Shown piece after piece: positions 1-64,000 of a stretch of 64,000 bases of DNA. How positions within the stretch are numbered: position 1 is the stretch's first letter; every line of letters starts with the position of its first letter. Source of the stretch: Methanocorpusculum sp. (lineage in GTDB: Archaea > Halobacteriota > Methanomicrobia > Methanomicrobiales > Methanocorpusculaceae). A program made the position numbers and the translations under genes. Where the stretch lies: NCBI GenBank assembly GCA_017408885.1, contig JAFQTT010000001.1, positions 1-64,000 of the forward strand, given 5' to 3'. The notes under the pieces were generated by a model, which was not told the origin of the DNA, ran no database searches, and was given only the letters and a program-made list of their open reading frames with translations.

Positions 1-142
1 CGAGAATATTTTTAGTCAACAATATCAGTGAATTCAAACAAATTTCAGCAACTAAGAAAATCTTACAAAAATAGGAGTTAACCAAACGACCAAAACATTA
101 ATCAATGAATGTCTACAAATTGTATCCTCATACAAGAGGATT
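1..142 (+). repeat. Promoter-leader repeat, copy 1
   Basis: First of three ~140 bp copies (others at 3722-3864 and 14362-14493, in the opposite orientation). Read towards the flippase gene it has a conserved upstream box (AATATCAGTGAATTCA, 22-37), a TATA-like box (CTTACAAAAATA, 62-73), a strongly conserved stretch from about 88 to 124, and a palindrome TCCTCATACAAGAGGA at 125-140. The start codon of the flippase follows 56 nt later. Conservation and layout are seen directly; the role as promoter plus 5' leader is inference. The left end of the copy is at or just beyond the window edge. Confidence 0.75.
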
Positions 143-195
143 GCAATCCAGGATTTACATCCAAATCCTCGAAATAAGCAGAAGACACACAATCC

Positions 196-1731
196 ATGAC
201 CGCAGAATCTGTTGCCGACATACAATTCTCCAAGCGTTTCTCAGCAAACCTGATAACCAATGTAATATCACTTATTCTTTCAACACTTGTTGGTCTGCTC
301 CTGATTCCTTACTTCATTGACACGCTGGGTGAAGCTGCCTATGGATTGGTTCCACTTGCTACATCAATAACCACCTATGTCACTCTCCTCGTAGACTCGT
401 TAAATGCAGCAACCGGCAGATATCTGATGTTTGATCTGCGGTTGGCAAAAGTTGATGAGGCACGAGTTACCTTCAACACTGCTCTTGTTACCATTGTCGC
501 CTGTGTTCTCATTCTCCTGCCGGTTGTCCTGATAGTGGCAGTGTTTTCCCCACATATCTTCAATATCGGGGAGGTTGCAGCAAACGATGTGGTGATTCTT
601 TTTGCTCTGGTATTTGTATCTGCCCTTCTCAACATGATTAAGGCCAACTTTACCTTATCACTCACCTCCTACAATCGCCTTGATCTGAAAAACTATGTTG
701 CAATATTCCAGACTATACTGCAGATTGGTCTGATTGTTCTTTTCTTTACTCTCTCCACCCCGTCACTCCCGTACATAGGACTCGCCTATTTTACTGCTGC
801 ACTTGCCTCTCTTCTATTTGCTACAGTTCTTTCGAGAATATTCTGTAAAGAACTTACAATGGGAGTTCGGTATGTCTCAAAAGACCGGTTCAAAACCTTA
901 CTTTCAATGACCGTCTGGACGCTAGTAAAGTATTCCGGTGTTATTCTCAGGTCAAATATTGGACTAGTTATTGCAAACATTGTCTGCGGAGTAATTGTTG
1001 GAGCAGAGTATGCAATCATTGTTATGTGGCAGACACTGCTTGTTGCAATCATGGGAAGTCTGACCAGCATCTTCTATCCAAATGTTTACACCTATTGTGC
1101 AAAACATGATGACAAAGGGCTTCTCTCCTTCCTCTCACTTGCAACACGCAGTACTGCAGTTATCTCAGGACTCATCATCGGTCTTCTGACAGTTTACTCA
1201 TCAGAACTGCTTACCTTATGGGTTGGAGAAGAGTTTGCACATCTTGGCTTCCTTGCTATCCTCCTAGTCTTCCCCATTCTCTTCCGTTCATCGGCTGATA
1301 ACCTGAATTATGTCATGATTGCAAAACTGAAGTTCAGACAGAATGCAGTTATCTACCTTCTGGCAGGAATTCTTACTGCTGTATTCTCAGCCATTGGTGC
1401 ATACTTCTTTGGCATGCCGGGGTTAATTATTTCTGGCGGGTTGGTGATGATTCTTGTTGAGAGTTGGGGGATATTTGTGTATACTGCGTATCTGATGAAA
1501 CAGCGTGTGTCTTCCATGCTTTTTTATCTGGTACCTGGACTTCTTATGCTGGTGATTACGGTGGTTATTGGAGCAGTGGTGAAGGTGATGTGTAGCGGGG
1601 AGACAATTGTGTCACTTGTTGTTGGCGGAGGAATAATCGGGGTTTTAGCACTGCTTATCTGCAGTCGCCTTATCCTGAGTGGTGGAGATTGGAAAAATAT
1701 CCGCGCATGTATGCCGGGGTTGAAAAGATAG
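196..1731 (+). CDS. Polysaccharide flippase (Wzx/MATE-like)
   Basis: A 511-residue, very hydrophobic protein with about 12-14 predicted membrane spans spread over the whole length. The first lies near residues 15-40, after a short cytoplasmic start, and no soluble domain is present. This matches the polysaccharide-transporter (PST/MOP) flippase family in length and layout; such proteins move lipid-linked glycans across the cytoplasmic membrane. It stands downstream of promoter-leader copy 1 and converges on the membrane protein at 1814-3694, in a locus rich in glycosyltransferases, so a role in surface glycan or S-layer glycan export is likely. The exact substrate cannot be read from sequence. 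An overlapping reading frame starting at 105 is treated as leader sequence. Confidence 0.85.
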   Translation: MTAESVADIQFSKRFSANLITNVISLILSTLVGLLLIPYFIDTLGEAAYGLVPLATSITTYVTLLVDSLNAATGRYLMFDLRLAKVDEARVTFNTALVTIVACVLILLPVVLIVAVFSPHIFNIGEVAANDVVILFALVFVSALLNMIKANFTLSLTSYNRLDLKNYVAIFQTILQIGLIVLFFTLSTPSLPYIGLAYFTAALASLLFATVLSRIFCKELTMGVRYVSKDRFKTLLSMTVWTLVKYSGVILRSNIGLVIANIVCGVIVGAEYAIIVMWQTLLVAIMGSLTSIFYPNVYTYCAKHDDKGLLSFLSLATRSTAVISGLIIGLLTVYSSELLTLWVGEEFAHLGFLAILLVFPILFRSSADNLNYVMIAKLKFRQNAVIYLLAGILTAVFSAIGAYFFGMPGLIISGGLVMILVESWGIFVYTAYLMKQRVSSMLFYLVPGLLMLVITVVIGAVVKVMCSGETIVSLVVGGGIIGVLALLICSRLILSGGDWKNIRACMPGLKR

Positions 1732-1813
1732 TATCGAAGTAGCTGTTATATAAATAGAATGTATTATTTATGAGATTGCTGATTTCCAAGAACACGATGT
1801 TAAAAATATTAGA

Positions 1814-3694
1814 TTATACATGTATTAAATACACACTAAAATCTGGCCCCAAATCAATTACTTTTTCTACCGAATTGTCGAATCTAAGATGATGAGATGA
1901 CACAGACGAAAAACCTTTGAGTTCATTCTTAATAATATTTATCACATCGAACTCAAGATTTGGAGGATAATACAATAAATAAGTATCTTTGTTGAAATAA
2001 TCTGATGATGGTGAGGCATAATTTACATTAAAATTATCAGGTATTCGAAATGTTTTTGATGAAGTCCCTATCACATTCTCTGCTGAGAAATAAGAACCCC
2101 ATATTGCTTTTCCATAACGATTTATGTGGTCACGCGTTCGTGTCTCACTTATCCCATTGCTTGGATCCTGTACTGTGAAAAATACTTCCATTCCATGCAT
2201 ATCACTATATGTAATATGGAAACCTGGAGTCTTAGCTAGATATGGAGAATTATATGTGCTAACCAATGAGAAACAAACAATTAATATTATCAACAGAATT
2301 GAGACTATCTTTATTACTTTTTGTTTATTACCTATAATCATTGGTTTGATGGCCGCCAAACATCCAATCACTAGTATACAAAAGATAAGTTGATATTTGA
2401 ATACACGATAAATAAACATCCCAATGTCATTTCCAGTGATAATATACCAGACACAAACAATACCAATTCCAATGAAGAGGGTTGCAAGAACGGCGTACTT
2501 GAAATTCCATGATGAGATTCTTTTTACTTTGATTAACTGATAGAACAAAAGCAATATTGAACAAACACTAATAATTATAAGTTGTCCAAAATTCATCATT
2601 GCCAGAACTATCGTCTCAAACAACGGATAATCATTAAGTTTCCCTAATGGGGATTTTGTACTTACACTCCCACTCTCGCCAAAAAGGAGATTGAAATAGT
2701 CAAGTACTTGTTCTGAGAAGATACCAGTATAAGTAATCAGAAAAATCGCACCAAGCACCAGCACAGTTATGATAACAATAAGCCCCTTATAATTCAATTC
2801 CCTCAATACCCCACGCTGGAACGGCCAGAACAGAATAAAGAAGAGTGCAAGCATTAAAGTAATCCCGCCAAACACGATTGCCTCAGAGTGAATATACCAC
2901 AATCCAATTGACAGAATACATGCAACAATCAGAAACTGATTCTGTCCTAAGGTCTTCGTTGCTACACAATATGCACAGAAGAATAGCATTGGAAGAAGTG
3001 CCCATCCTATGGTTGATGGCATAAATATCTCCTGTGTGAAGAAATTGCCCAGAATCGGTATGATAGACAGGGCTGTGATTACTACCACCTGTGTATAATT
3101 CGTGCAAAATCTTCTAGAAAGACAGAACATTCCAAGAACAAATAAAAGTACTGTCCATTGAATTGCACAGAGAATAATCTGATTCACTGCAACTCCGCTC
3201 AAGAGGTTCAACATGGATACTTCCACCATTGATGCTGGATAGTGGTTAATCATCAATGATGCAGATCCATTCAGAATATCAATGACAGTCCCCATATGCG
3301 TGAAAATGTCCCCTCCTGTATTGCAGTAGTACCCACGTATCAGTGGGAGAGAAAGAAGGAGAAGAGTTCCACACAGTGCAATAGTCAATATATAATTAAT
3401 ATGCTGTTTTCTGAAATTCAGTCCAAAGGTTTTGTTTGCGGTAAGCAGCAGATAGAGGAAGGGAAAGAGATAGAGAAGGCCAAAAAGAATCCAGAGAATG
3501 AAGGGATATTCGTGGTAAATGGATACTTCATATCCTGTCGCCGGAGCAATGACTGCAAGAATCATGACAATTCCCAATAGACATAATGTTGGGATAAGCA
3601 GAGCTATCCTCATTGGAATCTCTGATGAAAAATACTCTGATACATGCATTTTTGTCATTATTGGGGTTTGGATTTCAACAAAGAATACTACCAT
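1814..3694 (-). CDS. Multi-span membrane protein, GT-C-like
   Basis: A 626-residue protein with roughly 12 hydrophobic segments followed by a C-terminal soluble part of about 150 residues. The first large loop carries an acidic motif (NTGGDIFTHMG, near residue 125), as seen in many GT-C glycosyltransferases that use polyprenyl-phosphate sugars. It has the same overall plan as the protein at 4008-5939, which carries a comparable GD....H loop. I infer a membrane glycosyltransferase or oligosaccharide-processing enzyme; family membership needs a profile search. Promoter-leader copy 2 lies just upstream. Start choice is uncertain: methionines at residues 13, 16 and 28 precede the first membrane span. 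Confidence 0.65.
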   Translation of the reverse strand: MVVFFVEIQTPIMTKMHVSEYFSSEIPMRIALLIPTLCLLGIVMILAVIAPATGYEVSIYHEYPFILWILFGLLYLFPFLYLLLTANKTFGLNFRKQHINYILTIALCGTLLLLSLPLIRGYYCNTGGDIFTHMGTVIDILNGSASLMINHYPASMVEVSMLNLLSGVAVNQIILCAIQWTVLLFVLGMFCLSRRFCTNYTQVVVITALSIIPILGNFFTQEIFMPSTIGWALLPMLFFCAYCVATKTLGQNQFLIVACILSIGLWYIHSEAIVFGGITLMLALFFILFWPFQRGVLRELNYKGLIVIITVLVLGAIFLITYTGIFSEQVLDYFNLLFGESGSVSTKSPLGKLNDYPLFETIVLAMMNFGQLIIISVCSILLLFYQLIKVKRISSWNFKYAVLATLFIGIGIVCVWYIITGNDIGMFIYRVFKYQLIFCILVIGCLAAIKPMIIGNKQKVIKIVSILLIILIVCFSLVSTYNSPYLAKTPGFHITYSDMHGMEVFFTVQDPSNGISETRTRDHINRYGKAIWGSYFSAENVIGTSSKTFRIPDNFNVNYASPSSDYFNKDTYLLYYPPNLEFDVINIIKNELKGFSSVSSHHLRFDNSVEKVIDLGPDFSVYLIHV

Positions 3695-4007
3695 ATGAGT
3701 TAATTATTATGGTGTGTGATGAGAATCCTATTATATGAGGATACAATATGTAGACATTCATTGATTAATGTTTTGGTCTACCAGTTAATTCCTATTTTTG
3801 TAAGATATTGTTCGTGACTAAAAAATGGCTGAATTCATTGATATTGTTGATTAAAACTATTCTCACTCACTGATAAAATCTGCCAAATTTTGAATACTCA
3901 TATAATAGGAACTGAGTGAGCCATTCTATCCTAGTAATCATTTTGAATGGATAGTCATCTCAGAGATTACATTTTCCGGATATACAAAACAGAAGAAGAA
4001 AATCGTT
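3695..4007. promoter_or_regulatory. Divergent intergenic region with promoter copy 2
   Basis: 313 bp between two divergent membrane-protein genes. The left 60% is promoter-leader copy 2. Beyond it lies a further inverted repeat (CTCACTCAC near 3863 against GTGAG... near 3915: ACTGAGTGAG). No gene is supported in this stretch. A second promoter serving the rightward gene must lie here, but I cannot point to one convincing box. Confidence 0.5.
3722..3864 (-). repeat. Promoter-leader repeat, copy 2
   Basis: Inverted relative to copy 1. Read on the minus strand towards 3694 it shows the same order of elements: the box AATATCAATGAATTCA, the TATA-like CTTACAAAAATA (3793-3804), the conserved AATGAATGTCTACA segment near 3748-3762, and the palindrome TCCTCATATAATAGGA at 3726-3741. 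The gene served is the membrane protein that starts at 3694 or slightly downstream. Confidence 0.75.
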
Positions 4008-5939
4008 ATGTTTGATAAACAGGTAGATTTACTGCATAAAATACTGTATCGGTTACCAGAACTCCTTCTTGTAGCCGTGGCTTTGGTAATTGCCATTTTT
4101 GCAGCTATGGTACGTTTAATGCAGTATCTTGATTATGCAGTAATTATTTTTGGTTCCGTTATCCTCTCCTCCCTTTTCCTTATGTGGATTCGGAAAACCA
4201 AAGGCGAGGTTGAAATACAAGAGGATTTGTTAATTTCATTCAACCAGAAACGACTCACTATTATATTCGTCATATTTTCCTGTATTCTCCTTACAGCAAA
4301 CCTCTTGGTAGATGGTAGGCCATTCTACCTGTTAATTCTGCATGGTATCTTATATGAGATTATTATCTTCCAGATATTCTCCAAAGAATGCAAGTCAACA
4401 GTAATTCTGATAGAATTAATGGTAACGACAGCTTTCCTGTTAATTCCACAGATGTTTGGTGTTGCCTTCTACTACGGTTGTGGAGATGTTCTTCCGCATA
4501 CGCGGTGGACATATATTATATCTGAGACAGGGAATATCAGTGAATTGCTTGGACCTTATTCATCCTATTTCACCTATCATGTTCTATCTTCCATCTTATC
4601 TCAGATAAGTATTGTAGCAGAGAACCAGGCAATTTATTCAGTTTCAATAGCCGCATTTCTTATTGCTGTTGTGTTTGTCTATTATCTGTTCAAATATATT
4701 ACCAAGACAACATATACCCCATTATTTGGAGTATTCATTTACATTACCTATCACTATATCTTATCAAATTTCTTAACTCCCGCACCAAGAATCATGGCGT
4801 CAGTTGGATTTGTAATCCTCCTTTATCTTCTCTTCAAGAAATTTAAGACACCTATTGTACCAGTGACTCTGGGCGTTATTATCTCAATTTATGTTATTCT
4901 GACCCATCACGCACAAACACCGGTTTTTCTCTTTGTTCTGGCACTACTTTGTGCAGGTTCAATATTATATCAGGAAAGGATATTTAATGGAAATAAAGTA
5001 ATTTACCTAACTTACTTAACATCTGTTATAATCTATTTCCTCTACACATACATTGATAATATTATCTATATTATTAACGAAATGGTAACTCCATATCTTC
5101 AGTCTGGTGAGGTTGAAGTTGATTTCCTGGTGACTGCAAACCCTGACATCTCACTCATTTTCCTTCAGCCAGTCTTTCAAAATGTATTTGTCATATTCCT
5201 TGGACTTCTGGGACTGTATCTGTTAGTAACCAACACACCACATAATTCTCAGTTAATTACTATTATTCCATTTTCTATTGTTGCTTTCCTGTTTGTTCCA
5301 ACAATGATTGAAGCAATTCCGGGAATGAGTGGGCTTAGTATCTACCGATGGAGAATGGTCCTTATTATTCTCTTTGCTCTGCTCATGGCGTTGGGTATCA
5401 CCTATCTAATCTCAACTCTAGCAAAAAGGAGTAGTAATTACAAAAAAATGGGTACATGGATAGCAACAGGAATCTGCACGGTCATTGTTATTACATCTCC
5501 TTTACTCCTAAACACAATGGATCAGGAAATCCAGTATTCTGATGCCTTCACTCCAAAGGAGTACTTCTATTTCGATAGTGATATTGCATTATTTAACTAT
5601 ATGAGTAAAAATATTGCATCTGATTCAAAAATCTATTCTGACAGAGAGCACACTAAATGGGCATATCATGGTGGTTCGTCATCAATCTATTTCTCTTATT
5701 ACCAATTCAGATACAGCATGATGGAGATGTTTACCGAACCAGAATCAACACTAAATACTGATTATCTGATTTATCCAAAAGAGCGGTTCTACCGTGTTGG
5801 ATTGTGGATATCAACTGGTCCTAAGACACGTGAACTTGTTGAGGCTACCGACGCGAATGTCAATGTCTTAAATCAGAATATCTATAGTTATTCATCAGTA
5901 TATAATAATGGAGAGAGTATAAATCTCATTCCAAACTAA
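4008..5939 (+). CDS. Multi-span membrane protein, GT-C-like
   Basis: A 643-residue protein with about 12-13 hydrophobic segments and a soluble C-terminal tail of about 110 residues (from about residue 520). A loop with GCGDVLPHTRW (near residue 160) resembles the acidic loop of the neighbouring membrane protein at 1814-3694, so the two look like distant paralogues pointing away from each other. A membrane-bound glycosyltransferase or glycan-modifying role is inferred from the layout and from the glycan locus around it. I recognise no named family with certainty. Confidence 0.65.
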   Translation: MFDKQVDLLHKILYRLPELLLVAVALVIAIFAAMVRLMQYLDYAVIIFGSVILSSLFLMWIRKTKGEVEIQEDLLISFNQKRLTIIFVIFSCILLTANLLVDGRPFYLLILHGILYEIIIFQIFSKECKSTVILIELMVTTAFLLIPQMFGVAFYYGCGDVLPHTRWTYIISETGNISELLGPYSSYFTYHVLSSILSQISIVAENQAIYSVSIAAFLIAVVFVYYLFKYITKTTYTPLFGVFIYITYHYILSNFLTPAPRIMASVGFVILLYLLFKKFKTPIVPVTLGVIISIYVILTHHAQTPVFLFVLALLCAGSILYQERIFNGNKVIYLTYLTSVIIYFLYTYIDNIIYIINEMVTPYLQSGEVEVDFLVTANPDISLIFLQPVFQNVFVIFLGLLGLYLLVTNTPHNSQLITIIPFSIVAFLFVPTMIEAIPGMSGLSIYRWRMVLIILFALLMALGITYLISTLAKRSSNYKKMGTWIATGICTVIVITSPLLLNTMDQEIQYSDAFTPKEYFYFDSDIALFNYMSKNIASDSKIYSDREHTKWAYHGGSSSIYFSYYQFRYSMMEMFTEPESTLNTDYLIYPKERFYRVGLWISTGPKTRELVEATDANVNVLNQNIYSYSSVYNNGESINLIPN

Positions 5940-6016
5940 AAATTAACTCTGATACAAATTAGGACAACAGATTTTCCTTCTTGATAAGAGTTTGAAGATT
6001 TCTGAGAGTGGTATGA

Positions 6017-7012
6017 TTACTCATCAGAATAATACTCCTTATACCACTCCACAAACTTTCCTAACCCTTTTTCAATATTCGTCTCCGGCTTGAATCCAAA
6101 GTCCGCGATTAAATCATCCACATCCGCATAGGTCTGGTAGACATCTCCTGGTTGCATCGGTAGAAACTCCTTCTTTGCCTCGCGACCGAGACACTTCTCC
6201 AGAACCTCGATGAAGTACATCAGTTTTTCAGGCTTGTTATTTCCAATGTTGTACACTTTATGCCTGTCTCCTGCGTCATCAGCTTTCGGCGGATGCTCTA
6301 AGAGATTTACAATGCCCTGCACAATATCATCAACATAGGTGAAGTCGCGATACATATCCCCGTTGTTGAAAATCTTAATAGTCTCACCTTTCATGATTTT
6401 ATCAGTGAAACTGAAGTATGCCATGTCCGGACGTCCATACGGTCCATAAACGGTAAAGAATCGAAGACCAGTTGCCGGAATTCCGTAGAGATGGCTGTAT
6501 GTATATGCCATCAGTTCATTCGTCTTCTTTGTTGCCGCATACAGACTAATCGGCTTACTGACATCATCAGTAGTTGAAAACGGAGTCTTCTCCTGATTTC
6601 CGTAAACCGAAGATGAAGATGCATAGACCAGATGTTTTACCAGATGGTGACGGCATGCTTCCAGGATGTTGAAGAAGCCAACAACATTGCTTTCAATATA
6701 CACCTGCGGATTCTCAATCGAGTAGCGAACACCTGCCTGTGCTGCGAGGTTCACTACAATATCAGGATGATACTCGTCGAATATTGCATTAACTGCATCA
6801 CGGTCTGCCAAATCGCCTTTGATGAAGGTGAAGTCAGTATACTGATTCAGAATATCAAGACGAGCATGCTTCAGTGACGGGTCATAGTATGAATTGATAT
6901 TGTCAAAGCCGATGATACGGATACCGGATTCCAGAAGACGTTTGGACAAATGGAAGCCAATGAATCCTGCAGCACCGGTGACGAGAATGGTTTTGGACGG
7001 CTGAGTAGACAT
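6017..7012 (-). CDS. NAD-dependent epimerase, probable UDP-glucuronate 4-epimerase
   Basis: Short-chain dehydrogenase/epimerase fold. The N-terminal NAD motif is GAAGFIGFH and the catalytic motif is YAATKKTNE (YxxxK); SSSVYG and RFFTVYGPYGRPDMA are typical of the UDP-glucuronate 4-epimerase branch. About 331 residues from the preferred start at 7012 (MSTQPSKTILVTG); an in-frame ATG at 7042 would add ten residues that do not fit the family. The product would be UDP-galacturonate. It fits with GalU and UDP-glucose dehydrogenase just to the right, which supply its substrate. Discrimination from other UDP-sugar epimerases is by motif only. Confidence 0.85.
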   Translation of the reverse strand: MSTQPSKTILVTGAAGFIGFHLSKRLLESGIRIIGFDNINSYYDPSLKHARLDILNQYTDFTFIKGDLADRDAVNAIFDEYHPDIVVNLAAQAGVRYSIENPQVYIESNVVGFFNILEACRHHLVKHLVYASSSSVYGNQEKTPFSTTDDVSKPISLYAATKKTNELMAYTYSHLYGIPATGLRFFTVYGPYGRPDMAYFSFTDKIMKGETIKIFNNGDMYRDFTYVDDIVQGIVNLLEHPPKADDAGDRHKVYNIGNNKPEKLMYFIEVLEKCLGREAKKEFLPMQPGDVYQTYADVDDLIADFGFKPETNIEKGLGKFVEWYKEYYSDE

Positions 7013-7042
7013 GTTATAGATAGTATGTGTTCTCAGAGACAA

Positions 7043-7536
7043 AATAGATTATGTGCAGGTGGGGAAAGGAATTCCTGTGCCTTTGTTCAGAAACTACATT
7101 CTAACTGTTTCCCATTTTGTCGTTACTCGGGAAAAACGCAGACCACACAGACATGCAACGCATCGCTCTCGCCTTCGGCGAGCTGCTACCGCAGCCGCTT
7201 GGGCGTTGCTGTATGTAAGCTATACACAGATAGAACGTGGTTTAGCATTAATACTGTATTGGTATTAAATAATCTGTATGCGCAACGCCCAAGCGGCTGC
7301 GGCAGCAGCTCGCCGAAGGCGAGAGCGACGCGTTGCATGTCTGTGTGGTCTGTGTTTATCCAAATGATGCTGAGTGCAAATTGTAAATACTACCTCTTGT
7401 ACCAATATCAAAAATATTTGCTGAAACTTCCCACATCCTATCTCATATTTCCATCAATCCTCTTCAACCTCACCAACACACTAAATACACACCACACCCA
7501 ATATAACACTACTATTACCAGTAGGAAACCATTATC
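7043..7536. other. Gene-free stretch with a long inverted repeat
   Basis: About 490 bp between divergent genes. The centre is a large GC-rich inverted repeat (separate entry); the flanks are AT-rich. Open frames crossing it are by-products of the GC-rich arms and show no family resemblance. The right flank (about 7440-7536) must hold the promoter of the UDP-glucose dehydrogenase gene. Confidence 0.5.
7135..7357. repeat. Long inverted repeat, about 70 bp arms
   Basis: The left arm 7135-7207 and the right arm 7281-7357 are near-perfect reverse complements, including ACCACACAGACATGCAACGC against GCGTTGCATGTCTGTGTGGT, with about 70 bp of AT-rich loop. The arms are far richer in G+C than the surrounding intergenic DNA. 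No transposase is present. It could be a MITE-like element or a non-coding RNA with a long stem. Confidence 0.8.
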
Positions 7537-8805
7537 ATGAACGTAACTATCATCGGCGGAGGGTATGTCGGCCTTGTTACCGGAGCATGCCTCTCCACTC
7601 TCAACCATAATGTCACCATTGTGGAAATCTTCCCGGAGAAAGTCGAAGCAATCAACAGTGCCGTCCCGCCAATCTACGAGGAAGGATTAGAAGACATCCT
7701 GAAAGCCCGCGTGGGAAAGAATCTGACAGCGTCAACTACGTATGAATCCGTCCAGACTGCAGATGCAGTATTCATCGCTGTCGGCACTCCGCCGAATCCG
7801 GACGGTTCTGCCAACCTCACCTACATCAGACAGGCCGCGGAAAACATCGCAGAAGAACTCGCCAAAGCACACACCGAGTACCCGGTTGTTGTCGTGAAAA
7901 GCACAGTGCCGCCGGGAACGACCAAAAATGTGGTCTGCAAAACCATCCGCGAAAAACTCCCGGACCTCAAATTCGGTTGCTGCATGAATCCAGAGTTCTT
8001 GCGTGAAGGAAGAGCCGTATTCGACTTCATGAACCCGGATAGAATCGTGATTGGAACTGCTGACGCCCGTGCCGCGGATGTGATGCACAGCCTCTACGCC
8101 GGAATCGAAGCCCCCATCCTCGATGTCGAACCGACCGCTGCCGAGATGATCAAGTACACCTCCAACGCACTCCTTGCCGCAAAAATTTCCTTTGCCAACG
8201 AGATTGGAAACCTCTGCAAGAAGTTAGGTGTTGATGTCTACGAAGTCATGAAAGGAGTCGGCATGGATTCTCGTGTTTCGCCAAAGTTCCTGAACGCAGG
8301 AGCAGGATTTGGCGGAAGCTGTTTCCCGAAGGATGTCTCCGCATTGGCTGACATCATCAGAAAGGAGAACCTGGAGCCGGTGTTCCTGGATGCCGTCCTC
8401 AAAGTAAACGACCTCCAGCCGCTCAGAATGATTTCCCTCCTGGAAGAAAAGATTGGAGAACTTACCGGAAAACGTATTGCTGTCCTTGGTCTTGCCTTCA
8501 AAGATAATACTGATGATATCCGTGAGTCTCGCAGTATCCCGGTCATTGAAAAACTGCTTGCAGCAGGGGCAAAACCGGTCTGCTATGACCCGATGGCATC
8601 AGATGCCATGCAAAAGCTCCTGCCAAATGCAGAATACGTTGCAACTGCTGCATCTGCGCTTATTGAAGCAGACGGCTGCCTCGTGATGACTGAGTGGCCG
8701 GAGTTTACCAAACTCGACAAAGAGTTTGACCTGATGAAAACTCGTGCAATTATTGACGGAAGACACATCCTCTCCATTCCGGATGCGGAAGGAATCTGCT
8801 GGTGA
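7537..8805 (+). CDS. ugd: UDP-glucose 6-dehydrogenase
   Basis: A 422-residue nucleotide-sugar dehydrogenase that oxidises UDP-glucose to UDP-glucuronate with NAD+. Visible motifs are the N-terminal Rossmann GGGYVGLVTG (residues 6-15), GTPPNPDG, STVPPGT, NPEFLREGRAVFDF and the active-site GFGGSCFPKD with the catalytic cysteine. The LREG and GGSCFPKD forms point to the UDP-glucose rather than the UDP-ManNAc branch. The stop overlaps the region of the galU start, so the two form a translationally coupled pair making UDP-glucuronate from glucose-1-phosphate. The epimerase on the opposite strand would act next. Confidence 0.93.
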   Translation: MNVTIIGGGYVGLVTGACLSTLNHNVTIVEIFPEKVEAINSAVPPIYEEGLEDILKARVGKNLTASTTYESVQTADAVFIAVGTPPNPDGSANLTYIRQAAENIAEELAKAHTEYPVVVVKSTVPPGTTKNVVCKTIREKLPDLKFGCCMNPEFLREGRAVFDFMNPDRIVIGTADARAADVMHSLYAGIEAPILDVEPTAAEMIKYTSNALLAAKISFANEIGNLCKKLGVDVYEVMKGVGMDSRVSPKFLNAGAGFGGSCFPKDVSALADIIRKENLEPVFLDAVLKVNDLQPLRMISLLEEKIGELTGKRIAVLGLAFKDNTDDIRESRSIPVIEKLLAAGAKPVCYDPMASDAMQKLLPNAEYVATAASALIEADGCLVMTEWPEFTKLDKEFDLMKTRAIIDGRHILSIPDAEGICW

Positions 8806-8810
8806 GTTCC

Positions 8811-9689
8811 ATGGAAAAAGTAACAAAAGCAGTAATTCCTGCAGCAGGATTCGGTACTCGCTTCTTCCCGATAACCAAGGCAATGCCCAAAGAGATGGTG
8901 CCGGTTGTGGACAAACCAGTTATCCAGTATGTGGTAGAAGAAGCCGTTGCCTCGGGTTGTGATGATATCTTAATCATCACCGGACGAAACAAGCGGGCAA
9001 TCGAGGATCACTTTGATGTCTCGGCCGAGCTGAACATGCACCTTGCAAACTCCGGAAACACCGAGCTTCTGGAAGCAAGTGAACGCCTTTCGGACCTCGC
9101 CGACATCCACTACATCAGACAGAAGGAACAGCGCGGTCTTGGTGACGCGGTTCTCTGTGCAAAACAGCATGTCGGAGACGAACCGTTTGCGGTTCTCCTC
9201 GGAGACACCATCTGTCTTCCTGACAAAGGCGAAAAGCCCTGCACAGCACAGCTTGCTGACATGATGGTCAAGTACCAGCAGCCGGTTATCGGTGTCGAGG
9301 TTGTTCCGAAACATAAAATCAAGGACTATGGAATCATTGACGGAAAACTCATTGAGGAACGCGTCTACCAGATTTTAGACATCATCGAAAAGCCAAGCCC
9401 GGAGGAAGCCCCTTCAAACATTGGTGCTATGGGGCGCTATGTGCTGACGTCTGAAATCTTCGAGATCTTAGAGCACACTGCACCGGGAAGAAAAGGCGAA
9501 ATTCAGCTGACGGATGCGTTAGCTAAGTACACAGAGTATCTCGGCGTCATCGCGAAGAGCACGCGGTATGATATTGGTGATATTGACACGTGGATTGTAT
9601 CGAATCTAAAACTGCTGATGATGGACGAGCGGTATAAAAATCTTGTATCTGACACCATTTTAACCAACAATAGGAATACAATTCTTTAA
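8811..9689 (+). CDS. galU: UTP-glucose-1-phosphate uridylyltransferase
   Basis: About 292 residues from the ATG at 8811 (an upstream GTG at 8802 is possible). The nucleotidyltransferase signature PAAGFGTRFFPITKAMPKEM near residue 10 and the VVDKPVIQYVVEEA segment are diagnostic of GalU/RmlA-type enzymes of the GalU branch. It makes UDP-glucose from glucose-1-phosphate and UTP. It lies directly after ugd on the same strand, as in many polysaccharide loci, and supplies ugd and the GalE-like epimerase at 22.6 kb. Confidence 0.93.
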   Translation: MEKVTKAVIPAAGFGTRFFPITKAMPKEMVPVVDKPVIQYVVEEAVASGCDDILIITGRNKRAIEDHFDVSAELNMHLANSGNTELLEASERLSDLADIHYIRQKEQRGLGDAVLCAKQHVGDEPFAVLLGDTICLPDKGEKPCTAQLADMMVKYQQPVIGVEVVPKHKIKDYGIIDGKLIEERVYQILDIIEKPSPEEAPSNIGAMGRYVLTSEIFEILEHTAPGRKGEIQLTDALAKYTEYLGVIAKSTRYDIGDIDTWIVSNLKLLMMDERYKNLVSDTILTNNRNTIL

Positions 9690-9700
9690 GGGATGATAGT

Positions 9701-10885
9701 ATGTTAACTGAAGAGAATAAAGTATCATTATTAATTAATAGACTGGGTGGTGGAGGGGCGGAGCGTGTTGCCACAGAAATTTCCAATTACTCTAATAGCA
9801 AAATAGATTTGAATATTGTAATGTTGGGCTATAAAATAAGTTATGATATTAATAAGACACCACATTCATTAGACATAAATGCTTACAAGAAGAAAAAAAC
9901 AACACCAATCGGAAAGATAATGACCATTATTGAGGGTTCTTGGAAATATTTTATTTATTTGAAAGAAAACAAAATTTCACTTTCGGTAAGTATGCTTGAA
10001 CCGTCAAATATGATAAATATCATTGCCAGTTCATTGGCGAAGACAAAATGTATTATATCCATTCGTACCAATCCATTTGGAGATGCGACAAGCAAAATCG
10101 AAAAATTATATAACAGAGTGTTATTACACTTAGCAAAGAAAAAAACAAATAAAATTATTCTTAATTCTTATAGTTTAAGACAAGAATTAGTTGATATGAA
10201 TTTGTGTCATGAAAATAATACTCTAGTTATTTACAATCCTAAAAATATTGAAGATATATGTAGGAAATCTGGTGAGGAGGTGGATAATATAGAGATTGAT
10301 GATAATAAATATTTGCTTGTTAATGCAAGTAGATTGGAAGAAAATAAGGGTCATAAACATCTATTACGTATATTTCAACATATCTTAAGAACACACCCAT
10401 CGAAGCTTCTTATCTGTGGTGTTGGAAGTTTGGAAGAAGAACTCAAATACTTCGCAAAAATATTGGGGATTGAGAATGATGTTATTTTTCTTGGGTGGTG
10501 CGAAAATCCATACAAATACTTCTCTAAAGCTGATGTGTTTGTATATCCATCTCTCCTTGATTCTCAGCCAAATGCACTAATAGAAGCATTAATTTGTGGA
10601 TGTCCTATTGTATCAAATGATTGTGATTTCGGACCACGCGAAATTCTTGATGATGGGAAGTATGGTCTATTATCTCTAAAGTTAGAAGATAAACCACTAT
10701 CTCCCGAAGATCCATTGACCGATGCTGAAAGAGATTTTAAAGAGAAGGTAATATTATTATTAGATAATCCTAACCTAAGAAAAGATTTTTCCAAAATATC
10801 TGAGGAACGTTTAAATATATTTGATAGAGAGAAATTGGTAAATGATTATCTGGAGTGTATGTATGATACATTACTACACCCATAA
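9701..10885 (+). CDS. GT4 family glycosyltransferase
   Basis: 394 residues. The N-terminal half has LLINRLGGGGAERVATEI, the glycine-rich donor-side loop of GT-B enzymes. The C-terminal half has LVNASRLEENKGHKHLL and VYPSLLDSQPNALIEALICG, the EX7E-type nucleotide-sugar motif region. It begins 11 bp after galU on the same strand. Codon use is strikingly AT-rich (many AAT, ATA, AAA), unlike ugd and galU, which suggests separate acquisition. Acceptor and donor sugars are unknown. Confidence 0.87.
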   Translation: MLTEENKVSLLINRLGGGGAERVATEISNYSNSKIDLNIVMLGYKISYDINKTPHSLDINAYKKKKTTPIGKIMTIIEGSWKYFIYLKENKISLSVSMLEPSNMINIIASSLAKTKCIISIRTNPFGDATSKIEKLYNRVLLHLAKKKTNKIILNSYSLRQELVDMNLCHENNTLVIYNPKNIEDICRKSGEEVDNIEIDDNKYLLVNASRLEENKGHKHLLRIFQHILRTHPSKLLICGVGSLEEELKYFAKILGIENDVIFLGWCENPYKYFSKADVFVYPSLLDSQPNALIEALICGCPIVSNDCDFGPREILDDGKYGLLSLKLEDKPLSPEDPLTDAERDFKEKVILLLDNPNLRKDFSKISEERLNIFDREKLVNDYLECMYDTLLHP

Positions 10886-11077
10886 ACAAATTTATTAAAA
10901 AAACCCTTATTTAAAGCATGATTTTACCATTCTGTGCATATTTTACACCTACATTATTTGTAATTAGTATTTTGGGAAAACACTGATAACGTGCGTTTCC
11001 TCTCATGTGTTTAGATATCTGAAATTATAAAGCAATTCAATTCATGAGTAAATCCATTAACCATCATGTTCTAAACG

Positions 11078-12226
11078 TCAAATAACTCCTTTATCAGGGT
11101 CAAAATCTGAGGGCGTAAATGCTACATATGGGTCAATACCATTGACACACCCATCTCTGAAGAGAATACAACCAAGATTATCAACACCAATTTTTAATAA
11201 AATCTTCCTATCGAAATAAGCAGACAACATATTATCAGAGATAATTGCAGTTATGTAAATCTTTGCGCAGGCATTCGCCTTTGCAAGATACTTTGAATAT
11301 TTTAGAATACGATTAATTGTTTCTCGATTATACTTTTTGAGATTAATCTCTCGAATCCGGAGTGATTTTATAGATTTACTTTCTTGTATGTCATAAACAA
11401 AATATCCACTAATTTCCCCAGAATCATCATGCACTAAATTAACTGTTCTCTCTAATAATGCCTTGACTGAATCTGAGAAAAACAACCATTCCAGATTAGA
11501 TTTATCTCTAGAAATGCTAATAGAATTGTTTATCTTATCTCCATAAAAGTATTTCATGAAAACATCGACGTCATCACATTCCTTGATATTATATTTAGAT
11601 AACATCTCATCCTTGGAGTTCTTGATAGATTTTCTAGGATGTAATACAGGACAATTATGGAGCATTTTTACAACAAATGTTAACAGTATACGTGATATAC
11701 CTCTCTTTCGGGACAACGTACCTGATAATACCGCTGACAGTTGATGACACTGTAAGCCAAAATTAGTAATTATGCCATAATTCCTGACAGGGTGACGAGC
11801 TTTTATCTCTTTAAATCCAACTCCCAGCAATCTTCTTTTCACAGGAGGTATGGGCGTTGTTGCGATAAATAAATCAACATCAGTCTGTTCAAGTTGTTTG
11901 TAAAACATTTGGGAACGAATATCACCACGTATTTCACTTTTAATGTACCATGAAGTAGATGCTGAACCTTTCAATCTCTTATCTGCATATGTGTAATTGA
12001 CAGGGATATTTCCACGGAATCCGCTTATAGCGTTATTTTCATCGACGAGAATCCATGCAATAGGTGTATTTTCATCAAGTGCTGGATTGGAAAACCACCA
12101 CAAATTAAATCTCAATAACCATAATCGTGCCGAATCCTCTGGAAAACCTTCTTCAAGTAACTCTGCTAATTGATTACACAATTCACCATTAATGGATTTC
12201 TTATAGAGGGTTTTTATCTCAATCAT
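11078..12226 (-). CDS. GNAT-like acyltransferase family protein
   Basis: 382 residues with no membrane segment. The first 130 residues look like a GNAT fold (AELLEEGFPEDSARLWLLR, then WILVDENNAISGFRGNIPVNY), and a second stretch near residues 265-330 (VNLVHDDSGEISGYFVYDI) resembles the acetyl-CoA-binding strand region. This is a weak, motif-level assignment. The ATG overlaps the end of the upstream gene by 4 bp, so they are coupled. The composition is AT-rich, like the rest of 9.7-13.1 kb. Confidence 0.5.
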   Translation of the reverse strand: MIEIKTLYKKSINGELCNQLAELLEEGFPEDSARLWLLRFNLWWFSNPALDENTPIAWILVDENNAISGFRGNIPVNYTYADKRLKGSASTSWYIKSEIRGDIRSQMFYKQLEQTDVDLFIATTPIPPVKRRLLGVGFKEIKARHPVRNYGIITNFGLQCHQLSAVLSGTLSRKRGISRILLTFVVKMLHNCPVLHPRKSIKNSKDEMLSKYNIKECDDVDVFMKYFYGDKINNSISISRDKSNLEWLFFSDSVKALLERTVNLVHDDSGEISGYFVYDIQESKSIKSLRIREINLKKYNRETINRILKYSKYLAKANACAKIYITAIISDNMLSAYFDRKILLKIGVDNLGCILFRDGCVNGIDPYVAFTPSDFDPDKGVI

Positions 12227-13143
12227 TTTTTAAACAGACTATTCTTTATTAGGTACCAAATATGGGTGAAACTATACTTAATTCTTGCTACATCAATTAC
12301 TGCAATAGAATTGCTACAATTAAATGTATGACAAGCATAATCAAATGGGGGTTTACCTACAATTTTTTTAATCGTCTTTTCTGAGAATTCATTTTCAGTA
12401 AGTTTTGATACCTCTTTTATTAACAATTCACCGCCATAAACGCGTGAGCAGTCTTGTACTGGACGATAGAGAATATCATCTACAATGAATGGTTTTCCGC
12501 CACCACGTGCGACAGGATTGTCGTACTGTATTGGATTTAATTTATGTGGTTTCCAACCTGATAAAGGAGTGTTAGAATGCCATATGTGTAGTTCACTGTT
12601 TTCTGAAGAGGATCGGCCTTTTTTTACCGTAGAAAACATCCACCAATGATTCTGGTATTCAAATATCACTGTATCAATGCCATTAAAATTATCGATTAAT
12701 GTTGTTACATATTCCCACTTATCTGGTGATCCAATGGATTTGTATAATGATATCGTATGTGATTCATTATTTTCAGGAATCATATACAATTCACCATCGT
12801 ACTCTAATAAATAGGGATATGACAAATGGGTGGGCAAATCCAGGGCAGTATGAATCTCATATCGTTTTGAAAGAACATCTTCTAAATATACATAGGATAT
12901 ATTCCCATGATAGTCCTTTTCAGAAAATCGTTCAAAAAATACAATGGGAGGACCAAAGTAATCTGTAATAAAAGGGTCTGCATAGAAATTTTCTTCCGGA
13001 CTCTCATAAATCCAATGGATGTTCTCCATATCTTTAGAAAAAATATCTTCTTCAGAATAGTTTTGAACAATTCCAATGCGCCAACAGGTCTGTTGGAATA
13101 AAACCATGGGATTTTTAATAACTTGTTTTATTGTATCAAACAT
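12223..13143 (-). CDS. Beta-propeller-like glycan protein (GINT1 N-terminal-like)
   Basis: 306 residues with repeated beta-rich blocks such as ENFYADPFITDYFG, LSYPYLLEYDGELYMIPEN and WWMFSTVKKG. This pattern resembles the N-terminal domain of glucosamine inositolphosphorylceramide transferases and GH43-like five-bladed propellers, a domain also found alone in bacterial and archaeal glycan loci. It lies between a GT4 gene (11 bp upstream) and a GNAT-like gene (4 bp overlap) in one minus-strand operon. A sugar-transfer or sugar-binding role is inferred. Confidence 0.55.
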   Translation of the reverse strand: MFDTIKQVIKNPMVLFQQTCWRIGIVQNYSEEDIFSKDMENIHWIYESPEENFYADPFITDYFGPPIVFFERFSEKDYHGNISYVYLEDVLSKRYEIHTALDLPTHLSYPYLLEYDGELYMIPENNESHTISLYKSIGSPDKWEYVTTLIDNFNGIDTVIFEYQNHWWMFSTVKKGRSSSENSELHIWHSNTPLSGWKPHKLNPIQYDNPVARGGGKPFIVDDILYRPVQDCSRVYGGELLIKEVSKLTENEFSEKTIKKIVGKPPFDYACHTFNCSNSIAVIDVARIKYSFTHIWYLIKNSLFKK

Positions 13144-13154
13144 CTTATCCTCAT

Positions 13155-14270
13155 TTATTTATAATTAGATGTCAACTCCTCATATACTTTCTCAGTCTCT
13201 GCATTCATCGCCGATAGCGAATACCCCTCCTCAATCATCTTCCTTCCGCTCAAACCAAACTCTTCTGAGAGACTCACATCTCCATACAACCTCTCCAACG
13301 CCGCAACAACCTCGTCCACATCCTTTTTCTGAATAACAATCCCGCCTGCCTCAATAATAGGTACAAGCTGCGGAATATCAGTACACACCACAGGCAAACC
13401 GCATGCCATAGCTTCCAGAAGAGTACGCGGCATGCCTTCGCTCATGCTTGTCATCAGATAGACTGATGAACGTGTATAATATGAAAGCATCTCTTCATTA
13501 TCAACACGGCCAGTAAAGATAATGGATTTATCCAAACCATTATCACACACATATGCCTGAGCAGCATCTAGATATGGTCCATCACCTACAACATACATCA
13601 ATGCTGATGGAGCATTCTGTAGGAACTTCTCAAAACCGAGAATAGCATACTTTAACCCCTTTCCTGCGGAGAGACGACCAACCCAAATAACAGTAAATGG
13701 ATTTGAGGCGTCTTTTTCAACAGGGTGGAACACATCAGTGTCTACACCATTTGGGATAATGACAATCTTTTCAGGTTTGACACCTATGGCTACCATGTCC
13801 TCTTTTTCCCGTTCTGTAAAAGTGATAACTTTATCTGCAGAATTGAAAGTAAATCGTCCAACCGTCTTGAGATAAATTTCCTGAAACCATGCCGGGACAG
13901 CCTGTGAACGCAGTCCATGATTTGTTATAACCAATGGAGCAGAACCAAGTCTCCGAACAACTGCTGCAATATTTGTCGAGATGAATAAATGAGAATGTCC
14001 ATCTATGATGTCATAGTTGTAACGATTCCGGAAAAGCTTCCAGAACATATTCAAACAGAAAGTATTTCCAAATAGCTGAAACTTTCTCCCAAAGTTCACA
14101 ACATTGTAATGAACATCCATTGGATTGATATCTGACTTTTCAGGTAAACATGTATACACAGTTATATTGTGGCCATCTTTTACTTGTTCTTCTGACAAAA
14201 GATGACTGTGCAATCCAATCCCGCCAACAACATATGGATACAAATCACTGGAAATACGGAGAACATTCAT
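13155..14270 (-). CDS. GT4 family glycosyltransferase
   Basis: 371 residues with GT-B architecture. N-terminal: YPYVVGGIGLHSHLLSEEQ. Linker: IPNGVDTDVFHPVE. C-terminal: VIWVGRLSAGKGL and SMSEGMPRTLLEAMACGLPV, which contains the EX7E motif. It heads the minus-strand operon 14270-11078 and is preceded by promoter-leader copy 3. The G+C content is higher than that of the two genes downstream of it. Confidence 0.9.
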   Translation of the reverse strand: MNVLRISSDLYPYVVGGIGLHSHLLSEEQVKDGHNITVYTCLPEKSDINPMDVHYNVVNFGRKFQLFGNTFCLNMFWKLFRNRYNYDIIDGHSHLFISTNIAAVVRRLGSAPLVITNHGLRSQAVPAWFQEIYLKTVGRFTFNSADKVITFTEREKEDMVAIGVKPEKIVIIPNGVDTDVFHPVEKDASNPFTVIWVGRLSAGKGLKYAILGFEKFLQNAPSALMYVVGDGPYLDAAQAYVCDNGLDKSIIFTGRVDNEEMLSYYTRSSVYLMTSMSEGMPRTLLEAMACGLPVVCTDIPQLVPIIEAGGIVIQKKDVDEVVAALERLYGDVSLSEEFGLSGRKMIEEGYSLSAMNAETEKVYEELTSNYK

Positions 14271-14361
14271 TATGCAACCTCATGATAAAAACAAATGATG
14301 ATTGGAATACAACTAACTCCATCACAATTTAGAACTCTGTATCCACCCATCATAGAATATA

Positions 14362-14493
14362 CATCCTCTTGTATGAGGATACATTTTGTAGACATTCATT
14401 GATTAATGTTTTGGTCAATTTGTTGAATCCTCTTTTTGTAAGATTTTCATGTATCGAAAATATGTCTGAATTCATTGATATTGTGGATTAAAT
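14362..14493 (-). repeat. Promoter-leader repeat, copy 3
   Basis: Same orientation as copy 2. Read on the minus strand towards 14270: box AATATCAATGAATTCA, TATA-like CTTACAAAAAGA (about 14432-14443), the conserved AATGAATGTCTACA segment, and palindrome TCCTCATACAAGAGGA at 14364-14379. The distance from the palindrome to the start codon is about 93 nt, longer than for copies 1 and 2. The rightward glycosyltransferase gene starts on the far side. Confidence 0.75.
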
Positions 14494-14588
14494 CGCCCAT
14501 AATCTAACCCTAAATTTGCATCTTCCTCTTTTCTCATACAACAGGATTGTATCGCAACAACCCACCATACACCCAGATTCACCCATCC

Positions 14589-15692
14589 ATGAAAATCCTC
14601 CAGATAACTCCTTACTACCTCCCGCATACAGGAGGTATTGAACGTTATGTCTATAACCTTAGTCAATACCTAATCTCAAAAGGTCACACAGTAGACATAG
14701 CGACAGCCAACGTTCCTGAATCAAACACTAAAGAAACCATCGATGGAACAACAATATATCGCTATCCACAGCTTTGTACCTTAATGGGAAACCCAATAAT
14801 TACAAACCTCTCTGATTTAAAAAGACGTCTGAAAGACTATGATATAATACATATTCATGGAGTATATACTTATGCAGCACTAAGAACAGTACTTTTTCTT
14901 GGAAAAAAACACAAACAAAAAGTACTCTTAACTCACCATGGCAGGGTTGTATATCCAAACAGCCCAAAAAACATACTGGCAAAAATCTATGAGCGGATTG
15001 TTGTTAGATTCATACTGAGAAGACTGGACTGTACAATTGTTCTCTCAGAATCAGATAAAGAACAATTCATGTCTCTTGGAATGCCTGGAGATAAAATCAA
15101 TATAATACCAAATGGAATTGATACCAATGCCTTCGTTCAGCCGGATGCGGAGGTCATGACCTACTTCACTGAAAAATACCACCTCAATAGAAAGAAGGTT
15201 ATTCTCTTTCTTGCCGTTCTCAGTGAACGAAAAGGAATCTTTGATTTGCTGCACGCATATGCTCTGATGCAGGATGAAGAAACGGTATTGTTAATTGTCG
15301 GAAACGGGCCGGATAAAGAAAAAGCAAAGGAGCTTTCCCTAGAACTGAACCTGTCAGAAACCGTAACTTTTGCCGGAAAACTTCCCTTCATCGAAATTCT
15401 CTGTGCATATGCAAGAGCAGACACCTACGTTCTCCCCTCATACTTCGAAGGAATGCCGACAACAGTGATGGAGGCTCTGGTCATGGGATGCCCGGTTGTT
15501 GCCACCTCAATTCCAGGTGTCAAAGACAACTTCGCTGACGAGGCTGTGCTTGTAGATCCGGGAAATATCAGACAGCTTAGCGATGCAATCAGAAAAAGTC
15601 TTTCAGAAACCCATGAGATTGATACCAATACACTGCGCAGGAAATATGATGCAAAAAAGGTCTTTGAAAAATATTCAAGAATATATACCTGA
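14589..15692 (+). CDS. GT4 family glycosyltransferase
   Basis: About 367 residues from the preferred ATG at 14589 (MKILQITPYYLPHTGGIERY); an in-frame ATG at 14547 would add 14 residues absent from typical family members. Motifs: HTGGIERYVYNLSQYL, IPNGIDTNAFVQPD, LAVLSERKGIFDLL and YFEGMPTTVMEALVMGCPV (EX7E). It is transcribed away from promoter-leader copy 3. It ends 157 bp before the convergent reverse transcriptase gene; no gene is supported in that gap. Confidence 0.9.
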   Translation: MKILQITPYYLPHTGGIERYVYNLSQYLISKGHTVDIATANVPESNTKETIDGTTIYRYPQLCTLMGNPIITNLSDLKRRLKDYDIIHIHGVYTYAALRTVLFLGKKHKQKVLLTHHGRVVYPNSPKNILAKIYERIVVRFILRRLDCTIVLSESDKEQFMSLGMPGDKINIIPNGIDTNAFVQPDAEVMTYFTEKYHLNRKKVILFLAVLSERKGIFDLLHAYALMQDEETVLLIVGNGPDKEKAKELSLELNLSETVTFAGKLPFIEILCAYARADTYVLPSYFEGMPTTVMEALVMGCPVVATSIPGVKDNFADEAVLVDPGNIRQLSDAIRKSLSETHEIDTNTLRRKYDAKKVFEKYSRIYT

Positions 15693-15848
15693 GAAAAGGC
15701 AGAATGAGGTTGTAGTAAATTATCTCAACCCTGTTTTAGAACACATTGTACCTGTTGATCCCAATGAGATAAACCGAAACATCACTCTTCAAACACAGAA
15801 ATCTATACACTGAAAAGATAGTTTCAGGTACATCTCACACCAAATAAA

Positions 15849-18800
15849 TCATCGCATCCTTTTCAATACATTCTCCACGTTAAATCCAGGAGGAAGGGGT
15901 TTAAATTGTATCTTCGAGAGTTGTGAAGTCTGGAAAATCCGAAGATCCTGGATTTTGAGATCACCAGTTATAAGAGAGGGAGTTGTTCCACCGCTGATTG
16001 ATGCAAGAACCCGCCCCTCATTTTTCGCAGGCTGCAGAATACAGGAACCTCCAAACTGGGAAGCATTAACATATGCTACATAGCAGTGCAAATCCCGGGA
16101 TGCCGAATCAACGATATCGGTAAAGTATCTGATATCCTTGTTTACAGAACATCCTGCCACAAAATCAACATTGGAACGGAAGAGACTCCGCTGAGCAATA
16201 TCTGCCATCTCAAAGCAGTTGTAAATGGTGAACTGAGCACCATGCCAGTTATAGAGATGATAAAGATACTCGGAATTATCTGATGGAAGATAGCCACATT
16301 TCCTGAATTCATCCAGTTCCTGCGGGGCATAGTGATTCTTTCCGCGTAAAACAATACAGCACGACTTGTACTCTCCCTTTACCTCAAACGGAAGAATAGC
16401 CGCAGTCGGATTCAGAATGGAAAACGGTACTCTGTCACTATCTGGAATTCCAGATGAATCCCTGCGCTCCGCCTGGGAAAATATATACTCCATACCGAAT
16501 ATAAGACCAATCTGATGCTGCCTGGCCCATTGACTGAGTTTCGGAAGCCAGCGGTGCGGAATTGAAAGCTCCGGAAAAATAACTAGGTTGCACTTCGTCC
16601 TGACTGCGTCATTCAGAATGCGCGATATCCTAATCCACCTCTTAAGAGAAATATCAGGAGGCATTTTTCCAGGCTGATATGCCTTTTGCAGCGTCTCATC
16701 GGAAATATCAATATTCACAATCCCGATACGCAGACATGAACAGGAAACATCATCCGTTGACTTCACGGTTATTTTTGCATAATCAAGGGGACAGTCCTCC
16801 TTATCTTCAGTATCAGACGTGTAGTGTATCTCCTGTTTACCATCCAGCCAAAAAGGATTAATAACGACTTCTTGGTTAGGCGGATTAAACCCAAGAATTG
16901 TATCATAAAAACTCTTTTTCGCCTCATCAAGATAATGCATGGTAGCCTCCCCAGCATCATAGTATGCACAGTTAAAACCTGCAGTATTTCTGAAATTCCT
17001 CAATGCATAAAACTGCTGGAATTCATACATATGGATAAATTTCGGTCTGCGCTGTATCTTTTTCCAGTCCAGTTTAATCTCCTGCGGAACATTCGAACTC
17101 CTTTGAAATGTCTGACCAAACACATTAACATCATGCAAATCCCCGTTATCATATCCGTCAATATAATTCAGAAGAGGATAGATTACATAATGCTGCGGGA
17201 AAAGATTTGTTCTCCTGAAAATCTCTGCGTACCTCTCCACAACATTTTTGTTATCGTCACTGCATCTGATGCTGAAAGGGAGATGTGAACTCAAACTCTT
17301 TCGCTCCTTCACCGAAAACAAGGCAAGAGGCTGGGCAAAAGAATATCTGAGATATTGAGTGAGAAAATCTTCCATCCTTTCTGACAACTGTTGTCTTAAT
17401 AAACTGTCCTCGCCTGATGATTTATCACCAGGAAATGCATCTGATGACGGAGATAAACGGGAAATAGTCTCCAGCAGTTCATTAGACAATGTCCTGATAT
17501 TTTTCCCCATCAAATCATCTGAAGAAAAGAGAAGAAGAGTAAACATCTTCTCCCAGGTCTTGGTATATGCAAGGTAATTATTGCCTCGCATATCCTTGAA
17601 CATATTGCCAATGAGCTCTTTTATATCTGGAATTGGTTTGCTACAAAGGGAAATCTGGGAAATCTGCTTGGATAAAGAAACCGACATCTGCATATCATCT
17701 GTTACAAACTTCTCCAGATTCCTAAGTTTATTCGTTGAGCCGTCCTTAAACACAAGCTGATAAATCCCGGTTTCCAAAAGATCCGTCACTGATTCCTCCG
17801 GAAGATAGGCAAACACACTGGAGTTATCCTTAATTTTCCGCGCAAAATTATCCAGAAGAGCGGAGGAATACTCTGGTTCAAGATGGAGATGAAGAATCTT
17901 CTCGTTCTGAATCATAAGGCGTGGTTTATCAAAACGCTGATCCAAAACCCAGTATACTACCGTGTCATTACTTTTATCAGATTTCTTTTTCCCGGATTTC
18001 TTTTCATCCGATATTTTTTCCCCGTATATATCAACCTGGACAGTCTCGAAATCTGAATAACTCAGCACACCTCTTTCTACCAGATATTCACTGATAATAT
18101 CAAACTCGGTCTTCGGAGATTCCGATTTACTGCTGGGTCCTTGTCTGGAAAATACCAGAATACAGTCATCCACATATCTCCCGTAAAACAGGGGTTTTGC
18201 CTTATTGAGAACATTCTCATCAAACGAATGAAGATGCCAGTTTGCCAAAACACCGGAAGAATGAAGACCTACTGGAAGAAGGGATTTCTGACCATTCTCC
18301 TTAATCTCTGTGTGAGTCAGATTAGTCAGAGGTTGAATAATTCCATAGAATGTATCACAAATATCTCGAATAATATCAGTCAGCTGACAACAGAATTCAT
18401 AGTTTGAAATACCGGAAAGATAACTTTTAATCGCATCAAAATCCCCCTCAATCAAATAGAAACACTTCGTCAAATCCAAGGTCAGAATATCAACAACATT
18501 ACCCTGCTTCAGCTCCATCTGCGCTGTAGATATTGCAGTATCTCTCCATCGTGCATACTCTTTTGCAAAATCCTTCAGAATATGGCTTGATTGATCGTTA
18601 TAATCCCATCTGTCAGTTAATACATTTTCAGAAAGAGAAGAATGAAGCCGATTGCCAAAGCTGCAGTCATCAAACATTTTATCCAGATGAGTGCCCACAA
18701 GCACAACCCACAGAACATCTAGCATAAAAAGCGGAATCGGCATGGAAATATAATAATTGACCCCATGCCAGTAATATCTCTTTGCGGAAGAAACATTAGA

Positions 18801-19187
18801 AATCGAAGTAATATCTCTAGGAACAGCCTCGGAATAATTATCTCTTCCGTTTTTCATCGAAACAGATTTTGGAACAGGAATATAAGATATCTTCTGAAGC
18901 CACTGAGAGATACAAGTATTTGCGTACTCCGAAAAAGCTGCATTATGATACCGGAGTCCATCTTGAATCTCAGCAAATATTCTATGAATCTTTCTGAAAT
19001 CATTATCATCACTGAAAACCGCATCATCGGCAGATGAACCCGAAGAATCTTCCAGAAGTTCAAAATCAGCAATCGCTTTTTTAAGATGCAAATCTCTGCC
19101 ATAGTATGCAGACTGCTTAAGTTTGCGGTATATTACATCATAGAGAGAAAACTTATGAGAGTCAGATGCATCATGCTCTGTGTCCAT
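15849..19187 (-). CDS. Reverse transcriptase-nitrilase fusion (DRT1/UG1-like)
   Basis: 1112 residues. The N-terminal half is a reverse transcriptase: motif A TLDLTKCFYLIEGD (catalytic D238), motif B-like LPVGLHSSGVLANW (304-317), motif C YGRYVDDCILVF (catalytic DD at 340-341). The C-terminal ~300 residues are a carbon-nitrogen hydrolase fold with LVIFPELSIPHRW (E873), VLRGKNHY (K950) and IYNCFEMADI (C991), the expected Glu-Lys-Cys triad. RT plus C-terminal nitrilase is the known layout of UG1 reverse transcriptases (DRT type 1), reported as bacterial anti-phage proteins. Only 93 bp separate it from the upstream GT2 gene, leaving little room for a long upstream non-coding RNA. Family placement is by motif and domain order, not by a search. 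Confidence 0.85.
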   Translation of the reverse strand: MDTEHDASDSHKFSLYDVIYRKLKQSAYYGRDLHLKKAIADFELLEDSSGSSADDAVFSDDNDFRKIHRIFAEIQDGLRYHNAAFSEYANTCISQWLQKISYIPVPKSVSMKNGRDNYSEAVPRDITSISNVSSAKRYYWHGVNYYISMPIPLFMLDVLWVVLVGTHLDKMFDDCSFGNRLHSSLSENVLTDRWDYNDQSSHILKDFAKEYARWRDTAISTAQMELKQGNVVDILTLDLTKCFYLIEGDFDAIKSYLSGISNYEFCCQLTDIIRDICDTFYGIIQPLTNLTHTEIKENGQKSLLPVGLHSSGVLANWHLHSFDENVLNKAKPLFYGRYVDDCILVFSRQGPSSKSESPKTEFDIISEYLVERGVLSYSDFETVQVDIYGEKISDEKKSGKKKSDKSNDTVVYWVLDQRFDKPRLMIQNEKILHLHLEPEYSSALLDNFARKIKDNSSVFAYLPEESVTDLLETGIYQLVFKDGSTNKLRNLEKFVTDDMQMSVSLSKQISQISLCSKPIPDIKELIGNMFKDMRGNNYLAYTKTWEKMFTLLLFSSDDLMGKNIRTLSNELLETISRLSPSSDAFPGDKSSGEDSLLRQQLSERMEDFLTQYLRYSFAQPLALFSVKERKSLSSHLPFSIRCSDDNKNVVERYAEIFRRTNLFPQHYVIYPLLNYIDGYDNGDLHDVNVFGQTFQRSSNVPQEIKLDWKKIQRRPKFIHMYEFQQFYALRNFRNTAGFNCAYYDAGEATMHYLDEAKKSFYDTILGFNPPNQEVVINPFWLDGKQEIHYTSDTEDKEDCPLDYAKITVKSTDDVSCSCLRIGIVNIDISDETLQKAYQPGKMPPDISLKRWIRISRILNDAVRTKCNLVIFPELSIPHRWLPKLSQWARQHQIGLIFGMEYIFSQAERRDSSGIPDSDRVPFSILNPTAAILPFEVKGEYKSCCIVLRGKNHYAPQELDEFRKCGYLPSDNSEYLYHLYNWHGAQFTIYNCFEMADIAQRSLFRSNVDFVAGCSVNKDIRYFTDIVDSASRDLHCYVAYVNASQFGGSCILQPAKNEGRVLASISGGTTPSLITGDLKIQDLRIFQTSQLSKIQFKPLPPGFNVENVLKRMR

Positions 19188-19280
19188 AATAAAGTATATC
19201 GTAACTATGGACTATTAAATATTCGTCACAAAAGTACCAGAACTATTCTATGAATGGTTTTGAAAAAATAATTAATGGGA

Positions 19281-20240
19281 TTACATATTCTTTATCATCC
19301 CAATCATCTGTGAAATCGAGTACAGAATCAATCCGCTCACCATCAGAAGCAGCCCGATAATTACAATCAGCCCGCCGCCAAGCGCAATCGTAAGCGGAAA
19401 TCCGCCGCCCATCATAAACACCTGCAAAGCCCAGATACAAACCCCAAGCCCCGCCAGCAGCACAAATCCGCCGCCAAGCCCGAAGAACGTCATCGGCCGG
19501 CGAATCGAGATGAACCGAACAAGATTCATCAGCACGGAAACACCGTGGCGAATCGGATTCTGGGAACTTGTATCCTCCAAATCATACCGCACAGAAATTG
19601 GAATCTCACCAATGGCAAGTTTTCTGTCTGAAATCTGCATCAGAATCTCAGATCCTGCTGACATGCCGTTTCCTGAAATGTTTACCACATTGTAGGCGTC
19701 ACGCGTGTATGCGCGGAATCCTGACTGAGAGTCACTGACATGTGCACCATTTGTCACCATATCAGTTGCAGTATCCAAAACCTTCATTCCAAGCTTGCGG
19801 TATCCAGGAATCATAGCCTTACTCTCAGGAGTTAAGAACCTAGAACCTATTACCACATCATAGCCTTCCGCAATCTTGGAAACAAATCGCGGAACATCTT
19901 GTGGGTTGTGCTGACCGTCAGAATCAATAATCACTAAAATATCCGGCTTATACTTCTTTGCGGTCAGGAAAATAGTATTCAAAGCCCCGCCATATCCCTT
20001 ATTTCTTCTGTGGCGGACAACAACAGCCCCTGCTTCCTCAGCCACGGCAACGGTCTTATCCTTCGAACCGTCATCAACCACAACCACTACATCTGCATAC
20101 GGTTTGACTCCTGCAACAGTATTTCCAACACGACGCTCCTCATTATAGGCAGGCATCGCAACCATCACTGTAGGCTTCCTTGACGCAATCTCATCAAAGT
20201 CATGCGTCATCTGCTGAATAATATCTGTCTCCTGAGTCAT
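19281..20240 (-). CDS. GT2 family glycosyltransferase with C-terminal membrane anchor
   Basis: 319 residues. An N-terminal GT-A domain has VMVAMPAYNEERRVGNTVAG, VVVVDDGSKDKT and VIIDSDGQHNPQD (the metal-binding DxD region). Two hydrophobic segments follow (about residues 243-265 and 280-305). This is the arrangement of dolichyl-phosphate sugar synthases, including archaeal AglJ-type proteins that charge the lipid carrier. It would be the first committed enzyme for a lipid-linked glycan in this locus. The reverse transcriptase gene lies downstream on the same strand. Confidence 0.87.
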   Translation of the reverse strand: MTQETDIIQQMTHDFDEIASRKPTVMVAMPAYNEERRVGNTVAGVKPYADVVVVVDDGSKDKTVAVAEEAGAVVVRHRRNKGYGGALNTIFLTAKKYKPDILVIIDSDGQHNPQDVPRFVSKIAEGYDVVIGSRFLTPESKAMIPGYRKLGMKVLDTATDMVTNGAHVSDSQSGFRAYTRDAYNVVNISGNGMSAGSEILMQISDRKLAIGEIPISVRYDLEDTSSQNPIRHGVSVLMNLVRFISIRRPMTFFGLGGGFVLLAGLGVCIWALQVFMMGGGFPLTIALGGGLIVIIGLLLMVSGLILYSISQMIGMIKNM

Positions 20241-20433
20241 CTCCGCACCACCATATGGTAAGATGAAAGAGTATTAGCGTTCATCCAATATAAAGAGATA
20301 CATCCATTCTGTGAATGATTAATCAAATAGATGAAAGTAACACAAACATCATATCCATGAGAGAGAAGAAAATCACAGAAGAACAAAACCAGACAAACAC
20401 GGCAAGAGATTTCACGTGATGAATCAAACTCAT

Positions 20434-20449
20434 GAGGATTTCTAACAAC
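20434..20449 (+). repeat. GAGGATTTCTAACAAC motif, copy 1
   Basis: Identical to 23550-23565 and 26752-26767. All three copies are intergenic and on the plus strand, and each is followed within about 50-100 bp by a GC-rich inverted-repeat element. Confidence 0.7.
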
Positions 20450-20504
20450 ACAAGAGTATATCTAACAATATCTATTTTTTAAAAACTTCACAAAGCAATG
20501 CAAT

Positions 20505-20640
20505 AGGCGAGAGGTACGAGCTGAGAGGCTTTAGCCTCGAAGCGTGAGCAAGTCGGTAAGACTTGCGATAGTGACTCAAGCCATAAGCACGACCGAAGGG
20601 CGTGCGATAGCATGGCGTTACAGAAAACGAGCGATAACAG
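20505..20640 (+). repeat. Small GC-rich hairpin element
   Basis: A run of short hairpins: GAGGCTTTAGCCTC (20525-20538), GCAAGTCGGTAAGACTTGC (20548-20566), and GCACG...CGTGC near 20588-20606. The GCAAG...CTTGC hairpin and the nearby GCGAGAGG recur at 23761-23807, and the hairpin alone at 24038-24055. It looks like a small dispersed element of unknown origin. Confidence 0.6.
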
Positions 20641-20851
20641 TACTTCGCTAATTTTTCGAGGGAAAATGTCACACAAATCTTATTTGAAAAAGAACAACCA
20701 CAAATCAGCGCGATTAGCCAGTATTCGCGCTGATTCGCGATTTGCCTATTTTCAACTCGAAAATATGCCATTACAAATCACAATTTCAGAAAATAATCAT
20801 GGACAAATTAAATCAAAGATAAAACTGGAAAAATAAGTGATGAAGACGGCC

Positions 20852-21361
20852 CTAGTCATGTACCAAATCACGATACTTCTTCAAATATGCATCACAAGGA
20901 GGACAGTGCAGCAACTTCTTTGCTTGAGAAAATGCAAAAACTGCTTCTTTGGCAGTAAGAAAACCATCTGTTGCCAGTGCATCAATAAACTCAGGAAAAT
21001 TCATCACAGACCCACCAATCTGATTTAGATGATGAGACAACAAAGCATCTGCAGTAACAAGAGTCACATTCATTTCAGATGCAACGACAGCAAGAGATGC
21101 ATCCGCCATACTCAATTTTGAATCGCAGGCATGCATACCCCCTGCTGCACACAACTGACTCATAGATACCTCATACCAGCGCATCCCCCAACCTTCGAGA
21201 GCTTTCCATGATGGAACCTTCATCTCCTGTTTCACCAGATTCGTAGTAAACGGATTAATTCCGTATTTTACCAGAGAAGAGATTACTTTCCGGACAAAAC
21301 CCATATTATTTAAATAAATCAACGCATTCGCATCAATCAAAAGAGAGGGTGGAAGAATCAT
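20852..21361 (-). CDS. PIN-like domain protein
   Basis: 169 residues. SLLIDANALIYL near the N-terminus (D10), SMADASLAVVA (Asp near 86) and LVTADALLSHH (Asp near 103) give the spaced acidic residues of PIN-domain ribonucleases. Its start overlaps the end of the XRE-ImmA/IrrE gene by 4 bp, so the two are coupled. By analogy with operons of this type it may be a toxin or effector nuclease whose activity is governed by the upstream protein; this is inference. Confidence 0.65.
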   Translation of the reverse strand: MILPPSLLIDANALIYLNNMGFVRKVISSLVKYGINPFTTNLVKQEMKVPSWKALEGWGMRWYEVSMSQLCAAGGMHACDSKLSMADASLAVVASEMNVTLVTADALLSHHLNQIGGSVMNFPEFIDALATDGFLTAKEAVFAFSQAKKLLHCPPCDAYLKKYRDLVHD

Positions 21362-22377
21362 GCACTCTCCAGAGACAAATCGAATAACACACTCTCACAA
21401 AGGAGTTCACGCCGTCTGCTCTGAGAAATCATACCCTCACCATAAGCACGATTTACCCACTGCCGCATCTTCATTGGTCGCTCAACCGGATATGGCACAC
21501 CAGGTTCAACCTTTCTCCAATTATTCTTACTGAAGAGAATCTGATACCGCTTCAGCACCGTATCAGAAATAATTCCAACATCCCGCATGCGATATAAAAT
21601 CGCCATCATACTAGCCCCATATTTCATCTTCAAATCATGAAGCTCATCAAGAGAGATGTTATTCCTACGCTCTCCGACATCAGCAATCAAAGTCTCACGT
21701 GGGACAAGAAGCGCACCGGCAAATAAATCAGCAGATTTCTCAATATCTACCCCCCCCTCAATAAAGTAATGTCCCAACTCATGAGCAAGAGTAAATCTCT
21801 GCCGATCCCCGGGAACCTCACTGCGCAGAACAATAAGCCTCTCGCCATCAGAAGACATAACCGTTAACGCATCAAAACTTTCCGGAGCATCAACAACCCC
21901 CACGGAAAATCCATTCTTCTCGACAACCTCCATCAGATTTTCAATTGGATCAAGACCAAGTTTCCACTCAGTGCGAATATACTCTGAAAGTACTTCTGCA
22001 TCTTCAACAGAAGAAACTATACTCTTCTTATTAGGATAAACAGATACAGGCGTAATATTGAGTATCTGCATAACTTCCTTCTGTCGCTCCAGGATGTCTC
22101 GTGACTGGAAAAGAATTGTATTTTCCTCCTTTTTCAGGAGCTTTTTCCTCTTCCTGAAAACAGGCTCGCCAACAAGATTCACCTGTGCCGTCCGGAAGAA
22201 ATAATCAACTCCAACACCAAGGACATCACATACAGCAATAAGTCTCTCCGAAGACAGAGGGAGAACACCATTTTCATACTTGGAAATTGTCATTTTATTG
22301 ACACCAAGCAAATCTGCAAGCTTCTGTTGACTCATACCAGAAAGACGTCTCGCCTGCTCCAAACGTTCTCCAAACAT
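21358..22377 (-). CDS. XRE-family regulator fused to ImmA/IrrE metallopeptidase
   Basis: About 339 residues from the preferred ATG at 22377 (MFGERLEQARRLSGMSQ); an ATG at 22392 is also in frame. Residues 1-65 are a Cro/CI helix-turn-helix (MSQQKLADLLGVNKMTISKYENG). The middle and C-terminal part is a COG2856 domain with zinc motif AHELGHYF (HExxH, about residues 199-203). Such proteins cleave or control partner repressors and toxins. With the overlapping PIN gene it forms a two-gene module of toxin-antitoxin or stress-response type. Confidence 0.85.
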   Translation of the reverse strand: MFGERLEQARRLSGMSQQKLADLLGVNKMTISKYENGVLPLSSERLIAVCDVLGVGVDYFFRTAQVNLVGEPVFRKRKKLLKKEENTILFQSRDILERQKEVMQILNITPVSVYPNKKSIVSSVEDAEVLSEYIRTEWKLGLDPIENLMEVVEKNGFSVGVVDAPESFDALTVMSSDGERLIVLRSEVPGDRQRFTLAHELGHYFIEGGVDIEKSADLFAGALLVPRETLIADVGERRNNISLDELHDLKMKYGASMMAILYRMRDVGIISDTVLKRYQILFSKNNWRKVEPGVPYPVERPMKMRQWVNRAYGEGMISQSRRRELLCESVLFDLSLESA

Positions 22378-22582
22378 AGTTCCAGACCTCAAATTAAGTT
22401 ACAAAAAACATATCAAAAATATATTTGTAACTTATTACATCTAGATTTATTTTGAAAACATATATAGTTACCTCACCTGAATATGAGAAGTGTATTCTGC
22501 AGATAGAGAGGCAACCCCCACTCACCAAAACCCCTACACACCAACCACAACCTAAAACATATATCACACCCAATAATACCAT

Positions 22583-23509
22583 ATGCATTACCTGGTCACC
22601 GGAGGCGCCGGATTCATCGGCTCACATATCGCAGAAGCCTTAATCAAACGGGGAGACACACCAGTCATCCTCGACAACATGTATTCGGGCAGAAAAGAAA
22701 ACCTCGAAGCAAACCAAAAAGCCATCTTCATCGAAGGCTCCATCATGGATACCGCCTTGCTTGATGAAATCTGTACTAAATACAACATCAACGGAATCTT
22801 CCACTTAGCAGCCGTTGCAAGCGTACAGAAATCCATCGAAAACCCTGCGCACGTACACGAGATAAACGCAACAGGCACAATAAACGTCCTTGAAGCAGCA
22901 AGAAAACACCAGATTCGAAAAGTAGTCTTATCCGCCAGTGCCGCAGCATACGGAGACAACCCTGTCTTCCCGAAAAAAGAAGACATGCTCCCGGAACCAT
23001 TATCCCCATATGCAGTCTCCAAAATCGCAGGCGAGATGTACTGCAAAACATATGCAGAACTCTACGGAATCCAGACAGTATCTCTTCGCTACTTCAATGT
23101 CTTCGGCCCAAGACAGGACCCAAATGGAGAATATGCAGCAGTCATCCCGAAGTTCACTGAAAAAATCTGTGCTGGAGAAAGCCCAACAGTGTTCGGTGAC
23201 GGAGAACAGACCAGAGACTTCGTATTCGTAAAAGACGTCGCCAAAGCAAACCTCCTTGCAATGGACTCCGATGTCTCAGGGCTTTTCAACATCGGAACCG
23301 GAATCCAGACCTCATTAAATGACCTCGCAAAAATGATAATGGCAGCCGCTGGAAAAACCGTTGAGATGAACTACGAAAAAGCAAGAGACGGAGACGTCAG
23401 ATACTCTGTTGCAGACATCTCAAAAGCCAAAGAACAGCTTGGATACGAACCTGAGTTTGACCTGGCTGAAGGAATCAAAGAGACCGTTGAATACTTCAAC
23501 AGTCTCTAA
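22583..23509 (+). CDS. NAD-dependent epimerase, UDP-glucose 4-epimerase-like
   Basis: 308 residues: the length and style of archaeal GalE-like enzymes. It starts YLVTGGAGFIGSHIAEAL (NAD binding), has SASAAAYGDNPVFP and the catalytic SPYAVSKIAGE (YxxxK), and RYFNVFGPRQDPNGEYAAVIP. It would interconvert UDP-glucose and UDP-galactose or a related pair, completing the sugar-nucleotide set with GalU and Ugd. It stands alone at the right edge of the glycan locus. Confidence 0.87.
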   Translation: MHYLVTGGAGFIGSHIAEALIKRGDTPVILDNMYSGRKENLEANQKAIFIEGSIMDTALLDEICTKYNINGIFHLAAVASVQKSIENPAHVHEINATGTINVLEAARKHQIRKVVLSASAAAYGDNPVFPKKEDMLPEPLSPYAVSKIAGEMYCKTYAELYGIQTVSLRYFNVFGPRQDPNGEYAAVIPKFTEKICAGESPTVFGDGEQTRDFVFVKDVAKANLLAMDSDVSGLFNIGTGIQTSLNDLAKMIMAAAGKTVEMNYEKARDGDVRYSVADISKAKEQLGYEPEFDLAEGIKETVEYFNSL

Positions 23510-23549
23510 ACAATCAATAAAATACCTGATACACCAAAACAACCCTATT

Positions 23550-23565
23550 GAGGATTTCTAACAAC
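23550..23565 (+). repeat. GAGGATTTCTAACAAC motif, copy 2
   Basis: Exact copy of the motif at 20434 and 26752, 40 bp downstream of the epimerase stop and about 75 bp before inverted-repeat element A. Confidence 0.7.
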
Positions 23566-23641
23566 CTCCAATTTTAAAAACGAGAGAATCATCTTAACTC
23601 AATTTCGAAAATAATCTCTTCCCTATACAAACAAATATAGG

Positions 23642-23832
23642 ATATTCCACCGCGGGCGGCTCCGCGCCGGAGTCGCCGCCCCGCACCCCATTTCAAAAAT
23701 AAAATCGTGATTATCCTTTTTCTAAATTTAGTGGTGCGGAACCGCGACTCCGGCGCGGGGCGAGAGGCATTACCCTCAAGCCATTAGCAAGGCTCAATGA
23801 GACTTGCGGTGGCGGTTCGCGGTGGAGATATT
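23642..23832. repeat. GC-rich inverted-repeat element A (interrupted)
   Basis: The left arm 23642-23690 starts ATATTCCACCGCGGGCGGCT. The right arm is split: 23732-23760 and about 23810-23832 pair with the left arm, while 23761-23809 is an extra ~50 bp segment of the small hairpin family (GCGAGAGG, GCAAGGCTC...GACTTGC). The intact counterpart is element B at 26811-26958. The arrangement suggests one small element inserted into another. Confidence 0.7.
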
Positions 23833-24037
23833 CTCCCAAACTCCAGATATATGAAAACAAACAATCAGTATATGTGGCATCTTATTCTTGATTATTCAAA
23901 AAACAGATTATGTTAGAAATTATTCTTTTTCAAAATCTGAACAAGTTACAATCACTAATTAAAACACACAAAAACAGTTTGAAAAAAATATATTTACACC
24001 CAACACCCCTCATCACCATAGGCGATTCAAGGTGTGA

Positions 24038-24055
24038 GCAAGTTGGAATACTTGC
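24038..24055. repeat. GCAAG-CTTGC hairpin
   Basis: GCAAGTTGGAATACTTGC forms a 6-bp stem. It lies 10 bp past the stop codon of the leftward aEF1B gene and could serve as its 3' end signal. It belongs to the hairpin family also seen at 20548 and 23787. Confidence 0.5.
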
Positions 24056-24064
24056 TTTGGGCGT

Positions 24065-24322
24065 TTAGAGAAGAGTCATAGACTCAACTTCAACATTCTC
24101 GAGGCCTGCAATGCCCTCGAAGGATGCAACGACCTGATCGTCTGCACCTGCGCCGTCCTGAGTAACGACTGCGACTTTGAGTGCGGAAAGACCGAATCCG
24201 ATTGGTTCGACCTTGATATCCTGAACACCGGCAACCTTTGCCTTAATGTCTTCCTGCATCTTTGCGAGGTCAACTTCCGGAGACTCCGGCATGACTTTTA
24301 AGATTAATGCTACGTCTCCCAT
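24065..24322 (-). CDS. ef1b: Translation elongation factor aEF-1 beta
   Basis: 85 residues from ATG 24322 (MGDVALILKVMPESPEVD); an upstream in-frame ATG at 24349 lies inside the preceding gene and is unlikely. The small alpha-beta domain ending FEGIAGLENVEVESMTLL, with PIGFGLSALKVAVV in the middle, is the archaeal nucleotide-exchange factor for aEF-1 alpha. It is 5 bp downstream of the zinc-finger mini-protein gene and co-transcribed with it. Confidence 0.92.
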   Translation of the reverse strand: MGDVALILKVMPESPEVDLAKMQEDIKAKVAGVQDIKVEPIGFGLSALKVAVVTQDGAGADDQVVASFEGIAGLENVEVESMTLL

Positions 24323-24327
24323 GATAC

Positions 24328-24483
24328 TCACGGTCCCATGAAGCCACACTTCGGGCAGGTGTATTTAACGCTCTGTTTTCTGCACTGTGCACAGCGGTAG
24401 ATAATCTCACCGCAGTCCGGGCACTTGAATTCGGTTGCCCCGCGCTCTGCGAGTGGGGCATTGCAAGATGTACATTTTGCCAT
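24328..24483 (-). CDS. Two-zinc-finger mini-protein (COG2888-like)
   Basis: 51 residues starting MAKCTSCNAPLAERG and ending CPKCGFMGP. Four CxxC knuckles (CTSC 4-7, CPDC 20-23, CAQC 30-33, CPKC 44-47) would bind two zinc ions. This is the archaeal zinc-ribbon family described as RNA-binding and translation-linked, commonly next to aEF-1 beta, as here with a 5-bp gap. It resembles the haloarchaeal zinc-finger micro-protein HVO_2753. Confidence 0.88.
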   Translation of the reverse strand: MAKCTSCNAPLAERGATEFKCPDCGEIIYRCAQCRKQSVKYTCPKCGFMGP

Positions 24484-24515
24484 ATGAAACTCCTTAACTT
24501 ATTGGTGCCCAGCCA

Positions 24516-25052
24516 TTATAAAAGTGTGGCTTCATCAGCCTCAAGCACACGGGTAACAGAACCGCATGAACGACCATTCGCAAAGTACACAGGAACATCC
24601 AATGAGGCCGAAAGATTCGAAAAGTAAGCATCCACAAGCTCCAAATCAGATGCATCACCATCTCTCGATTTCACAAGAAGAAGCGGCACCCCTAGTTCAC
24701 CTGCCATCCACAGCGCAAGAGAATCTGATGTCACATCCCATGAATGCGGCAGAGGATCTGCCTCTCTTAGAACTTTTTCTGGAAGCAGAATGCTGACACA
24801 CGACTCAGGCATCGAAAGATGCTCAGTTACAGGAAATCCAAATGTTGAAAGATATCTTCCGTACCGGTTCATCGAAGAGATTGCCTGCCAGTGTGCAGAA
24901 TCATCATCCAAATCAGCCGCGCGGACTGAATCAGCAAATATTCCGCCTCCCGGAACTACGAGGGCTGAAACCCCTGATGCCAAAAGCTCATTAAGAACCC
25001 CTTCTGCCGCATCTATGAGACTGCCGCCAATTTTGACAACAACCCGATTCAT
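24516..25052 (-). CDS. Amino-acid-kinase family protein, candidate MfnE
   Basis: About 178 residues (start ATG 25052; 25061 also possible). N-terminal VVVKIGGSLIDAAEG and VVPGGGIFADSVRAAD are the phosphate and nucleotide loops of the aspartokinase/uridylate-kinase fold, and SWDVTSDSLALWMAGELGVP is the C-terminal conserved block. Methanogens use a member of this small group (COG2054) as MfnE, which phosphorylates aminomethyl-furan-methanol phosphate in methanofuran synthesis. That specific role is inferred from family and organism. Confidence 0.7.
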   Translation of the reverse strand: MNRVVVKIGGSLIDAAEGVLNELLASGVSALVVPGGGIFADSVRAADLDDDSAHWQAISSMNRYGRYLSTFGFPVTEHLSMPESCVSILLPEKVLREADPLPHSWDVTSDSLALWMAGELGVPLLLVKSRDGDASDLELVDAYFSNLSASLDVPVYFANGRSCGSVTRVLEADEATLL

Positions 25053-25090
25053 ACAATACATATATGTCGTTTAGACGCAAAAAGACCATC

Positions 25091-26746
25091 ATGAAACTTT
25101 GCCGCATACTGCTTCTGACAATTATCCTATGCCTTACGGCATCACCCGTCTCAGCATACACAATTACCGAGTTCTGCGCAGACGGATATGCAGAAGGAGA
25201 TGGAGACGAGTACTTCATACTTGAAGGCAAAGGAAGTCTTTCCTCATGGAGTGTTACAGACGGAGAGGGAACAGTATCTTTTGGAAGCGGGAGCGGAAGA
25301 ACTGTTGTTGCTCGAAGCGGGGAACTGTATTACCAGATTCACAACTCATATCCAGATCTTGAGATTATAGACAGCACCCCAAAAGTACCGAATGCAAAGG
25401 TCTCCAAAAAGTTTCAGATGGCAAACACCGAAGACAGTCTGACACTGCTTCGAAATGGTGTTGCAGTCCAAACTGTTTCATGGCCGGATGATGTTGCAAA
25501 AGGAAACGGCAGAGTTCATCGTTTCGAAAATGGTCTGTGGGATTCAAGAGTGTTCAAAATAGGACAGTCAGACTTCGAACCCGAAACATTCACAGCAGAT
25601 AAAGTCACCCTCTTTGTTTCTCCGGACTGTTCTCACGAAGTAATCTCTGGTGTCATAAACGAAGCTGAAGATAAAATACTCATTTCAATGTACGAGTTCA
25701 CAAGCGCATCTCTTGCAGAAAATCTTGCTGATGCAGAAAAACGCGGAGTAGATGTTACAATACTCCTGGAGGGAGGGCCTGTCGGCGGAATTTCCAAAGA
25801 TGAAAAAGGTGTTCTAAATTATCTAAGCAGAGCCGGAGCTGAGATTTACACAATCAAAAGCGAGGGAAAACTTCCAGCGAGGTATCGGTACCTGCATACC
25901 AAGTATCTTGTCGCAGACGGTGGAGTAACAGTTGTCCTTTCCGAGAACTTCAAAGACTCAGGAGTGCCAAAATCAGGCTTCGGAAATCGCGGGTGGGGTG
26001 CGGCAGTTGAAGATAGAGAGGTTGCCAAATACTTCACAGAAGTATTCATGGACGACTTGGCAGGATATGATATCTATTCATGGATTTTAGGAACCGAAGA
26101 ACTTCCAGACACCAGCGAGCCTGAAAAGGCAGTCAGGGTTTTCAAACCGAAAACAGTTACCAACTGCGAGGTAACTCCAGTCATTTCACCTGATATAAGT
26201 TATCTAATCGGAGACGCTCTGGACAATGCAAAGTTTTCAATAGATATTCAGCAGGCATATATTTCACATTACACAGACTCCAAAAATCCATGGCTTGCAT
26301 CAGCCATCCGCGCTGCAGAAGAAGGTGCAGAGGTTCGCATACAGCTTGACGGAATGTATTACAACACTGATTCAGAAGCAGACAATGATGAGATTGCAGC
26401 AGACGTAAACAAAAAAGGGCTCAGGAACCTTCAGGCCAAAATCCTAACTGACAGAGACGGAATCCTAAAACTCCACAACAAGGGGTTCATCATCGATGAG
26501 GAACTCGTTCTCATATCTTCGATTAACTGGAACTACAACAGCCCTACAAATAACCGTGAGGCAGGGCTTCTTCTCGAAAGCAAAGAGGCGGCTGAATACT
26601 ACACACGTGTATTTAACTATGACTGGGAGGGAGTTGTCTTAGACAATCCGGCATCGGCAGCCGTTGGTTTTGACATACGCTTCATTCTGGCAGCGGTTGT
26701 CATAGCAGGGCTTATTGGGCTGTATATTTGGAGAAGAAGGCACTAA
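25091..26746 (+). CDS. Exported phospholipase-D-like protein with lamin-tail-like domain
   Basis: About 551 residues from ATG 25091 (MKLCRILLLTIILCLTASPV, a signal peptide); an upstream ATG at 25064 adds nine basic residues. Residues about 25-150 (YTITEFCADGYAEGDGDEYF, WSVTDGEGTVSF) resemble a lamin-tail/LTD domain. Two PLD half-sites follow with HTKYLVADGG and HNKGFIIDEE (HxK). The C-terminal RFILAAVVIAGLIGLYIWRR is a membrane anchor. A cell-surface nuclease or phosphodiesterase is likely; substrate unknown. Confidence 0.8.
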   Translation: MKLCRILLLTIILCLTASPVSAYTITEFCADGYAEGDGDEYFILEGKGSLSSWSVTDGEGTVSFGSGSGRTVVARSGELYYQIHNSYPDLEIIDSTPKVPNAKVSKKFQMANTEDSLTLLRNGVAVQTVSWPDDVAKGNGRVHRFENGLWDSRVFKIGQSDFEPETFTADKVTLFVSPDCSHEVISGVINEAEDKILISMYEFTSASLAENLADAEKRGVDVTILLEGGPVGGISKDEKGVLNYLSRAGAEIYTIKSEGKLPARYRYLHTKYLVADGGVTVVLSENFKDSGVPKSGFGNRGWGAAVEDREVAKYFTEVFMDDLAGYDIYSWILGTEELPDTSEPEKAVRVFKPKTVTNCEVTPVISPDISYLIGDALDNAKFSIDIQQAYISHYTDSKNPWLASAIRAAEEGAEVRIQLDGMYYNTDSEADNDEIAADVNKKGLRNLQAKILTDRDGILKLHNKGFIIDEELVLISSINWNYNSPTNNREAGLLLESKEAAEYYTRVFNYDWEGVVLDNPASAAVGFDIRFILAAVVIAGLIGLYIWRRRH

Positions 26747-26751
26747 AAATA

Positions 26752-26767
26752 GAGGATTTCTAACAAC
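26752..26767 (+). repeat. GAGGATTTCTAACAAC motif, copy 3
   Basis: Exact third copy, 5 bp after the stop of the PLD gene and about 45 bp before inverted-repeat element B. Confidence 0.7.
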
Positions 26768-26810
26768 CCCTATTTTTCAAAAAATTATCATGAACACTTA
26801 TTTGAACAGA

Positions 26811-26958
26811 AGATATCTCCACCGCGAGCCGCTCCGCGCCGAAGTCGCGGCTCCGCACCCCAAATAATAGAAAAGTAAAAAGAATTCCAAATCTTATTTC
26901 TGAAAAAGGGGGTGCGGGGCGGCGACTCCGGCGCGGAGCCGCCCGCGGTGGAAATATC
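26811..26958. repeat. GC-rich inverted-repeat element B (intact)
   Basis: The left arm 26811-26862 and right arm 26909-26958 are imperfect reverse complements of about 50 bp (CCACCGCGAGCCGCTCCGCG against CGGCGCGGAGCCGCCCGCGG), with an AT-rich loop of about 45 bp. The right arm is almost exactly the reverse complement of the left arm of element A, so A and B are the same element. There is no coding capacity; MITE-like or RNA-hairpin character is inferred. Confidence 0.75.
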
Positions 26959-27073
26959 CCCATGTCATTTTAGAATAATACCAACTTCTTTTCAATAATG
27001 TTGTGAAACACATTTGCAAATATGTAGAAAAACCGATTAAAACACCCACATATCACTACAACATTATATTTTC

Positions 27074-27208
27074 GCGAAAGTGCGTTTTAGATTTCAAGCA
27101 TCCAAAATAAAATCCTGAAACAAACCAAATCAATCAAATAACACACCAATAACCAACCAAAACAAACACAAAAACGCACACCAAAAGACACACAAAGGGC
27201 ACTTTCGC
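27074..27208. repeat. Inverted repeat flanking a G-poor tract
   Basis: GCGAAAGTGC at 27074-27083 is the reverse complement of GCACTTTCGC at 27199-27208. The 115 bp between them are almost devoid of G on the plus strand after about 27115 (runs such as CAAACCAAATCAATCAAATA). The function is unknown. Confidence 0.5.
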
Positions 27209-27253
27209 ACCGCGCGGTCAGGGGTTTATATACCCCAACATCGAATTATATTT

Positions 27254-27355
27254 TGTAACACCCCAAAGAAGCGAGAGTCTCTAACAGTGCCCTGGCGTTT
27301 TGGCACATTACGAACCCGCTTCCAAAACCCCTGATTATGTTACACCTTCTTTTTT
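27254..27355 (+). ncRNA. Candidate structured RNA
   Basis: A TATA-like TTTATATA (27225-27232) lies about 25 bp before a nested fold: TGTAACA (27254-27260) pairs with TGTTACA (27338-27344), GAAGCG (27268-27273) with CGCTTC (27317-27322), and GTGCC (27287-27291) with GGCAC (27302-27306). A T-run closes it at 27350-27355. A second inverted repeat, TCAGGGGTTT/AAACCCCTGA (27218-27227/27325-27334), overlaps the promoter. It matches no RNA family I recognise; the ACA near the 3' end is not at the usual H/ACA spacing. The pairings could also be read on the minus strand as the 3' region of the flavodoxin gene. Confidence 0.45.
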
Positions 27356-27394
27356 AGATTTAAAATTCCAACGAGATACTCATCACAGAGAGAG

Positions 27395-27898
27395 CTATTC
27401 TTTTACCTCATTCCCCTTCACCCAGGAGATAACAGGTTCAAGATTTGCCTGCGACACATAACTTCCGCCGATGCGAAGTGTATCTGCCAAATCCCAGACA
27501 GCTGCAGTCTTGTTTTCCTGGCGTTCAAGGTTCTGGGCAATCATTGAGAGAATCTTTCGCTTGAAATATCCAAGCTTCTTTGGCTCAACCCCGCCCTGAA
27601 GATAAAACAGCGGGCAGGAGAGTTTATTCAGCTTCAAAAGCTCAGCAGTCACATCAGGATGCGGATAAACAATACCAACCGCCGCCACAGCTTCGACAAT
27701 GAAACGCTTTTCAGCAACTGGAAGGCCGGTGATTTTTCCACCGCACACCCAGCCGAGGAAGAAGATTTCTGTGCCGCGCGGGATTTTACTTACTGCCTGT
27801 ACCATTGGAAGAGCCGGAAGTCCCACAGCTTCAGAAAGCATCTCTGCATACTGCTTGGTAAAGCCAGTATTCGACTCGTAGACAATGCATTCCATCAT
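27395..27898 (-). CDS. Flavodoxin-like protein
   Basis: 167 residues. ECIVYESNTGFTKQYAEML at the N-terminus is the FMN phosphate-binding loop region of flavodoxins (T/S-x-T-G-x-T pattern), followed by IFFLGWVCGGKITG. It is probably an FMN electron carrier or flavodoxin-domain protein of unknown partner. It overlaps the end of the malate dehydrogenase gene by 4 bp and is co-transcribed with it. Confidence 0.75.
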   Translation of the reverse strand: MMECIVYESNTGFTKQYAEMLSEAVGLPALPMVQAVSKIPRGTEIFFLGWVCGGKITGLPVAEKRFIVEAVAAVGIVYPHPDVTAELLKLNKLSCPLFYLQGGVEPKKLGYFKRKILSMIAQNLERQENKTAAVWDLADTLRIGGSYVSQANLEPVISWVKGNEVKE

Positions 27899-28851
27899 GC
27901 AGACTCCCTGTCAAGAACTTCGAACACTTCATCTGTGATGTCTTTGATAATCTTTACCGAGCGCGCAAAGGCTTCAAGCTCAGAATCAGACATCTTAACT
28001 CCAATCGGGAATACGCCGTTTCTGGTAATTCTTGCAGGAACTCCAATACACACACCATCATAGCAGAACTTCTCGCGGCAAAGATTTGATGAAACAGTCA
28101 GCAGACGGTTTTCATCCTCTACAATTGTTCGGATTAAAGATGCAATTGCATCACCCGGGCCGTAGACTGTTGCGCCCTTCGATTTGATGATGTAAGAACC
28201 ACTGTTTTTCACGCGGTCGATTAAACCCTCGCGGTCAATGCTTCCTGCATCCATCAGGTTGTCGAGAGAGACACCTCCGACAGTAGTTGCAGACCACATA
28301 GGAACCATAGAGTCACCATGTTCTCCAACAATTCTTGTGTGGACTTCACTCACATGAACATTAAAGAACTCCGCAAGGCAGGCTTTAAGGCGCATAGAAT
28401 CAAGATGAGTTCCAAGACCGAAAACCTGGTTTGCCATCATGCGCGAATATTTGAGGGCAACAGTTGTCATGATGTCAACAGGGTTGGTAACTACAAGAAG
28501 AAGAGACTGAGGCGCCATTCTGCCAACCATCTCTGCATAGACTTTAACAATCCTGGCATTCTCAAGAGCCAGATCCAAACGCGTCTGGTCAGCTTTTCTT
28601 GGAATACCTGACGTTAGAACAACAATATCAGAACCTTTGAGATCTTTTGGATCGGTACCGAATGTAACAACAGTGTTTGTACCGCGCGCAGCAAAAGAGT
28701 CCATCATATCATGGGCGAGACCATCTAAGAACTGCTCATTTCCGGGACGGCCGAAAAGACACATCTCCTTTACGTGAGGAAACTGAGACACTGCATGCGC
28801 CACGTATGAACCAACCTGTCCGGTAGCTCCAATAATTGTTACTTTTGCCAT
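27895..28851 (-). CDS. mdh: Malate dehydrogenase (lactate/malate family)
   Basis: 318 residues. N-terminal VTIIGATGQVGSYVAHAV (NAD(P) binding), SGIPRKADQTRLDL (mobile loop with substrate arginine), VVTNPVDIMTTVAL and the catalytic IVGEHGDSMVPMWS (His). The GATG variant of the dinucleotide motif is typical of archaeal malate dehydrogenases. It interconverts malate and oxaloacetate in the incomplete reductive citrate pathway of methanogens. The SRP RNA lies upstream on the same strand. Confidence 0.9.
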   Translation of the reverse strand: MAKVTIIGATGQVGSYVAHAVSQFPHVKEMCLFGRPGNEQFLDGLAHDMMDSFAARGTNTVVTFGTDPKDLKGSDIVVLTSGIPRKADQTRLDLALENARIVKVYAEMVGRMAPQSLLLVVTNPVDIMTTVALKYSRMMANQVFGLGTHLDSMRLKACLAEFFNVHVSEVHTRIVGEHGDSMVPMWSATTVGGVSLDNLMDAGSIDREGLIDRVKNSGSYIIKSKGATVYGPGDAIASLIRTIVEDENRLLTVSSNLCREKFCYDGVCIGVPARITRNGVFPIGVKMSDSELEAFARSVKIIKDITDEVFEVLDRESA

Positions 28852-28896
28852 AAAACCCTCAAAATCAAAAGGGACGTGTTATCGGTTGAAGACACA

Positions 28897-29178
28897 TATC
28901 CAGTCTCTTCGACAGAGCCAGACTCCGCCCCGCAACCCTGCGGGCGCCATGCGTTCACAGTAGGTCTGCTCCCTTCCGGGCCTGAACCGGTGCCCACGAC
29001 AATGAGAGGATGCATCCCTCCGGATACACCACAGACATCCGCTGACCTCGCAGGACAAGGTATCAACATCGGAAACTCTGCCGCCTCAAAAGGACTGCCG
29101 AATCCGCCCTCAAACTTCGTCCTCTGCGTATTGACAATTTCAGATTACAGGTGACGCCAAACCACCCGGACTAGTCCC
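28897..29178 (-). ncRNA. ffs: Signal recognition particle 7S RNA
   Basis: Read on the minus strand the 5' domain has CCGGGTGGTTTGGCGTCACC, the archaeal Alu-domain signature. The S domain has GGTTCAGGCCCGGAAGGGAG followed by CAGAC, the universal helix 8 with its GGAA tetraloop. The 5' CTAGTC near 29171-29176 can pair with GACTGG near 28899-28904 to form the closing helix, giving about 282 nt, normal for archaea. Ends are approximate (within about 5-10 nt). Confidence 0.93.
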
Positions 29179-29244
29179 ATATATTAATCGCGTTCTCGGG
29201 ATAAAATGATGTTGGATTGAGAAGCAGAAAAATCATAAAAAGAT

Positions 29245-29315
29245 GGGCCTGGAGGGGTTCGAACCCACGACCACCCGGTTATGAGCCGGGCGCTCCACCA
29301 CTAAGCTACGGGCCC
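29245..29315 (-). tRNA. tRNA with CAU anticodon (probable tRNA-Ile2 or Met)
   Basis: The minus strand folds as a tRNA: acceptor GGGCCCG, D arm GCTTAGTGGTGGAGC, anticodon stem-loop CCCGG CTCATAA CCGGG (CAU), T arm with TTCGAAC, and 3' CAGGCCC. The GGGCCCGTAGCTTAG start and GGCTCATAACC loop resemble archaeal tRNA-Ile2, whose C34 is modified to agmatidine by TiaS, more than initiator or elongator tRNA-Met. Two non-Watson-Crick positions are visible (C6 with A67 and a T-T in the T stem). No CCA is encoded. Confidence 0.88.
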
Positions 29316-29483
29316 TCTAAAATTACGGAAAGAAGAGACAGGGATAAATCCCTTTCTCGAAAATTTGTTCCCTTGCAGAAGAACACATATTATTTGCGTC
29401 GAGAGTAGATAAAGGTGATGCATATCAAAGATGATACCCCCCTAACAATTTTAAGAATTTAAGAAAACAAAAAGAAAAGTTAC

Positions 29484-29555
29484 GCCGCCATCAGGACTCG
29501 AACCTGAGACATTCTGGTTAACAGCCAGACACTCTACCAACTGAGTTATGGCGGC
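29484..29555 (-). tRNA. tRNA-Asn (GUU)
   Basis: A complete cloverleaf of 72 nt on the minus strand: acceptor GCCGCCA/TGGCGGC, D arm ACTCAGTTGGTAGAGT, anticodon stem-loop TCTGG CTGTTAA CCAGA (GUU), T arm CTCAGGTTCGAGTCCTGA. All stems pair well. No CCA tail is encoded. Confidence 0.95.
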
Positions 29556-29632
29556 ACAAGTGTGTTGCTTAATTAGATGGCACTTAGATTGTATTAAATA
29601 TTCCGATTCATCATTTCTAAAAAATAAGAATA

Positions 29633-29914
29633 TTAGAAGCGGAGAGTCTGAAGTTTGCTGATAAGGCCGTCAAGATCCTCATTGAAGTGCTTCAGCATCT
29701 CATCCGCGCGCGAAGTGGCAACAGCCCCCGCAGGAGTTGCTTTGATGTACTGCATCTGTTCCAGGACACGAAGAGAGTACCTTACGCGATGCTGGGACAG
29801 TCCAAGTTCTTCTGTGAGTTTCATAATCCCTATTGGACCCATAGATGATACAACACGCATCACCGATAGATGACGCTCTAAAAGATCAACCTCTCCTAAA
29901 ATTTTATCAAGCAT
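29633..29914 (-). CDS. Winged-helix transcription regulator-like protein
   Basis: 93 residues. The core GPIGIMKLTEELGLSQHRVRYSLRVLEQMQYIKATPAGAVAT reads as a winged helix-turn-helix with a recognition helix at LSQHRVRYSLRVLEQ and a short wing. Its start overlaps the end of the upstream membrane-protein gene by 8 bp. It is a common archaeal family of DNA-binding proteins of unknown target. Confidence 0.75.
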   Translation of the reverse strand: MLDKILGEVDLLERHLSVMRVVSSMGPIGIMKLTEELGLSQHRVRYSLRVLEQMQYIKATPAGAVATSRADEMLKHFNEDLDGLISKLQTLRF

Positions 29915-30278
29915 TTTTTTCCTCCTCTTCGCGTCTCTTTTCCTCCTCTATCTCTTCGCGGAGTTCAGCCTCAAGCTCAGCCCTGATACGCGCACGCTCA
30001 GCCTCACGTTCTGCGCGAATCTGCGCCATGCGCTCTTCCTTAGTGGTTCCATGAATTGCAAGCCATGCTTTGGTTGAACGATATTTTCTGATGAAGAGAA
30101 TTAAGGTTACAACAGCAACTATGATACTGCCGACAACAATAGGAATCTTCGGTTCCCATGTGTTTGGAGCAATGATTCCAAGAGCAACAGCCAAGGCTAT
30201 TGCAAAGATAAGAATGTTTAGGTAAATGACATTTACCGTAAACATTCCCTTAAACTGTTCCCGTTCTTTGTCATCCAT
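29907..30278 (-). CDS. Small membrane protein with charged coiled-coil tail
   Basis: 123 residues. Two membrane spans (about residues 13-33 and 43-63) are followed by a tail from about residue 75 made almost only of Arg, Glu, Ala and Lys (REAERARIRAELEAELREEI), a clear coiled coil or single alpha helix. It is coupled to the winged-helix gene downstream, so it may be a membrane partner or sensor for that regulator. I do not recognise the family. Confidence 0.65.
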   Translation of the reverse strand: MDDKEREQFKGMFTVNVIYLNILIFAIALAVALGIIAPNTWEPKIPIVVGSIIVAVVTLILFIRKYRSTKAWLAIHGTTKEERMAQIRAEREAERARIRAELEAELREEIEEEKRREEEEKNA

Positions 30279-30342
30279 GTTGTTATATCTAAATCTGCGC
30301 CGCAGAGATAAAAACTACATGTCTTGAGAGCACCAATACTGT

Positions 30343-31485
30343 ATGAATATGGCAGAAATTTCCGCAGTACTGAAAGAGAAAAACTGTGACGCCTATGTAA
30401 TATACGATACTTCCGATAACGAAGATATGCGATATTTAAGCGGATTTCTAGCAACAGACCCGTTTATTTACGTTTACAAAAAAGACGGAGGAGAGTTTTT
30501 GATCGTTTCTTCGATGGAAGAACTCCGTGCGCGCCGCGAGTCACCATGCAGCATTGTAACACGCAACGCAGCAGGGTTTGCCGAATTCCTAAAAGAAACA
30601 GGAGATGCAGATGCGGCATACGCAAAGATGATTTCAGAATTCTGCGGAAACCGCCTGCTTGTGCCGTACTCGATGCCAGTCGGCTTTGCCCGTGCTCTGG
30701 AAAAGATAAACGAGATTTCTGTTGACACAGACACAGTACTCTCCATGCGGGCAAAAAAGACTGCAGATGAGATTGAAAAAATCCGTGCTGTCCAGAAAAA
30801 GAATGAGCGCGGAGTCTCACTCGCAGTAGATGCAGTACGAAAAGCCGATGTCGCAGAAGACGGAGGGCTTTTCTTAGAAGACGAACCATTAACATCAGAG
30901 AAACTGCGCGCAATCATGCACGAAGCATTCTTCCGCATGGGACTGGATGATAAAGACACAATCGCATCGTGCGGAGCAGACACTGCGCTGCCGCACGCAA
31001 AAGGAGAAGGACAACTGTTTGCCAACCAGCCAATCGTCCTAGATGTCTTCCCGCGCGACATAGAAACCGGATACTTTGCAGACATGACGCGCACAATTTC
31101 GAAAGGAAAGCCAAGTGACGAGATCTGCCGCATGTACGAAGTAGTTCACGAGGCAAAAGAGCTTGCAGTATCCCTTATCAGAGCAGGAGTTTCGGGTGCA
31201 GAAGTACATAATGCAGCAGCTGATTACTTCACAAAAGAAGGATATGTAACAGCCGGCACATCAGGATTTATTCACAGCTTAGGACACGGCGTAGGCCTTG
31301 CAATTCACGAAAGTCCGTCACTTTCTGTGCGCGGCGGAGTTCTCGAAGAGGGAAATGTTGTAACTGTAGAGCCCGGACTTTATTACCCAGGCATCGGAGG
31401 AGTCAGACTCGAGGATATGGGAGTTGTAACTGAAGACGGATTTGATAGATTTACTACCTTTGAAGAGGAATTAATAGTAGTATGA
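30343..31485 (+). CDS. M24 family aminopeptidase (Xaa-Pro type)
   Basis: 380 residues: a creatinase-like N-terminal domain (about 1-140) and a pita-bread catalytic domain. Metal ligands are visible: VLDVFPRD and FADMTRT (two Asp), SLGHGVGLAIHE (His), VTVEPGLYYP (Glu) and VRLEDMGVV (Glu). It likely removes N-terminal residues before proline. It overlaps the map start by 4 bp, so two M24 peptidases are coupled. Confidence 0.88.
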   Translation: MNMAEISAVLKEKNCDAYVIYDTSDNEDMRYLSGFLATDPFIYVYKKDGGEFLIVSSMEELRARRESPCSIVTRNAAGFAEFLKETGDADAAYAKMISEFCGNRLLVPYSMPVGFARALEKINEISVDTDTVLSMRAKKTADEIEKIRAVQKKNERGVSLAVDAVRKADVAEDGGLFLEDEPLTSEKLRAIMHEAFFRMGLDDKDTIASCGADTALPHAKGEGQLFANQPIVLDVFPRDIETGYFADMTRTISKGKPSDEICRMYEVVHEAKELAVSLIRAGVSGAEVHNAAADYFTKEGYVTAGTSGFIHSLGHGVGLAIHESPSLSVRGGVLEEGNVVTVEPGLYYPGIGGVRLEDMGVVTEDGFDRFTTFEEELIVV

Positions 31486-32357
31486 ACGATACAGAGCTTG
31501 ACTGTTATCTGGAAGCCGGCAGAATAGCCAAAGCCGTCCTCCACTCCTGTGCTGCTGAGATTAAGCCGGGAGTTCTCCACGCCGATATCTTCGATATGGT
31601 TTTAGATAAAATCGAGGCAGCAGGAATACACCCATCCTTCCCGCCAAACATCTCCATTAACGAATGTGCTGCACACGACACCCCGTCACCCATCGATGAG
31701 CGCGTATTTGCAGAAGGAGATCTCGTAAAGCTCGATATAGGAACCCACGTTGACGGATACATCGCAGACACAGCAGTATCAGTAAATCTCGGAGACCACG
31801 ACAAGCTCTGTGAGGCATCACAGAAAGCACTTGAAGCGGCAATCAGCGTCGTAAAACCGGAGCTTGTTGTATCTGAGATTGGAAAGGTTGTAGAAGAAAC
31901 AATCACCTCTTACGGATACAAGCCGATTGTAAACTTAACAGGACACGGCCTTGGACGCTACAACGTCCACTATGGAATTTCCATTCCAAACACAGGAGCA
32001 TTTGGAACAGGAGTTCTTCGCGAAGGAAGTGTAATAGCTATCGAGCCATTCGCAACAACCGGCTCCGGCTCTGTTCACGAAGCAGCACGCGCTGAGATTT
32101 ACCAGGTCGTAGGAGATGCCCCTGTGCGCTCCCCGACCGGACGTAAAATCCTCAAAAAAGCAGATGAGATGTACGGCATGCCGTTCTCCCGCAGATGGCT
32201 TGGAATCCCGAAGGCAGAACTTGCAATCCCGATGCTTTTAAAGCAGGGAAATCTCTACGATTACCATGTCTTATCAGATGTTGCAGGAAGCTTTGTTTCA
32301 CAGTTCGAACACACAGTAATCGTCACTGAAGACGAACCAATCATCACCACCCTCTAA
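31482..32357 (+). CDS. map: Methionine aminopeptidase, type II
   Basis: 291 residues, typical of the archaeal type II enzyme. Motifs: NISINECAAHDTPSP (substrate His), VKLDIGTHVDGYIADTA (two Asp ligands), LTGHGLGRYNVHYG (His ligand), AIEPFATTGSG (Glu) and the final FEHTVIV (Glu). It removes the initiator methionine from new proteins. It is followed by a T-run at 32362-32368. Confidence 0.95.
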   Translation: MNDTELDCYLEAGRIAKAVLHSCAAEIKPGVLHADIFDMVLDKIEAAGIHPSFPPNISINECAAHDTPSPIDERVFAEGDLVKLDIGTHVDGYIADTAVSVNLGDHDKLCEASQKALEAAISVVKPELVVSEIGKVVEETITSYGYKPIVNLTGHGLGRYNVHYGISIPNTGAFGTGVLREGSVIAIEPFATTGSGSVHEAARAEIYQVVGDAPVRSPTGRKILKKADEMYGMPFSRRWLGIPKAELAIPMLLKQGNLYDYHVLSDVAGSFVSQFEHTVIVTEDEPIITTL

Positions 32358-32361
32358 ATAC

Positions 32362-32368
32362 TTTTTTT
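32362..32368 (+). terminator. Oligo-T terminator after map
   Basis: A run of seven T directly after the stop codon region of map, as expected for archaeal intrinsic termination. Confidence 0.55.
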
Positions 32369-32439
32369 GCCGCTGAAAGCAGTTTGGTACCACAAGACAT
32401 CCACTCCGTTTAATACCTTAGAAAGCCAATGATTTTCAT

Positions 32440-33654
32440 ATGAATTTCGGGACACTTCAGGACGTAGAAACCCGCGGAAAGACAGTTCTTCTCCGTGTGG
32501 ATTTTAACTCCCCAATCGACCCATCTTCCAATACGATTTTAGATGATAAACGCTTCCGCGAACACATCCCGACCATCCAGGCATTAGAGGATGCACGCGT
32601 GGTCGTTCTCGCACACCAGAGCAGACCGGGAAAGAAGGACTTCACAACCCTTCAGGCACACGCAGAGCGCTTAGAGCGCCTTCTTGGAATGCCGGTTACC
32701 CAGGTTGACGACATCTTCGGCTCCTGCGCCAAGAAAGCAGTCCGCGAGTCACACCCGGGAGATGTAATCCTCTTAGAGAATGTCCGCTTCTCAAGCGAGG
32801 AAAACCTCACCATGAAGCCGGAAGACGGAGCAAAGACACACCTTGTCAGAAAGCTCGCATCCATGGCCGACCTTTGTGTCTACGATGCATTCGGAACTGC
32901 ACACCGCTCACAGCCGACCATCACAGGACTTCCATATGCGATGAAGACCGTTGCAGGTCTTTTAATGGAGAAGGAAGTATCCATGCTCTCCAAAGTCTTT
33001 ACCTCTGCCCCAAAGCCGGTTACCTTTGTCCTTGGAGGAACCAAAGTCGACGACTCCATGGCTGTCGCAGGAAATGTTCTTGCAAACGGCACTGCAGATA
33101 AAGTTGTCATCATTGGTGTTGTTGCAAACGTATTCTATCTCGCAAAAGGAATTGACATCGGAGAGCCGTCCAAGAACCTCATCCACAACTTAGGATATGA
33201 CGGCGAGGTCGAGAAAGCAAAAGAAATTCTTGCAAAATACTCCGACAGAATTGTCCTTCCGGAGTTTGTCGCAGTCAAAGAAAACGGAGAGCGCCGCGAG
33301 TACTCCGTAAACGCAGTACCAAAGGACTGCCCGATTCTTGATATGGGAACCGAATCCATTGGAACAATCTCTGACGAACTCAAACAGGCAGGAACTATCG
33401 TCATGAACGGACCTGCAGGCGTCTTTGAAGACCCAGACTACGCAGCAGGAACCTTCGACATTCTCCACGCAGCAGCAAACGCAGAGTTTACCGTATGCGG
33501 AGGCGGACACACCGCAGCAGTTATCGAGCAGCTTGGACTTGAACCGAAATACTCTCACCTCTCAACCGGAGGCGGAGCATGTATCGAGTTCTTAACCGGA
33601 AAGAAACTTCCGGCAATCGCAGCACTCGAAGAGAGCTGGGCAAAGTTCCACTAA
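32440..33654 (+). CDS. pgk: Phosphoglycerate kinase
   Basis: 404 residues. N-terminal LLRVDFNSPID carries the substrate-binding RxDxN segment; LAHQSRPGKKDF and YDAFGTAHRSQPT are archaeal Pgk blocks; VLGGTKVDDSM precedes the hinge; and the C-terminal CGGGHTAAVIEQL and STGGGACIEFLTG bind nucleotide. It acts in gluconeogenesis in this methanogen. Transcribed alone and followed by an eight-T run. Confidence 0.96.
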   Translation: MNFGTLQDVETRGKTVLLRVDFNSPIDPSSNTILDDKRFREHIPTIQALEDARVVVLAHQSRPGKKDFTTLQAHAERLERLLGMPVTQVDDIFGSCAKKAVRESHPGDVILLENVRFSSEENLTMKPEDGAKTHLVRKLASMADLCVYDAFGTAHRSQPTITGLPYAMKTVAGLLMEKEVSMLSKVFTSAPKPVTFVLGGTKVDDSMAVAGNVLANGTADKVVIIGVVANVFYLAKGIDIGEPSKNLIHNLGYDGEVEKAKEILAKYSDRIVLPEFVAVKENGERREYSVNAVPKDCPILDMGTESIGTISDELKQAGTIVMNGPAGVFEDPDYAAGTFDILHAAANAEFTVCGGGHTAAVIEQLGLEPKYSHLSTGGGACIEFLTGKKLPAIAALEESWAKFH

Positions 33655-33656
33655 CC

Positions 33657-33664
33657 TTTTTTTT
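33657..33664 (+). terminator. Oligo-T terminator after pgk
   Basis: Eight consecutive T starting 3 bp after the pgk stop codon; no upstream hairpin is needed in archaea. Confidence 0.6.
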
Positions 33665-33705
33665 CGCTCACATTTAAACCCCTGTAGAACCCATAATGAG
33701 TATCT

Positions 33706-34464
33706 ATGCTCACGTTTATCGGTCTTGGCCTTTTTGATGAATACGATGTCTCGGTCCGCGGTGCAGAAGCTATCAGAAATGCAGACACAGTTTTTCTCGA
33801 AGTCTACACTTCTGTTCTGATGGGCTCTTCAATCCCGCGTCTGGAAGAGTACTACGGAAAGAAAATCATCCCGCTGTACCGCGAGGATGTGGAAATCCAC
33901 TCAGAGAAAATCATCGATGCCGCAAAGAATGGAAATGCAGTATTCCTTACCGCAGGAGATTCAATGGTTGCAACAACACACTCAGATATTCGCTGCCGCT
34001 GTGCCGAAGCAGGTGTTGATACAAAAATAATCCACGGAGCATCAATTACAACAGCTGTCTGCGGACTCTCCGGTCTTCAGAATTACAGATTCGGCAAATC
34101 TGTATCAGTTCCATTCCCGTACGGAAAGTGGTTCCCGATGACACCAATAGAAGTCATCTCTGAAAACCTCAAGAACAACCTCCACACATTAGTCTTCCTC
34201 GACATCCAGAAGGACAAGGAACGCTATATGAAAGTCTCCGAAGCAGTCGAGCTCTTGGAAGAACAGGCAAGACGCGTTGGAGCAAGCATCCCAACATATA
34301 TTGGAATCGCCAGAGCTGGTTCTCCAGAGCCGGTTGTACATGCAGGAAATGCCGAGGAGATGATGAAGTTTGACTTTGGCGGACCGCTTCATGTGATGAT
34401 TGTCCCGGCAGAACTCCATGATATGGAACGCGAGTACTTAGAGAGATTTGCCGGATTATGCTGA
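33706..34464 (+). CDS. dphB: Diphthine synthase
   Basis: 252 residues of the tetrapyrrole-methylase fold. N-terminal [37 protein letters not shown] (SAM loop) and [20 protein letters not shown] are hallmark blocks of DphB. It methylates the modified histidine of aEF-2 during diphthamide synthesis. The stop overlaps the start of the DUF357 gene by 7 bp. Confidence 0.94.
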
Positions 34465-35021
34465 TTGAAGAGCTTGTCTCATATTATCAGAAAACAGAAG
34501 GAGACGCTATCTCTGCAGTCCCAAAGGGAAGTATTCTTGGAGGAACTGCTGACGAGATTTTGGAGATGGTTACCTGCTATGCATCCGATGCCGCAGTTTT
34601 CTTAAAACACGGAGACTTAGTCAACGCCTTTGCCGCATCAGAGTACGGACTTGGATGGCTCGACTGCGGAATCTACCTTGGCTATACCAAAGCAGTATTT
34701 ACCAACTGTCTGGAACTTGCAAAAGAGTTCCCGGAAGAACTCTTCGAAAAATTAGAAGAGAAGACCCTGCGGTATCAGCGGATGCTCACCGGAGCACTCG
34801 ATGGTTCTGTACCTGCTCCTGATGCAGAGACAGGATGTTATGCAGCGGTAGTTAAAATCAGAGAAACCGCAGAGCGTGCGCTTGCTGTAGGTACAGAACT
34901 TCTGCCGGATGATTATGTCAATGCTCTGGCAATCTTTTCATACGGGTATGGATGGCTTGACTGCGGAGTTCGTGCAGGACTCTTTCAGATAACAGGCGAC
35001 AGACACCTGTTTACTATCTGA
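34458..35021 (+). CDS. DUF357 family protein, two tandem repeats
   Basis: 187 residues built from two similar halves: [18 protein letters not shown] (about residues 54-71) and [18 protein letters not shown] (about 154-171), each after a helical region. DUF357 proteins are small helical archaeal proteins of unknown function; this one is a duplicated form. It is translationally coupled to dphB. Confidence 0.8.
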
Positions 35022-35024
35022 TTC

Positions 35025-35034
35025 TTTTTTTTTT
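35025..35034 (+). terminator. Oligo-T terminator after the dphB operon
   Basis: Ten consecutive T, 4 bp after the DUF357 stop. Confidence 0.65.
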
Positions 35035-35159
35035 AAACATAAATCGAAAGACAGCTTCCGCTCTCTTGTATGGTATTGACCGAAAGAAAATCTTTCAGTC
35101 GGGCCCTTCAAAAATCAAAAAAAAGTTATTGTGTATATTGAGAGCCGGCGAATTAAGCC

Positions 35160-35660
35160 TTACTCTTCAACAACAACGCGAACCGGGGTCGGGAGCTTGT
35201 ATCCGCTGTGGAGTAAAGCATCCTTTGCCTGGTCAATGTACTGCGGGTTGGTCCAGATGGTGAAGACCTTCTGTCTCGGCTGAACACGTGCTGCGGTACC
35301 GACTGCCTTACCGAATGCAAGTCTCATACCCTCAGAAACACGGTCTGCACCTGCTCCGGTTGCGTATTTGTGCTCACGGAGAACGTGGTGCGGGTAGGTT
35401 CTGATCTTTAAGTGGAAGTTGTTCTTACCAATAGAGTTGACAAGGCGTCTGTTCATATTGATACGTGCTGCTTCCATTGCAGTGTGGCGAATCTGACATC
35501 CCTCTAATGCTTCGAGGTGAATTGCTACCGGGAAATCTGCGGAGAGGTTTCCCATATCGAACTGAACAACCTTACATCCTGGGACACCACCCATGTACTG
35601 GCGGCGGCAGTATGCCTTCTTGGCAAGGTTGCGGTACATCTTTGCTGGCTTTCTTACCAT
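35160..35660 (-). CDS. rpl10e: Large-subunit ribosomal protein L10e (uL16)
   Basis: 166 residues, basic. It starts [20 protein letters not shown] and contains [20 protein letters not shown] and [20 protein letters not shown], the uL16/L10e signature around the peptidyl-transferase centre. It is a single-gene unit, convergent with the dphB operon. The RBS GGAGGAT lies just before ATG 35660. Confidence 0.96.
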
Positions 35661-35715
35661 TTTTAGTATCCTCCTAGCTCTCTAAATGTGCTAACTATGT
35701 TAGACGAGTATCATA

Positions 35716-36504
35716 TTAAAGGTTCGCATTCTCCTGCTCAAGTTCCTCGATAACCTGAAGAACTTTTTTACGGAGGCTTGCAAACTCAACACTTGTTCTG
35801 TCGCGCGGACGCGGCAGAGGATTTTCATAAATCTCATGAATTCTGCCCGGCCTCGGGGTAAGAATCACAATCTTGTCAGCGAGGAAAACAGCCTCATCCA
35901 CACTGTGGGTGACAAAGAGAATGGTCTTTTTTGTCTTCTCCCAGATTTCGAGCAGTTCTCTTTGCATCTTGTTTCTGGTCTGAGCATCAAGCGCGCCAAA
36001 CGGTTCATCCATGAGCATGACAGCAGGCTCACTTGCAAGAGCGCGGGCCACAGCCGCGCGCTGACGCATACCGCCTGAGAGCTCATATGGATAGCTGTTT
36101 CCAAACTCATGGAGACCTACAAGCTCCAGATACTCCTGCACTTTTGCATGACGCTGCTCCTTTGGAACACTCATCATCTCAAGACCGAATCCGACATTCT
36201 CTGCAATTGTTCTCCACGGGTAAAGAGAGTACTCCTGGAAAACCATGGTCATCATCGGAGACGGCTTATCAACAATTTCACCATCAATCTCAACGGTTCC
36301 TGATGTTGGAGCATCAAGACCTCCGATCATGCGAAGAAGCGTAGTCTTACCGCAGCCGGAAGGACCTAAGAGACAGACAAACTCACCGTCGTGGACTTCC
36401 AGATTAACATCCTCGAGTGCGGTAACAGTACCTTTCTTGGTGAAGAACTGCTTTGTTGCGTGTTCCACCTTCACCCATACTTTGTCCCAGTCAGTTTCGG
36501 TCAT
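35716..36504 (-). CDS. ABC transporter ATPase (SsuB/TauB/NrtD type)
   Basis: 262 residues. Walker A GPSGCGKTT, Q-loop VFQEYSLYPWRT, signature LSGGMRQRAAVARAL, Walker B VMLMDEPFGALD and H-loop FVTHSVDEAVFL are all present. This branch energises uptake of sulfonates, nitrate, taurine or similar compounds. Its start overlaps the permease end by 4 bp. Confidence 0.92.
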   Translation of the reverse strand: MTETDWDKVWVKVEHATKQFFTKKGTVTALEDVNLEVHDGEFVCLLGPSGCGKTTLLRMIGGLDAPTSGTVEIDGEIVDKPSPMMTMVFQEYSLYPWRTIAENVGFGLEMMSVPKEQRHAKVQEYLELVGLHEFGNSYPYELSGGMRQRAAVARALASEPAVMLMDEPFGALDAQTRNKMQRELLEIWEKTKKTILFVTHSVDEAVFLADKIVILTPRPGRIHEIYENPLPRPRDRTSVEFASLRKKVLQVIEELEQENANL

Positions 36505-37262
36505 TTGTCAAGTGCCTCCCATGCGAACTTTTTCTTCTGCACAATGCGGAACAGCTGGTCTGCGGCGATTCCAATAATTCCAATAGCGACCATTCCTGCA
36601 ATAATGATGTGGACCTGTCCGAAGTTGTAGGTGTACATAATTAAGTATCCAAGACCGGAAGAGGCACCCGGCATCATTTCTGCTGCGACCACACTCATCC
36701 ATGCAATTCCAAATCCTAAACGCAGACCATTGCAAATTGCAGGACCTGCTGCCGGAAGAAGAACTTTGGATAAAACCTGGCGGTCACTTGCCTGATAGAT
36801 TTTTGCAGTCTCAAGCCAGCTCTTCTTGACACGGGAAACTCCATCGATTGTGTTTACAAGAATCGGGAAGAAACATCCAATCACTATAATGAACACAATA
36901 GAAGTCATTCCAATACCAAACCAGGCAAGAGAAAGCGGAACCCATGCCATCGGCGGAATAGGACGAAGAATCTGAATTAAACCGTCACAGAAGTTTTCAA
37001 GTCTCGGATAACGGCCAAGAATAATTCCAAGAGGCACAGCAATCACACAGGCGATAACAAATCCTGTTACCACACGGGTGATACTGATAACTGCGTTGCT
37101 GACTAAGCTTCCGCTTCCGTAAATATCAGCAAACGGAGTTAGGAATACCGCGAATACATCTTCTACTCGCGGAAGGATATAGGGATTATTTACCAGAATT
37201 GCTGCAATCTCCCAGATAACTACAGCAAGTATCGGGAGAATGAGCTTCGTATACCATTTCAT
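36501..37262 (-). CDS. ABC transporter permease (SsuC/TauC type)
   Basis: 253 residues with about six membrane spans. The coupling-loop EAA-like region is KVLLPAAGPAICNGLRLGFG. It partners the ATPase (4-bp overlap) and the binding protein 60 bp upstream. The substrate is not evident from sequence. Confidence 0.92.
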   Translation of the reverse strand: MKWYTKLILPILAVVIWEIAAILVNNPYILPRVEDVFAVFLTPFADIYGSGSLVSNAVISITRVVTGFVIACVIAVPLGIILGRYPRLENFCDGLIQILRPIPPMAWVPLSLAWFGIGMTSIVFIIVIGCFFPILVNTIDGVSRVKKSWLETAKIYQASDRQVLSKVLLPAAGPAICNGLRLGFGIAWMSVVAAEMMPGASSGLGYLIMYTYNFGQVHIIIAGMVAIGIIGIAADQLFRIVQKKKFAWEALDK

Positions 37263-37322
37263 TTCTACATATATAAGGGGCTTTCAGCCTTAATCAAACA
37301 TACGGAAATAACACAAAAAAAG

Positions 37323-38540
37323 TTAGGCAGATTTGGTTGAATAACCAATACCTGCGGAGTCAAGGGCTGCCTTTAACTGAACATCCTGAATTGAGCCAAG
37401 CTGCGGGTCAGCGATAACAACCGGTTTTCCTTCTGCACTGCGTTCTTTAACCCAAGCAATAAAGCTGTCCCAGTCGTCTGCCGGAGCATCGTCTGCTGCG
37501 AGGAGACCAGATCCGTTCATCATAATTGGAGCTAAGATTTTGATATCTACAGCACTGGTGGATTTGTCAACAGCTGAGACAAACGGCGGGGTTCCGGCAA
37601 CAGCATACTGAATCTGGTTCTGCTGAAGAAGCGTCATCAGCTGCGGTCCGGCACTTCCTTCGATAAGGTTCACGTTTGCAACCTTCTTTCCGTTGACATA
37701 GAGTTCTGCCTTGTCAATCTTTCCAACCTTCTCAGAGACCGGCTTTAAGTAGGTGTTGTAGTTGTTCTTGAAGAACTGCCAGTCTTTTAAGAGTACAAAG
37801 AGCGGGCCGTCATGATCGGATGCAAGGTATCCGATAGAGATGTCCTTGACCTGTGTAGTCGGCTCTAAGAATTTGCCGGACTCTAAGATGTCCTGTGCGG
37901 CATCATATGCAGAGAAGTCGAAGAGAAGCTCTTTTGTATCCTCACTGTTGGTGTTTGCAAGTTTTCCGGAGACTAATCCTAAGTCACGCTGAGACTGCAC
38001 GAAGTCTTCATTACTCTTAATCCAGGCGTTGGTGACCTCTCCAGAGAACTGAATCGTTGGAATAGATGCCTTCATTACATCAACAGAATTGACAGTGACA
38101 CCGCCGTAGGTTAAATCCTGGTTGGCGAAGAGCCAGTCTGCGATGAGAACAGATGCCTTCTCGGGATTTGCAGTGATGTACTCATTTCCAAGAATCATCA
38201 GTGCAGTTAAATCTGCGGCAACCTCAGGATTTGCGAGAGCATTAGAGTTTGCACCGAATACACAGCAGGTGTGCCCCTCCCATTTGCCTTCCGGCGGAAG
38301 GTCTTCAGAGTAAGAGATAACTTTTCCAATCTTTCCTTCTTCAATTACTGCGACAAACGGCTGCCAGGCGATTGCAGCATCAACGGCTCCGGATTCTAAG
38401 AGCTGCGGCATGTTGCCAACGCCGGCGTAGAGGATTTCTACTTTGTCACCAGAAGTTCCGTTGTCTACACAGCCGGCAGAGAATACGACTGCAAGACAGA
38501 GAAGAACTGCTGCGGCAAATACAAAATGCTTTTTCTGCAT
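37323..38540 (-). CDS. ABC transporter binding lipoprotein, circularly permuted
   Basis: Preferred start 38540 (MQKKHFVFAAAVLLCLAVVF), with lipobox FSAGC; the ATG at 38597 would add 19 residues before the signal peptide. Counted from that upstream ATG, residues 52-247 match the C-terminal half of NMT1/SsuA-like proteins (ESGAVDAAIAWQPFVA, then EYITANPEKA). Residues 251-424 match the N-terminal half (ISIGYLASDHDGPLFVLL, VAGTPPFVSAV, ADPQLGSIQDVQLKAALDSA). In normal family members the second block comes first, so the order is reversed. It is the likely substrate-capture subunit of the adjacent transporter. Confidence 0.85.
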   Translation of the reverse strand: MQKKHFVFAAAVLLCLAVVFSAGCVDNGTSGDKVEILYAGVGNMPQLLESGAVDAAIAWQPFVAVIEEGKIGKVISYSEDLPPEGKWEGHTCCVFGANSNALANPEVAADLTALMILGNEYITANPEKASVLIADWLFANQDLTYGGVTVNSVDVMKASIPTIQFSGEVTNAWIKSNEDFVQSQRDLGLVSGKLANTNSEDTKELLFDFSAYDAAQDILESGKFLEPTTQVKDISIGYLASDHDGPLFVLLKDWQFFKNNYNTYLKPVSEKVGKIDKAELYVNGKKVANVNLIEGSAGPQLMTLLQQNQIQYAVAGTPPFVSAVDKSTSAVDIKILAPIMMNGSGLLAADDAPADDWDSFIAWVKERSAEGKPVVIADPQLGSIQDVQLKAALDSAGIGYSTKSA

Positions 38541-38735
38541 ATCTCTAATTAGGTCAGAATCTGATATAAACACTTCTGACGAGATGTATATTTTCAAAAC
38601 ATTCCAGAATCCAAAACAACATCAGCCATAATCATATGTATAATACAAGAGTGTGAAATTATCAAATCCAAATATACAATATCAAAAATCCAATCACTTC
38701 TTTTATTGTATTGAAGGGTCAAATAATAGATAAGA

Positions 38736-39650
38736 ATGCGAATCTTAGTACTTGGAGCAGGAGCTGTCGGACTTACTGTTGCGGCCAAACTCTCGAAACA
38801 TGCCGAGGTGTTTGCTGTATGCCGTGAGCGCTGCGTGTCTGCAATCACTAATAATTCATTTACCATGACCGGAATCTGGGGCGAGGAAACTATGCCTCTT
38901 TCTGTTGGTACAAAACCGCCGGCAGGGCCATGGGATTATATTATCATCTCCACCAAATCCGCTGCAACACGCGGCATCTGTGAGGAATACAAGGATATCT
39001 TCTGCGATGCTGAGGTTGTAAGTCTCCAAAACGGAATCGGAAACGAGGAGATAATCTCAGAATACACAGACAACGTAATCGGCGCGATGATTATTACGGG
39101 CTTTGAATGGGTGTCTGATTCAGAGATTCATGTATCTGTTGACGGAGGAGAGACAGTCTTTGGGCGCTTCCCATCAGGAATTGATGAGAAAGTGACTGCT
39201 CTGACAGACCTCTTCAACAAGTGCGGAATGCGCACCATCTCTTCTGAGAACGTGCGGGGAAGCGTCTGGGGCAAAGCATTCTACAGCTGTTCCTTAAACC
39301 CGCTTGGCGCTGTTATGGAGTGCCCATACGGGGAACTCCTGCAGGAACCTGCATGGAACATCATTGAAGGAATTGTGCGTGAAGCATTCGCAGTCTCCAA
39401 AGCAGAGGGGGTTGAACTTGAACAAAAGACCGCAGATGAGTACCTTGAGTTCCTGAAAACCAAAAAGATTCCGCCAACTGCAGCCCACTACAGTTCCATG
39501 TATCAGGATATCGCCGCAAAACGTCTGACTGAGGTTGATTTCATAAACGGAGCTATCGTAAACCTTGGAAAGAAGCACGGAATTCCAACGCCGGTCAATG
39601 AAACTATAGTGAACCTCACTCACTTTAAGGAGGGTTTAAAATGCCGATAA
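38736..39650 (+). CDS. panE: Ketopantoate reductase family protein
   Basis: 304 residues. N-terminal ILVLGAGAVGLTVAAKLSK is the NADP-binding motif, SVWGKAFYSCSLNPLGA contains the catalytic lysine, and RLTEVDFINGAIVNLGKKHG is the conserved ApbA/PanE C-terminal block. It reduces 2-dehydropantoate to pantoate for coenzyme A. It overlaps the MobA-like gene by 10 bp. Confidence 0.88.
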   Translation: MRILVLGAGAVGLTVAAKLSKHAEVFAVCRERCVSAITNNSFTMTGIWGEETMPLSVGTKPPAGPWDYIIISTKSAATRGICEEYKDIFCDAEVVSLQNGIGNEEIISEYTDNVIGAMIITGFEWVSDSEIHVSVDGGETVFGRFPSGIDEKVTALTDLFNKCGMRTISSENVRGSVWGKAFYSCSLNPLGAVMECPYGELLQEPAWNIIEGIVREAFAVSKAEGVELEQKTADEYLEFLKTKKIPPTAAHYSSMYQDIAAKRLTEVDFINGAIVNLGKKHGIPTPVNETIVNLTHFKEGLKCR

Positions 39651-40267
39651 GGTCTGCAATGATTCTGGCAGGAGGAGAGGCAAAGCGCGTCAACGGCCGC
39701 GAGAAGTATTTCTTCTCCTACAAGGGCTGTTCTTTTATCTCACGCCTGGTCATGACCTTCACCGGAATTACAGACGAGATTCTAATCGTTGCCAAAAACG
39801 AGAAACAGACCGCACACTTCGCAGGACTTCCTGATATAGTCCGCTGTACCTGGGATAAGGAGCCGGGACTTGGGCCCATCGGCGGCATCGCCTCAGGAAT
39901 TGAGGAAATCAAAGGCGAGACGGTCTTTATCTCTGCCTGCGACATGCCGACGATTCACAAACCAATTGTTTCCTACCTCTTCGACAACATTGAGGACTAC
40001 GATGCAATTATTCCGGAGTGGGAAAACTCCAACATGGAACCCTTACACGCAGTATACCGCGTGTCAGCAGTAAAAGAATATCTGAAAACACACTCCGATG
40101 CATCACTCCATGCAATGATTCTCGCACTGAATACAAAGCGTGTGTCTCCGGAGGAGTTCCGTGAGTTCGACCCGGAGCTTGAGACATTTAGAAACGTCAA
40201 TACCTTGGATGAGCTCCTGGCTATGGGTCCTGAGGCTTCGTATCAGGAGAAGCATCCGGAAAAATAA
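39641..40267 (+). CDS. mobA: Molybdenum-cofactor guanylyltransferase-like protein
   Basis: 208 residues. MILAGGEAKRVNGREKYFF is the nucleotide-binding signature of MobA-type transferases (LAGG..R-G-K), with GLGPIGGIASGIEEI and ISACDMPTIHKP following. It attaches GMP to molybdopterin or tungstopterin, as needed by formylmethanofuran dehydrogenase in methanogens. Coupled to panE. Confidence 0.85.
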   Translation: MPIRSAMILAGGEAKRVNGREKYFFSYKGCSFISRLVMTFTGITDEILIVAKNEKQTAHFAGLPDIVRCTWDKEPGLGPIGGIASGIEEIKGETVFISACDMPTIHKPIVSYLFDNIEDYDAIIPEWENSNMEPLHAVYRVSAVKEYLKTHSDASLHAMILALNTKRVSPEEFREFDPELETFRNVNTLDELLAMGPEASYQEKHPEK

Positions 40268-40276
40268 TTTTTTTTT
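40268..40276 (+). terminator. Oligo-T terminator after mobA
   Basis: Nine consecutive T directly after the mobA stop; it just reaches the 3' end of the convergent small-protein gene. Confidence 0.6.
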
Positions 40277-40457
40277 ACAGAATCTCTTTCTGTGCCTTTC
40301 TCTGGAAAAGAACCGAGAGGCTGATAAATACTGCCGCAAGCGCGATATCGACCGCAAACAGCGAAACACTCCCGCTAGAAAGCATCAGGATACCGCTTAG
40401 CACCCAGCAGACCGCACATAAGAGAAAAACGACACTGGCAAATCTATTTTTATTCAT
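40275..40457 (-). CDS. Small two-span membrane protein
   Basis: 60 residues, MNKNRFASVVFLLCAVCW..., with two hydrophobic segments (about 8-27 and 32-50) and a basic C-terminus. No family is recognised. It lies 25 bp downstream of the SAH hydrolase gene on the same strand, so co-transcription is likely. Real gene status rests on its membrane pattern and on its filling the gap neatly. Confidence 0.5.
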   Translation of the reverse strand: MNKNRFASVVFLLCAVCWVLSGILMLSSGSVSLFAVDIALAAVFISLSVLFQRKAQKEIL

Positions 40458-40481
40458 TGTAATTGTAAAAAAAAGAGGAAC

Positions 40482-41708
40482 TTATGTTCCGTGATTCCAG
40501 CTTCCCATGTACTCAATCTGTTCAGGCGTGAGTTCATCTAAGGAAGCTCCAACAGACTCGAGCTTTAAGCGTGCGATGTACTCGTCGATTTCAGTCGGGA
40601 CATCGTGAACACCGGGCTCAAGATCTTTTCCGTGCTTTGCCATGTATTCAACAGAAAGTGCCTGCACTGCGAAGCTTAAGTCCATGACTTCGATTGGGTG
40701 ACCCATTCCCTTCGGGGTTGCAAGGTTGACAAGTCTTCCTTCTGCAAGGAGGTGAATCTTCTTTCCGTCAACGACATAGGTGTCGATTCCATCTCTGTGG
40801 TCGATTTCGGATGCGTGTTCTTCAAGCCACGGGATGGTGATTTCGTTGTTGAAGTGACCTGCGTTTGCAAGGAGAGCTCCGTCTTTTAAGAGCGGGAAGT
40901 GCTCGCCGGTGATGATAGAACAGTTTCCGGTTGTTGTGATGAACAGGTCTCCAAGTTTTGCTGCCTCGGTCATCTTTAAGACATCGAATCCGTCAAAGTG
41001 TGCCTGAAGTGCACGGCGCGGATCGACTTCCGTAACGATTACGCGGGCTCCAAGAGCGCGGGCTTTGGTGGCGACTCCTCTTCCGCAGTATCCATATCCG
41101 GCAACAACCACATGTTTTCCTGCAACAAGGCAGTTTGTGGTAAGCATAATGGATGAAAGTGCACTCTCGCCGGTTCCGTGAACATTGTCGAAGTAGTGTT
41201 TCATCGGAGTATCATTTACGGCGATTACCGGGAACTCAAGCTTTCCATCTGCGTGCATGGCCTTTAAGCGGTGGATACCGGTGGTGGTCTCCTCACATGC
41301 TCCGATAATCTGCGGTAAGCAGTCGCGGCGGTCGATGTGGACGCGGTTGATTAAGTCCATTCCGTCATCGATAGTTAAGGTCGGCTTTGCATCAAGAACC
41401 TTATCGATTGCCTCATAGTACTCTTCGGTGTTGCATCCGCGTTTTGCGTAGCACTCAATTCCTCCCTCGCGAAGTGCTTCCGCAACATCATCCTGAGTAG
41501 AAAGCGGATTACATCCGGTGATATAGACTTCTGCCCCTCCGGCTGCTAATGTTCTGACAAGGCATGCAGTCTTTGCCTCTACGTGGAGAGCCATACCAAT
41601 CTTCTGTCCTGCAAGCGGCTTTTCCTCTTCAAAGCGTTTGCGGATTGCCTGAAGAACAGGCATGTACTGATATGCCCACTGGATTTTCTGTTCGCCTGAA
41701 CTAACCAT
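40482..41708 (-). CDS. ahcY: Adenosylhomocysteinase family protein
   Basis: 408 residues. MALHVEAKTACLVRTLAAGG, NDTPMKHYFDNVHGTGES and VVAGYGYCGRGVATKARALG (NAD+ motif) are diagnostic. It hydrolyses S-adenosylhomocysteine; in some methanogens the enzyme prefers S-inosylhomocysteine, which sequence alone cannot settle here. The usual length and all core blocks are present. Confidence 0.95.
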   Translation of the reverse strand: MVSSGEQKIQWAYQYMPVLQAIRKRFEEEKPLAGQKIGMALHVEAKTACLVRTLAAGGAEVYITGCNPLSTQDDVAEALREGGIECYAKRGCNTEEYYEAIDKVLDAKPTLTIDDGMDLINRVHIDRRDCLPQIIGACEETTTGIHRLKAMHADGKLEFPVIAVNDTPMKHYFDNVHGTGESALSSIMLTTNCLVAGKHVVVAGYGYCGRGVATKARALGARVIVTEVDPRRALQAHFDGFDVLKMTEAAKLGDLFITTTGNCSIITGEHFPLLKDGALLANAGHFNNEITIPWLEEHASEIDHRDGIDTYVVDGKKIHLLAEGRLVNLATPKGMGHPIEVMDLSFAVQALSVEYMAKHGKDLEPGVHDVPTEIDEYIARLKLESVGASLDELTPEQIEYMGSWNHGT

Positions 41709-41779
41709 ATCCCTATATGTTAGACCTGTGAGGTGAAATAGTATGTCATCTTTTATACCCTGAAATCATATATTCCCGT

Positions 41780-42634
41780 ATGTACAATGCAGGACTGGTA
41801 CTTGAAGGGGGCTCAATGCGCGGTGTATATACAGCAGGGGTTGTTGATGCATTTCTGGATAATGATATAGAGTTCAGTTCTGTTTACGGAGTGTCAGCCG
41901 GAGCATGCCACGGGGCAAGTCTTGTTTCAAAACAGCGGGGCAGAGCATTTCGTGTGAATGTGGATTACATAGATGATAAGAACTACTGCAGTATCTACAG
42001 TCTGATAAAAACGGGCAATCTGTTCGGGGCAGATATGCTTTTCAATAAAATCCCGAATGAGCTTGATATATATGATCATGCGGCATTTGAGGAATACAAG
42101 GGTAAGTTCTTCGTTGTCGTGACAAACGTCGAGTCAGGCAATGCAGAATATATCCAGATGACGCCTAAATTTATGAGAAACAGAATGGAGTACATGCAGG
42201 CAACCTGTTCTATGCCGCTTGTAGCCCGCATCGTAGAAACAGACGGGTGTCTGTACATGGATGGCTGTATCTCAGATTCTATTCCAATCCGACATGCTGA
42301 GGATGCAGGATATTCAAAGAATGTAGTTGTCAGAACCCGTGTACGCGGCTACCGGAAAGAAGCAAACAAAGCTATGCCGCTTATCAAAATGCGCTATAGA
42401 AAGTATCCGGCATTTGTAAATGGATGTGCAACGAGACATATCAGATACAACGAGACACTTGAATATATTGATGCTGAAGAGAAAGCAGGCAGGGTTTTTG
42501 TGATTGCTCCAACAAAGGACTGCGGAGTTGGTTCTGTCTGTAAAGACAGACAAAAGCTTGAGGCATTCTATGAGATTGGATATCAGGATGCAGCACACCG
42601 CATGGATGAACTGCGGAAGTTTTTGGAAAAATAG
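41780..42634 (+). CDS. Patatin-like phospholipase
   Basis: 284 residues. The oxyanion loop is VLEGGSMRGVYTAGVV, the nucleophile elbow is YGVSAGACHG (GxSxG), and the dyad aspartate lies in YMDGCISDSIPI. This is the RssA/YlbK-like patatin group that hydrolyses acyl esters. It converges on the cdc48 gene with an 8-bp gap. Confidence 0.88.
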   Translation: MYNAGLVLEGGSMRGVYTAGVVDAFLDNDIEFSSVYGVSAGACHGASLVSKQRGRAFRVNVDYIDDKNYCSIYSLIKTGNLFGADMLFNKIPNELDIYDHAAFEEYKGKFFVVVTNVESGNAEYIQMTPKFMRNRMEYMQATCSMPLVARIVETDGCLYMDGCISDSIPIRHAEDAGYSKNVVVRTRVRGYRKEANKAMPLIKMRYRKYPAFVNGCATRHIRYNETLEYIDAEEKAGRVFVIAPTKDCGVGSVCKDRQKLEAFYEIGYQDAAHRMDELRKFLEK

Positions 42635-42642
42635 AAGAGTAT

Positions 42643-45108
42643 CTACTGATACTCAACAAAGTTCTGGACTTCTTTTTGAAGTCCGCCTTTGAACCGCTGA
42701 CGGATTCCTTCGTAATACTCGCGGACACGAGGATTCATTGTCGGATGAACAGAACTCTTTGCCGTTTCAAAGTCAGCAGGAGAGACAAAGTCTGCTCCGC
42801 GCCGAAGAGCAAGCATAGCTGCCTCACGGCAGAGACTTTCTAGGTCTGATCCAACATACCCTTCTGTTTCGCGGGCGAGTTTGTCAAGAAGTTTGTCGCG
42901 TGCAGCATCTTTTACAAGAACACCTTCCTTCGCAAACAAAGATGTAACTATGCGGCGAAGTTCAAATGACGGCATCTCCAAGTCACGCGGGAACTTCTTT
43001 GCGGATGCTAAAACCTGCTTTACAGTCACCTCACGGCCTGAGAGCTTCTTTGAAAGTGTCTCGATATCAGCCTCTGCAATTCCTGACAATCCTTCAAGGA
43101 GCTCACCCATTACAGAACCCTCAAGAGGCATGGTACGGGTATGAACAGCAAGAATTTCTTTTCGATCTTCTACTGATGGCTCTGCAATATAGACAAGTCT
43201 ATCAAAGCGGCCGCTTCGAAGCAGTGCAGGATCGATGATATCAGGTCTGTTGGATGCAGCAAGAACAACAACATCGTTCAACTCCTCAATACCATCCATC
43301 TCTGCTAAAATCTGGTTTAAGACATTCTCTAAGACGCGGCCTCCATCTCCGCTGCCTCTGGACGGAGTAAGAGAGTCTATTTCATCGAAGAAAAGAACGG
43401 AGGGGGCTACCTGACGGGCTTTTTTAAACATCTCGCGAACAGCACGCTCCGATTCTCCAACCCATTTGGATAAAAGCTGAGGGCCTTTTATCGCGATAAA
43501 ATTCGCACCGCTTTCATGGGCTACAGCTTTGGCAATTAAAGTTTTGCCGGTTCCAGGAGGACCATAGAGAAGAACACCTTTTGGCGGTCTGATTCCAAGA
43601 GCTGCAAACTTTTCCTTTCTTGTAAGTGGATACTCAACCGATTCGCGAACATCAGTAAGAGCATTGCCGCATCCGCCAACATCAGCCCATGAAACATCAG
43701 CAGTCTCAAGAGCTATCTCTCGCATGGCAGAAGGTGTTATCTCATGCATTGCAGAGATAAAATCAGCCTTCGTGACCTCAAGGGTTTTTAAAATCTCATC
43801 AGGGATTTTTTCATTCTCAAGACACTTTGAATCGACCTGTCTTCGAAGAGCAATTACTGCTGCCTCACGGGCAAGAGCCGCAAGATCAGCCCCGACAAAA
43901 CCTCTGGATACAGAAGCAAGTGTAGAAAGCAGACGGTCACGGCTGTTTTCATACTTCTGAACAGTACGCTCTGTCGGATGCTGTACCGCATGGAATGCTG
44001 CAGATCCTTCAAGAGGCATGTTTCTTGTGTGGATTTTTAAAATCTCCAGGCGGTCTTCTTCAGAAGGCACACCAATCTCAATCTCGCGATCAAAGCGTCC
44101 CGGACGGCGCAGGGCTGAGTCGATTGAATCAGGACGGTTTGTTGCTCCAATAACAATGACCTGCCCGCGCGATGTGATTCCGTCAAGCATAGTTAAAAGC
44201 TGGGCAACAACACGGCGCTCCACTTCTCCTGTAACCTCCTCGCGGCGGGGTGCGATGGAGTCGAGCTCATCGATGAAGATGATTGACGGAGCTTTTGCTT
44301 CTGCTTCTTCGAACACTTCGCGAAGCTTCTGCTCAGACTCTCCATAGTATTTTGAGATAATCTCAGGGCCTGCTATCGGGTAGAAGTTTGCTCCGCTCTC
44401 GCTTGCGACAGCTTTAGCAATTAAGGTCTTGCCGGTTCCCGGAGGACCGTAGAGGAGAACACCCTTTGGAGGTTCGACACCGATTGTTTCAAAGAGCTCA
44501 GGATGACGAATTGGAAGCTCAATCATCTCGCGTACACGAGCAAGTTCAGTCTTTAGGCCGCCTATATCTTCATAAGTAATCTTCTTCGAACCTTCGAACT
44601 CTGCAATATCATTTATTTCAAAGTCAGTTAATGGACTGATGATACAGGCGTTTTCAGGTTTGAGAGCAGTTACTTTGAACTCAATTATAGGAGTTCCCAT
44701 GAGACGGGTTTTAATCGGCAGAATATCGCCAAGAGAGATTGGGAAATTTATGACGGCAGCCGCATCGAAGTTGTTTCCATCTAATAACTGCTCCGGAACA
44801 CCAGGAGGCGGTGTAAGCTCCACATATACAGCAGGCGCTTCCTTTTCTATTTTGGAAATCGTAACCCGGTCTCCCGGAGAAACACCTGCATTTGCTCTCG
44901 TATATTTGTCGATTCGAACCTTTCCCTGATTCCAGTCCTGAGTTGCAGCCCTCCAGACCTTTGCCGAGGTGATTTTTTCCCCGGTAATTTTTACGATATC
45001 GCCTGGAGATACACCTAAGGTTTCCATCGACTGCGGGTCAAGACGAACTCTGCCGTATCCCTGGTCAGTCGGGTATGCACTGTCTACTTTGAGTGATATA
45101 TCCGCCAT
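42643..45108 (-). CDS. cdc48: Cdc48/VCP-type AAA ATPase
   Basis: 821 residues. Double-psi barrel N domain (about 1-180), then D1 with [35 protein letters not shown] and D2 with [34 protein letters not shown]. Each ring has its sensor and arginine-finger region ([34 protein letters not shown]). This is the archaeal unfoldase feeding the proteasome. D2 carries about 75 residues between [20 protein letters not shown] and [10 protein letters not shown] that are longer than in many homologues. Confidence 0.95.
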
Positions 45109-45206
45109 ATTATTACATAGGATATCTGACGCGAGGGCACATAAGGGTGTTTCTTGAAGATGCTTCCTACGCTTTATACCCTATGAGAACAAATATAAAA
45201 TAATCT

Positions 45207-45812
45207 ATGACTGAAGAAGGCAGTTCTGTCGCAAACATGATGTGTCTTATGACCAGCCGCATCGAGACAATCGCAAAAGGAATTGACAAAGAGCAGATTG
45301 CATCCTTTGTCCATGCCATTCTGAACGCAAACCGCATCTATGTAATGGGAGCAGGACGTTCAGGACTTGTTGCAAAATCATTTGCCATGCGTCTGATGCA
45401 CACCGGATTTACCTCCTACGTGGTTGGCGAGACCATCACTCCGGCAATTGCCGAGGGTGACTTAATCGTTGCATTCTCCGGTTCCGGAAACACCAAGACC
45501 ATCGGTGATATCGCAGAAACCGCAAAAGGAATCGGCGCAACAGTTGCTCTTGTTTCATCCAATCCGGAGTCACGTATTGGAAGAATCGCAGACTATGTCA
45601 TCAAAGTAGAAACTCAGCGCGATCCGGTAACCTGTGATGCCCACGAGTACGAAATTCGCCAGATGCTCGGAGAGCACCGCTCGTTTGCTCCGCTTGGAAC
45701 TATCTTTGAGACAACATCCTTAATCTTCTCTGACGCCGTCATCTCAACTATTATGAACATGCGCCAGATTGAGGAAAGCGAACTTCAGAAACGCCACACC
45801 AACATCGAGTAA
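45207..45812 (+). CDS. hxlB: 6-phospho-3-hexuloisomerase
   Basis: 201 residues, one SIS domain: YVMGAGRSGLVAKSFAMRLMH and LIVAFSGSGNTKTIGDIAE are the sugar-phosphate sites. It interconverts hexulose-6-phosphate and fructose-6-phosphate in the ribulose monophosphate route that archaea use to make pentoses. The aminotransferase gene follows after 2 bp. Confidence 0.92.
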   Translation: MTEEGSSVANMMCLMTSRIETIAKGIDKEQIASFVHAILNANRIYVMGAGRSGLVAKSFAMRLMHTGFTSYVVGETITPAIAEGDLIVAFSGSGNTKTIGDIAETAKGIGATVALVSSNPESRIGRIADYVIKVETQRDPVTCDAHEYEIRQMLGEHRSFAPLGTIFETTSLIFSDAVISTIMNMRQIEESELQKRHTNIE

Positions 45813-45814
45813 AA

Positions 45815-46924
45815 ATGACTGATTTCGCAAAACGCGTCACATCCATTGACATCTCCGGAATTCGCAAGATGTTCGAGGCAGCAGGTCCAAATGCCATTAA
45901 TATGGGTCTTGGCCAGCCGGACTTCGATACACCGGAGAACATCAAAGCAGCAGCAGTCCGCGCAATCGAAGAAGGCAAAACCGGATACACCAACAACGCC
46001 GGAATCGATGAGCTTCGTGCAGCAGTAGCTGACAAACTGAAGCGTGAAAATGGACTTGAATATACCCCAAAACAGGTCTTAATCACAGCAGGCGGCTCTG
46101 GTGCTCTGCATGCCGCAATCTCGTCTCTGATTGACGAAGGAGACAAGGTTGTCTTCAACAACCCGGGTTTTGTCTCTTACGGATCGCTTGCAAAACTCGC
46201 AGGCGGAGTTCCGGCACCAATCGCCCTTCGCCCTGACTTACACTTAGATGTTGAAGCCCTCAAAGAGGAATTCTCAGATAAAAAGACAAAAGTCATGGTC
46301 TTAAACAGCCCGGCAAACCCTACCGGAATGGTTGAGACAGAAGAAACCATCCGCGCAGTAGTTGAAGCTGCCGCAGACTGCGGAGTAACTGTTCTCTCTG
46401 ATGAAGTCTACGAAAAATTCTGCTACGGAGACACTAAGTTTGTATCAGCCGCAAAGTTTGGAGACAATGTGGTTACAATCAATGCGGTCAGCAAAACCTA
46501 TGCAATGACAGGCTGGCGTGTAGGATTTATGGCCGGAGCAGAGGAGATTGTTGAGCAGGCAGTCAAAATTCAGCAGTACTCGCTTGCGTGCCCAACCTCT
46601 ATTGCACAGTATGCAGCACTTGAGGCATACACCGGAGACCAGTCTTCCGTTGATGCCATGCGTGCCGAATATGCAGCACGCCGCAACCTGCTAATCACTG
46701 GCCTTCGTGAGATGGGAGTTGATGTTGCAATGCCGGAGGGTGCATTCTATGCCTTCCCGAAACTTGACGCAGAAACTGTCTCAAAGATTGTGGCAAACGA
46801 TGTAATTATTACCCCGGGACTTGCCTTCGGAAGCCTTGGCGAGGGTTATGCCCGCATGAGTTATGCAGCATCCCAGGAAAATATCAAAGAAGCGCTGAAG
46901 AGAATTCAGCAGGTGGTTGAATAA
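45815..46924 (+). CDS. PLP-dependent aminotransferase (class I)
   Basis: 369 residues of the aspartate-aminotransferase fold I group. VLNSPANPTGMV, VLSDEVYEKFCY and NAVSKTYAMTGWRVGFM (the pyridoxal lysine) are visible. The amino acid substrate is uncertain (aspartate or aromatic). It sits in a run hxlB-aminotransferase-M42 peptidase with 2-bp gaps, a clear operon. Confidence 0.9.
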   Translation: MTDFAKRVTSIDISGIRKMFEAAGPNAINMGLGQPDFDTPENIKAAAVRAIEEGKTGYTNNAGIDELRAAVADKLKRENGLEYTPKQVLITAGGSGALHAAISSLIDEGDKVVFNNPGFVSYGSLAKLAGGVPAPIALRPDLHLDVEALKEEFSDKKTKVMVLNSPANPTGMVETEETIRAVVEAAADCGVTVLSDEVYEKFCYGDTKFVSAAKFGDNVVTINAVSKTYAMTGWRVGFMAGAEEIVEQAVKIQQYSLACPTSIAQYAALEAYTGDQSSVDAMRAEYAARRNLLITGLREMGVDVAMPEGAFYAFPKLDAETVSKIVANDVIITPGLAFGSLGEGYARMSYAASQENIKEALKRIQQVVE

Positions 46925-46926
46925 AT

Positions 46927-47976
46927 ATGGAACTGAACGAAATTAACGCATTACTTGAAAAGCTCTCAAACGCAAACGGAATCTCAGGTGCAGAAGGTGC
47001 TGTTGCCAAAATCATCCGCGATGAGATTGCACCGTATGTTGATGAAATCAAAACCGACCGTATGGGCAATCTGATTGCTGTAAAGAAAGGTGACGACTTC
47101 AAAATCATGCTCGCAGCCCACATGGACGAGATTGGTCTCATGGTTCAGTACATCGATGAGAAAGGATTCATCAGATTTGTCGGTGTCGGCGGATGGTACA
47201 ACCCGGTCTTAGTCTCCCAGAGAGTAATTCTTCATGGAGAAAAAGGCGACATCCCGGGAGTTCTTGGAATGAAGCCTCCGCACGTGATGGAAGAGGCAGA
47301 TAGAAAGAAACCAATCGAGCTTGCAAATCTCTTCATCGATGTGGGCGCACACTCAGCAGAAGAGGTCGAAGCTATGGGTATCACTGTTGGAACAACAGTT
47401 ACCATTGACCGCGACTATCAGCCGCTTGCAGGAACTGTTGTAACCGGCAAAGCATTAGACAACCGTGTAGGATGTGCGATGCTTATCGGAGCCTTAAAAG
47501 AGATGGAGACAAAACACACCATCTATGCAGTCTTTACCGTTCAGGAAGAGGTTGGTCTCAAAGGTGCAAAGACTGCCGCATTCAGCCTCAACCCGGATGT
47601 AGCGATCGCAACCGATGTGACAATCCCGGGTGATTCACCAGGAATCGAGCGCCGCAAAGCACCTGTTTTCATGGGAGATGGACCAGTCGTTGTCATGGTT
47701 TCTGCATCCGGCAGAGGTCACTTAGCAGACCCGCGCATGGTTGACTGGCTCAAAAAGACTGCCAAGAAGCATGACATCAAGATTCAGCTTGAAGTAGGAG
47801 ACGGCGGAAACACTGATGCTTCTGCCATCAACTTCGAGCGCGGAGGAATTCCAAGTGTCCCTGTTTCTGTTCCGGCACGCTACATCCACTCTCCGGTCGA
47901 AGTCATCGACTTAAAGGATTTACAAGGAGCAATCGAACTTCTTCGTCTTGCAGTCAGAACAAAACCAAACTTCTAA
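46927..47976 (+). CDS. M42 family glutamyl/leucyl aminopeptidase
   Basis: 349 residues. LAAHMDEIGLMVQYID (metal His/Asp), GKALDNRVGCAMLIGAL (bridging Asp), FTVQEEVGLKGAKTAA (Glu base and ligand), ATDVTIPGDSP and the final RYIHSPVEVI (His) show an intact dinuclear site. It forms TET-type dodecamers in other archaea and trims peptides after the proteasome. It is the last gene of its operon, followed by a T-run. Confidence 0.92.
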   Translation: MELNEINALLEKLSNANGISGAEGAVAKIIRDEIAPYVDEIKTDRMGNLIAVKKGDDFKIMLAAHMDEIGLMVQYIDEKGFIRFVGVGGWYNPVLVSQRVILHGEKGDIPGVLGMKPPHVMEEADRKKPIELANLFIDVGAHSAEEVEAMGITVGTTVTIDRDYQPLAGTVVTGKALDNRVGCAMLIGALKEMETKHTIYAVFTVQEEVGLKGAKTAAFSLNPDVAIATDVTIPGDSPGIERRKAPVFMGDGPVVVMVSASGRGHLADPRMVDWLKKTAKKHDIKIQLEVGDGGNTDASAINFERGGIPSVPVSVPARYIHSPVEVIDLKDLQGAIELLRLAVRTKPNF

Positions 47977-47977
47977 C

Positions 47978-47985
47978 TTTTTTTT
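47978..47985 (+). terminator. Oligo-T terminator after the M42 gene
   Basis: Eight consecutive T starting 2 bp after the stop codon. Confidence 0.6.
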
Positions 47986-48040
47986 AGGCACCGTCCCGCC
48001 AACCCTATATCTCTAAACAGCAAATAATATAGAGATTATC

Positions 48041-49627
48041 GTGACCTTCAAAGTCCTTGTCTCTGACCCTCTCGCAGTTGAGGGAGTAAATATCTTAAAA
48101 GAAGTCTGTGAAGTTGATGAGAAAGCTGACCTTTCCGAAGACGAACTCGTAAAGATTATCGGAAACTACGATGCATTAATCGTCCGCTCCGGAACTCAGG
48201 TCACCGCCCGCATCATAGAAGCTGCCGACAAGATGAAATATATCGGCAGAGCAGGTGTCGGTGTCGACAACATTGATACTGAAGCCGCAACCAAGAAGGG
48301 TATTATCGTCTCAAACGCTCCGGAAGGAAACACCCTTGCAGCAACCGAACATACCATTGGAATGATGATGGCTCTTGCCCGCAACATTCCGCAGGCATCC
48401 GCATCCTTAAAGAAGGGTGAGTGGAAGCGTTCCAAGTTCATGGGCAACGAGATGAACGGCAAAGTATTAGGAGTTGTCGGATTTGGAAGAATTGGACGCG
48501 AGGTTGCAAAGCGCGCTCAGGCACTTGAGATGACCGTTATCGCATACGATCCGTTCATCCCGGCAGAAGTTGGAGCAGCTATGGGTGTTGAGATGATGTC
48601 TGTTGCAGAGCTTTTCACCAAGGCAGATGTCATTACTGTCCACACTCCGCTTATCCCGTCCACCACTCACTTAATCAATAAGGACTCCATCGCCACCATG
48701 AAAGACGGTGTTCGCTTAATAAACTGTGCAAGAGGAGGTATCATTGATGAGGCAGCACTCTACGATGCAATCGTTTCTGGAAAGGTCGCAGGTGCAGCAC
48801 TCGATGTTTTCGAGAACGAGCCGCCGACAGATTCCCCGCTGTTAACTCTCGATTCAGTTATAGTTACCCCGCACCTTGGTGCAAGTACTGTTGAAGCACA
48901 GAAGAACGTTGCAATCTCTGTCGCATACCAGTGCCTTGATGTCTTAAACGGAGGCTCTGCAAAGAGTGCAGTCAACGCACCGCTCGTAGCACCTGATGCA
49001 CGCGCAAAGGTTGATGCATACGCACAGCTCGCAGAGAAGATGGGTGCATTAATCGGCCAGATCGCAGAAGCACCAATCACCGAAGCAGAGTTCGCATACT
49101 TAGGCGATGTCGCAGAGCTCAAGCAGAACTTAAAGTACGTTACCCGTCTTGGTGTCAAGGGCATGCTCTCTATGGTCCTCCACGAACCGGTCAACATTGT
49201 AAACGCAGAGTTCGTTGCAAAGGGACGCGGAATGAACATTGTAGAGAAGACCTCTGACGAAGCAGGCGACTACAAGTCTCTTCTTACCTTAACCATCAAA
49301 ACCGAAGCAGGCGAAAAGACTGTTTCCGGTACGGTTACAAAAGAAGGCGGAGCACGCATCATCTCGATTGGTAAGTATAAGACCGATATTGTCCCAGTTG
49401 GAAATGTAATCTTAGCAGACCACATCAACCGCCCTGGTATCATCGGTGTTGTTGGAACCCTCCTTGGAAAGAATAATGTAAACATCTCTTCCATGCAGGT
49501 CGGCGGAGCAAATGTCGGTACAGACTCTCTTATGATTTTAGCAGTCGATTCCGTTGTCGCACCGGAAGTCATGGCAGAAGTCGCATCCGCAGACGGTATT
49601 ACCTCTGCAAAGTTCGTTCAGTTATAA
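48041..49627 (+). CDS. serA: D-3-phosphoglycerate dehydrogenase
   Basis: 528 residues with a GTG start at 48041. NAD motif VVGFGRIGREVAKRAQ, active-site NCARGGIIDEAAL and TPHLGASTVEAQKN (His), then the ASB domain and a C-terminal ACT domain (HINRPGIIGVVGTLLGKNNV). It starts serine synthesis; the ACT domain probably senses serine. A T-run follows at 49642. Confidence 0.95.
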   Translation: MTFKVLVSDPLAVEGVNILKEVCEVDEKADLSEDELVKIIGNYDALIVRSGTQVTARIIEAADKMKYIGRAGVGVDNIDTEAATKKGIIVSNAPEGNTLAATEHTIGMMMALARNIPQASASLKKGEWKRSKFMGNEMNGKVLGVVGFGRIGREVAKRAQALEMTVIAYDPFIPAEVGAAMGVEMMSVAELFTKADVITVHTPLIPSTTHLINKDSIATMKDGVRLINCARGGIIDEAALYDAIVSGKVAGAALDVFENEPPTDSPLLTLDSVIVTPHLGASTVEAQKNVAISVAYQCLDVLNGGSAKSAVNAPLVAPDARAKVDAYAQLAEKMGALIGQIAEAPITEAEFAYLGDVAELKQNLKYVTRLGVKGMLSMVLHEPVNIVNAEFVAKGRGMNIVEKTSDEAGDYKSLLTLTIKTEAGEKTVSGTVTKEGGARIISIGKYKTDIVPVGNVILADHINRPGIIGVVGTLLGKNNVNISSMQVGGANVGTDSLMILAVDSVVAPEVMAEVASADGITSAKFVQL

Positions 49628-49641
49628 TTCTGAACACATTC

Positions 49642-49648
49642 TTTTTTT
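49642..49648 (+). terminator. Oligo-T terminator after serA
   Basis: Seven consecutive T, 14 bp after the stop; it also lies in the convergent gap with radB. Confidence 0.5.
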
Positions 49649-49700
49649 ATATATCATTAATCAACGCGATAACATTGCTTAAAAAAGTCTATGAAAATAG

Positions 49701-50372
49701 TTAGATAGAGGCAGTACCCTCTGCCGTAATCACAAAGTCCCAGTGTTTTCCCTCAGGCTGGGAACGGTGCTTTACAATTACTGCCCGGCGGAACTTTTCG
49801 TGTTTTTCGACCATGATAATGGCCTTTGAGATATGTGAGAGCGATGTTCCGCCAAGGCCGTTTAATCTGTGGCGGTCTATATCCATGAAGACCTGATTGG
49901 TGATGACGGCTGGGATATCATAGCGTTTTGCAATTCCTAAAAGCACCATCATTTGCTGTGAGAGCATGGACAAAGCATCCTTTGATTCAATCTGCTCCAC
50001 GCGGTAGAGAGCCGTTGCCGAGTCAATGACAATCAGTTTTGCGCGACCGCTCTTTACAAGCTTCTCGGATTCAGAAATCATCAGTCCCTGCTCAGCAAAG
50101 GTGTCCGGTTCAAATACATAGAGATTTGCAGCAAGTCTTTCAGTGTCATCTCCTGCTATCTGACTGAAGCGCTCGATTGAGAATCCCTCGGTATCTATGT
50201 AGATAACACCCTCTCCTTTGCGAAGGGTGTTTACCGCGGCCATAAGGCAGAAAGTGCTTTTACCAGAACCGGCTTCTCCTACAAACTGGGTTATCATCTT
50301 CGTCTCGAGGCCTCCGCCCAAAAGCGCATCAAGACCATCAGCTCCTGTTTTCAGTTTTACCGGGAGCTCCAT
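49701..50372 (-). CDS. radB: DNA repair and recombination protein RadB
   Basis: 223 residues, a RecA core without the N-terminal HhH domain of RadA. Walker A GEAGSGKSTFC, Walker B KLIVIDSATALYR, and VITNQVFMD in the L2-adjacent region are seen. It is the archaeal Rad51 paralogue that assists RadA. It is the last gene of the minus-strand cluster and overlaps larC by 16 bp. Confidence 0.93.
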   Translation of the reverse strand: MELPVKLKTGADGLDALLGGGLETKMITQFVGEAGSGKSTFCLMAAVNTLRKGEGVIYIDTEGFSIERFSQIAGDDTERLAANLYVFEPDTFAEQGLMISESEKLVKSGRAKLIVIDSATALYRVEQIESKDALSMLSQQMMVLLGIAKRYDIPAVITNQVFMDIDRHRLNGLGGTSLSHISKAIIMVEKHEKFRRAVIVKHRSQPEGKHWDFVITAEGTASI

Positions 50373-51520
50373 GCTTCCTCCTCAAATATGCGCTTCACAT
50401 CCCTGACAGACACTCCTGCTTCGTCAGCAATTCTTTTGCAGTCATCAAACTCTGCTTTGCGTGAGTAAATCTCGCCATCAATTAACGCATGTTTTACGGA
50501 TGCGGTGTATACCCGCCCATTAATTACAGCAGTCACTGTTTCAGATTTTCGTTCTGCAACAAAGCGCTTTGCCATTGGAATACAGCGCACACCAAGGCTT
50601 CCTGTCTCGCGTGCTAAGAGTTTTGCAAGCCTGACGGAGTCTTTCGGCATGCATACAACTCGTATAAGATGTCCGGCACGCCCTTTTTTCATGATAAGCG
50701 GGGTGATTGATGCATCACGGGCTCCGGCATCCATAAGGCGTGAGATGGTTTCGGCTAAGATTTCTCCAGAGATGTCATCGACGTTTGTTTCAAGGACGTC
50801 AATTGTAGTCTCGTCAGCTGCAGATTCCATCAGATATGCAGTAAGGATATTCGGGTGGTCAGCAGGGTCGCGGCTGCCTGCTCCGCGCCCAAGTGCAATG
50901 ATTTTTCCAGATTTGTCTGCGACAGGGAATGTTGCAGCAAACTCAGAGAGAAGTGCAGCACCAGTTGGTGTGCAGAGTTCTCCTTCGAAGCTTCCGATGA
51001 TAACTTCAAGGGATGAATCTTTTAGAATCTCAGCGGTTGCAGGAGCCGGTACCGGCATTACTCCATGTGAGCAGGTGAGTGTTCCAAACCCTACAGCCAG
51101 AGGGAGGATGCGAACCGCTTCCGGTTTTAATGAGAGAAGAGCAGTACATGAGCCAAGGACATCTGCGATTGCATCGTCTGCGCCTACTTCATGGAAGTGG
51201 ACGTGATGAGACTGGTGTACTGTCTCTTCTGCTTTCTGGATGCGGTCAAAAACGCGTTTTGCAAGAGCTTTAGCTGCTTCAGATGCATCTGAGGCATCGA
51301 TTATTTCTATGATATCTGTGAGTGTTCTATGTGTTTTTCCCGTGTTGGTTTTGATGGACAGTGCAGGGATTCCATTGCGTACTGTCTCTTCGACAGTCGG
51401 GACTGATACGGATTTTATAGCGCGGAATATTTCGTTTCGATCAGCTCCAAGAGCTATGAGTGCGGACATTATCATGTCCCCTGCGGCACCAAAACGCGGG
51501 TCAAATACCAGATACTGCAT
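50357..51520 (-). CDS. larC: Nickel insertion protein LarC (NPN cofactor synthesis)
   Basis: 387 residues. FDPRFGAAGDMIMSALIALG at the start, HHVHFHEVGADDAIADVLG and LETNVDDISGE are the standard LarC blocks; the histidine-rich HHVHFHE is a likely nickel site. LarC inserts nickel to form the nickel-pincer nucleotide used by lactate racemase and its relatives. LarE is two genes upstream in the same cluster; no LarB or LarA is in the window. Confidence 0.9.
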   Translation of the reverse strand: MQYLVFDPRFGAAGDMIMSALIALGADRNEIFRAIKSVSVPTVEETVRNGIPALSIKTNTGKTHRTLTDIIEIIDASDASEAAKALAKRVFDRIQKAEETVHQSHHVHFHEVGADDAIADVLGSCTALLSLKPEAVRILPLAVGFGTLTCSHGVMPVPAPATAEILKDSSLEVIIGSFEGELCTPTGAALLSEFAATFPVADKSGKIIALGRGAGSRDPADHPNILTAYLMESAADETTIDVLETNVDDISGEILAETISRLMDAGARDASITPLIMKKGRAGHLIRVVCMPKDSVRLAKLLARETGSLGVRCIPMAKRFVAERKSETVTAVINGRVYTASVKHALIDGEIYSRKAEFDDCKRIADEAGVSVRDVKRIFEEEAWSSR

Positions 51521-51561
51521 CTTTAGATTATGTTGGTTTTGTGTGGGGATAATTCTGTGGT

Positions 51562-52767
51562 TTAATCAGCCACCAACTCGCGGCGTTCCTTCTGGTAAAC
51601 ATCCCCATCCTTTGCAAGCCAGAGCTCAGCCGACAAAACAGCCGCATCAAGCAGCGCCTCCAAATCAATCCTGCCCTCCTCATGACAAATCTTTTCCGGC
51701 TCAGAACGGGTTGCAGGCTTTTTCGGGACTGCATGACACGTAGTATCTCCCGGAGACTCATGATATGTCCCAATCCTCCTCGCAATTCCGACAATCTCCT
51801 CCTTATCATATGTCAGAAGAGGACGAAGAATTGGAGTCTCCACCGAAGCCGAAATAACCTTCATATTCTGCAAAGTCTGCGAAGCCACCTGTCCCAAATT
51901 CTCACCGGAGACAATACCTTCCAGACGATTGTTTGCCGCAATTTTATCTGCAATGCGCATCATAAACCGCTTACAGAAAAGGCACGTATAGTGAGTATCA
52001 CACGAAGCATAAACTGCATCAAGGAAAGGCTCAACATTTACAATCCAGAGCGGAAATGCACGGCCAGGAGACCATGTGGAAAGAATACGGGCATTATCAA
52101 GCGCCAAGCTGCGGGTTGCAGGCCCTGCCCAGCGCCCGGCATCAGCAAAGACACCAGAGAGAACAACACCTCTTCTCATCATAAGCCATGCAGCAACCGG
52201 AGAATCAATACCTGCTGACAGCAGAACTGCCGAGCGGCCGGCAGTACCAAGCGGAAGACCACCCTGTCCCGGGATTCTGCTGTCGTAGACAATGCCGCCA
52301 TACTCACGGGCTTCCACAAAAATCTCATACTCAGGATTGTCAAGGTCAACAACAAAGCCCGGAATCTCATTCCAGATTGCATCAGCAACAGATGCTGCAA
52401 GCTGCTGGCTTGTAAAGCCCTTTACAAACTGCCTCTTTGCACGGACAGCAAAACTCATACCGGGTTTGAGTTTATCCTTCGCGAGAGCAACAGCGGCTTT
52501 GCCAATCTCTTCAGGAGTGTTTTTGCAGGTTGTACAGATAGAAACATCAACAATTCCAAAAACGCGGGACACTGCTGCGGCAATTTTTTCAGCATCACCA
52601 TAGATAATAATGCGTCCGCGATACTCCTCAATATCATACTCAATCCCGGCACCATCAAGGGCCGCTTTGATATTTCGAAGAAGCGTCTTCATAAACTGCT
52701 TCTTAACCGGCTCAGACTTGAGCCAGAGCTCGCCGATTCTTACCATTACCGCTCTATTTTCCATCAT
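51562..52767 (-). CDS. thiI: tRNA 4-thiouridine synthase-like protein
   Basis: 401 residues: an N-terminal ferredoxin-like and THUMP domain (about 1-165), then a PP-loop domain with VLLSAGIDSPVAAWLM. HYTCLFCKRF gives a CxxC as in methanogen ThiI proteins that bind an iron-sulfur cluster in place of a rhodanese domain. It makes s4U8 in tRNA. It overlaps larE by 4 bp. Confidence 0.9.
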   Translation of the reverse strand: MMENRAVMVRIGELWLKSEPVKKQFMKTLLRNIKAALDGAGIEYDIEEYRGRIIIYGDAEKIAAAVSRVFGIVDVSICTTCKNTPEEIGKAAVALAKDKLKPGMSFAVRAKRQFVKGFTSQQLAASVADAIWNEIPGFVVDLDNPEYEIFVEAREYGGIVYDSRIPGQGGLPLGTAGRSAVLLSAGIDSPVAAWLMMRRGVVLSGVFADAGRWAGPATRSLALDNARILSTWSPGRAFPLWIVNVEPFLDAVYASCDTHYTCLFCKRFMMRIADKIAANNRLEGIVSGENLGQVASQTLQNMKVISASVETPILRPLLTYDKEEIVGIARRIGTYHESPGDTTCHAVPKKPATRSEPEKICHEEGRIDLEALLDAAVLSAELWLAKDGDVYQKERRELVAD

Positions 52768-53492
52768 ACACCTGCACTGTAGTCCCGGTATGAGACTTCT
52801 TCTATTCCTAATTGTTTGAGTTTATTTTCGTATAGCTTTGCTGTTTGACGGGCAGCAGGCTCCGTCTCCACAACAGCCCGCCGGCCGTTAATGCGTACAC
52901 GAAGAACTCCTAAAACCCCGCCGTCCCTCAAAATACCTTCAGCGGCATCAACAGTCTCTAAAAGTTCTTCAGTTAGAACGGTTCCAAACGGTATGCGGGT
53001 TGCAAGACATGCAGACGGGGGCGCAGCAGAGATTCCAAGCCGTTTTGCCTCGGAGAGGATATCTGCTTTTCCGATTCCGGCAAGAGCAAATGGGCTTATG
53101 ATGCCTTCTTCTTTAAGAGCACGAATGCCCGGACGGTCTTTTGATAAATCATCTGCATGAGTTCCATCAAAAACAGCCTCCATGTCAAGGCGAAGGGCCA
53201 GAGATTTCATCTCGCGCATAATTATTTTCTTACAAAGGTAACATCTCTCCAGAGTATTTTGGCGTATATCCTCAAAAACAAGAAGGCCAAGGCAGACAGG
53301 ATGCCACGGCACGTCAAAGCGTGCCGCAAGCTCTTCTGCCGCTTTTATCTCAGCACTTGGAGTAAACTCTGATATTACTGTTGCTGCGTGGAGAGTAAGC
53401 CCTGCCTCTTTTGCTCTTGCCAAAAGAACTGCACTGTCAACACCGCCAGATAGCGCAATCAAGGCAGAGTTGGCTTGGAATATATCACTCAT
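52764..53492 (-). CDS. larE: Sulfur transferase LarE-like protein (three-cysteine type)
   Basis: 242 residues. PP-loop ALSGGVDSAVLL (15-20), then CYLCK (C84, C87) and SACLATRIPFG (C162). Three cysteines at these places mark the iron-sulfur-dependent LarE type, as opposed to the sacrificial single-cysteine type. It sulfurates the pyridinium precursor of the nickel-pincer cofactor. It overlaps cca by 8 bp and thiI by 4 bp. Confidence 0.85.
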   Translation of the reverse strand: MSDIFQANSALIALSGGVDSAVLLARAKEAGLTLHAATVISEFTPSAEIKAAEELAARFDVPWHPVCLGLLVFEDIRQNTLERCYLCKKIIMREMKSLALRLDMEAVFDGTHADDLSKDRPGIRALKEEGIISPFALAGIGKADILSEAKRLGISAAPPSACLATRIPFGTVLTEELLETVDAAEGILRDGGVLGVLRVRINGRRAVVETEPAARQTAKLYENKLKQLGIEEVSYRDYSAGV

Positions 53493-54879
53493 TGCAAAGC
53501 TGTCTCATTTTACGAACTGCGTGAGATGAGCGGGCAAAGTATGCGGAAAGTGAGAACGAGAACTCCTCAGACCAGATGTCACTTCCGCAAAGTACATCGT
53601 AACCCTCCTCCATTGAGATGCGTACATGCTTCCCAAGAGCTCCAGAGAAAATCTTCTTTCGGTCTTCTAAGAGAGACGCGGCTGTGATGTACTTTCTTGG
53701 AACCTCTGTATAGTATCTGTCCTCAAAAATCCAGGGACCTGCAAACTCTTCCTGATGCAGATATTTTTCAACAAACTTATCAGCATTAGTGTGATTCCAG
53801 ACAGGAGGGCCTTCGCGTACGATAATATTTGGAAGCTCAGCCACTAAAAGCTCGAAGATAATTATCGAGTGCTCAGGCCCCATGAAAACTTCGGAGCGGT
53901 GAACCTGAAACTCCTCTTTAATCAGCATGGAGCGGATGGTCTCCATAGTTTTTCTAAGCTGCGGGACAACCGTATCTGCAACATACTCAGGAGTTTTGAA
54001 GGAAAGAGCATAGAGAGCAGTCTTTCTCCGCTCAAGAAGAGCGGTAAATTCTGACTTGGAAATTGTAGTTGCTGCATCAGGTACAAAGTAGCATGCCCCA
54101 GGCTTTTCGCAGTAGTCACGGGCAAGTTCCATGAACTCGGAAAACCGTGTTGGAGTTAAGGCTGCTGCTACATTTCTGTGCTTATCTGTCGGATCTATTA
54201 CGATTAACGGGTCTGTGAAGAGGGCACGAACCGCTTTTTTGTCCGGGTAGTACTTTTCGATATCGACAACCTCTCCGTATCGGAATTTAGAAGCTGCCCG
54301 CATGAAGTTGGAAAATCCTCCATAGTGAAGGATTAACAGCTCGCAAAGATAACCGGAGAAGCCGCCTGTCATATGATCAGAGCCGTATACTCCACCTCCT
54401 TTGCAGAACTGTTTTAGGAGCAGGACATCTTCTTTTAATGGAGCTATTTTATCTATGAGGTATCGGGTGTGGAATGGAGTTCTGTCAACAGCACATTTCA
54501 TTTCAGCAGTGGATGCGACATTGTAACACGGAACTAAATCAACGTCGTATCCTTCGATTACTGCATTCAGGTATGGGTGCTCTGCATATTTTTCCTCGGA
54601 TGTTCCGCCGAACTTTTCAACAACCGCATATGCTGCGGCAAGCCCTTTCTCCTGTAACTCATCGCGTGAGAGTTCTGGCGGGAAGAGCATGAATACATCT
54701 ATGTCTTTGTCTCCCTTTACCCATGTCCCGCGGGCAACAGAACCGGTAATCATGGCAGGAACTCCTGCTGCCTCTTTTACTGCGTCTATGAGCTTCTGCC
54801 CCATCAAATGAGACTCAACGCGCTCCGCATCACTTGGGAGAATGCGTGATAAGACTGCAGTTTCGTATTCGTTTCTCAT
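53485..54879 (-). CDS. cca: CCA-adding tRNA nucleotidyltransferase (archaeal class I)
   Basis: 464 residues. MITGSVARGTWVKGDKDIDV holds the catalytic GS...DxD motif near residues 43-62, and the archaeal body and tail domains follow. It adds CCA to tRNA 3' ends, consistent with both tRNA genes here lacking an encoded CCA. Its start is preceded by a relic copy of the thpR 3' end (separate entry). Confidence 0.94.
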   Translation of the reverse strand: MRNEYETAVLSRILPSDAERVESHLMGQKLIDAVKEAAGVPAMITGSVARGTWVKGDKDIDVFMLFPPELSRDELQEKGLAAAYAVVEKFGGTSEEKYAEHPYLNAVIEGYDVDLVPCYNVASTAEMKCAVDRTPFHTRYLIDKIAPLKEDVLLLKQFCKGGGVYGSDHMTGGFSGYLCELLILHYGGFSNFMRAASKFRYGEVVDIEKYYPDKKAVRALFTDPLIVIDPTDKHRNVAAALTPTRFSEFMELARDYCEKPGACYFVPDAATTISKSEFTALLERRKTALYALSFKTPEYVADTVVPQLRKTMETIRSMLIKEEFQVHRSEVFMGPEHSIIIFELLVAELPNIIVREGPPVWNHTNADKFVEKYLHQEEFAGPWIFEDRYYTEVPRKYITAASLLEDRKKIFSGALGKHVRISMEEGYDVLCGSDIWSEEFSFSLSAYFARSSHAVRKMRQLCNE

Positions 54880-54935
54880 AATTCCACCCGATGTATTATA
54901 TTATATATTGGTCTTGTTGGTGTTAAGACATTTTT
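54877..54935 (-). pseudogene. Relic duplicate of the thpR 3' end
   Basis: Read on the minus strand this encodes VLTPTRPIYNIIHRVEL followed by TGA, against VLTPSGPIYTTIHRVEL at the true end of thpR (55026-55082). The frame is kept with no indels, and the stop overlaps the cca ATG as ATGA. The simplest reading is that thpR once abutted cca and a duplication plus about 90 bp of other sequence now separates them. Confidence 0.7.
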
Positions 54936-55025
54936 CATAAAAATCATTGAAAATGAATCATATAGTAAATTAGGGCTAAACCATTAGGCGCATGCCCTAT
55001 AGGCGTCGCGGGCATACGGGCGTTC

Positions 55026-55559
55026 TTATAATTCCACCCGATGTATTGTAGTATATATTGGACCTGACGGCGTTAAGACACTTTTCTTTAACAGAACAGC
55101 AGCAATATCGCATGTTCCAAAGTCACGCTCTTTGATTGCGGCAATTTTCGGCTGAAGAGCCGGCGAGTACTCCTTTACACGGGCAATAGTAATATGTGGC
55201 GAAAACGGCTTTTCCTCACGTTTGAAGCCAAGCTTTGCCATACGTGACTCAACATCTGCGGCAAGAGATGCGGTTGCCCCTCCGTCATGGACTTCCGCTT
55301 TGATTACGCGCGGAGGTCGGCCAAAAGTGCTGATACCTGAAGCATGAAGAGTATATGGAGCTGCTGAAATATCATCAAGAGATGCAGCGATTTTCTGGAT
55401 TTGTGACTCTGGAACTTCACCTAAGAATTTGAGAGTAATATGCATTAGATTCGGTGAGACAAAAGAGAGACGTCCTGCACCGCGAAGATTCTGACCTGCG
55501 GCAGAGATTTCGTTTCTGATTTCTGCAGAAGGTTCAACTGCGATAAAAGCCCTGACCAT
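55026..55559 (-). CDS. thpR: RNA 2',3'-cyclic phosphodiesterase
   Basis: 177 residues of the 2H phosphoesterase fold with both catalytic motifs: LMHITLKFLGE (HxT) near residue 39 and FSPHITIARVKE (HxT) near 121. It hydrolyses 2',3'-cyclic phosphate ends of RNA. Its 3' end is duplicated at 54877-54935. Confidence 0.9.
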   Translation of the reverse strand: MVRAFIAVEPSAEIRNEISAAGQNLRGAGRLSFVSPNLMHITLKFLGEVPESQIQKIAASLDDISAAPYTLHASGISTFGRPPRVIKAEVHDGGATASLAADVESRMAKLGFKREEKPFSPHITIARVKEYSPALQPKIAAIKERDFGTCDIAAVLLKKSVLTPSGPIYTTIHRVEL

Positions 55560-55615
55560 TAACTAACTATTTGGTCTGATAGTATAGGGAAGTTTCGGAA
55601 AAGAGACCGCGAAAC

Positions 55616-55637
55616 AAAAAGGGGAAGTCCCCTTTTT
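55616..55637. terminator. Hairpin terminator of the mtr operon
   Basis: AAAAAGGGGA, two bases, TCCCCTTTTT: a perfect 10-bp stem 11 bp past the mtrH stop, ending in T on either strand. Confidence 0.75.
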
Positions 55638-55648
55638 GGGGAACAAAC

Positions 55649-56671
55649 TTAGACGAGTTTGTTGATTGGACCGTCGGAAACTGCCGGAGTTCCGCCGAAG
55701 TCCTGGAATGCTTCTACCATAACGATATCACAGAATGCTGCTGCAGTTGCTGCACCTTCCATGTTCTCGATTGGACCGTACATGATTAAATCTGCACCAA
55801 GGGTCATTGCCATGATGTTACATCCGACATCTGCGGAAGACCATGCGGTCTGGCGGATACCCTCCATTCCTCCGAAGTGGTGGTGTGCCATCTGTTCGAA
55901 GAGAAGGTCCTTACCCTTGTATCCATCTGCTAAGACGTTCTTTCTCCAGCGCTTGAGCCAGGTCCAGGAAACAGTCATGTTGTGGTATGCACCACCGGTC
56001 GGGAGACCGTGAATTGCTTTGCATGCGAGAATTTCGCGCATGGATCCTGCTGCTCCAAGTCCGAGCGGAGTTGCTGCAGAGTCGAGGATCGGGCGGGTGA
56101 TACCGCACTCTTCTGCGATCTGAAGCATACCCTTCTCCTGACCTGCAACGCCACCCTCGACAAGAACCTTTTCACGTCCTGCGACGGTTGGGTCTCCTGG
56201 GTTGAATGCGAGAACGATTGCAGAGTTAACATCGGACTCTTTGAGTGCCTGGATGTTCTCCGGAAGGATAGATCCGTTGATGGAGTTGTAGATAGCGCGG
56301 TCTGCGAGACCAACCTCAGTGACGTACTTGGTTGCGTGAACCAGTGCTTCCGGTGCGGAAGAGTCCATGAGGAATGCAGTCTTGCTGTCGATGCTGTCGA
56401 ACCAGTTGAAGTAGGACTCGAAAGCTTCTCCGTGCTCTGCAAGGATCTGGAGGAAGAATTTGTTACCGGTAATGTCGGTTAACTCTTCACAGCGGTTCCA
56501 GAGTGCTTCTGCTTTTGCTTTGTCAATCTCACCAGTGTGATCGTTTAAGACGATCTCGTGTTTGTTGTAGAAGATCGACGGGGACATGACACGCGGGTAT
56601 TCTCCCGGCTGTCCTCCGATCTTAGTTCCGTTAAAGTCAAAGACCTGCTGTTCTTTTTCAAACTTGAACAT
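55649..56671 (-). CDS. mtrH: Methyl-H4MPT:CoM methyltransferase subunit H
   Basis: 340 residues, a soluble TIM-barrel methyltransferase. FEKEQQVFDFNGTKIGGQPG, LAFNPGDPTVAGREKVL and GGAYHNMTVSWTWLKRWRK are typical. It transfers the methyl group from methyl-tetrahydromethanopterin to the cobamide on MtrA. It is the last gene of the operon and 14 bp after the MtrA-MtrG fusion. Confidence 0.95.
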   Translation of the reverse strand: MFKFEKEQQVFDFNGTKIGGQPGEYPRVMSPSIFYNKHEIVLNDHTGEIDKAKAEALWNRCEELTDITGNKFFLQILAEHGEAFESYFNWFDSIDSKTAFLMDSSAPEALVHATKYVTEVGLADRAIYNSINGSILPENIQALKESDVNSAIVLAFNPGDPTVAGREKVLVEGGVAGQEKGMLQIAEECGITRPILDSAATPLGLGAAGSMREILACKAIHGLPTGGAYHNMTVSWTWLKRWRKNVLADGYKGKDLLFEQMAHHHFGGMEGIRQTAWSSADVGCNIMAMTLGADLIMYGPIENMEGAATAAAFCDIVMVEAFQDFGGTPAVSDGPINKLV

Positions 56672-56684
56672 GTTGGCACCTCAA

Positions 56685-57425
56685 TTAGATGAATAATAAG
56701 CCGGACATCCAGAACATAACTACAAGGAATGCGATAGTACCTGCTACGAGACCGTAGAGGATACCGATGTCACGACCAATCTTTCTTCCGGTACGCATTG
56801 CAATTTCTGCGTCCGTGAACTCAATTTTCTTCTCGATAGCGTTAAGGCGCTTCTCGATTTCAAGGAACTGCGGGTTTGCGGATGCAACAGTTGCAGCTCC
56901 TCCGGATTCGCCGTCGCCCTCAGAAATCTGAACGACGATCGGGTCTGCACCGAATGCTCCCGGATCGCGGGCAGTTAACTCTGCAATCTTTGCGGAGATC
57001 TGACCAAGGTCTTCGGTCTCCATAAGGTTGACGAGCTCAACCTGCTCCTGGAAGCGCTTGATGTGCTCTGCGGTAAGGTTCTCAAGGAACGGAATTGCTC
57101 CCTTAGAGCCGACGATTTTACCGCCTTCGACACCGTTTGCGTGCATTGCGGTCCAGGACTGACCAGTAAGGTGACCCTTAACTTCAGTACCACAGAGAAG
57201 AACGAAGCGGATGTTCGGGTTGGAAATGATGTTTGCAACGACCTTTTCAATACCGAGGTTTTCGGTCTTACAAGATCCTGCAAGTGCTGCGCCTGCTGCA
57301 CAGATTGCGGTCTCATCAAGGTGGGAACCCATGGTGATGACAGCGACTGGGCTGTTTGCGTCACCGGTGTGGTAGTCACCCTGGATGATTGGCCATCCTG
57401 CTGCCGGGGATTTCTTGTCTGCCAT
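56685..57425 (-). CDS. MtrA-MtrG fusion protein
   Basis: 246 residues from ATG 57425 ([20 protein letters not shown]); the upstream in-frame ATG at 57452 lies in the mtrF tail. Residues 1-168 are a corrinoid-binding MtrA domain differing from the separate MtrA only at positions 9 (A for S) and 96 (A for E), with cobamide ligand H85 in [10 protein letters not shown]. Residues 187-246 ([34 protein letters not shown]) are an entire MtrG-like coiled segment and membrane span. It takes the place of mtrG between mtrF and mtrH. Confidence 0.9.
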
Positions 57426-57426
57426 T

Positions 57427-57627
57427 TTAGAGACCTCCAAGGAACATAGCAAGGACTGGACCGAGAATCAGAACGAGGGAGAGTGCAACACCAACAGCGA
57501 ATCCAAGGAGTGCGTTTCCGCTGATTGCGGACTCAACCTTGTTGGTTCTGGCGAGAATCTGTCCTTTGTATCTGATGTCATCCACCATTTTGTCAATGGC
57601 GGCCATTCTAATAGTAGATCCTGCCAT
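57427..57627 (-). CDS. mtrF: Methyltransferase subunit F
   Basis: 66 residues. [20 protein letters not shown] is the cytoplasmic helix shared with the MtrA tail, followed by one membrane span (about 38-62). Correct position after mtrA in the operon. Confidence 0.9.
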
Positions 57628-57628
57628 T

Positions 57629-58363
57629 TTAAATCACCTGTACTCCAACGAGTGCTCCGAAGACGATTAAGGAAATGATTAAACCAATCATGACACCCTC
57701 AATCTTACCTCCATAGACACCAGATGCAAATCTGTTGCGGTAACCAATGTCGGTAACCATCATCTGGATTGCCTTGATACGGGAGGTAATGAGTGCCATC
57801 TCGCCGGTTAATGGTTCTTCCTCACCAGCGACAGCTTCTTCGCTTCCACCCTCGTCGTCAGAAATCTGAACTACGATTGGGTCTGCACCAAATGCTCCTG
57901 GGTCGCGTGCGGTTAACTCTGCAATCTTTGCGGAGATCTGACCAAGGTCTTCGGTCTCCATAAGGTTGACGAGTTCAACCTGCTCCTGGAAGCGCTTGAT
58001 GTGCTCTGCAGTCAGGTTCTCGAGGAACGGAATTGCTCCCTTGGAACCGACGATCTTTCCACCCTCAACACCGTTCTCGTGCATTGCAGTCCAGGACTGA
58101 CCAGTTAAGTGACCCTTAACTTCAGTACCGCAGAGAAGAACGAAGCGGATGTTCGGGTTGGAGATGATGTTTGCAACGACCTTTTCAATACCGAGGTTTT
58201 CGGTCTTACAAGATCCTGCAAGTGCTGCACCTGCTGCACAGATTGCGGTCTCATCAAGGTGGGAACCCATAGTGATGACAGCGACTGGGCTGTTTGCGTC
58301 ACCGGTGTGGTAGTCACCCTGGATGATTGGCCATCCGCTTGCCGGGGATTTCTTGTCAGCCAT
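57629..58363 (-). CDS. mtrA: Methyltransferase subunit A (cobamide carrier)
   Basis: 244 residues from ATG 58363. The corrinoid domain has [18 protein letters not shown] and the axial ligand H85 in [11 protein letters not shown]; a linker rich in Glu follows, then [19 protein letters not shown] and a C-terminal membrane span. It carries the methyl group between MtrH and CoM. The first 168 residues recur almost unchanged in the MtrA-MtrG fusion downstream. Confidence 0.95.
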
Positions 58364-58364
58364 T

Positions 58365-58661
58365 TTAGATACCTCCAAGTGCAAGTGCGAATGCTAAGAC
58401 GAATGCAACTGCAAGTCCAACGCCAAGACCGTACCACAGTGCAGTGATTGCTCCTGCCTTGGTTAAGGTCTTTTCACGGCCTGGGAAGCTGTTTAAGTAG
58501 TTGCCCTCGCCGGAAAGCATGTTGACTAAGTCATCTGCAATCTTTTCGAGTTCTGCAACCTGGTCGATGACCGGCTGGTAGGAGACACCTGCAGTCGTAA
58601 CGACACCAGCTACTGGGTCTGCGACGAGGCCAAATTCAGGTAATACAAGTACATATCCCAT
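58365..58661 (-). CDS. mtrB: Methyltransferase subunit B
   Basis: 98 residues from ATG 58661 ([20 protein letters not shown]), just after the RBS GGAGG at about 58670-58674. One C-terminal membrane span ([19 protein letters not shown]). The longer upstream frame is rejected because it overlaps mtrC. Confidence 0.92.
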
Positions 58662-58674
58662 TTTTGTTTCCTCC

Positions 58675-59490
58675 TTACTCTTCCTCCGCATCGACGAACG
58701 GCTTTGCGTCGAGCCATGCTGCTGCATCGCGCTTGGATAATGCGATGTATTTCTTGTAGGACACTGCCCATCCAATGACTGCGATGACTAAGGAAATCCA
58801 GCCTGCAATCGGAGTGACTGCAACGAAGGAGATGACTGCCATGATAATCATGGAAAGGAAACCACACTCGATAACGAGCATGTTGGTTCTGTCCTGAGTC
58901 TCTCCTGGACCAAGGCAGGCGTTGAACGGGTGCTGGAGTGCGATTGCACCAAGCATGAATGCGACTGCAATGAATCCAACTCCAACAAAGACACCGTCGC
59001 CCATTTCAAGGCATCCGGTTGCAACAGTGCGGAGACCAATGGTAGTCAGTGCACCAACTGCTGCGAGTTCTGCGAGAGACTGAATCATGACCGGGATCTT
59101 CATGTTAAGGACGGTGTTTGCGATCCATCCAAGAATAAGACCGGTGATGAGTGCGATAACTAAAACTGCAACCGGGATAATCCAGACAGAGGTGATGCCA
59201 CCGATAATGACTCCAAGGAACATTCCAAAGAGACCAGAACCGAATGCGAGCATACCTGCGGACGGAACACCTGCTCCGATACCGTAGCTGCAGAGTCTTT
59301 TAATTGCGCTGTTACCCCAGATTAAGGCACCAATTGCTGCGATACCGCCGAAGAAGGCAAGGTAGTCAACATTAAGGACCTCGTGTCCGATGACGGCGAT
59401 GTAAAGAGATACCAGTGCAATGACGATACCTGCTGCGGCAATCTTGCCGTGCGGAATACCGCCGTGGGATGCTTCAACTTTTACTGACAT
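58675..59490 (-). CDS. mtrC: Methyltransferase subunit C
   Basis: 271 residues with about seven or eight membrane spans. Contains IPHGKIAAAGIVIALVSLYI and NACLGPGETQDRTNMLVIEC, conserved in MtrC. It is an integral membrane part of the sodium-pumping complex, between mtrD (11 bp gap) and mtrB. Confidence 0.94.
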   Translation of the reverse strand: MSVKVEASHGGIPHGKIAAAGIVIALVSLYIAVIGHEVLNVDYLAFFGGIAAIGALIWGNSAIKRLCSYGIGAGVPSAGMLAFGSGLFGMFLGVIIGGITSVWIIPVAVLVIALITGLILGWIANTVLNMKIPVMIQSLAELAAVGALTTIGLRTVATGCLEMGDGVFVGVGFIAVAFMLGAIALQHPFNACLGPGETQDRTNMLVIECGFLSMIIMAVISFVAVTPIAGWISLVIAVIGWAVSYKKYIALSKRDAAAWLDAKPFVDAEEE

Positions 59491-59500
59491 TTTTTACACC

Positions 59501-60298
59501 TCAGACTAACACCACAAGTAAGAGTGCAAGAATACCACAGAGTGCGGATGCAAGGAGTGCGGCGATAATTGCACGTGGGAATCTCTTGAACTTCGGGTCG
59601 TGTGGACCTTCGATGGTTCCGGTAATGTTGTATGCAGCAAGTACTGCAATAACGAGGAACATTGCAACTGCGAGGATTCCTGCGAGACCGACTGCAAAGT
59701 CTAATCCTGCTGCCTCGTAGAACTCGAGAAGTTCAATGTAGATGAGTGTTCCACCAAGACCACCAAGGAGACCACCAATGACACCTCCAACGTAGGAGAT
59801 GAACGGAAGTCCGTGACCCTCAGTACCCTGGGATTTGAACTCTGGCTGAGTGTAGCCGGTAAGCGGATCTTTCTCGATCTTACCAGATGCCGGCGGGATA
59901 CCCATACCAAAGACGTAGGACATGTTCACCATTAAACAGGTGATTGCCATCATTAATGCACCGCCGATTGCTCCACCAGCGAGTGCGACTGCTAAACCTA
60001 ACTCTGCTGCCCATGCACCACCGAAAAGTCCTGCGAGACCTGCACCAGCTGCAAGCATCGGGACACCGGTTGCGATACCTGGTGCCTGACCCATTGCTGC
60101 CGGAGCTCCTCCGACCGGGACGAAGTGGACACCAAAGGCGATTAAGGCTGCACCGAGAACGATTAAGCAAAGAGTCTGCCCAACGCCAAGGACGAAGCCG
60201 ACTGCAATTACAATGATTGCAAGGACGAGGGCGATAATTGACGGAACCGGCTGGAATGCGCCAGCGTCAGCTCCTGCTTTTGCTGCAATTGCGCTCAT
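59501..60298 (-). CDS. mtrD: Methyltransferase subunit D
   Basis: 265 residues, multi-span. MGIPPASGKIEKDPLTGYTQ and EFKSQGTEGHGLPFISYVGG form the conserved loop between spans. It is an integral membrane subunit, 2 bp after mtrE. Confidence 0.94.
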   Translation of the reverse strand: MSAIAAKAGADAGAFQPVPSIIALVLAIIVIAVGFVLGVGQTLCLIVLGAALIAFGVHFVPVGGAPAAMGQAPGIATGVPMLAAGAGLAGLFGGAWAAELGLAVALAGGAIGGALMMAITCLMVNMSYVFGMGIPPASGKIEKDPLTGYTQPEFKSQGTEGHGLPFISYVGGVIGGLLGGLGGTLIYIELLEFYEAAGLDFAVGLAGILAVAMFLVIAVLAAYNITGTIEGPHDPKFKRFPRAIIAALLASALCGILALLLVVLV

Positions 60299-60300
60299 AT

Positions 60301-61185
60301 TTATGCCTCCGTGTATGGACCGTAGTTCTCACGTGCCCATTTCTCGACATAGCGGTCAATTACCATGAAGATGATAATAATGACTGCACCTGCGATGACT
60401 GCTCCCCATCCTGCGAGGTAGTGCTCGAAGAGGACGGTACGCCACAGCTCGAAGAAGACGATTAAACCGAAACAGAGACCAGATGCTGGTCCTCCGAACT
60501 TTGCGGTGAAGAAACCGTTGTCGATAGAGCTTCTCTGACCTGCTTCTGCGTAGCGGACGATGTTTCCGGATGCAGAAATCGGGACACCAGCACCGAACTT
60601 CTGGTTCTGGTACTGACGCTCCTTACCATAGTACGGGTTTCCGGTTGCGGAACCTGCTGCACCAAGTGCAAGACCCCATACGATACCGAGGAGCGGAAGG
60701 CTGAACGGGTGGCCAATGACAGTTGCGAGAAGGTAACAAATTACCACGGTGGTAAAGATTGCTACAAATGCATGACCCATGGTCACGGTGGTTACTGACT
60801 TCAGAACATCAGTAAAGACCGGCTGTCCGAACTTGGAAAGACTTGCGGTTCTTCCAAGGTATGCAGTAGTTGCGTAAACTCCCTGCACGATAGTTGCGAG
60901 AACTGTTCCTAAGACAATTGCGAGGATTGCATTCATTCCCATCATGAGGAATGCCCATGCAACACCACAAGCAAGGGTCACCCACAGGGTGTATGCCGGT
61001 GGTTCTCCACTCACTGCTTTGTTGTAGATACGGTGAGTGTATCCCATCTGCGGTGCGAGCTGAACCTGAGAGTTCGGGTCACCCTGTGATCCGATGTTGG
61101 ACTCAGTATCTTCGGCTGCACCTGCAACCGCTGCGAGAGCTCCCGCAAGGGCAGTTACTCCAATGCCGATAATAATTTCTTGCAT
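60301..61185 (-). CDS. mtrE: Methyltransferase subunit E
   Basis: 294 residues, multi-span. The loop SNIGSQGDPNSQVQLAPQMG and FNKAV-like IYNKAVSGEPPAYTLWV are typical, with GAAGSATGNPYYGKERQYQN. It thought to form the Na+ path with MtrC and MtrD. It is the first gene of the operon. Confidence 0.95.
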   Translation of the reverse strand: MQEIIIGIGVTALAGALAAVAGAAEDTESNIGSQGDPNSQVQLAPQMGYTHRIYNKAVSGEPPAYTLWVTLACGVAWAFLMMGMNAILAIVLGTVLATIVQGVYATTAYLGRTASLSKFGQPVFTDVLKSVTTVTMGHAFVAIFTTVVICYLLATVIGHPFSLPLLGIVWGLALGAAGSATGNPYYGKERQYQNQKFGAGVPISASGNIVRYAEAGQRSSIDNGFFTAKFGGPASGLCFGLIVFFELWRTVLFEHYLAGWGAVIAGAVIIIIFMVIDRYVEKWARENYGPYTEA

Positions 61186-61625
61186 GTAAGATTCTCCCTT
61201 GAGTTTTGTTTCCGGATTTGTGGATAAGATTTCCGGAACCTAAGTTGTTTCCAGGCATAAAGTATGCCGAAAGAAACGAAGGATGCGTCTCAAGTGTTCG
61301 TAAAACGTTACCACTCTTAAGAATGGAGTACAAAGTGTGGACACTAAAATGTTTGTTGTTGATTGGTATATAATCTATGCGAAAAAATCGACACAAAAAT
61401 TCGTCAATTTCTAAAATCACATCAGCAGATGAGAAAAATGTCGAAAATTAAACAAAATAATTTTTACTAACTCAAAATACATTTCTATAATAAACTGCAC
61501 TTTATATCATCTAAAATAAAATTGATAAAAAAGCCCTTTAAAATCCTTCTTCTCAGAGAGGCAGTTGTGAGTATATAAATGAAATGAAAAAATGCGCGTT
61601 TTGGAAACTGACGAAATGAGAAAAT
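61186..61625 (-). promoter_or_regulatory. mtr operon promoter and long leader
   Basis: About 440 bp AT-rich gap between the mcr and mtr operons. ATTATATACC (minus strand, 61365-61374) is a strong TATA box; a start about 25 bp downstream gives a leader of roughly 155 nt before mtrE. I see no RNA family or gene in the gap. A direct hint of regulation is the short repeat CGACAC/GTCGAA near 61390-61445, which is weak. Confidence 0.6.
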
Positions 61626-61649
61626 AAGGGGATTATAAATAATCCTCTT
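61626..61649 (-). terminator. Hairpin terminator of the mcr operon
   Basis: AAGGGGATTA taaa TAATCCTCTT pairs over 10 positions (one G-T) and overlaps the mcrA stop codon; the minus strand downstream reads TTATTTTC. Confidence 0.6.
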
Positions 61650-63354
61650 ACTGTGCCGGGATGATAAGTCCGCGCTCTCCTGCTGGCATGAACTCGCGGA
61701 TTGCTCCCTTTGCGAATTCTGCACGCGGGTTTGCGAAGTCGAACTTGAGTGCCGGGTCTGCGAAGCAGATCTTGATAAGCGGGGAGAGTGCCCATGCGTC
61801 ACCGCGACCAATGTGTGCTGCGCCGACGATTGCTGCGTATTCTCCCTGGTGACCGACGTTCATTGCGTAGTTCGGGTAGTTCGGTCCACGGAATTCTCCG
61901 ATACATCCCTCATCTGGTCTGATGGAGAGAGAGTTTGCGGAACCGCACTGGTCCTGAAGGTCGTAGCCGAAGAAACCAAGTCTGGACCATCCGTCCTTGT
62001 GCATAAGCTGGGACAGGTACCATGCGTTCAGACCTGCGTTGGAGTTACCGGTTGCGATAGAAGTGGTAGTACCACATGCTGCTGCAAGAACTGCTGCACG
62101 CTGGGATCCACCGAAGTGGTCTTCCATCATGGTCGGGAACTGTTCGTACTGCTCCATACCGTAGAGGTTGACTTCAGTACCGATGTCGTTGACAACTTCC
62201 TGGGTTGGCTTGACTTTGTCGTTCGGGTTCGGGTTGGTGACATCAACGTTGTACTTGTCGTGGATGTAGTCCATACCGTGGTAGACGAAGTCGTCGAGGA
62301 TGTTATCAGTGTATGCTGCAGTTGCGTACTGAGTGAATCCGACACCACCAGACATGTAGGAACCGAGCCAGATCTGGTCAAAGAGGACTGCTCCTGCACC
62401 GACAACTTCAAGGGTTGCCTTTGCCGGGTCGTACGGGTTGACACGGTCTGCCTGGATCATATCTGCGAAGTTACCGAAGAGAATTCCTCCTGGCTCGTTC
62501 GGACCGCGTGCACGGCGGGCCGGCAGGGAGGATGCCATGTTGATGACACCAGCGTGCTTTGCTGCGAAGGAAAGGTCTGCGACTGCTGCTTCTCCTGCGC
62601 ACATGCGGTATGCTGCAATGAAGGACATACCGATCTGCATTGCGGACCAGCGGGAGGTAGTTCCACCATCACAGGTTCTTCCGACGATGGTTGGCATGTG
62701 AACACACTGCCAGAGGGACTTGCCGACTGCTGCCTGGAGTGCTTCTGCCTGCTTCTTCGGGAAGAGCTTCTCGATGTCGATGACGTACTGGGACTCGAGA
62801 GAGTCTGCGAGTTCCTGGTCACCAGTGAAGACACGGACGTAACAGTCGTCGGTTAATGCCGGGTGGGTTTCGACCATGTGTTCCTGAACGACTGCTCCTC
62901 CTGGCATTGCGTGGTTGACAACGTGGAGGTATTCGTTGATGGTTTCCGGAGTAACTTCCTTACCGAGACGCTTCTGGAGAGTCTGGTGTGCCATGTCCAT
63001 GGAAACGATTACAGTTCTGCGGATGTCGTCCCACATCTGCTGCATTGCTGCGTTGTTGACGAAGTGGAGATCATCACCCTCAACGAAGGTTCCGGTTCCG
63101 GAGACTTCGTAGGTCATGAGCTGACGCTGACCCATTGGGACACCTGCTAAGTGGCAGTGGTCCGGGTCGTACATGGAGATACCGCGCTTTGCAACGATTG
63201 CCTCGTTCTCCTTAAGGAACTCGGTCTTACGTGCAGACTGGTGGACACCGTTGAACTTGTAGAACTCGGTGGTGGTGGATGCAACATCCTGCTGTGGGAA
63301 CTTCTGCTTGAGTGCGTCAAGGAAAAGTTTCTGGGTCTTTTCTACTTTAGCCAT
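61648..63354 (-). CDS. mcrA: Methyl-coenzyme M reductase subunit alpha
   Basis: 568 residues. [20 protein letters not shown] carries the thioglycine and nearby modified residues, [20 protein letters not shown] precedes the methylated sites, and [20 protein letters not shown] contains the active-site tyrosine region. It is the catalytic subunit that binds F430 and releases methane. It begins 2 bp after mcrG, with the RBS inside the mcrG end. Confidence 0.97.
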
Positions 63355-63356
63355 GT

Positions 63357-64000
63357 TTAGTCCTCCTTTGGCATGAATCCGTATTTGGTACGGAGTGCGT
63401 GGATGCGCTGGACGTATGCAACGTACTCTGCGTCATCACGGAGTGCAGTTCCAACAAGGGAGTGGAACATCGGGGTGTTCTCTTTGAGCCATGCTGCGTC
63501 CATCGGCTTGCCGACTGCGACCTTGCGGTCGAGCGGGTTTCCGACCTGGTCCTTGACGTACTTGACGATTCCGTCGTCGTCGAGGATACAGCGCTGTACT
63601 GCATCGAACATCATTCCGTTCTCTGCGAGACGGAGGGAGTGTCCGTGAACAGTTGCACCACGGATACCAACAGTTGCTGGGTCGAAGAGTTCGGACTCGA
63701 TGAGCTCGCGTGCGTACTGTTCAAGGTCACGCTCACGGCACTCGATAATCTGACGTCCAGAGAGTGTTCCCGGGTCGATACCGCGGTAGCGGTACATCTC
63801 GAGGTAGGATCTCTGGTATGGCTGACATGGTGCGTTCAGCATAGAGTCTGCGAACTGGATGTATCTGACACGGTCACCGGCTTTTGCTCCCTCGGTTGGT
63901 GCAACAAGCTTTCTGATCGGGCAGTCTGGTTCACCCTGCTCTGCGAGTGGCGGGTGTGCAGATCCGTATGCTGCTCCTGGTGCGTGGTGTCCCATAATGA
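63357..64000 (-). CDS. mcrG: Methyl-coenzyme M reductase subunit gamma (partial)
   Basis: At least 212 residues visible; the family is about 250, and the frame stays open through the window edge (ATT precedes the ATG at 63995), so the N-terminus lies outside. [20 protein letters not shown] corresponds to about residue 40 of known McrG proteins, so this ATG is internal. [20 protein letters not shown] and [15 protein letters not shown] are typical. mcrC, mcrD and mcrB are expected to the right. Confidence 0.95.

Follow-up and report, generated by a model that had tools for sequence, protein, structure and literature searches.

The window, the whole 64,000-nucleotide stretch analyzed here, carries at 15849-19187 on the minus strand a single intact open frame of 1112 aa, which its frame, PADLOC profile and tree position mark as a UG5-nitrilase (DRT5-type) reverse transcriptase (RT)-nitrilase. 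The frame confirmed the 1112-residue RT-nitrilase fusion of an earlier note, which had omitted the strand, and every residue position given there proved correct. The RT region (residues 95-350, 18138-18905, with approximate limits from a Pfam RVT_1 match below cut-off, the profile and the alignment) contains the motif A aspartate D238 (18474-18476) and the catalytic YVDD at residues 338-341 (18165-18176). The nitrilase domain (residues 814-1105, 15873-16748) holds E873 (16569-16571), K950 (16338-16340) and C991 (16215-16217), the complete catalytic set that had been proposed. A second glutamate, E957 (16317-16319), completes a nitrilase-type Glu-Lys-Glu-Cys tetrad. All of these features lie on the minus strand; the single residues and YVDD were verified by residue check and a 64-row UG5 alignment, E957 by the alignment. 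D238, Y338, D340, D341, E873, K950, E957 and C991 were each invariant in 64/64 aligned UG5 rows. The window protein therefore has both UG5 test features, the [YF]xDD aspartates and a C-terminal Glu-Lys-Glu-Cys nitrilase. Its Pfam matches were below the curated cut-offs for RVT_1 (26.8 vs 29.6 bits, residues 231-347) and for CN_hydrolase (16.1 vs 23.2 bits).

Between the two catalytic parts lies a middle, mostly helical region (residues 440-800, 16788-17870, minus strand, limits approximate). A fold search with this region gave no significant match, in keeping with the earlier remark that some 450 residues there resembled nothing recognizable. The region is helix almost throughout and lies between RT and nitrilase, where DRT1 seems to have its alpha-helical repeat domain (PMC13275509). 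For the alignment, 80 UG5 loci were considered. The partial loci L025, L031, L060 and L087 were excluded, and 17 of the remaining 76 were dropped because their single frame was too short in coverage; many of these 17 look like a UG5-small RT with a separate nitrilase frame. The 59 kept loci, the window protein and four archaeal copies gave the 64 rows, and the structure alignment A3 comprised the window protein with 41 of the 59. Close copies gave dN/dS values of 0.34 over 494 codons (L025 vs L003) and 0.22 over 682 codons (L031 vs L004) and are, judged by these ratios, under purifying selection.

The PADLOC UG5-nitrilase profile PDLC03780 matched the window protein over its full length and beyond chance (638.8 bits, E 4.7e-192, residues 13-1106, profile 21-894 of 907). 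Among the scores from 25 of the 32 matching families, a second UG5-nitrilase model followed with 354.8 bits, UG5-small with 267.1 bits and an RT-associated nitrilase with 119.7 bits. The best UG1 profile, Drt1a, reached 89.3 bits with its strongest stretch in the nitrilase part; Drt3a (42.0 bits) and further RT classes came after it, and retron-type models matched at E 4e-5 to 7e-4. As controls, three UG1 reference plasmid proteins scored 1278-1441 bits with Drt1a and 104-128 bits with UG5-nitrilase, and two other proteins scored 1017 and 1034 bits with UG5-nitrilase. No intron maturase domain was found in a Pfam scan of the window protein at E 1. The earlier note had named kinship with group II introns or retrons as the outcome contrary to its proposal; the profile evidence argues against both. 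Its UG1/DRT1 label, however, was not borne out by the profile scores or by the trees, in which UG1 stands apart. By these comparisons the window protein is a UG5-nitrilase (DRT5), a cousin of DRT1 and not DRT1 itself.

Quick trees with SH-aLRT support and no bootstraps were built from 69 rows, PADLOC-scanned in part. The four genus sequences grouped together (100), the Methanolinea copy joined them at 97, and 15 rows, six archaeal and nine bacterial, grouped at 99, with UG1 separate at 100. RT-only and nitrilase-only trees each recovered the genus group (99) and kept UG1 apart (100); the tie of Methanolinea to the genus group was not starred in them. Because both partial trees agree on these two points, we see no sign of domain exchange in the window protein. 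The G207 copy fell inside the 15-row set of the joint tree, and its position shifted in the RT tree. In the joint tree, the Candidatus Methanorudis copy grouped with three Bacillota rows and one Actinomycetota row (97) and not with the other archaea, suggesting that UG5 entered archaea more than once. On this topology, the window protein is part of a methanogen clade within a mostly bacterial UG5 radiation. Some labels in the sample deserve caution. The 4.3 kb contig L049 grouped with Bacteroidota and Chlorobiota UG5 rows, and its Bifidobacterium breve label is doubtful. UG5 and an exonuclease 84-94% identical to methanogen copies also occur on L025 and L031, short contigs under the labels Bacteroidales and Bacilli; these are probably methanogen contigs that were wrongly binned.

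The last 19 residues of DRT1 cross over the neighboring subunit's nitrilase pocket as a cover, and K1219A or A1223F reduces defense to the level of C-terminal deletions (PMC13275509). Residue numbers from that paper were mapped onto our alignment by hand. The C-terminal motif KPLPPGF of the window protein (residues 1096-1102, 15882-15902, minus strand) represents a UG5 motif that aligned on the KTQPAGF of DRT1 in a profile alignment, with K1096 at K1219, and three further UG1 proteins end in KTKPAG, KTPPAG and KYPPAG plus a few residues. K1096 was found in 64/64 UG5 rows, P1099 in 62/64 and P or A at position 1100 in 64/64. From these alignments, K1096 appears to be the counterpart of the lid lysine needed by DRT1. 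A candidate priming residue is S457 (17817-17819, minus strand), chosen by conservation only. It is serine in 61/64 UG5 rows and the only near-universal serine beyond YVDD that two far UG5 rows also keep. The priming serine of DRT1, S402, is said (PMC13275509) not to be conserved among other class 3 RTs, and its counterpart in the window protein would lie in the post-palm loop, where the alignment is unreliable.

The gene is set off from its neighbors by 93 bp upstream (19188-19280), exactly as noted before, and by 156 bp downstream (15693-15848), not 157. The glycan surroundings described earlier held in part: a GT4 glycosyltransferase at 13155-14270 was identified by Pfam, and the labels of the immediate neighbors of the RT gene, GT4 and GT2, were assigned by eye. 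The stretch between these two flanking genes (15693-19280) corresponds to ~40 bp in G032 (L139), where the GT4 (67% aa identity) and GT2 (97%) orthologues adjoin without the RT gene. In G031 (L140), GT2 (91%) is followed after ~45 bp by another GT4. No UG5 match was found in G031, and G032 gave a partial RT match only, elsewhere in the genome. With the flanking genes adjacent and the RT gene missing in two relatives, this comparison identifies the RT gene as an accessory insertion of a single gene into a glycan locus. Base composition gave no clear sign (G+C of 40.7% for UG5, 40.6% for the GT4 neighbor and 47.7% for GT2). At 20852-22392, 2.2 kb upstream of the RT gene, lies the XRE-ImmA/IrrE gene with a PIN-like gene. 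The former was confirmed by Pfam HTH_3 and Peptidase_M78 and also matches PADLOC RmrA (E 4e-44). The latter gave no Pfam match at E 0.01, so that the earlier label PIN rests on its look. Neither gene was matched in L139, L140 or L141, and the pair is, by this pattern, a second insertion, between GT2 and an epimerase gene. Apart from this pair, the immediate neighbors of the RT gene are glycan and not known defense genes.

The window comes from a draft assembly that totals 1.55 Mb over 13 contigs and is 90.5% complete. MCR_alpha (mcrA) was found on the same contig at 61978-62379 (E 1.9e-70), 43 kb from the RT gene, which bears out the methanogen host. The window protein is not the only archaeal copy. 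With the UG5 profile at E 0.001, 14/232 genomes of the order matched, six of them at full length (the own genome, G024, G028, G039, G207 and G221, the last taken as the Methanolinea MAG), and a Methanobacteriales MAG carries another copy. Within the genus, full-length copies occur in 4/25 genomes. The other eight matches in the order were partial; of four that were scanned, three best fit a general RT profile and one fit Drt4. This last archaeal RT (L012 838-2445, G102; E 1.6e-179) is evidence of another DRT class within the order. In a phylum sample of 392 genomes, six matched at E 1e-20, namely five known full-length copies and the nitrilase of another protein. A 2005-aa protein (L128 3085-9102, G348) combines DUF4062, NACHT and HEAT repeats with a C-terminal UG5-like nitrilase (E 3e-16 with the UG5 nitrilase profile in a one-sequence search) that retains Glu, Lys and Cys, and may use the nitrilase as effector in another architecture. 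The copies of G024 and G207 lie in one-contig genomes, and wrong binning is therefore unlikely for them. Archaea are not mentioned in the available portion of PMC13275509. A search of open-licence papers by titles and abstract openings found none that dealt with methanogen DRT5 or with a pairing of DRT5 and an exonuclease. The main UG/Abi survey is reportedly that of Mestre et al. 2022, whose tables may well list archaeal UG RTs.

A DEDDh exonuclease gene adjoins UG5 at 4/7 archaeal loci (G024, G028, G039 and Methanolinea), but not at the window locus. These genes (L016 7425-8168; L017 11079-11807; L018 6847-7551; L020 7394-7975) show three arrangements: downstream and convergent in G024 and G028, upstream on the same strand in G039, and, in Methanolinea, co-directional with UG5 and 15 bp past its stop codon. 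They match Pfam RNase_T at E 1.6e-8 to 1.2e-24, and the three genus proteins share invariant D24, E26, D115, H169 and D174, which we take to be the DEDDh set. Their best PADLOC match is a DEDDh model labelled CRISPR-associated, not DRT. At E 0.001 the exonuclease was found in 4/25 genus genomes, strongly in exactly G024, G028 and G039 and weakly in G032 (4e-8). At a post hoc threshold of E 1e-40, it was present in 3/4 UG5 genomes and 0/21 others (Fisher p 0.0017; p 0.018 for the 12 better genomes). Across the order, 4/232 genomes matched at E 1e-15 (G024, G028, G039 and G142); the Methanolinea exonuclease is too distant to appear in this search. The G142 gene lies at a contig end, and the 3.6 kb of that contig show no UG5. 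G028 has a second DEDDh exonuclease copy (L127 8804-9583) with no UG5 beside it. No match to the family was found in the own genome, and no exonuclease was found at the G207 and Methanorudis loci.

At 57 other UG5 loci, 100 neighboring frames were searched with Pfam, and RNase_T accounted for at most about 2 frames, an upper bound set by its absence among the best 25 of 130 families, the last of which had 2 members. Assuming 2, the exonuclease adjoins UG5 at 4/7 archaeal vs 2/57 other loci (p 0.0008), with 1.5 kb on both sides at 42/57 loci; all exonuclease p values are rough because the rows are related. At L066, a 1604-aa helicase gene beside UG5 has a DEDDh-like start by eye, and Pfam reports none at E 0.001. 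The 100 frames included six type I restriction R subunits and specificity subunits numbering 6 (Pfam) or up to 7 (PADLOC). Among loci picked from the nearest listed rather than at random, UG5 directly precedes hsdR in L026, L030 and L033, adjoins hsdS and hsdM in L057 (Methanorudis), and stands before gajA and gajB in L029 and before a Drt1b-type TM gene in L024 (E 7e-55). The start of UG5 in G207 overlaps a UvrD helicase-nuclease gene over 20 bp; this gene matches the PADLOC RT-associated helicase (E 2e-56).

Taken together, these results suggest that the window gene probably acts alone as a methanogen antiviral system of the UG5-nitrilase (DRT5) type. In PMC13275509, DRT5S, DRT5L and DRT1 synthesize DNA without a template despite RNase A, with the product covalent on the protein, and abortive defense by DRT1 depends on both RT and nitrilase. 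By analogy to these experiments, the RT would prime synthesis from a residue of its own and thus build short template-free DNA on itself. As in DRT1, the covalent DNA would then drive tetramers and filaments via the nitrilase core, and the C-terminal tail, with the lid KxxP[P/A] found here, would close the nitrilase pocket of the neighboring subunit. Infection would upset this assembly, and the nitrilase would attack an essential metabolite, so that the cell halts before virus release. No partner RNA would be required. Each functional step is carried over to the archaeal protein from its relatives. A UG5 RT-nitrilase with a 1TM gene is described among P4-satellite systems in PMC9122126; neither an adjacent exonuclease nor a TM partner was seen at the window locus.

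Other explanations are less convincing to different degrees. Membership in UG1/DRT1 was rejected, as the Drt1a profile is not the best match and the protein forms no clade with UG1. Domain order, the 89.3-bit Drt1a match and 9YFD as top PDB match by sequence speak for it; the 638.8 bits of the UG5 profile, the opposite behavior of the three UG1 references and the trees leave it with almost no probability. Equally little credence can be given to a bacterial contig wrongly binned, or to a decaying gene. The 13-contig draft would allow for misbinning, yet mcrA is on the same contig, the flanks are 71-90% DNA-identical to a sister genome, one-contig genomes carry copies, and the frame and catalytic residues are intact. 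The position between glycosyltransferase genes might point to a housekeeping or cell-surface role with the surrounding glycan genes. Absence from the same site in two relatives, full-length copies in so few genus genomes, and the other surroundings of the other three genus copies, in which the window's flanking genes found no match, make such a role very improbable. A small partner RNA within or beside the gene, as in class 2 DRTs or retrons, appears just as improbable. Many DRTs and retrons use one, and the sequence leaves short RNAs inside the gene possible. However, a TATA-like TTTAATA (19213-19219, minus strand, by eye) lies 26-32 bp ahead of the ATG and would place the transcript start close to it, and with 93 bp to the next gene there is little room for an upstream partner RNA, as the earlier note had argued from both gaps. 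Rfam over 13000-24000 gave no match above the gathering score, and DNA synthesis by DRT5S and DRT5L is RNase-resistant (PMC13275509). Two microRNA families matched at 23660-23760 (minus strand), far below their gathering scores, probably at an intergenic hairpin.

The window copy could also be an orphan of a methanogen unit of UG5 and DEDDh exonuclease that lost its partner or uses a nuclease in trans. The exonucleases adjoining UG5 in G024, G028, G039 and Methanolinea favor this, as does the restriction of the family to 4/232 order genomes, three of them G024, G028 and G039. We regard it as unlikely, since the window gene is intact, the adjacency of the flanking genes in relatives points to the arrival of one gene alone, the G207 and Methanorudis loci likewise lack the exonuclease, and RNase_T is rare beside the other UG5 loci. 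A further reading, also rather unlikely, is that DRT5 has turned into a two-gene system in methanogens: the covalent ssDNA made by the RT would be edited or trimmed by the DEDDh 3'-5' exonuclease, which would thereby set the lock or release of the nitrilase, and the window copy would be a reduced one-gene form able to do without this editor. If this were true, two distant exonuclease types in three arrangements would mean repeated recruitment of the same activity.

Herein, the DRT5 family was known and bacterial; our analysis adds archaeal copies, an invariant lid lysine and exonuclease neighbors. Intact RT-nitrilase defense genes in archaea, including one-contig genomes, imply that the mechanism of our preferred single-gene reading need not be bound to bacterial cells or phages. 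K1096 offers a sharp, testable residue linking the UG1 and UG5 lids. Control of the covalent DNA, a question left open by the DRT1 work, could be studied in natural UG5 pairs with and without the exonuclease. We consider the archaeal host and lid lysine worthwhile, and the exonuclease pairing in relatives, absent from the window, the most novel lead.

Compared with known systems, the window protein is closest to UG5-nitrilase/DRT5 (PADLOC PDLC03780), sharing domain order, catalytic residues, full-length profile and tree position. It differs from known members in its archaeal host and in having no TM partner seen, and it shows 22-32% aligned identity to 59 named-record rows, including the Methanolinea copy at 32%. 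With UG1/DRT1 (PDB 9YFD) it has in common the RT, a helical region apparently in the same place (PMC13275509), the nitrilase, the C-terminal lid KxxP[P/A] and the expected way of working, but DRT1 forms a separate clade with a much lower profile score, and its priming serine is described there as conserved within DRT1 only. AbiA and other Abi RTs are alike in RT and helical region (Foldseek E 2.3e-6, but rmsd 23.5) and have no nitrilase of this kind. Retrons offer an analogy, drawn in PMC13275509, of non-genomic DNA restraining an effector; the window protein differs from them in its weak profile matches and in having no visible RNA template or msr-msd.
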